NCBI GenBank assembly: GCA_031255875.1
Contig: JAIRRR010000136.1
Coordinates: 1-16,549 of the forward strand
DNA length: 16,549 nucleotides
Source: Treponema sp.
GTDB lineage: Bacteria > Spirochaetota > Spirochaetia > Treponematales > Breznakiellaceae
Direction of reading: 5' to 3'
Below, in pieces: positions 1 through 16,549 of this stretch. A program made the position numbers and the translations under genes. Numbering within the stretch: the first letter of the stretch is position 1; every line of letters starts with the position of its first letter. The notes under the pieces are model-generated. The model did not search any database. It was not told the DNA's origin and worked only from the letters and a program-made list of their open reading frames with translations.

Positions 1-105
1 GTTTTTATCGGCATTGCCGACATCAAGGACCGCGCCGAGGCCAAAAAAGAGGAGACGCCGAAGGAGGGGGGCCCGAAAGAAGACGCGCCGGAGGCGAAAT
101 CCTAA
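1..105 (+). CDS. C-terminal end of an unidentified protein
   Basis: An open frame runs in from the window edge and stops at TAA (103-105). The 34 visible residues begin with a short hydrophobic stretch (VFIGIADIKD) and continue as a Lys/Glu/Pro/Gly-rich, highly charged tail ending EAKS. No domain can be recognised, and such tails occur on many unrelated proteins. A good stem-loop terminator follows 34 bases after the stop, which supports this being a real gene end. The family is not identifiable from this fragment. Confidence 0.6.
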   Translation, partial: VFIGIADIKDRAEAKKEETPKEGGPKEDAPEAKS

Positions 106-138
106 CCGGCAGTTTGTTGCGCTTCGCGCTTAACCCCC

Positions 139-162
139 AAAATCGCCGATGAGGCGATTTTT
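139..162 (+). terminator. Rho-independent terminator after the first gene
   Basis: A perfect 9-bp stem (AAAATCGCC 139-147, GGCGATTTT 153-161) closes a five-base loop and runs into a T tract (158-162). It lies 34 bases after the TAA at 103-105. The A-rich left arm makes it able to work in either direction, but only the + strand has a gene ending here. Confidence 0.75.
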
Positions 163-259
163 CACCCTGCAAACAGCGTCGAACCGAAGGTTCGCAGCAG
201 GCCGCCGGGGCCTTCCCCGCCCGGGGCGCGCCGGCCCGAAGGATTACCGGGCTTCCGCT

Positions 260-298
260 AAAAAGCGCCGTTCCCGGAACCGGGAATAGGCGCTTTTT
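260..298. terminator. Bidirectional terminator hairpin upstream of rpoN
   Basis: A long hairpin with two stacked stems. The outer stem is AAAAAGCGCC (260-269) with GGCGCTTTTT (289-298). The inner stem is TTCCCGG (271-277) with CCGGGAA (280-286) around a two-base loop AA, and a 1x2 internal bulge separates the stems. The T run closes the right arm and an A run opens the left arm, so it should terminate in both directions. It insulates rpoN from upstream transcription. Confidence 0.75.
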
Positions 299-300
299 CC

Positions 301-328
301 TTGACAAGGGGCGGGGCGGGAATAATAG
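301..328 (+). promoter_or_regulatory. Possible sigma-70-type promoter for rpoN-hpf
   Basis: A perfect TTGACA lies at 301-306, directly after the terminator. A TA-rich stretch follows. TAATAG at 323-328 gives 16-base spacing but only 3 of 6 matches to TATAAT. AATAAT at 321-326 matches 5 of 6 but leaves only 14 bases. The -35 is convincing and the -10 is not. The placement between a terminator and rpoN supports the call. Confidence 0.45.
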
Positions 329-394
329 TTAATTTGTAAGGCTGTTCGTAAAATTTCACTGCGGGCCTTTGGCGAGTTTCTCCGAAGAACGTCC

Positions 395-416
395 GGGAAC
401 CCAGCCGGGGGTTCCC
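395..416 (+). promoter_or_regulatory. Stem-loop in the rpoN leader
   Basis: A perfect 8-bp stem GGGAACCC (395-402) with GGGTTCCC (409-416) closes a six-base loop. It lies in the predicted 150-base untranslated leader of rpoN. A second hairpin, CGCAA (434-438) with TTGCG (453-457), encloses a GGCCCGGGCC palindrome and sits just before the ribosome binding site. No T tract follows either hairpin, so they are not ordinary terminators. A role in translation or mRNA stability is possible but unproven. Confidence 0.4.
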
Positions 417-479
417 TTAAGGCGGTTCCGGAGCGCAAGGCCCGGGCCGCTTTTGCGAAGGGAAAGGGGGATTACCAGG

Positions 480-1874
480 GTGCAGGCACAACGCCAGGGG
501 TTCATTCAGGAACAGCGGTTCAGGATGAGCCCCCAGCTTTTTCAATCTATAGAACTTATGGCGCTGCCCGTCGTGGATCTGCGGGAAAAAATCGAGGAAG
601 AGCTGGAAAAAAACCCCGCCCTGGAAATCCTTGAAGACAACGGCGTGGTCTCCCTGGACGCGGCTTATTCGCCCAAGAAAGAGGAAGATGATTATTTCGA
701 GGCCACTTCCGATTCGGGCTTTATCAGCCGCCCTTCAAGCGAAGCATCGGACGGGCACCATAAATTTATCGAAGGCGCGCTTGCCCGCTCCGAAACCCTT
801 CAGGAACACCTGCTCCGGAATCTCAGGCTTACCCCGGCCGAGGGGGGGCTCAGGCGCATCGCGGAACTCATCATCCAAAACCTGGACGAAGACGGCTTCC
901 ACAAGGAGCCCCCGGGCCTCCTCCTCAAGGGCGAAAGCCCCGCCCAAATCCATGAAGCCCTGGACCTGGTCCGTTCCCTCGACCCCCCCGGCTGCGCCAC
1001 CTCCGACTTCCGCGAATCGCTCGCGGTACAGGCCCGGCTGCTCCCCGGAGCGCCCGAGGGCATGGAGCAGGCGCTTGAGCACCTGGAACTCCTTGAACGG
1101 GGGAAATTTGCCGAGGCCGCCCGGAAGCTCGGCAGGAGCGAGGACGAGATCCGCTTCATCTTCAAGCGCGTCAAGGACGATCTGACCCCTTTTCCGGGCC
1201 GGGGCTTCTCCCCGGGCGAAGAAACCCGCTATGTGGTTCCCGACGTGCAGGTGGTGATCCGGGAGGGGGACTTTGTCATCATTTTAAATGACGAGGAAAT
1301 ACCCGTGCTGGGGATAAGCCCCTTTTTCATGAAGATCGCCGGGCAGAAAAAAAACGCCGGGGCGGGCAGCGCCGCCCATACCGATGCCAGGCTGGTCCGG
1401 AACTTTGCCCGGGAAAATATCAAGGAGGCGCGCTGGTTCATCCATTCGATTAACCAGCGGAACCACACCCTGCTCCGGGTTTCAAGGGCCATTGTAGAAT
1501 TCCAGCGGGAATTTTTCGCGAAAGGCCCGAAATACCTGGCGCCCCTTACGCTGAGGGACATCGCGCAGGAACTGGGCCTCCACGAAGCCACCGTGTCCCG
1601 TACCGCCAACGGCAAGTACATGCAGACCGAATGGGGCGTCTTCGAGCTGCGCCATTTTTTTACCAATTCGATCAGCGGCATGGGTTCCGCCGGTTCCCGC
1701 TACTCCAAAGAAGGGGTCAAGGAGATGATCCGGGAACTGATAACGGCGGAGAACCGGCGGCTGTCCGACCAGGAGATCGCCGAATTTCTCGCCCGGCGGG
1801 GGGTGTCCCTTGCCCGGCGTACCGTCGCCAAATACCGGAATGAACTGGATCTGGGTTCATCATATTATAGATAA
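480..1874 (+). CDS. rpoN: RNA polymerase sigma-54 factor
   Basis: This is the alternative sigma factor that directs RNA polymerase to -24/-12 promoters and needs an activator ATPase to open DNA. The product is 464 aa. Residues 1-45 form the activator-interacting region, with the typical RMSPQLFQSIELMALP pattern. An acidic linker follows, then the core-binding domain. Towards the C-terminus is a helix-turn-helix region (LTLRDIAQELGLHEATVSR). The RpoN box ARRTVAKYR, the family signature that reads the -24 element, is at about 445-453. I chose GTG at 480 because it follows an AAGGGGG ribosome binding site (464-470) and gives the usual sigma-54 N-terminus. A TTG at 369 would add 37 basic residues with no family counterpart. 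The gene is intact, with hpf 53 bases downstream as in many bacteria. I saw no clear -24/-12 promoter in this window, so its targets lie elsewhere. Confidence 0.95.
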   Translation: MQAQRQGFIQEQRFRMSPQLFQSIELMALPVVDLREKIEEELEKNPALEILEDNGVVSLDAAYSPKKEEDDYFEATSDSGFISRPSSEASDGHHKFIEGALARSETLQEHLLRNLRLTPAEGGLRRIAELIIQNLDEDGFHKEPPGLLLKGESPAQIHEALDLVRSLDPPGCATSDFRESLAVQARLLPGAPEGMEQALEHLELLERGKFAEAARKLGRSEDEIRFIFKRVKDDLTPFPGRGFSPGEETRYVVPDVQVVIREGDFVIILNDEEIPVLGISPFFMKIAGQKKNAGAGSAAHTDARLVRNFARENIKEARWFIHSINQRNHTLLRVSRAIVEFQREFFAKGPKYLAPLTLRDIAQELGLHEATVSRTANGKYMQTEWGVFELRHFFTNSISGMGSAGSRYSKEGVKEMIRELITAENRRLSDQEIAEFLARRGVSLARRTVAKYRNELDLGSSYYR

Positions 1875-1927
1875 ACAGGCCCGCCCCGAAACCCGGACGG
1901 TTTCAAGGCAGGCCACTGGAGGCACCT

Positions 1928-2251
1928 ATGAACATTGATGTCAAAGCTGTACACTTCGCCCTGCAAGAAGATTCGCGCGCGTATCTGGACCGCAAAATTA
2001 CCAGGATACACAACGCGGAAAACATGATCATCGATCTTTTGTTTACCCTGACCAAAGACAAGGACTTTTCGGCGGAAGCCACGGTGAATTTCCGCTGGGG
2101 CGTCTCGATTCATGTGAAAGAGCACGACTTTGACCTCAACCCCGCTATTGATAAGATGATGGACAAACTTGAAGCGAAAATTACCAAGGAAAAAGAAAAG
2201 GTAAAAGACAAGGGAAAGGAAAAAGCGAAAGACATGGGGAAGCAGCTGTAA
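1928..2251 (+). CDS. hpf: Ribosome hibernation promoting factor, short form
   Basis: The 107-aa product is a RaiA/HPF (YhbH/YfiA) family protein that binds the 30S subunit during slow growth and promotes inactive or dimeric ribosomes. The N-terminal 90 residues have the family beta-alpha-beta-beta-beta-alpha pattern (MNIDVKAVHF, then the helix around AYLDRKITRI, then AEATVNFRWGVSIHVKEHDFDLNPAIDKMMDKLEAK split over strands and the last helix). The C-terminus is a Lys/Glu-rich tail of alternating KEK/KDKGKEK units. It lacks the C-terminal dimerisation domain of long HPF. GGAGG at 1918-1922 sets the ATG at 1928. It is probably co-transcribed with rpoN, the common arrangement, and converges on iorB with 38 bases between stops. 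Confidence 0.9.
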   Translation: MNIDVKAVHFALQEDSRAYLDRKITRIHNAENMIIDLLFTLTKDKDFSAEATVNFRWGVSIHVKEHDFDLNPAIDKMMDKLEAKITKEKEKVKDKGKEKAKDMGKQL

Positions 2252-2289
2252 TTTCCGGCGCTGTTCCGGCCCGCGGCGTCTGACGCCGG
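2252..2289. other. Convergent hpf/iorB spacer with a hairpin
   Basis: The 38 bases between the two stop codons hold CGGCG (2274-2278) pairing with CGCCG (2284-2288). The alternative CCGGCG (2255-2260) can also pair with CGCCGG (2284-2289). Neither direction has a T tract after the stem. It may slow or end transcription from both sides, but it is not a textbook intrinsic terminator. Confidence 0.3.
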
Positions 2290-2880
2290 TTAAAGTTCCT
2301 GCCCTGTTTTCAGCGCCGCGAGGTTCATGTCCACAAATTTCGCGGGCAGCATGGTTTTTATGACCTCCTCGATCTCGCCGGCCGCGAAGGGCAGGAGCCC
2401 CAGTTTCAAGGCGGCGCCCAGGAGGGCCGCGTTGAGCGCCCGGGCGTTCCCGCAGCGGCGGATAAGGCCCTCGCCGTCGAGGATGGAGGCCCGGCCCCCC
2501 AGGGTTTGGCGGAGCCAGGCGGCCATCGCGGACGGGTCGTAGCCGGCGCTGTTTCCCGGGGCAAGGGAGCTGGACACCGGGGCCACGCCCCGGTCCAGGG
2601 CGAGCAGCCTTCCGGCCGGGGCCAGGCAGGGCAGCACGCGCACGGCCTCCGCAGGCTCGAAGGCGATGACCAGGTCCGCCCGGCCCGGCGGGATAAGGGG
2701 CGAGCGCGGCCCGGCCCCGATACGGATATGGCTTACCACGGAGCCGCCGCGCTGGGCCATGCCGATGGTCTCGGCGCCCAGGACGTCAAGGCCCCGGAGA
2801 ATGGCGGCGTTCCCGATAAGCCGGGCCATAAGCACGGTCCCCTGGCCGCCGACCCCGGTGATAAGGCAGTTAAGCGTCAT
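2290..2880 (-). CDS. iorB: Indolepyruvate ferredoxin oxidoreductase, beta subunit
   Basis: This is the small (gamma-type) subunit of the oxygen-sensitive enzyme that oxidatively decarboxylates aryl (and some other) 2-oxo acids to acyl-CoA while reducing ferredoxin. The product is about 196 aa. It opens with the family motif CLITGVGGQGTVLMARLIG and has the typical GAETIGMAQRGGSVVSHIRIG stretch at about 40-60. The start is ATG 2880-2878, which overlaps the iorA stop as ATGA and follows GGGGAAC. An upstream in-frame ATG at 2934 would add 18 basic residues encoded inside iorA and is unlikely. Being translationally coupled to iorA fits the 1:1 complex. It is the last gene of the - strand unit. Confidence 0.92.
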   Translation of the reverse strand: MTLNCLITGVGGQGTVLMARLIGNAAILRGLDVLGAETIGMAQRGGSVVSHIRIGAGPRSPLIPPGRADLVIAFEPAEAVRVLPCLAPAGRLLALDRGVAPVSSSLAPGNSAGYDPSAMAAWLRQTLGGRASILDGEGLIRRCGNARALNAALLGAALKLGLLPFAAGEIEEVIKTMLPAKFVDMNLAALKTGQEL

Positions 2881-4883
2881 GCCGTTCCCCCTGCGGGGGC
2901 GGCAATCGCGCCCGAAGGGCAGACGGACGCGCATACCAGGCAGCCGGTGCAGGTAACCGGGTCAACGCGCACGCTGTCCCCGGCAAGGGAAACCGCAGGG
3001 CAGCCAAGCCGGGTAATGCAGAGCTTGCAGCGGGTGCACTTGCCGTCATCAATGGTTAGCGGCCCGGCGCGGCCGGCCGCCGCCTTCCCGGACATGACGC
3101 AGGGCCCCTCGAAGATGATCGCCCGCACCCCCGTCCCGCCGAACATGGACGCGGCGGCCTCCTTTGCCTCCTCTACGGCGAAGGGGCTGGCCTTTGCTAT
3201 GCGCTTTACCCCCAGCGCTTCCAGTACCGCGGCTATGCTTATCCTGCCGGAGGATTCCCCGGCGGCGGTTACGCCTGTTCCGGGGTGGGGCTGGTTACCG
3301 GTCATGGCGGTGGTGCTGTTATCCAGAATAACGATGCTGATATTGGCGTTATTGTAAACCGCGTTAACCACGCCGGGAATGCCGCTGTGGAAAAAAGTAG
3401 AATCGCCTATAAAGGCAAAGTTCAGGGCGGAAGGCTCGGCCCGGTTGATCCCCTGGGCCATGGTAATGCCCGCGCCCATGCAGAGGCAGGTGTCGGTCAT
3501 GTCCAGGGGCCGGGCGTTCCCCAGGGTATAGCAGCCTATGTCCCCGCTGTAGACAGCCTTGCGGCCCCGGGCAAACTGCCGCACCGCTTCCTTTACCGCG
3601 AAGAAACTGCCCCGGTGGGGGCAGCCGGCGCATAGCACCGGGGGCCGGGCAGGGAGCGCCGGCGCGGCCGCCCCGGACCGGGGGGGAGCGGAAGCCCCCG
3701 CAGGGGCAGGGCCCCGAGGAGGCTGGAGCGCGGGGGGGGCCGCCGGGGATGCGGCATCCTGCGGGATTCCCGCCCGGTAACAGGCCCCCCCTCCTCCCGG
3801 GCTGTCCCTGTTCAAAAAAAACTTAATCGCGTTTTCCACGCTGTCCGGCCTGTTCTCTCCGGCGTTGGGCATGTCGCCGCTGAGTTTGCCCCGGACTTTT
3901 ACCGGAAGGCGGCGCTGCCCGGCAAGGTAAACGAGTTCCTTTTCGATAACCGGATCAAGTTCCTCCAGCACCAGGGCCTCTTCCAGGCCGTCGAGGAATT
4001 CCAGGGCCAGGGCGGGGGGAAGGGGGACGGTGGCGATCTTGAGGTATTTAAACGGCCCGGCCAGGGGCCCGAGCGTTTCTTCCGCGTAGGCGCAGCTTAC
4101 CCCGCCTGCGGCAATGCCGAGGACGGGCCGGGGATCGCCGCCAGTATTACTGTCGCCGGCGTCGACGCCGCGCCCTGATACGCGCAGATGATTCCCCGGG
4201 TAGGCGGAAAAATCCGAGGCCATGCGCGCCAGGTCCGCCTCTATCTGGATGTGGTTTTTGTAGGCAAGGGAGGGGAAGATTACCCAGCGGCCGCCGCTTT
4301 TCTCGAAGCCGCGCCTTTCCGCGCCGCCCTGTTCCGGGCCGCGCAGGGGCGGCAGTATTTCTACCGAGCCGTAGCTGTGGCAGACGCGCGTGGTCGGCCG
4401 GAAGATCACCGGGCGGCCGTATTTTTCCGAATACTCAAAGGCGTCCGCCATCATCGCGTAGGCCTCCTCCGGCGAGGAGGGGTCGAAGACGGCGACCTTG
4501 GCGTACTGGCCGAAATGGCGGGTGTCCTGCTCGGTCTGGGAGGAGATGGGGCCGGGATCGTCGGCGACGGCCAGCACGAGGCCGCCCCTGACGCCCAGGT
4601 AGTTGAGGCTCATCAGCGGGTCGCTCGCCACGTTAAGCCCGACCTGCTTCATCACGGCCAATGCCCGCCTGCCGGAAATCGCCGCGCCGGCGGCTACTTC
4701 CAGGGCGGCCTTCTCGTTCACGGACCATTCGGCGTAGATCCGCGCCCCGGCCGCCTCCCGCTCCCTGACTACGGTTTCGAGTATCTCCGTGGAAGGGGTC
4801 CCGGGGTAGCCGGTTACCACCTCGACTCCGGCGCGTATCGCCCCCAGGGCGGCGGCCTCGTTTCCCATGAGCAGCCGTTTCAT
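2877..4883 (-). CDS. iorA: Indolepyruvate ferredoxin oxidoreductase, alpha subunit
   Basis: The 668-aa catalytic subunit is a thiamine-diphosphate enzyme of the 2-oxoacid:ferredoxin oxidoreductase family. The N-terminal domain I starts with GNEAAALGAI and GYPGTPSTEI (25-34). The ThDP-binding domain is at about 410-590, with CAGCPHRG, GDIGCYTLG, the FAFIGDSTFFHSG acid stretch and ILDNSTTAMTG. Two C-terminal [4Fe-4S] sites follow: C616, C619, C622, C628 (the last gap widened, typical for IorA) and C645, C648, C651, C655. An Ala/Pro/Gly-rich linker at about 365-410 separates the domains. The gene starts 14 bases after the ABC ATPase stop, so it should be read from the upstream promoter. A TATACT placed six bases before its ATG may also drive it on its own, because no Shine-Dalgarno sequence is visible. 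Function by family is firm; the preferred oxo acid is not shown by the sequence. Confidence 0.95.
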   Translation of the reverse strand: MKRLLMGNEAAALGAIRAGVEVVTGYPGTPSTEILETVVREREAAGARIYAEWSVNEKAALEVAAGAAISGRRALAVMKQVGLNVASDPLMSLNYLGVRGGLVLAVADDPGPISSQTEQDTRHFGQYAKVAVFDPSSPEEAYAMMADAFEYSEKYGRPVIFRPTTRVCHSYGSVEILPPLRGPEQGGAERRGFEKSGGRWVIFPSLAYKNHIQIEADLARMASDFSAYPGNHLRVSGRGVDAGDSNTGGDPRPVLGIAAGGVSCAYAEETLGPLAGPFKYLKIATVPLPPALALEFLDGLEEALVLEELDPVIEKELVYLAGQRRLPVKVRGKLSGDMPNAGENRPDSVENAIKFFLNRDSPGGGGACYRAGIPQDAASPAAPPALQPPRGPAPAGASAPPRSGAAAPALPARPPVLCAGCPHRGSFFAVKEAVRQFARGRKAVYSGDIGCYTLGNARPLDMTDTCLCMGAGITMAQGINRAEPSALNFAFIGDSTFFHSGIPGVVNAVYNNANISIVILDNSTTAMTGNQPHPGTGVTAAGESSGRISIAAVLEALGVKRIAKASPFAVEEAKEAAASMFGGTGVRAIIFEGPCVMSGKAAAGRAGPLTIDDGKCTRCKLCITRLGCPAVSLAGDSVRVDPVTCTGCLVCASVCPSGAIAAPAGGTA

Positions 4884-4889
4884 TGTTAC

Positions 4890-4895
4890 AGTATA
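4890..4895 (-). promoter_or_regulatory. Possible internal -10 element, leaderless iorA start
   Basis: On the - strand, TATACT is followed by exactly six bases (GTAACA) and the iorA ATG (4883-4881). A start site about seven bases after the -10 would fall on the ATG itself. The -35 region is poor, and the only purine-rich sequence near the start (AGG, within the -10 region) is not a convincing ribosome binding site. The same spacing is seen before the mazE-like gene and aspS. Confidence 0.4.
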
Positions 4896-4897
4896 AC

Positions 4898-5656
4898 CTA
4901 TAATACGCTTTGCAGGAACTGGCGGGTGCGGGGGTTTTGCGGGCTGCTGAAGATGTCCTCGGGCGGGGCTATTTCCAGGATGGAACCCTGGTACATAAAG
5001 ACCACCTTGTCGGCGGCTTCGCGGGCAAAGCCCATCTCGTGGGTGACTACCAGCATGGTCATGCCCGCCCGGGCAAGGTCTTTCATGACGCCCAGGACCT
5101 CGCCCACCAGTTCCGGGTCCAGGGCGGAGGTCGGCTCGTCGAAGAGCATGATCTTCGGCTCCATGGCCAGGGCCCGGGCTATGGCCACCCGCTGCTGCTG
5201 GCCGCCCGAAAGCTGGGACGGATAGGCATCCACCTTGTCCAGGAGCCCCACCCGTTCCAGAAGCGGCATGGCCTTTTCGCGGGCCTCCCCGGCGGAAAGT
5301 TTGCGCACATGCACGGGGGAGAGTATTATATTTTCCATTACCGTCTTGTGGGGGAACAGGTTGAAGCTCTGGAACACCATCCCTACTTCGAGCAGGGCCA
5401 GGTTCCGTTCGTGGGCGGGCATCCTGACCTTGTTTTCCCCGTTCGCGCAGTCAAAGAGAAGCTTGTCCTCGATGTAGATCCTGCCGCTGTCGATGCGTTC
5501 CAGCCGGTTCAGGGAGCGGAGGAAGGTTGACTTTCCGGCGCCGGAAGGCCCGATGATGCAGAACACTTCCTTCTGCTCCACCGTCAGCGATACGGATTTG
5601 AGTACCTCGTTCCTGCCGAAACTCTTGCACACATCGACAGTTTTAACCATGGACAT
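4898..5656 (-). CDS. Polar amino-acid ABC transporter, ATP-binding protein
   Basis: The 252-aa product is the ATPase of a GlnQ/HisP/AapP-type importer. It has Walker [10 protein letters not shown] (36-44), the Q-loop in [12 protein letters not shown], the signature LSGGQQQR (149-156), Walker [13 protein letters not shown] with D173 and catalytic E174, and the H-loop VVTHEMGFA. All catalytic residues are present. AGAGG six bases upstream supports ATG 5656; a second ATG two codons in is less well placed. It sits 24 bases after the permease stop and 14 bases before iorA, with no terminator on either side, so the transporter and iorAB probably share one mRNA. The substrate cannot be read from the ATPase. 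Confidence 0.95.
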
Positions 5657-5680
5657 AGGGCGCCTCTAAACGTAACATCG

Positions 5681-6358
5681 TTAAACGTAAATCGAATACT
5701 TTTTTTCCAGCTTGTGGAAAATATAGGAGAAAACCGCGGTGATGATAAGGTAGAGGATCATCGCGGGAATATAGACCAGGGCCGAGCGGGTCGAGGATTC
5801 GATGTTCCGGGTGGCCTTGGTAATATCGATCAGGGCGATCATGGAGACCAGCGACGCGTCCTTGAGCACCATGATGAATTCGTTGCCCACGGGCGGGATG
5901 AGCCGCCTTATCGACTGGGGGATGATCACCATGCGCATGGTCTGGGGGTACGAAAGCCCCAGGGCCCTTGAAGCCTCGAACTGGCCCTTGTCTATGCTGA
6001 GGATGGCGGCCCGTATTATCTCCGCGCAGTACGCGGCGGAATTCAGGGCGAAGGCGAGAAAGGCCGGGATGAAGCGGTCGAAGAACTGGTCCCCGGTCCT
6101 TATGATAAAGACAGGGGACACCATGGGCAGGGCGTAGTAGATGAAGTAGAGCTGCATCAGAAGGGGGGTGCCCCGGAAGAAGAATATGTAGGCGCTTGAG
6201 AATTTGCTGACAAGCGGGTTTTTCGACATCTTCCCCAGGGCAAGGAAGAGGCTCAGCACCAGGCCGCCCGATACCGAAAGAATGGTCAGCGCGATAGTGA
6301 CCCTGGCGCCGCCCAGGAGGGGCGGGATCCACGATATCATCTTTTGAACAGCATCCAT
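5681..6358 (-). CDS. Polar amino-acid ABC transporter, permease
   Basis: The 225-aa inner-membrane subunit belongs to the HisM/GlnP family. It has about five hydrophobic segments, and the cytoplasmic EAA loop is clear: EASRALG at about 128-134, followed by IIPQSIRRLIPPVGNEFI. This loop docks on the ATPase. The start is ATG 6358, preceded by AGGGGGG. A TTG 15 bases upstream would lie within that ribosome binding site. Because only one permease gene is present, the importer is likely a permease homodimer. It lies 36 bases after the binding-protein stop in the same transcription unit. Confidence 0.94.
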   Translation of the reverse strand: MDAVQKMISWIPPLLGGARVTIALTILSVSGGLVLSLFLALGKMSKNPLVSKFSSAYIFFFRGTPLLMQLYFIYYALPMVSPVFIIRTGDQFFDRFIPAFLAFALNSAAYCAEIIRAAILSIDKGQFEASRALGLSYPQTMRMVIIPQSIRRLIPPVGNEFIMVLKDASLVSMIALIDITKATRNIESSTRSALVYIPAMILYLIITAVFSYIFHKLEKKYSIYV

Positions 6359-6394
6359 AACAACCCCCCTCAAGCGGCGCGGTTTATGCCCCGG

Positions 6395-7204
6395 CTACCT
6401 TCTTGCCGCGCTGACCATGTCGATTTTGAATATATCCTGAGACAGTTTCAGAATGGTCCCGTCGGCAAAGAGTTCGTTCAGCGCCTTGTCAAGGGCGGCG
6501 GTCAGCTCGTCGTTGCCTTTCTTGAGGCAGATGGCGAAGACTTCCTCCGCCGGCCCCTGCCACACGATCTCGAAGGGGCTGTCCGCCGGCGCGATATAGT
6601 CAACCGCGACAAGGCTGTCGCAGACAATCACGTCCACCCGCCCCAGGCGCAGCTCGTCGAAGCAGTTCATCACCTTGTCGTACTCGTAAGGGGTAAAATT
6701 CACCCCCTGGTCCGCAAGTTTCGCCATGTAGATGTCCGAGGTGGTTTCCGCCTGGTACGCGACGCCCAGCCCGGAAGTGTCCTCGGGGCTGCGGGCCCTG
6801 ACCTGGGAGCCCTTGAGCAGCACCATGGCCTGGGCGTTGGCGATATAGGGCCTGGTGAAGTTGTGCACGGCCTGCCGTTCCGGGGTGACCGTTACCGCCG
6901 AGATGATACAGTCGTACTTGCCGGTATCGACCCCGGCGAAGATCCCGTCCCAGGCGGTATCGACGAACTTTGCCTTGAGCCCCATTTTTTCCGCCAGGGC
7001 CGTGGCCATGAACACGTCAAAACCGGTGGGGGTCTTGCCGTCCGCGTCGTAGTACTCCATGGGGGGATACCCGATTTCCATTCCGACCGTAAGCGTCCCG
7101 TTTTCGATGGTAAGGCCGCCCTGCTGTTTGCCGCCTCCGGCGTGCACGGCCGAAACAAACGCCAGCGCCGCCGCGACCAGGGCGGCGAATTTCCTGAATT
7201 TCAT
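6395..7204 (-). CDS. Periplasmic amino-acid-binding protein of the ABC importer
   Basis: The 269-aa product is a family 3 solute-binding protein (HisJ/GlnH/FliY type). Residues 1-22 form a Sec signal peptide, a basic MKFRK start with a hydrophobic Ala-rich core, with likely cleavage after AVHA. No lipobox Cys is seen, so it should be free in the periplasm. The mature part has LTVGMEIGYPPMEYYD, the TGFDVFMATALAEKMG helix, AVTVTPERQAVHNFTRPY whose Arg usually binds the substrate carboxylate, and GRVDVIVCDSLVAVDYI. AAGGAGG with good spacing fixes ATG 7204. An in-frame ATG at 7309 is upstream of the signal peptide and lies on the promoter. It is the first gene of the unit. The family takes polar amino acids, but the downstream iorAB hints at an aromatic or other amino acid as substrate (inference). 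Confidence 0.94.
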   Translation of the reverse strand: MKFRKFAALVAAALAFVSAVHAGGGKQQGGLTIENGTLTVGMEIGYPPMEYYDADGKTPTGFDVFMATALAEKMGLKAKFVDTAWDGIFAGVDTGKYDCIISAVTVTPERQAVHNFTRPYIANAQAMVLLKGSQVRARSPEDTSGLGVAYQAETTSDIYMAKLADQGVNFTPYEYDKVMNCFDELRLGRVDVIVCDSLVAVDYIAPADSPFEIVWQGPAEEVFAICLKKGNDELTAALDKALNELFADGTILKLSQDIFKIDMVSAARR

Positions 7205-7279
7205 GTCTTCCTCCTTAAAGGTATTGAAAAACGGCCCCGGCGCGGCACAGACCGCAGGAAACCGTATTTTTATGCAGGA

Positions 7280-7309
7280 ATTATACATGATTATACGTTT
7301 TTTTGTCAA
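7280..7309 (-). promoter_or_regulatory. Strong sigma-70 promoter of the ABC-iorAB operon
   Basis: On the - strand, consensus TTGACA (7309-7304) and consensus TATAAT (7285-7280) are separated by 18 bases. A second TATAAT (7295-7290) lies between them, too close to the -35 to use it. Transcription should begin near 7273, leaving a leader of about 70 bases before the binding-protein ATG. No terminator-like or riboswitch-like structure was recognised in that leader. Confidence 0.85.
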
Positions 7310-7330
7310 CAGAAATATGCGGCAAATACG

Positions 7331-7353
7331 CGGCGGGGCAGGGGGCTTGCCGG
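7331..7353. repeat. Direct repeat copy 1 flanking the toxin-antitoxin pair
   Basis: This 23-base G-rich sequence matches 8027-8049 at 21 of 23 positions, with the only differences at two adjacent bases (TG versus CA, unit positions 18-19). The copies are about 700 bases apart in the same orientation and bracket the mazEF-like pair. Confidence 0.6.
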
Positions 7354-7392
7354 GCCAATGGTTCGCTGCGGGTGGCGATTATCCCCGATCCC

Positions 7393-7421
7393 TTGAAGAT
7401 CCGCCGGAAATAGCGCATACT
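7393..7421 (+). promoter_or_regulatory. Probable promoter of the mazEF-like pair
   Basis: TTGAAG (7393-7398), 17 bases, then CATACT (7416-7421), four of six matches in each box. The -10 is followed by six bases and the ATG at 7428, so the transcript may begin on the start codon. No good Shine-Dalgarno sequence precedes that ATG, which fits a leaderless message. Confidence 0.5.
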
Positions 7422-7427
7422 GGCCGT

Positions 7428-7664
7428 ATGGAAACGGTCGTTGTTTTGGATACGGAAAGCTTCCGGGCGGCTGAACGGGAAGCAGTCCAATTGCGGGTGT
7501 CCCTGCCGGTTTTTTGTTCTCTTGCAATCCGGGAATTCGTGCAAAACCACCGCAAAAAAAGCGTCACTGAGCAGCTCAATACGGTATATGCGGAATACAC
7601 GGCGAGAATAGACGATGATATTTTGCAGGCCCAGTATGACAGCCTTGGCGGGGAAGACTGGTAG
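7428..7664 (+). CDS. MazE/ribbon-helix-helix-like antitoxin
   Basis: The 78-aa protein has an N-terminal half (about residues 3-42) with the pattern of a small DNA-binding domain: a beta strand TVVVLDTESF followed by two helices ending at IREFVQNH. Its C-terminal half ends in an acidic, aromatic tail (QAQYDSLGGEDW), as is common where antitoxins wrap their toxin. The family assignment rests mainly on position: its stop codon (7662-7664) directly abuts the MazF-like toxin ATG at 7665. Such antitoxins block the toxin and repress their own promoter. ATG 7428 is the only ATG that keeps the domain whole. G+C is lower than in neighbouring genes, suggesting separate acquisition. Confidence 0.75.
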   Translation: METVVVLDTESFRAAEREAVQLRVSLPVFCSLAIREFVQNHRKKSVTEQLNTVYAEYTARIDDDILQAQYDSLGGEDW

Positions 7665-8006
7665 ATGGTCAGGGGCGAAATCTGGTGGGCGGAATTGCCC
7701 TCCCCCCGTGGTTCGGAACCGGCAAAAAAACGCCCGGTGCTGATTGTACAGGGCGACGATTTCAACCTTAGCAATATCAACACGGTTATTTGCGTGGTGA
7801 TTACGTCCAACCTGACGCTTGCGAACGCGCCGCCCAATATTCTGCTTGAAACAGTACATTCCGGCCTCAAGCGGACATCGGTAATCAATTTTTCGCAAAT
7901 CGTAACGGTGGACAAGTCCTTTTGTACCCGCCTGGTTGCCATGCTGCCAAAACAGTGTATTGCCCGAATCAACGACAGCCTGAAAACCATTCTCGACATT
8001 CCATGA
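7665..8006 (+). CDS. mazF: MazF/PemK-type endoribonuclease toxin
   Basis: The 113-aa product matches the MazF/PemK fold, a sequence-specific, ribosome-independent mRNA interferase. It starts MVRGEIWWAELPSPRGSEP and continues KKRPVLIVQGDDFN, with the likely catalytic Arg at 23 in RPVLIVQ. The second strand CVVITSNL carries the conserved Thr at 47. The C-terminal helix region is QCIARINDSLKTIL. The length is normal and no key residue is missing, so the toxin looks active. GGGGAAG, 12 bases before the ATG inside the antitoxin gene, is a usable ribosome binding site. The ATG directly follows the antitoxin TAG, so translation is likely coupled. The cleavage sequence cannot be predicted here. Confidence 0.92.
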   Translation: MVRGEIWWAELPSPRGSEPAKKRPVLIVQGDDFNLSNINTVICVVITSNLTLANAPPNILLETVHSGLKRTSVINFSQIVTVDKSFCTRLVAMLPKQCIARINDSLKTILDIP

Positions 8007-8013
8007 ACCTATT

Positions 8014-8034
8014 CCCCGCTTTACCCCGGCGGGG
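8014..8034 (+). terminator. Weak hairpin after mazF
   Basis: CCCCGC (8014-8019) pairs with GCGGGG (8029-8034) around a nine-base loop, just after the toxin stop. No T tract follows, so if it terminates it does so poorly. The right arm lies inside direct-repeat copy 2. Confidence 0.3.
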
Positions 8035-8049
8035 CAGGGGGCTCACCGG
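8027..8049. repeat. Direct repeat copy 2 flanking the toxin-antitoxin pair
   Basis: This is the second copy of the 23-base unit at 7331-7353 (21 of 23 identical, same orientation), located 20 bases after the mazF stop. Its first bases also form the right arm of a small hairpin. Confidence 0.6.
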
Positions 8050-8087
8050 AAGTTTCCCGGGCCCCTTCAATACTTGCTTGAAAGATC

Positions 8088-8116
8088 GTGCAAATTCGGG
8101 CAAGATAACTTATACT
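8088..8116 (+). promoter_or_regulatory. Possible promoter of the adhE operon
   Basis: TATACT (8111-8116, five of six to consensus) is preceded at 17 bases by GTGCAA (8088-8093), a weak -35. The start site would be near 8123, giving a leader of about 90 bases before the adhE ATG. A poor -35 is often seen where an activator or a repressor controls the promoter. Confidence 0.4.
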
Positions 8117-8133
8117 TGAAATGCGGATATTTG

Positions 8134-8145
8134 ATTATCGTTAAT
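8134..8145 (+). promoter_or_regulatory. Imperfect palindrome, candidate adhE operator
   Basis: ATTATCGTTAAT pairs with its own reverse complement at 10 of 12 positions. It lies 17 bases after the candidate -10, where a repressor would block RNA polymerase. The AT-rich half-sites loosely recall redox-repressor (Rex) sites but do not match the clostridial TTGTTAA/TTAACAA consensus. Regulator identity is unknown. Confidence 0.3.
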
Positions 8146-8213
8146 AGGGCTTCCCGGAAAGCCGGCAGGATCGAGGGAAAAGCCCGAATTGCTTTGGTTG
8201 ATAAGGAAAGCTT

Positions 8214-10850
8214 ATGGCTACAAAAAATCGTGAGATTGTTAAGGACGCCGAATCGCTGGAACGGGCTTTGAACGAAATCAGAAAGGCCCAGGCGATTTAC
8301 GCGGGTTTCACCCAGGAACAGGTGGACCGCATCTTCTTCGCCGCGGCGGAGGCTGCGAACAGGGCGCGGATCCCCCTGGCAAAGCAGGCGGTGGAAGAGA
8401 CGGGCATGGGGGTCGTGGAAGACAAGGTTATCAAGAACCACTACGCGGCCGAGTACATTTACAACGCCTACAAGGACACGAAAACCTGCGGGGTAATCGA
8501 GACGGACCGGGCGGCCGGGATCAAAAAGGTGGCGGAGCCTGTCGGCCTTATCGCGGCGGTAATCCCCACCACCAACCCGACGTCCACCGCGATATTCAAG
8601 ACCCTCCTCGCGCTTAAGACGCGGAACGGGATCATCATCTCCCCGCACCCCCGGGCGAAAGCCTGCACCGACGCGGCGGCGGGGATTGTGCTTGACGCGG
8701 CTGTCGCGGCGGGCGCGCCGGCGGGGATTATCAACTGGATAGACGAGCCCAGCCTGGAGATGACCAACACGGTGATGAGGGAGGCGGACATAATCCTCGC
8801 CACCGGCGGGCCGGGCATGGTTAAGGCCGCCTATTCCTCCGGGAAGCCGGCCCTGGGCGTGGGATCGGGAAACACGCCGGCGATTATCGATTCCGGCGCG
8901 GACATTAAGCAGGCGGTAAACTCGATCATCCACTCGAAGACCTTTGACAACGGGATGATCTGCGCGTCCGAGCAGTCGGTAATTGTGCTTGACAAGGTCT
9001 ACGAGGCGGTAAAGAAGGAGTTCGAGTACCGCGGCTGCTATTTCCTCAGCCCCCAGGAAACGGAAAAGGTGCGCAAGACCATCATCATCAACGGGGCGCT
9101 CAACGCGAAGATCGTGGGGCAGAAGGCCCACGCGATTGCCGCGCTGGCCGGGGTGGCGGCCCCGGAAAGCGCGAAGATACTTATCGGCGAGGTGGCGAGC
9201 GTGGAGCTGTCCGAGGAATTCGCCCACGAAAAGCTCTCGCCGGTCCTGGCAATGTACCACGCGAAGAATTTCGCCGAGGCGCTGGACAAGGCGGACCGCC
9301 TGGTGAAGGACGGGGGCTACGGCCATACCGCGTCGGTGTACCTCGACATGGCGGCCGGCGGGGAGGAAAAGCTCGCCGCCTTCGCGGAGCGGATGAAGAC
9401 CTGCCGCATCCTGGTGAACACGCCCTCCTCTCACGGGGGCATAGGGGATCTTTACAACTTCAAACTGCTCCCCTCCCTTACTTTGGGGTGCGGCACCTGG
9501 GGCGGGAATTCGGTTTCCGAAAACGTGGGGGTAAAGCACCTTCTCAACATCAAAACCGTCGCGGAACGGAGGGAAAATATGCTGTGGTTCAGGGCCCCTG
9601 AAAAGGTATACATAAAGAAGGGCTGCCTTCCCGTGGCCCTGGGCGAATTGAAGGACGTAATGGGCAAGAAACGGGCGTTTATCGTTACGGACAAATTCCT
9701 CTACGCCAACGGCTACACGAAAACCGTTACCGACAAGCTCGACGAGATGGGGATTGCGCACGAGAGCTTCTTCAATGTCGAGCCCGACCCGACTCTGGCC
9801 TGCGCCCGGGAAGGCGCGGCGCTTATGGCCGCCTTCAAGCCGGACGTGATTATCGCGGTGGGGGGCGGCTCGGCCATGGACGCGGGGAAGATAATGTGGG
9901 TGCTCTACGAACATCCGGACGCGGACTTCCAGGACATGGCCATGCGTTTTGTCGATATACGGAAGCGTATCTACACTTTCCCCAAAATGGGGGAGAAGGC
10001 CTACTTTATCGCGGTGCCTACCTCGGCGGGGACCGGGAGCGAGGTAACGCCCTTCGCGGTTATCACCGACGAGAAGGCGGGAATGAAGTACCCCCTGGCG
10101 GACTACGAGCTGTTGCCGGACATGGCGATTGTGGACGCGGACATGCAGATGGACGCCCCCAGGGGCCTTACCAGCGCGTCCGGCATTGACGCCATGACCC
10201 ACGCGCTCGAAGCCTACGCCTCGATGCTTGCCACGGAATTTACCGACGGCCTCGCGGTAGAGGCGCTCAGGCTGATCTTCGAGTACCTGCCCCGGGCGTA
10301 CAACAACGGGGCGGCGGACCCCCGGGCGCGGGAAAAAATGGCCCACGCCGCGACTATCGCCGGCATGGCCTTTGCCAACGCCTTTCTGGGGGTGTGCCAT
10401 TCAATGGCGCACAAACTCGGGGCGTTCCACCATCTGCCCCACGGCGTGGCTAACGCGCTGATGATAAGCGAGGTGATGCGCTTCAACGCCTCGGAAACGC
10501 CCCCCAAGATGGGGACCTTCCCCCAGTACGAGTACCCGCGCACCCTGGCGCGTTACGCGCGGATTGCCGACTCGCTGGGGCTCAGGGGCAGGACCGACGG
10601 GGAAAAACTCGAGGCGCTGATCGCCGCCGTGGAAAAACTCAAGGAAGAGGTGGGAATCAAAAAAACCATACGGGATTACGGCATAGACGAGCAGGACTTC
10701 CTCGCGCGGCTTGACAGCATGAGCGAGGCGGCCTTCGACGACCAGTGTACCGGCGCCAACCCCCGCTACCCTTTGATAAGCGAGATCAGGCAGATGTTCC
10801 TCAGCGCGTATTACGGGGCGGGCAGCGTCGCCGCCGGAGGAGGCAAATAA
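8214..10850 (+). CDS. adhE: Bifunctional acetaldehyde-CoA/alcohol dehydrogenase
   Basis: The 878-aa fusion enzyme reduces acetyl-CoA to acetaldehyde and then ethanol, using two NADH, and is the main cytoplasmic ethanol route in many fermenters; it often forms spirosome filaments. Residues 1-440 are the aldehyde dehydrogenase half, with PVGLIAAVIPTTNPTSTAIFK, GGPGMVKAAYSSGKPALGVG and catalytic C250 in DNGMICASEQ. After a linker, residues 460-870 are the iron-type alcohol dehydrogenase, with IAVGGGSAMDAGK for NAD, GTGSEVTPFAVITD, and the metal-ligand region HALEAYAS and CHSMAHKLGAFHHLPHG. Length and key residues are normal, so both activities look intact. AAGGAAAG before ATG 8214 supports the start. 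It is the first gene of the operon and overlaps the next ORF by one base (TAATG), so it is co-expressed with the kinase, hydrogenase sensor and phosphatase. Confidence 0.97.
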   Translation: MATKNREIVKDAESLERALNEIRKAQAIYAGFTQEQVDRIFFAAAEAANRARIPLAKQAVEETGMGVVEDKVIKNHYAAEYIYNAYKDTKTCGVIETDRAAGIKKVAEPVGLIAAVIPTTNPTSTAIFKTLLALKTRNGIIISPHPRAKACTDAAAGIVLDAAVAAGAPAGIINWIDEPSLEMTNTVMREADIILATGGPGMVKAAYSSGKPALGVGSGNTPAIIDSGADIKQAVNSIIHSKTFDNGMICASEQSVIVLDKVYEAVKKEFEYRGCYFLSPQETEKVRKTIIINGALNAKIVGQKAHAIAALAGVAAPESAKILIGEVASVELSEEFAHEKLSPVLAMYHAKNFAEALDKADRLVKDGGYGHTASVYLDMAAGGEEKLAAFAERMKTCRILVNTPSSHGGIGDLYNFKLLPSLTLGCGTWGGNSVSENVGVKHLLNIKTVAERRENMLWFRAPEKVYIKKGCLPVALGELKDVMGKKRAFIVTDKFLYANGYTKTVTDKLDEMGIAHESFFNVEPDPTLACAREGAALMAAFKPDVIIAVGGGSAMDAGKIMWVLYEHPDADFQDMAMRFVDIRKRIYTFPKMGEKAYFIAVPTSAGTGSEVTPFAVITDEKAGMKYPLADYELLPDMAIVDADMQMDAPRGLTSASGIDAMTHALEAYASMLATEFTDGLAVEALRLIFEYLPRAYNNGAADPRAREKMAHAATIAGMAFANAFLGVCHSMAHKLGAFHHLPHGVANALMISEVMRFNASETPPKMGTFPQYEYPRTLARYARIADSLGLRGRTDGEKLEALIAAVEKLKEEVGIKKTIRDYGIDEQDFLARLDSMSEAAFDDQCTGANPRYPLISEIRQMFLSAYYGAGSVAAGGGK

Positions 10851-11599
10851 TGGGCGAACGGAAGATTATTGTCGAGCGGGAAAAGAAGAAGATATATCTG
10901 GAGGACGGCAGGGTCTACAAGGTTATGGGAAGCGAATACCCCGCGTCGGATGTTTTTAACGAGGCGCTGAACCTGGCCGCCGTGGGCGAGACGGGCCTGA
11001 AAGTGCCGAGGCTGCACGAGGTTACCAAAATCGAAGGGAACTGGGCCATCGTCTGGGAGTACATCGAGGGCGTTACCCTGGCCGAGCTGATTGAAAAAGA
11101 GCCGGACAGGCTTAACGAGCATCTGGGCCGCTTCGTGGATATCCAGATTGAAATGCACGGCTATTCCGCGTCCCGGCTCGCGCTCCTGCGGGACAAGCTG
11201 CACCGGAAGATCAACACGTCGGGGCTCGACGCCACAACCCGGTACGAGCTTTCCACGCGGCTCGACAGCCTGCCGAGGCACACGAAGCTTTGCCACGGGG
11301 ACTTCAACCCCAGCAATATCATCATCACTTCCGCGGACGAGGCCTACATCATCGACTGGTCCCACGCCGCGGCGGGGAACGCCTCCGCCGACGCGGTGCA
11401 GACCTGGATGCAGTTCGTGCTGGCCAAGCAGTTCGTCATCGCGGAAAAGTACTTCAACCTGTTCTGCGCCAGGACCGACACGGCCAAACAGTACGCCGAC
11501 AAGTGGATACCGATTGTGGCGGCGGCCCAGCTCAGCAAGGCGGCGGAGGACAACCGCAACCTCCTGCACAACTGGGCCAACGTGGTGGAATACGAATAG
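10850..11599 (+). CDS. APH/choline-kinase-fold small-molecule or protein kinase
   Basis: The 249-aa product has a complete small kinase fold of the aminoglycoside phosphotransferase superfamily. In the N-lobe are VYKVM with the likely ATP-anchoring Lys at about 24, FNEALNL carrying the helix-C Glu, and the hinge VWEYIEGVTLAELI. In the C-lobe are the catalytic loop HGDFNPSN (H149, D151, N156) and the metal-binding IIDW (D169). It starts at ATG 10850, overlapping the adhE stop, with GGAGGAGG just upstream. The true substrate is unknown. An antibiotic-resistance role is unlikely given the operon. Its place between adhE and a sensory hydrogenase/phosphatase pair suggests a signalling kinase (inference). 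The stop is 14 bases before the hydrogenase ATG. Confidence 0.85.
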   Translation: MGERKIIVEREKKKIYLEDGRVYKVMGSEYPASDVFNEALNLAAVGETGLKVPRLHEVTKIEGNWAIVWEYIEGVTLAELIEKEPDRLNEHLGRFVDIQIEMHGYSASRLALLRDKLHRKINTSGLDATTRYELSTRLDSLPRHTKLCHGDFNPSNIIITSADEAYIIDWSHAAAGNASADAVQTWMQFVLAKQFVIAEKYFNLFCARTDTAKQYADKWIPIVAAAQLSKAAEDNRNLLHNWANVVEYE

Positions 11600-11613
11600 G
11601 GTCCGGCCGCAGG

Positions 11614-13320
11614 ATGCCCGAGTATCTGAGGCTGAAGGCGACCGACTGCAAAACCTGCTACAAGTGCATCAGGCGCTGCCCGGTTAAGTCCATCAAGTTT
11701 GAAAACAACAAGGCCGAGATCGTAAGCGAGGAATGCATACTCTGCGGGTACTGTTTTGTGGCGTGCCCGCAAAACGCAAAAGAGATGCGGAGCGACCTCG
11801 ATTCCGCGGAAGCGCTGATCGGGAGCGGGAAAGATGTCTGGGCAAGCCTGGCCCCGTCCTTCGTGGCGAATTTCGGGGGGGCCGGCATAGCCGCCATGAC
11901 GGAGGCGCTGAAGAAGCTGGGCTTCGCCGCCGTCGAGGAAACCGCCGTCGGGGCGACAATTGTCAAAAAGCGCTACGATGCCATGGTGAACGAGGGGGAA
12001 CAGCGGGTCATCATAACGACCTGCTGCCCCACGGTGAACCTGCTGGTGCAAAAATACTACCCGGCGGCCCTCCCCTACATGGCCCACGTGGTTTCCCCCA
12101 TGCACGCCCACTGCCTTGACATCAAGCGGCGCAGCCCGGAAGCGAAAACCGTGTTCATCGGCCCCTGCATCTCCAAAAAAGCCGAGGCGGAGTCCGACGC
12201 GGCGGGGGTGGTGGACTGCGTGATCACCTTTCGGGAGCTTTCCCTGTGGCTCAGGAAACGGGATATAACCATCGAGCAGGGGGAGGGGCTTCCCGGGGCT
12301 TCCGGCCCCGCCCGCGCCGGGAACGGGAACACCCTGGCGCGGCTCTTTCCCGTCAACGGGGGCATACTGCGCACCATGGCGAAGGAAAACAGGGAGTACA
12401 GCTACCTTTCGGTAGACGGGATCGAAAACTGCAAGGTCTATATCGAGGACATAATACGGGGCCATCTGGACCGCTGCTTTATCGAAATGTCCGCCTGTTC
12501 GGGAAGCTGTTCCATGGGGCCCGCGATGAGCAAAAACTGGGAGCACCCGGTGCGGAACTATATCGCCATTAACGGCGCCGCAGGGACCGGCGACTTCCCG
12601 GTTTTCGACTACAGCGGGGAGCATCTCCTGCGGAAATTCGAATCCCTTGCGCCGAGAAAGTTCCACTTCGGCAACGAGGCGATAGAAGAAGTGCTGAAAA
12701 AAACCGGGAAAACAAAGGCCGAGCACGAGCTTAACTGCGGGAGCTGCGGGTACGACAGCTGCCGGGACAAGGCGCAGGCGGTACTGGAGGGGAAGGCGAC
12801 TCTGACCATGTGCCTCCCGTACCTCAAGGAAAAGGCGGAAACCTTTTCGGACAACATCATCAAAAACACGCCCAACGCCGTCGTGGTGCTCAACGAGAAC
12901 TACGAGGTGCAGCAGATCAACGCGGCCGCGTGCCGCCTCTTCAATGTAAACCCCTCGAACATCCTGGGGGATCAGGTCGTGCGGATCATGGACCCCCTGC
13001 CGTTTATCGAAGCAAAGGAAAAGCTGTCAGCCAATTATAACAAACACGTTTACCTGGCCGATTACCGCAGGCATGTTGAGCAGACCATCATCTATGACAA
13101 GAGCTACCATATTATTATTTCAATTATGCGGGACATAACCGAAGAGGAGACGCGGAAAGAGGCGAAGGAGAACACCAACCGCAAAACAATCGAAGTGGCG
13201 GACAGGGTAATAGAAAAGCAGATGAGGACCGTGCAGGAAATAGCGTCGCTGCTCGGCGACACCGCCGCGGAAACCAAGATCGCCCTGACCAAGCTGAAGG
13301 AATCGCTTTCCGATGCCTAA
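11614..13320 (+). CDS. hydS: Sensory-type [FeFe] hydrogenase with C-terminal PAS domain
   Basis: The 568-aa product starts with two [4Fe-4S] ferredoxin motifs (C12, C15, C18, C22 and C41, C44, C47, C51). The hydrogenase core (about 60-345) keeps the three H-cluster motifs: TTCCP (C137, C138), GPCISKK (C185) and EMSACSGSC (C295, C299), so the four H-cluster ligands are present. The usual MPC is GPC and the third motif has GSC for GGC, changes seen in sensory rather than catalytic enzymes. A further CxxCx4Cx16C site follows (C375, C378, C383, C400). Then come a PAS domain (about 411-505) and a helical tail (506-568). There is no kinase or cyclase output domain, so signalling must go through partners. 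Known relatives are the HsfB/HfsB-like H2-sensor candidates of treponemes and clostridia. The stop overlaps the phosphatase start by 8 bases. The ribosome binding site is weak. Confidence 0.9.
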   Translation: MPEYLRLKATDCKTCYKCIRRCPVKSIKFENNKAEIVSEECILCGYCFVACPQNAKEMRSDLDSAEALIGSGKDVWASLAPSFVANFGGAGIAAMTEALKKLGFAAVEETAVGATIVKKRYDAMVNEGEQRVIITTCCPTVNLLVQKYYPAALPYMAHVVSPMHAHCLDIKRRSPEAKTVFIGPCISKKAEAESDAAGVVDCVITFRELSLWLRKRDITIEQGEGLPGASGPARAGNGNTLARLFPVNGGILRTMAKENREYSYLSVDGIENCKVYIEDIIRGHLDRCFIEMSACSGSCSMGPAMSKNWEHPVRNYIAINGAAGTGDFPVFDYSGEHLLRKFESLAPRKFHFGNEAIEEVLKKTGKTKAEHELNCGSCGYDSCRDKAQAVLEGKATLTMCLPYLKEKAETFSDNIIKNTPNAVVVLNENYEVQQINAAACRLFNVNPSNILGDQVVRIMDPLPFIEAKEKLSANYNKHVYLADYRRHVEQTIIYDKSYHIIISIMRDITEEETRKEAKENTNRKTIEVADRVIEKQMRTVQEIASLLGDTAAETKIALTKLKESLSDA

Positions 13321-14536
13321 GCTCTGCACCGATCTGGGATACATAAGCCTCAACAAATACGGGGAGCAGCTCTGCGGGGATCACGTGGAGATAGCCCATT
13401 CGTCGCGGAGCGAGTACTCCCGCATCTTCGGGAAAGATACGGGCAGCGACGATTCCACCGTAATAGTGCTGGCGGACGGCCTCGGGAGCGGGGTAAAGGC
13501 CAGCATCCTCTCCACCCTTACCGCCCGGATCATCTCTACCATGATAGCAAGCTCCCTTACGGTAGAAGACTGCGTGTCCACCATCGCGGCCACCCTGCCC
13601 GTGCGGGCCGAAATCGGCATAGCCTACTCAACCTTTACCATAATCAAAATCAAAATAAACCAGGAGGCGGAGATTATCCAGTACGATAATCCCGGGGTGA
13701 TCCTCCTGCGCGAAGGAAAGCTGTTCGACTACCCTGTAATATCCGAAACTATCGGCGATAAAATTATCCGCAAGACAAGGATCGCGCTACGGGAAGGGGA
13801 TATTTTTGTCGCCATGAGCGACGGGGTCATCAACGCCGGCACCGGGCCCGAGCTGAACATGGACTGGCAGCGGGACGATGTCGCGTCTTTTCTGGAGGGT
13901 ATCTACGACCCGCGCTGGACCGCGAAGACCCTGAGCGCCATGCTGATAAACAAGTGCTATTCCCTTTACGGGGGCAGGCCCGCCGACGACACCACGGTCT
14001 GCGCCGTAAAGGTCCGCGCCCGCAGGCAGGTCAATATGCTCGCCGGCCCGCCCCACGATCCGGGCGACCATTCAAAGATGATGAGCCTCTTTCTTTCCAA
14101 AGAGGGAAGGCACATCATTTCGGGCGGCACTACCTCCCGCCTGGCCGCCGAATTCCTCAAGCGGCCGCTTATCACGGACATTCCCCCCTCGGTATCGGAT
14201 CCGGACATCCCCCCGATTTCAAAAATCGAAGGGATAGACCTGGTAACCGAGGGGATAATTACCCTGCGCAAAGTGGCCGAGTACGCGGCGGATTATATCA
14301 AGGACAACGAAAACTACGCGGACTGGAACAGCGGCGACGACGGCGCGTCCCGGATTGCCCGCTTCCTCTTTGAGGAAGCGACGGACATCAACTTCTTCAT
14401 AGGCAGGGCGGTAAACGCGGCCCATGAAAACGAACAGAACGCCCAGATAGCCTTCTCCCTTAAAATGCGCCTGATAGAAGAACTGGCCGCGAACCTTGAA
14501 ACCATAGGCAAGCGGATAAAGCTGAGTTACTTTTAA
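13313..14536 (+). CDS. SpoIIE/PP2C-type serine phosphatase with extra C-terminal domain
   Basis: The 407-aa product is a metal-dependent serine/threonine phosphatase of the SpoIIE/RsbU branch. The N-terminal 235 residues carry the catalytic motifs: ADGLGSG (A54-G60, metal ligand D55), the central GDIFVAMSDGVINAG (D170) and PADDTTVCAV (D225-D226). Residues about 245-407 form a second domain not typical of RsbU-like proteins. It contains ISGGTTSRLAAEFL (GGTT at 271-274) and a long helical C-terminus. I cannot name this domain. ATG 13313 lies inside the hydrogenase gene (ATGCCTAA overlap), so translation is probably coupled, preceded by AAGGA. It may remove phosphate placed by the upstream kinase-like protein or act on an unlinked target such as an anti-sigma antagonist. 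Confidence 0.9.
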   Translation: MPKLCTDLGYISLNKYGEQLCGDHVEIAHSSRSEYSRIFGKDTGSDDSTVIVLADGLGSGVKASILSTLTARIISTMIASSLTVEDCVSTIAATLPVRAEIGIAYSTFTIIKIKINQEAEIIQYDNPGVILLREGKLFDYPVISETIGDKIIRKTRIALREGDIFVAMSDGVINAGTGPELNMDWQRDDVASFLEGIYDPRWTAKTLSAMLINKCYSLYGGRPADDTTVCAVKVRARRQVNMLAGPPHDPGDHSKMMSLFLSKEGRHIISGGTTSRLAAEFLKRPLITDIPPSVSDPDIPPISKIEGIDLVTEGIITLRKVAEYAADYIKDNENYADWNSGDDGASRIARFLFEEATDINFFIGRAVNAAHENEQNAQIAFSLKMRLIEELAANLETIGKRIKLSYF

Positions 14537-14571
14537 CCGAAAAACCGGGACGCACAGGGCGGAAGGCGGCC

Positions 14572-14600
14572 TTGCCACGAACGGAGCTTCGGGGTATAGT
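14572..14600 (+). promoter_or_regulatory. Promoter of aspS, possibly leaderless
   Basis: TTGCCA (14572-14577) and TATAGT (14595-14600), five of six matches each, are separated by exactly 17 bases. Six bases separate the -10 from ATG 14607, so the transcript probably starts on or next to the start codon. The 70-base gap after the phosphatase gene shows no clear terminator. Confidence 0.7.
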
Positions 14601-14606
14601 TGCCTT

Positions 14607-16484
14607 ATGGAAAGCATGAAGCGTACAAACACCTGCGGGGAACTGCGGAAGGCCGATGCCGGGAAGCGGGTCGTCCTTAACGGCTGGGTGCACCGGAAGC
14701 GGGACCACGGCGGCATTTCCTTTATCAGCCTGCGGGACCGTTACGGCGTCACCCAGGTTGTGGTTGACTGCGAGCAGAATGGCGATCTGGCGGCGTTGAG
14801 CGCCGAGCTGAGAAACGAATTCTGCATTGCCGTCGAAGGGTCCGTAAGGGAAAGGCCCGGCAGCATGGTCAACAGCGAAATGATCACCGGGGAAATCGAG
14901 GTCGCCGCGGACAGGATAGTAATTCTGAACAGGTCCCTGGCGCTGCCTTTCCAGATCGACGCCGAAGGGTCGGACGAATCGGAAGCGAAAGAAGAACTGC
15001 GCCTAAAGTACCGCTACCTGGACCTCCGCTCCTCGGGGATGCAGAAGCGCATACGGCTACGGAACGAGGCGGCTTTCGCAGTGCGGGAATGGCTGGTAAA
15101 GCAGGGTTTTTACGAAATAGAGACCCCGACATTCATCAGGTCCACGCCGGAGGGGGCCAGGGACTACCTGGTGCCTTCGCGCATCCACCCGGGAAAATTC
15201 TACGCCCTGCCCCAGTCGCCCCAGCTTTACAAGCAGATACTTATGGCGGCGGGTTTTGACAAGTACTTCCAGATTGCCCGCTGTTACCGGGACGAGGACG
15301 CCCGGGGGGACCGCCAGCCCGAGTTTACCCAGATCGACATAGAGATGTCCTTCGTGGGGCGGGAAGACATACTTGCCGTAACCGAGGGGCTGATGGGCTA
15401 CGTGTTCAAAAAAACGATAGGCGTGGAACTTCCCGCGCATTTTGCCCGGCTCAGCTACGAAGAAGCCATGGAACGCTACGGCTCGGACAAGCCCGATCTC
15501 CGTTTCGGCCTTGAGCTGCGGGACTTTTCCCCCTATGTCGCCGCGTCCGGCTTCCAGGCTTTCAAGGACGCGCTGGAGCGGGGCGAGGCTGAGAGAAGCG
15601 CCGCCGCCGCTAAAGGCATTACCGTTCCGGGCGGCGCGGTAAAAGCGCTGGTGGTCCCTTCTGCGGCAATGGGCGGCGCGTCCTATTCCAGAAAGCAGAT
15701 CGAGGAACTGGAAGCCCACGCGAAGATATACCGGGCGAAGGGGCTTGCCTGGATGAAGGCGGGCGGTACGGAGGGCGCGCCGCTTTTGGAAGGCGGCGTT
15801 TCCAAATTCTTCCAGGACCAGGCCGGGCCGATATGCAACGGGCTGGGCGCGAAAAGCGGGGATCTTATCCTTATCGTGGCGGACTCCGCGAGGAAGACCG
15901 CGAATACCGCGCTGGGGGCCGTGCGGTCAAAACTGGGAAAGGACCTTAAACTTGCCGAAGGACCGGGCGGCGGGCGGCGCTTCGAATTTGTCTGGATAGT
16001 AGACTTTCCGTTATTCGAATTTAACGAGGAGGAGAACCGCTGGCAGGCGGCCCACCACATGTTCAGCTACCCGCAGGAACAGTACCACGGCACCCTGGAG
16101 CAGGACCCCGGCGCGGTAAAGGGCGACCTCTACGATCTGGTGCTCAACGGCTACGAGCTTGCCTCGGGCTCCATCCGTATCCACAGCCCGGAACTGCAAA
16201 ACCGCGTCTTCGGCATAGTCGGCATCCCCCCCGAGGAGGCGCAGGCCAGGTTCGGCTTTCTCACCGAAGCATTCAAATACGGCGCGCCCCCCCACGGCGG
16301 CATCGCGCCGGGCTTTGACCGGCTGGTAATGATTATGGCGGGGGAAACTTCCATTAAGGAAGTGATCGCCTTTCCGAAAGATTCCTTCGCGAAGAGTCCC
16401 ATGGACGACTGCCCCGGGGAAGTTGACGAAAAACAGCTTAAAGAACTGCACCTGTCGGTCGTCTACCCGGAACAAAAAAAATGA
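14607..16484 (+). CDS. aspS: Aspartyl-tRNA synthetase, bacterial type
   Basis: The 625-aa class IIb synthetase charges tRNA-Asp (or tRNA-Asp and tRNA-Asn when AsnRS is absent). The N-terminal OB-fold starts TCGELRKADAGKRVVLNGW, with GWVHRKRDHGG and SLRDRYG. Class II motif 2 is ARCYRDEDARGDRQPEFTQ at about 224-242. A bacterial GAD insertion domain (about 290-430) follows. Motif 3 is GGIAPGFDRL with R572. The length is normal for bacterial AspRS. Two ATGs compete: 14607 (MESMKRTN) and 14616 (MKRTNTCG). The second matches the usual family start. The first fits a leaderless transcript, because neither has a good ribosome binding site. The stop overlaps the next gene as ATGA. Confidence 0.97.
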   Translation: MESMKRTNTCGELRKADAGKRVVLNGWVHRKRDHGGISFISLRDRYGVTQVVVDCEQNGDLAALSAELRNEFCIAVEGSVRERPGSMVNSEMITGEIEVAADRIVILNRSLALPFQIDAEGSDESEAKEELRLKYRYLDLRSSGMQKRIRLRNEAAFAVREWLVKQGFYEIETPTFIRSTPEGARDYLVPSRIHPGKFYALPQSPQLYKQILMAAGFDKYFQIARCYRDEDARGDRQPEFTQIDIEMSFVGREDILAVTEGLMGYVFKKTIGVELPAHFARLSYEEAMERYGSDKPDLRFGLELRDFSPYVAASGFQAFKDALERGEAERSAAAAKGITVPGGAVKALVVPSAAMGGASYSRKQIEELEAHAKIYRAKGLAWMKAGGTEGAPLLEGGVSKFFQDQAGPICNGLGAKSGDLILIVADSARKTANTALGAVRSKLGKDLKLAEGPGGGRRFEFVWIVDFPLFEFNEEENRWQAAHHMFSYPQEQYHGTLEQDPGAVKGDLYDLVLNGYELASGSIRIHSPELQNRVFGIVGIPPEEAQARFGFLTEAFKYGAPPHGGIAPGFDRLVMIMAGETSIKEVIAFPKDSFAKSPMDDCPGEVDEKQLKELHLSVVYPEQKK

Positions 16485-16549
16485 AAGAATTGGCGGAACT
16501 GTTTTTCATTTTCGCCCGTGTCGGCGTGTTTACCTACGGGGGCGGGTAC
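16481..16549 (+). CDS. Chromate transporter family protein, N-terminal fragment
   Basis: ATG 16481 overlaps the aspS TGA as ATGA and opens 23 codons before the window ends. The visible MKELAELFFIFARVGVFTYGGGY has the amphipathic start and FTYGGGY signature of chromate-ion transporter (CHR/ChrA) proteins, inner-membrane carriers. In many treponemes and clostridia such genes occur as two short halves, which cannot be judged here. CCGGAAC lies about 8 bases upstream. Substrate is uncertain even in complete members, since many are not linked to chromate resistance. Confidence 0.8.
   Translation, partial: MKELAELFFIFARVGVFTYGGGY

Follow-up and report, generated by a model that had tools for sequence, protein, structure and literature searches.

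Genes, domains, and signals at the locus

The window analysed here, a stretch of 16,549 nucleotides from a Treponema sp. genome, carries four genes on the + strand in the order adhE, kinase of the APH fold, HydS-type [FeFe]-hydrogenase-like sensor, and SpoIIE/PP2C-type phosphatase. The host of this unit is a gut spirochete. The adhE gene (8214..10850; ATG at 8214, TAA at 10848-10850) encodes a bifunctional acetaldehyde-CoA/alcohol dehydrogenase of 878 aa, a full-length match to the ALDH plus Fe-ADH equivalog NF010378 (1372.9 bits vs. a cut-off of 951); its closest solved structure is 8uhw, which we take to be the AdhE of C. thermocellum. The kinase gene (10850..11599; 249 aa, ATG at 10850, TAG at 11597-11599) shares one base with adhE (TAATG), and this overlap of stop and start codons suggests that the two are translationally coupled. 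Fourteen bases (11600-11613) separate it from hydS (11614..13320; 568 aa, ATG at 11614, TAA at 13318-13320), which in turn overlaps the phosphatase gene (13313..14536; 407 aa, ATG at 13313, stop at 14536) by 8 bases. These coordinates and start and stop codons agree with the run of overlaps and short gaps described in the first-pass annotation. The dN/dS ratios for all four genes were 0.08-0.20.

The sensor contains two 4Fe-4S sites, an H-cluster domain (Fe_hyd_lg_C) with its Cys ligands, a C-terminal Fe-S site and a PAS domain, i.e., the domain composition of group C HydS. Sensory HydS proteins have changed second-sphere residues at the positions of CpI C299, M353, and M497 (PMC10055695). Two of these three places are altered in the window (G183 at M353 and S293 at M497, placed by motif), the latter matching the Ser of T. 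maritima HydS; Cys (C137) is retained at the C299 position, as it is in 17% of sensory sequences (PMC10055695). The phosphatase has a SpoIIE domain with the metal-binding Asp residues of the PP2C/SpoIIE type; SpoIIE, RsbU, and RsbX are among the matches to its catalytic domain. For its C-terminal part (about 240-407), which is conserved, Pfam gave no family at E ≤ 0.001. Catalytic residues are conserved in both the kinase and the phosphatase.

Comparison of upstream regions by eye revealed a promoter-like block before adhE (TGCAA...GATAAC...TATACT; about 8086..8116, + strand), similar in two other genomes of the window's genus (G001 and G002) and missed by a simple promoter scan. That scan did find a promoter-like site for aspS (TTGCCA-17-TATAGT; 14572..14600, + strand), similar in G001, G002, and the relative L052, which likely marks the end of the four-gene unit; aspS itself (14607..16484, + strand) is a downstream neighbour outside the system. 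Separate promoters for adhE and the sensor genes, named in the first-pass annotation as evidence that would speak against their linkage, were not predicted: the scan gave no + strand promoter-like or terminator-like site within 8214-14536, although it is weak, with 10 promoter-like sites in the window vs. 4.8 in shuffles and 22 terminator-like sites vs. 21.0. No Rex-like operator was detected before adhE in the window by a simple pattern, and tRNA and Rfam scans were both empty. The four genes presumably form a single transcript.

Conservation in treponemes and clostridial counterparts

Gene content and order are identical in the window, G001, and G002, and the junctions are near-identical, with the same 1-base (adhE/kinase) and 8-base (HydS/phosphatase) overlaps, and kinase-HydS gaps of 13 and 17 bases in G001 and G002. 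In all three, aspS directly follows the phosphatase gene, and the window's unit includes neither HydA2 nor HydABC as a catalytic hydrogenase; in L052 a hydA2 gene sits between the phosphatase gene and aspS. A gene for a Trx-like 2Fe-2S protein between kinase and HydS is absent from the window, L050, L051, and L052 (gaps of 13-82 bases); L034, L035, and the remaining compared loci with an ordinary kinase-HydS gap carry one. The unit of Leadbettera azotonutricia (G030, a genome of 3,855,671 bases) reads adhE-kinase-ferredoxin-HydS-HydA2-phosphatase, with proteins 57-81% identical to those of the window; unlike the window, it keeps ferredoxin and HydA2, and HydF and HydG are present. Other treponeme HydS-phosphatase units resemble the window in their sensor and phosphatase pair, often with HydA, but belong to a separate HydS lineage (about 33% identical) and have no adjoining adhE or kinase in the loci compared. 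In other genomes, some HydS of this lineage do follow an adhE-kinase pair.

Outside the treponemes, the closest descriptions come from Clostridia, a term used loosely because the relatives compared (the best 80 of 532 found) include a few titled Bacteroides or Alistipes. The pRUMAL01 cluster of Ruminococcus albus 7 (RUMAL_RS17350-RS17385) runs rex-adhE-phosphotransferase-2Fe2S-2Fe2S-HydS-SpoIIE-HydA2 and has the same core order as the window (identities of 75% for adhE, 48% for the kinase, 50% for HydS, and 54% for the phosphatase), which is without rex, both 2Fe-2S genes, and HydA2. In C. thermocellum, Cthe_0422-0430 comprises rex, adhE, an aminoglycoside phosphotransferase, a small gene, an Fe-S/PAS sensor, SpoIIE, and hydrogenase subunits; the window's unit differs in having no rex, small Fe-S gene, or hydrogenase subunits. 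The adhE-kinase-sensor-phosphatase stretch is described as one co-regulated region in the available portions of PMC3848806 and PMC3561251, and the locus tag Cthe_0424 is named in one transcriptome paper. The hfsABCD genes of Thermoanaerobacterium saccharolyticum, insofar as the source text at hand describes them, resemble the window's sensor pair in the HydS-like hfsB and phosphatase-like hfsC, but are four genes without adhE or APH kinase and contain the catalytic hfsD.

A new type of operon is ruled out by the R. albus record and by the R. albus and C. thermocellum clusters as published in the excerpts available, and the link of adhE with sensor, kinase, and phosphatase is likewise not new. 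What the window carries is a treponeme counterpart of the clostridial adhE-HydS operon in which four genes remain and rex, ferredoxin, and HydA2 are lacking. In the neighbourhood survey of relatives called for by the first-pass annotation, the adjacency was kept in G001, G002, other treponemes, and Clostridia. The ethanol enzyme, sensor, kinase, and phosphatase form one conserved operon-like unit across these groups, which supports the interpretation of the first-pass annotation in part.

The kinase and its tie to adhE

A profile search assigned the kinase to the APH phosphotransferase domain, and its conserved residues (K24, E38, H149-G-D151, N156, and D169-W170) include the catalytic HxDxxxxN and Mg-binding Asp of the APH and choline kinases. 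By fold, the structural model belongs with aminoglycoside phosphotransferases and choline kinase, among the matches listed. The kinase sequence also scored 30.9 bits against RIO1 in Pfam (cut-off 22); RIO1 is an atypical protein kinase family and the only protein-kinase family in Pfam to match at E ≤ 0.001. The best profile match was the choline kinase LicA (E = 6.2e-6), the protein kinase StkP scored nearly the same (1.2e-5, N-lobe only), and PknB was also matched; that no Hanks-type structure was among the 50 fold matches listed is no evidence against one. Given the APH/choline-kinase fold of the model, the protein phosphorylation proposed in the first-pass annotation is an assumption, and a small molecule is a serious rival to AdhE as the substrate.

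Among 390 genomes of the order, sampled evenly from a larger set, the kinase gene lay directly behind adhE in 37 of 38 scorable copies; of 37 treponeme copies scorable for HydS, only 19 had it behind the kinase and 18 did not. The kinase is not exclusive to the sensor. In 188 clostridial genomes the kinase was directly behind adhE in 8/8 cases and before HydS in 2/8, one of these two being the centre genome G395, itself found through HydS. In the set of distinct copies with upstream room, which omits kinases sharing their last 80 residues (L203 and others) and includes many collected through HydS, adhE directly preceded the kinase in 86 of 95. The kinase was present with 35 of 44 AdhEs of at least 69% identity and with none in the lower bands (0/10 and 0/20), and the kinase-linked AdhEs form one clade on the tree, with 3 changes. 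Under a constant adhE-kinase pair the sensor has been swapped, with HydS only 31-39% identical in L181, L183, L184, L186, L198, L205, L208, and L209.

The survey therefore rules out the kinase as part of a HydS module only. Seven loci with kinase and HydS without adjacent adhE indicate that the kinase is also tied to HydS; two of their genomes have a second kinase copy behind adhE, and an AdhE match was absent from two of six genomes of this kind that were searched. Distance correlations were near-perfect for HydS and phosphatase (r = 0.99) and lower for kinase-adhE (0.70) and kinase-HydS (0.63), the last two being reversed by Spearman correlation (0.65 and 0.73, respectively), and they single out neither adhE nor HydS as the partner of the kinase. 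The HydS of L036 (G021) has internal stops and was left out. Overall, these neighbourhoods suggest a new feature of the system, namely a closer tie of the kinase to adhE than to HydS. As the kinase keeps its adhE neighbour even without HydS, AdhE gains indirect support as its client.

A comparison of 65 kinase-linked with 19 unlinked AdhEs identified nine columns in which at least 90% of linked sequences share one residue class that no more than one of the five nearest unlinked AdhEs retains. Ser/Thr was not enriched (2/9), and T289 is a lead only, since four of these five nearest sequences are from treponemes of one identity band. No AdhE kinase is evident from titles or the opening lines of abstracts among the papers listed, and the available portions of PMC7488673 and PMC6874960 do not report phosphorylated AdhE.

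Possible regulation of ethanol formation

We tentatively favour, at slightly less than an even chance, a unit of two joined parts that sets reductant flow to ethanol: adhE with its own APH-fold kinase, and the sensor pair of HydS and PP2C/SpoIIE phosphatase. The kinase would modify AdhE, or something on which AdhE activity depends. The reduction state of HydS, at the H-cluster or Fe-S clusters and read via PAS, would set the phosphatase, which would remove the mark of the kinase, and H2 or redox pressure would thereby set the share of reductant going to ethanol. AdhE phosphorylation is a good hypothesis. A narrower version, which we regard as unlikely, is that one AdhE clade has a dedicated APH-fold kinase that switches AdhE by phosphorylation (with T289 as the candidate site, in a kinase-specific patch K288-T289...E335), and that HydS and the PP2C phosphatase, where present, act as an H2- or redox-controlled eraser. 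Because STAS-domain proteins are frequent substrates of SpoIIE-type phosphatases, this one may not oppose the kinase.

It is quite possible, though less likely than not, that the kinase acts on a small molecule in the service of AdhE chemistry, phosphorylating or clearing a metabolite, a cofactor form, or an acetaldehyde adduct with no role in signalling, and that HydS and the phosphatase separately regulate transcription of the operon. The small-molecule kinases among the nearest folds listed would be consistent with this explanation; however, it names no metabolite, APH and protein kinases share a catalytic core with profile matches extending to RIO1 and StkP, and the kinase stays with HydS in the seven loci without adjacent adhE. 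A plausible though less than even prospect is a transcriptional route, in which HydS and the phosphatase alter the phosphorylation of an unlinked regulator that sets adhE expression (e.g., an anti-anti-sigma factor of the STAS type, with Rex involved or not) and the kinase phosphorylates that regulator. The RsbU- and RsbX-like catalytic domain of the phosphatase points this way, as do the position of rex directly before adhE in R. albus, its presence within or close to several further loci among the 80 relatives and in the C. thermocellum region, and, in the accessible text of PMC6776011, the 111-fold lower transcripts of the R. albus cluster in co-culture. Deletion of hfsB in T. saccharolyticum raised adhE transcripts and ethanol, and adhE transcripts rose 2-3-fold in hfsA/hfsB deletions, according to the portions of the reports at hand. 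Nevertheless, rex lies outside the window's unit, a 36% identical Rex homologue being encoded on another contig, and the ADH and ALDH activities did not move together in the hfsB deletion: adhE transcripts and NADH-ADH were raised and NADH-ALDH activity was not, and the authors suggest regulation also after transcription (PMC5707799, available part).

The nature of the signal is a further consideration. The H2 level proposed by the first-pass annotation is doubtful for the window's genus, because HydF and HydG were over the cut-off in none of its three genomes (0/3 each), which are 64-90% complete; both were found in the relatives G361 and G030. With ferredoxin and HydA2 also missing from the unit, and the maturases probably gone, HydS here might be a plain Fe-S/PAS redox sensor that no longer senses H2. 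We consider this somewhat unlikely, since HydS retains the ligands of the H-cluster together with its APS and PCxSKK contact motifs, hydS has a dN/dS of 0.12-0.14, canonical H-cluster motifs are seen in a HydA of the HydABC type from the same genome, and genes may simply be missing from incomplete genomes. That adhE and the sensor genes are neighbours by accident, each with its own promoter, is highly improbable: many genomes have HydS and adhE apart from each other, but the order shared across the genus, other genera, and Clostridia rules out a chance neighbourhood, and the near-identical junctions, the 1-base overlap, the lack of internal signals in the weak scan, and the published co-regulation in R. 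albus and C. thermocellum, as far as those accounts were available, also argue against it.

How fermenters switch between ethanol and acetate plus H2 as H2 accumulates is an old question, and the cited literature does not settle how HydS-type sensors signal to adhE. Our comparison singles out an overlooked gene immediately after adhE, that of the APH-fold kinase, which remains with AdhE where the sensor has been lost or replaced. If the proposed kinase and eraser switch of AdhE is true, the window's genus would harbour its smallest natural form.

The four-gene unit

The first-pass annotation had described adhE, a kinase, a hydrogenase sensor and a phosphatase gene within 8214-14536 as one plus-strand operon, and re-reading of the window bore out all its coordinates and junctions: adhE spans 8214-10850, the kinase gene 10850-11599, hydS 11614-13320 and the phosphatase gene 13313-14536. 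Domain matches identified the encoded proteins as AdhE, a kinase with an APH domain, a PAS-bearing [FeFe]-hydrogenase-like sensor of the HydS type, and a SpoIIE/PP2C phosphatase. All four genes showed dN/dS of 0.08-0.20 against two relatives. The window is the entire contig C289 of a 1.91 Mb genome (G000; 319 contigs, 76% complete). A simple scan, weak in that its counts were near or about twice those of shuffled sequences, gave no promoter-like or terminator-like sites on the plus strand within the four genes; by the same weak method, a promoter-like site precedes aspS (14607-16484). This site recurs in two other genomes of the genus (G001, G002) and at locus L052, and a promoter-like block upstream of adhE likewise recurs in G001 and G002. 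We infer from these features that adhE through the phosphatase would form a single transcript, with aspS separate.

A MazF/PemK-type toxin gene (7665-8006) lies on the same strand just 5' of adhE. The C-terminal part of the phosphatase (14030-14536) matched no Pfam family at E ≤ 0.001; with its GGTTS, IPP and DLVTEG motifs, it is conserved among aligned HydS-linked phosphatases.

A reduced variant of a known operon

The window operon is a reduced variant of a known operon. Plasmid pRUMAL01 of R. albus 7 has the order rex, adhE, phosphotransferase, two 2Fe-2S genes, hydS, SpoIIE phosphatase and hydA2, matching in number and named members the published eight-gene R. albus cluster; its authors report a 111-fold drop of this cluster in co-culture with an H2 consumer (PMC6776011) and propose that HydS and the phosphatase sense H2 (PMC6776011; PMC10838669). 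The same core as in the window occurs in C. thermocellum Cthe_0422-0430, which is reported to be jointly down-regulated after furfural (PMC3848806; PMC3561251).

Among related treponemes, the same four genes occur in G001 and G002. The complete genome G030 (3,855,671 bases), with a HydS identical to the Leadbettera azotonutricia protein, has the order adhE-kinase-ferredoxin-HydS-HydA2-phosphatase. A HydS scan of named genomes yielded 532 relatives, and among the best 80 of these, most of them titled Clostridia or their families, adhE-kinase-HydS occurred in this order at 38 loci and a phosphatase immediately 3' of HydS at 77. Three loci (L061, L055, L060) show another downstream variant, in which HydS-phosphatase is followed by two hydrogenase-like genes of ~625 and 570-585 aa. 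At L036 (G021:C284), stop codons split HydS, indicating a decaying copy or assembly errors.

Loci with both kinase and HydS have a Trx-like 2Fe-2S gene between them, except L050, L051, L052 and the long-gap L054 and L077. This gene is missing there in the window, L050, L051 and L052. L052 keeps HydA2 between phosphatase and aspS, a position from which the window, G001 and G002 have lost it. The reduction to four genes is therefore best read as a result of losses in place. Genome-wide searches for the 2Fe-2S gene gave no more than weak matches in G000 and G002 and none in G001. Rex lies outside the unit, with a 36% homologue elsewhere in G000 and G001.

The kinase and one AdhE clade

The kinase model and AdhE were each searched in 390 genomes of the treponeme order. 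Among the matches listed, 35 of 41 ortholog-grade kinases (>220 bits) lay directly 3' of AdhE; for two more (G212, G265) the contig breaks off within the adhE immediately 5' of the kinase, leaving a fragment, three that start at a contig end (G279, G034, G289:C253) were left out of the scorable set, and the G221 kinase was the sole true exception, so that 37 of 38 scorable copies sit directly behind adhE. HydS followed the kinase in 19 of the 37 distinct treponeme copies with at least 1.7 kb downstream. A search of 188 genomes from a single clostridial order gave eight kinases, all of them behind adhE; HydS lay within 1.5 kb after the kinase in two, one being the centre genome (G395), itself found through HydS. 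At eight treponeme loci the same adhE-kinase pair precedes a HydS of a different lineage (31-39% identical).

Across all 102 distinct kinases, 86 of the 95 with upstream room were behind adhE; the other nine comprised seven HydS-linked copies from the HydS-scan set, L192 (G221) and one fragment. Six genomes with an adhE-detached kinase were searched for AdhE, which was found elsewhere in four and not in two; both genomes examined of those four carried a second kinase behind the detached adhE (L247, L248). Gene order suggests that the kinase belongs to adhE. The complete genome G059 (4,059,867 bases) has the pair at L200, where the following 7 kb lack HydS. At L185 (G184), a HydA2-like gene (74%) directly follows the pair, linking it to a catalytic hydrogenase alone; neither HydS nor a phosphatase lies in the next 4.8 kb.

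The kinase accompanied 35 of the 44 AdhEs at ≥69% identity (three of the nine kinase-less ones stop at a contig end), none of 10 in the 55-69% band and none of 20 below 55%. By genome, 35 had both, five the kinase alone and eight the ≥69% AdhE alone (Fisher p 9e-37, ignoring kinship). A quick tree, with some rows selected for having the kinase, placed the kinase-linked AdhEs in one 70-row clade that includes five unlinked members, with three changes in total. Since treponeme rows nest several times among clostridial ones (L180; L181, L183, L184, L186-L188; L202-L203), the tree suggests that the adhE-kinase pair was transferred.

Comparison of 65 kinase-linked with 19 unlinked AdhEs gave nine columns in which a residue class shared by at least 90% of the linked sequences is retained in no more than one of the five closest unlinked AdhEs. 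The stretch 288-335 holds five of these columns, and Ser/Thr occupies two of the nine (T289, T818). The comparison is confounded by kinship and yields no more than a lead to a candidate site. One kinase-less AdhE (L250, G012) is followed by a HydA2-like gene with 51% identity to that of G030.

The signal and its possible target

H2 sensors of termite treponemes were reportedly the subject of a study by Ballor et al. in 2012. The maturase HydF scored above cut-off in G361, G030 and G008, and in none of G000, G001, G002 and G005; HydG did so in G361 and G030, and in none of G000, G001, G002, G344, G005, G193, G034 and G184. Among 14 named control genomes, one exceeded the cut-off for HydF and one for HydG. 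G000 encodes a HydA with canonical H-cluster motifs, and genomes lacking detected HydG (and HydF, in G000, G001, G002 and G005) still encode hydrogenase-like proteins. Missing contigs or another maturation route may account for this. For the window's genus the label "H2 sensor" is an assumption, and "redox sensor" the more cautious term.

In T. saccharolyticum, hfsB deletion raised adhE transcripts and ethanol and changed ADH and ALDH activities unevenly, from which the authors suggest post-transcriptional regulation as well; the same paper cites a proposal by Zheng et al. that HydS signals to an adjacent Ser/Thr kinase (PMC5707799).

The first-pass annotation had proposed that H2 level or redox state may set reductant flow to ethanol through protein phosphorylation. 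The conserved linkage and the kinase tied to adhE partly support this mechanism, although its H2 signal is only assumed, as HydF and HydG were not found in G000-G002. The operon itself was already known in R. albus and C. thermocellum; what is new here, and testable, is the tie that gene order and the tree indicate between the kinase and one AdhE clade.
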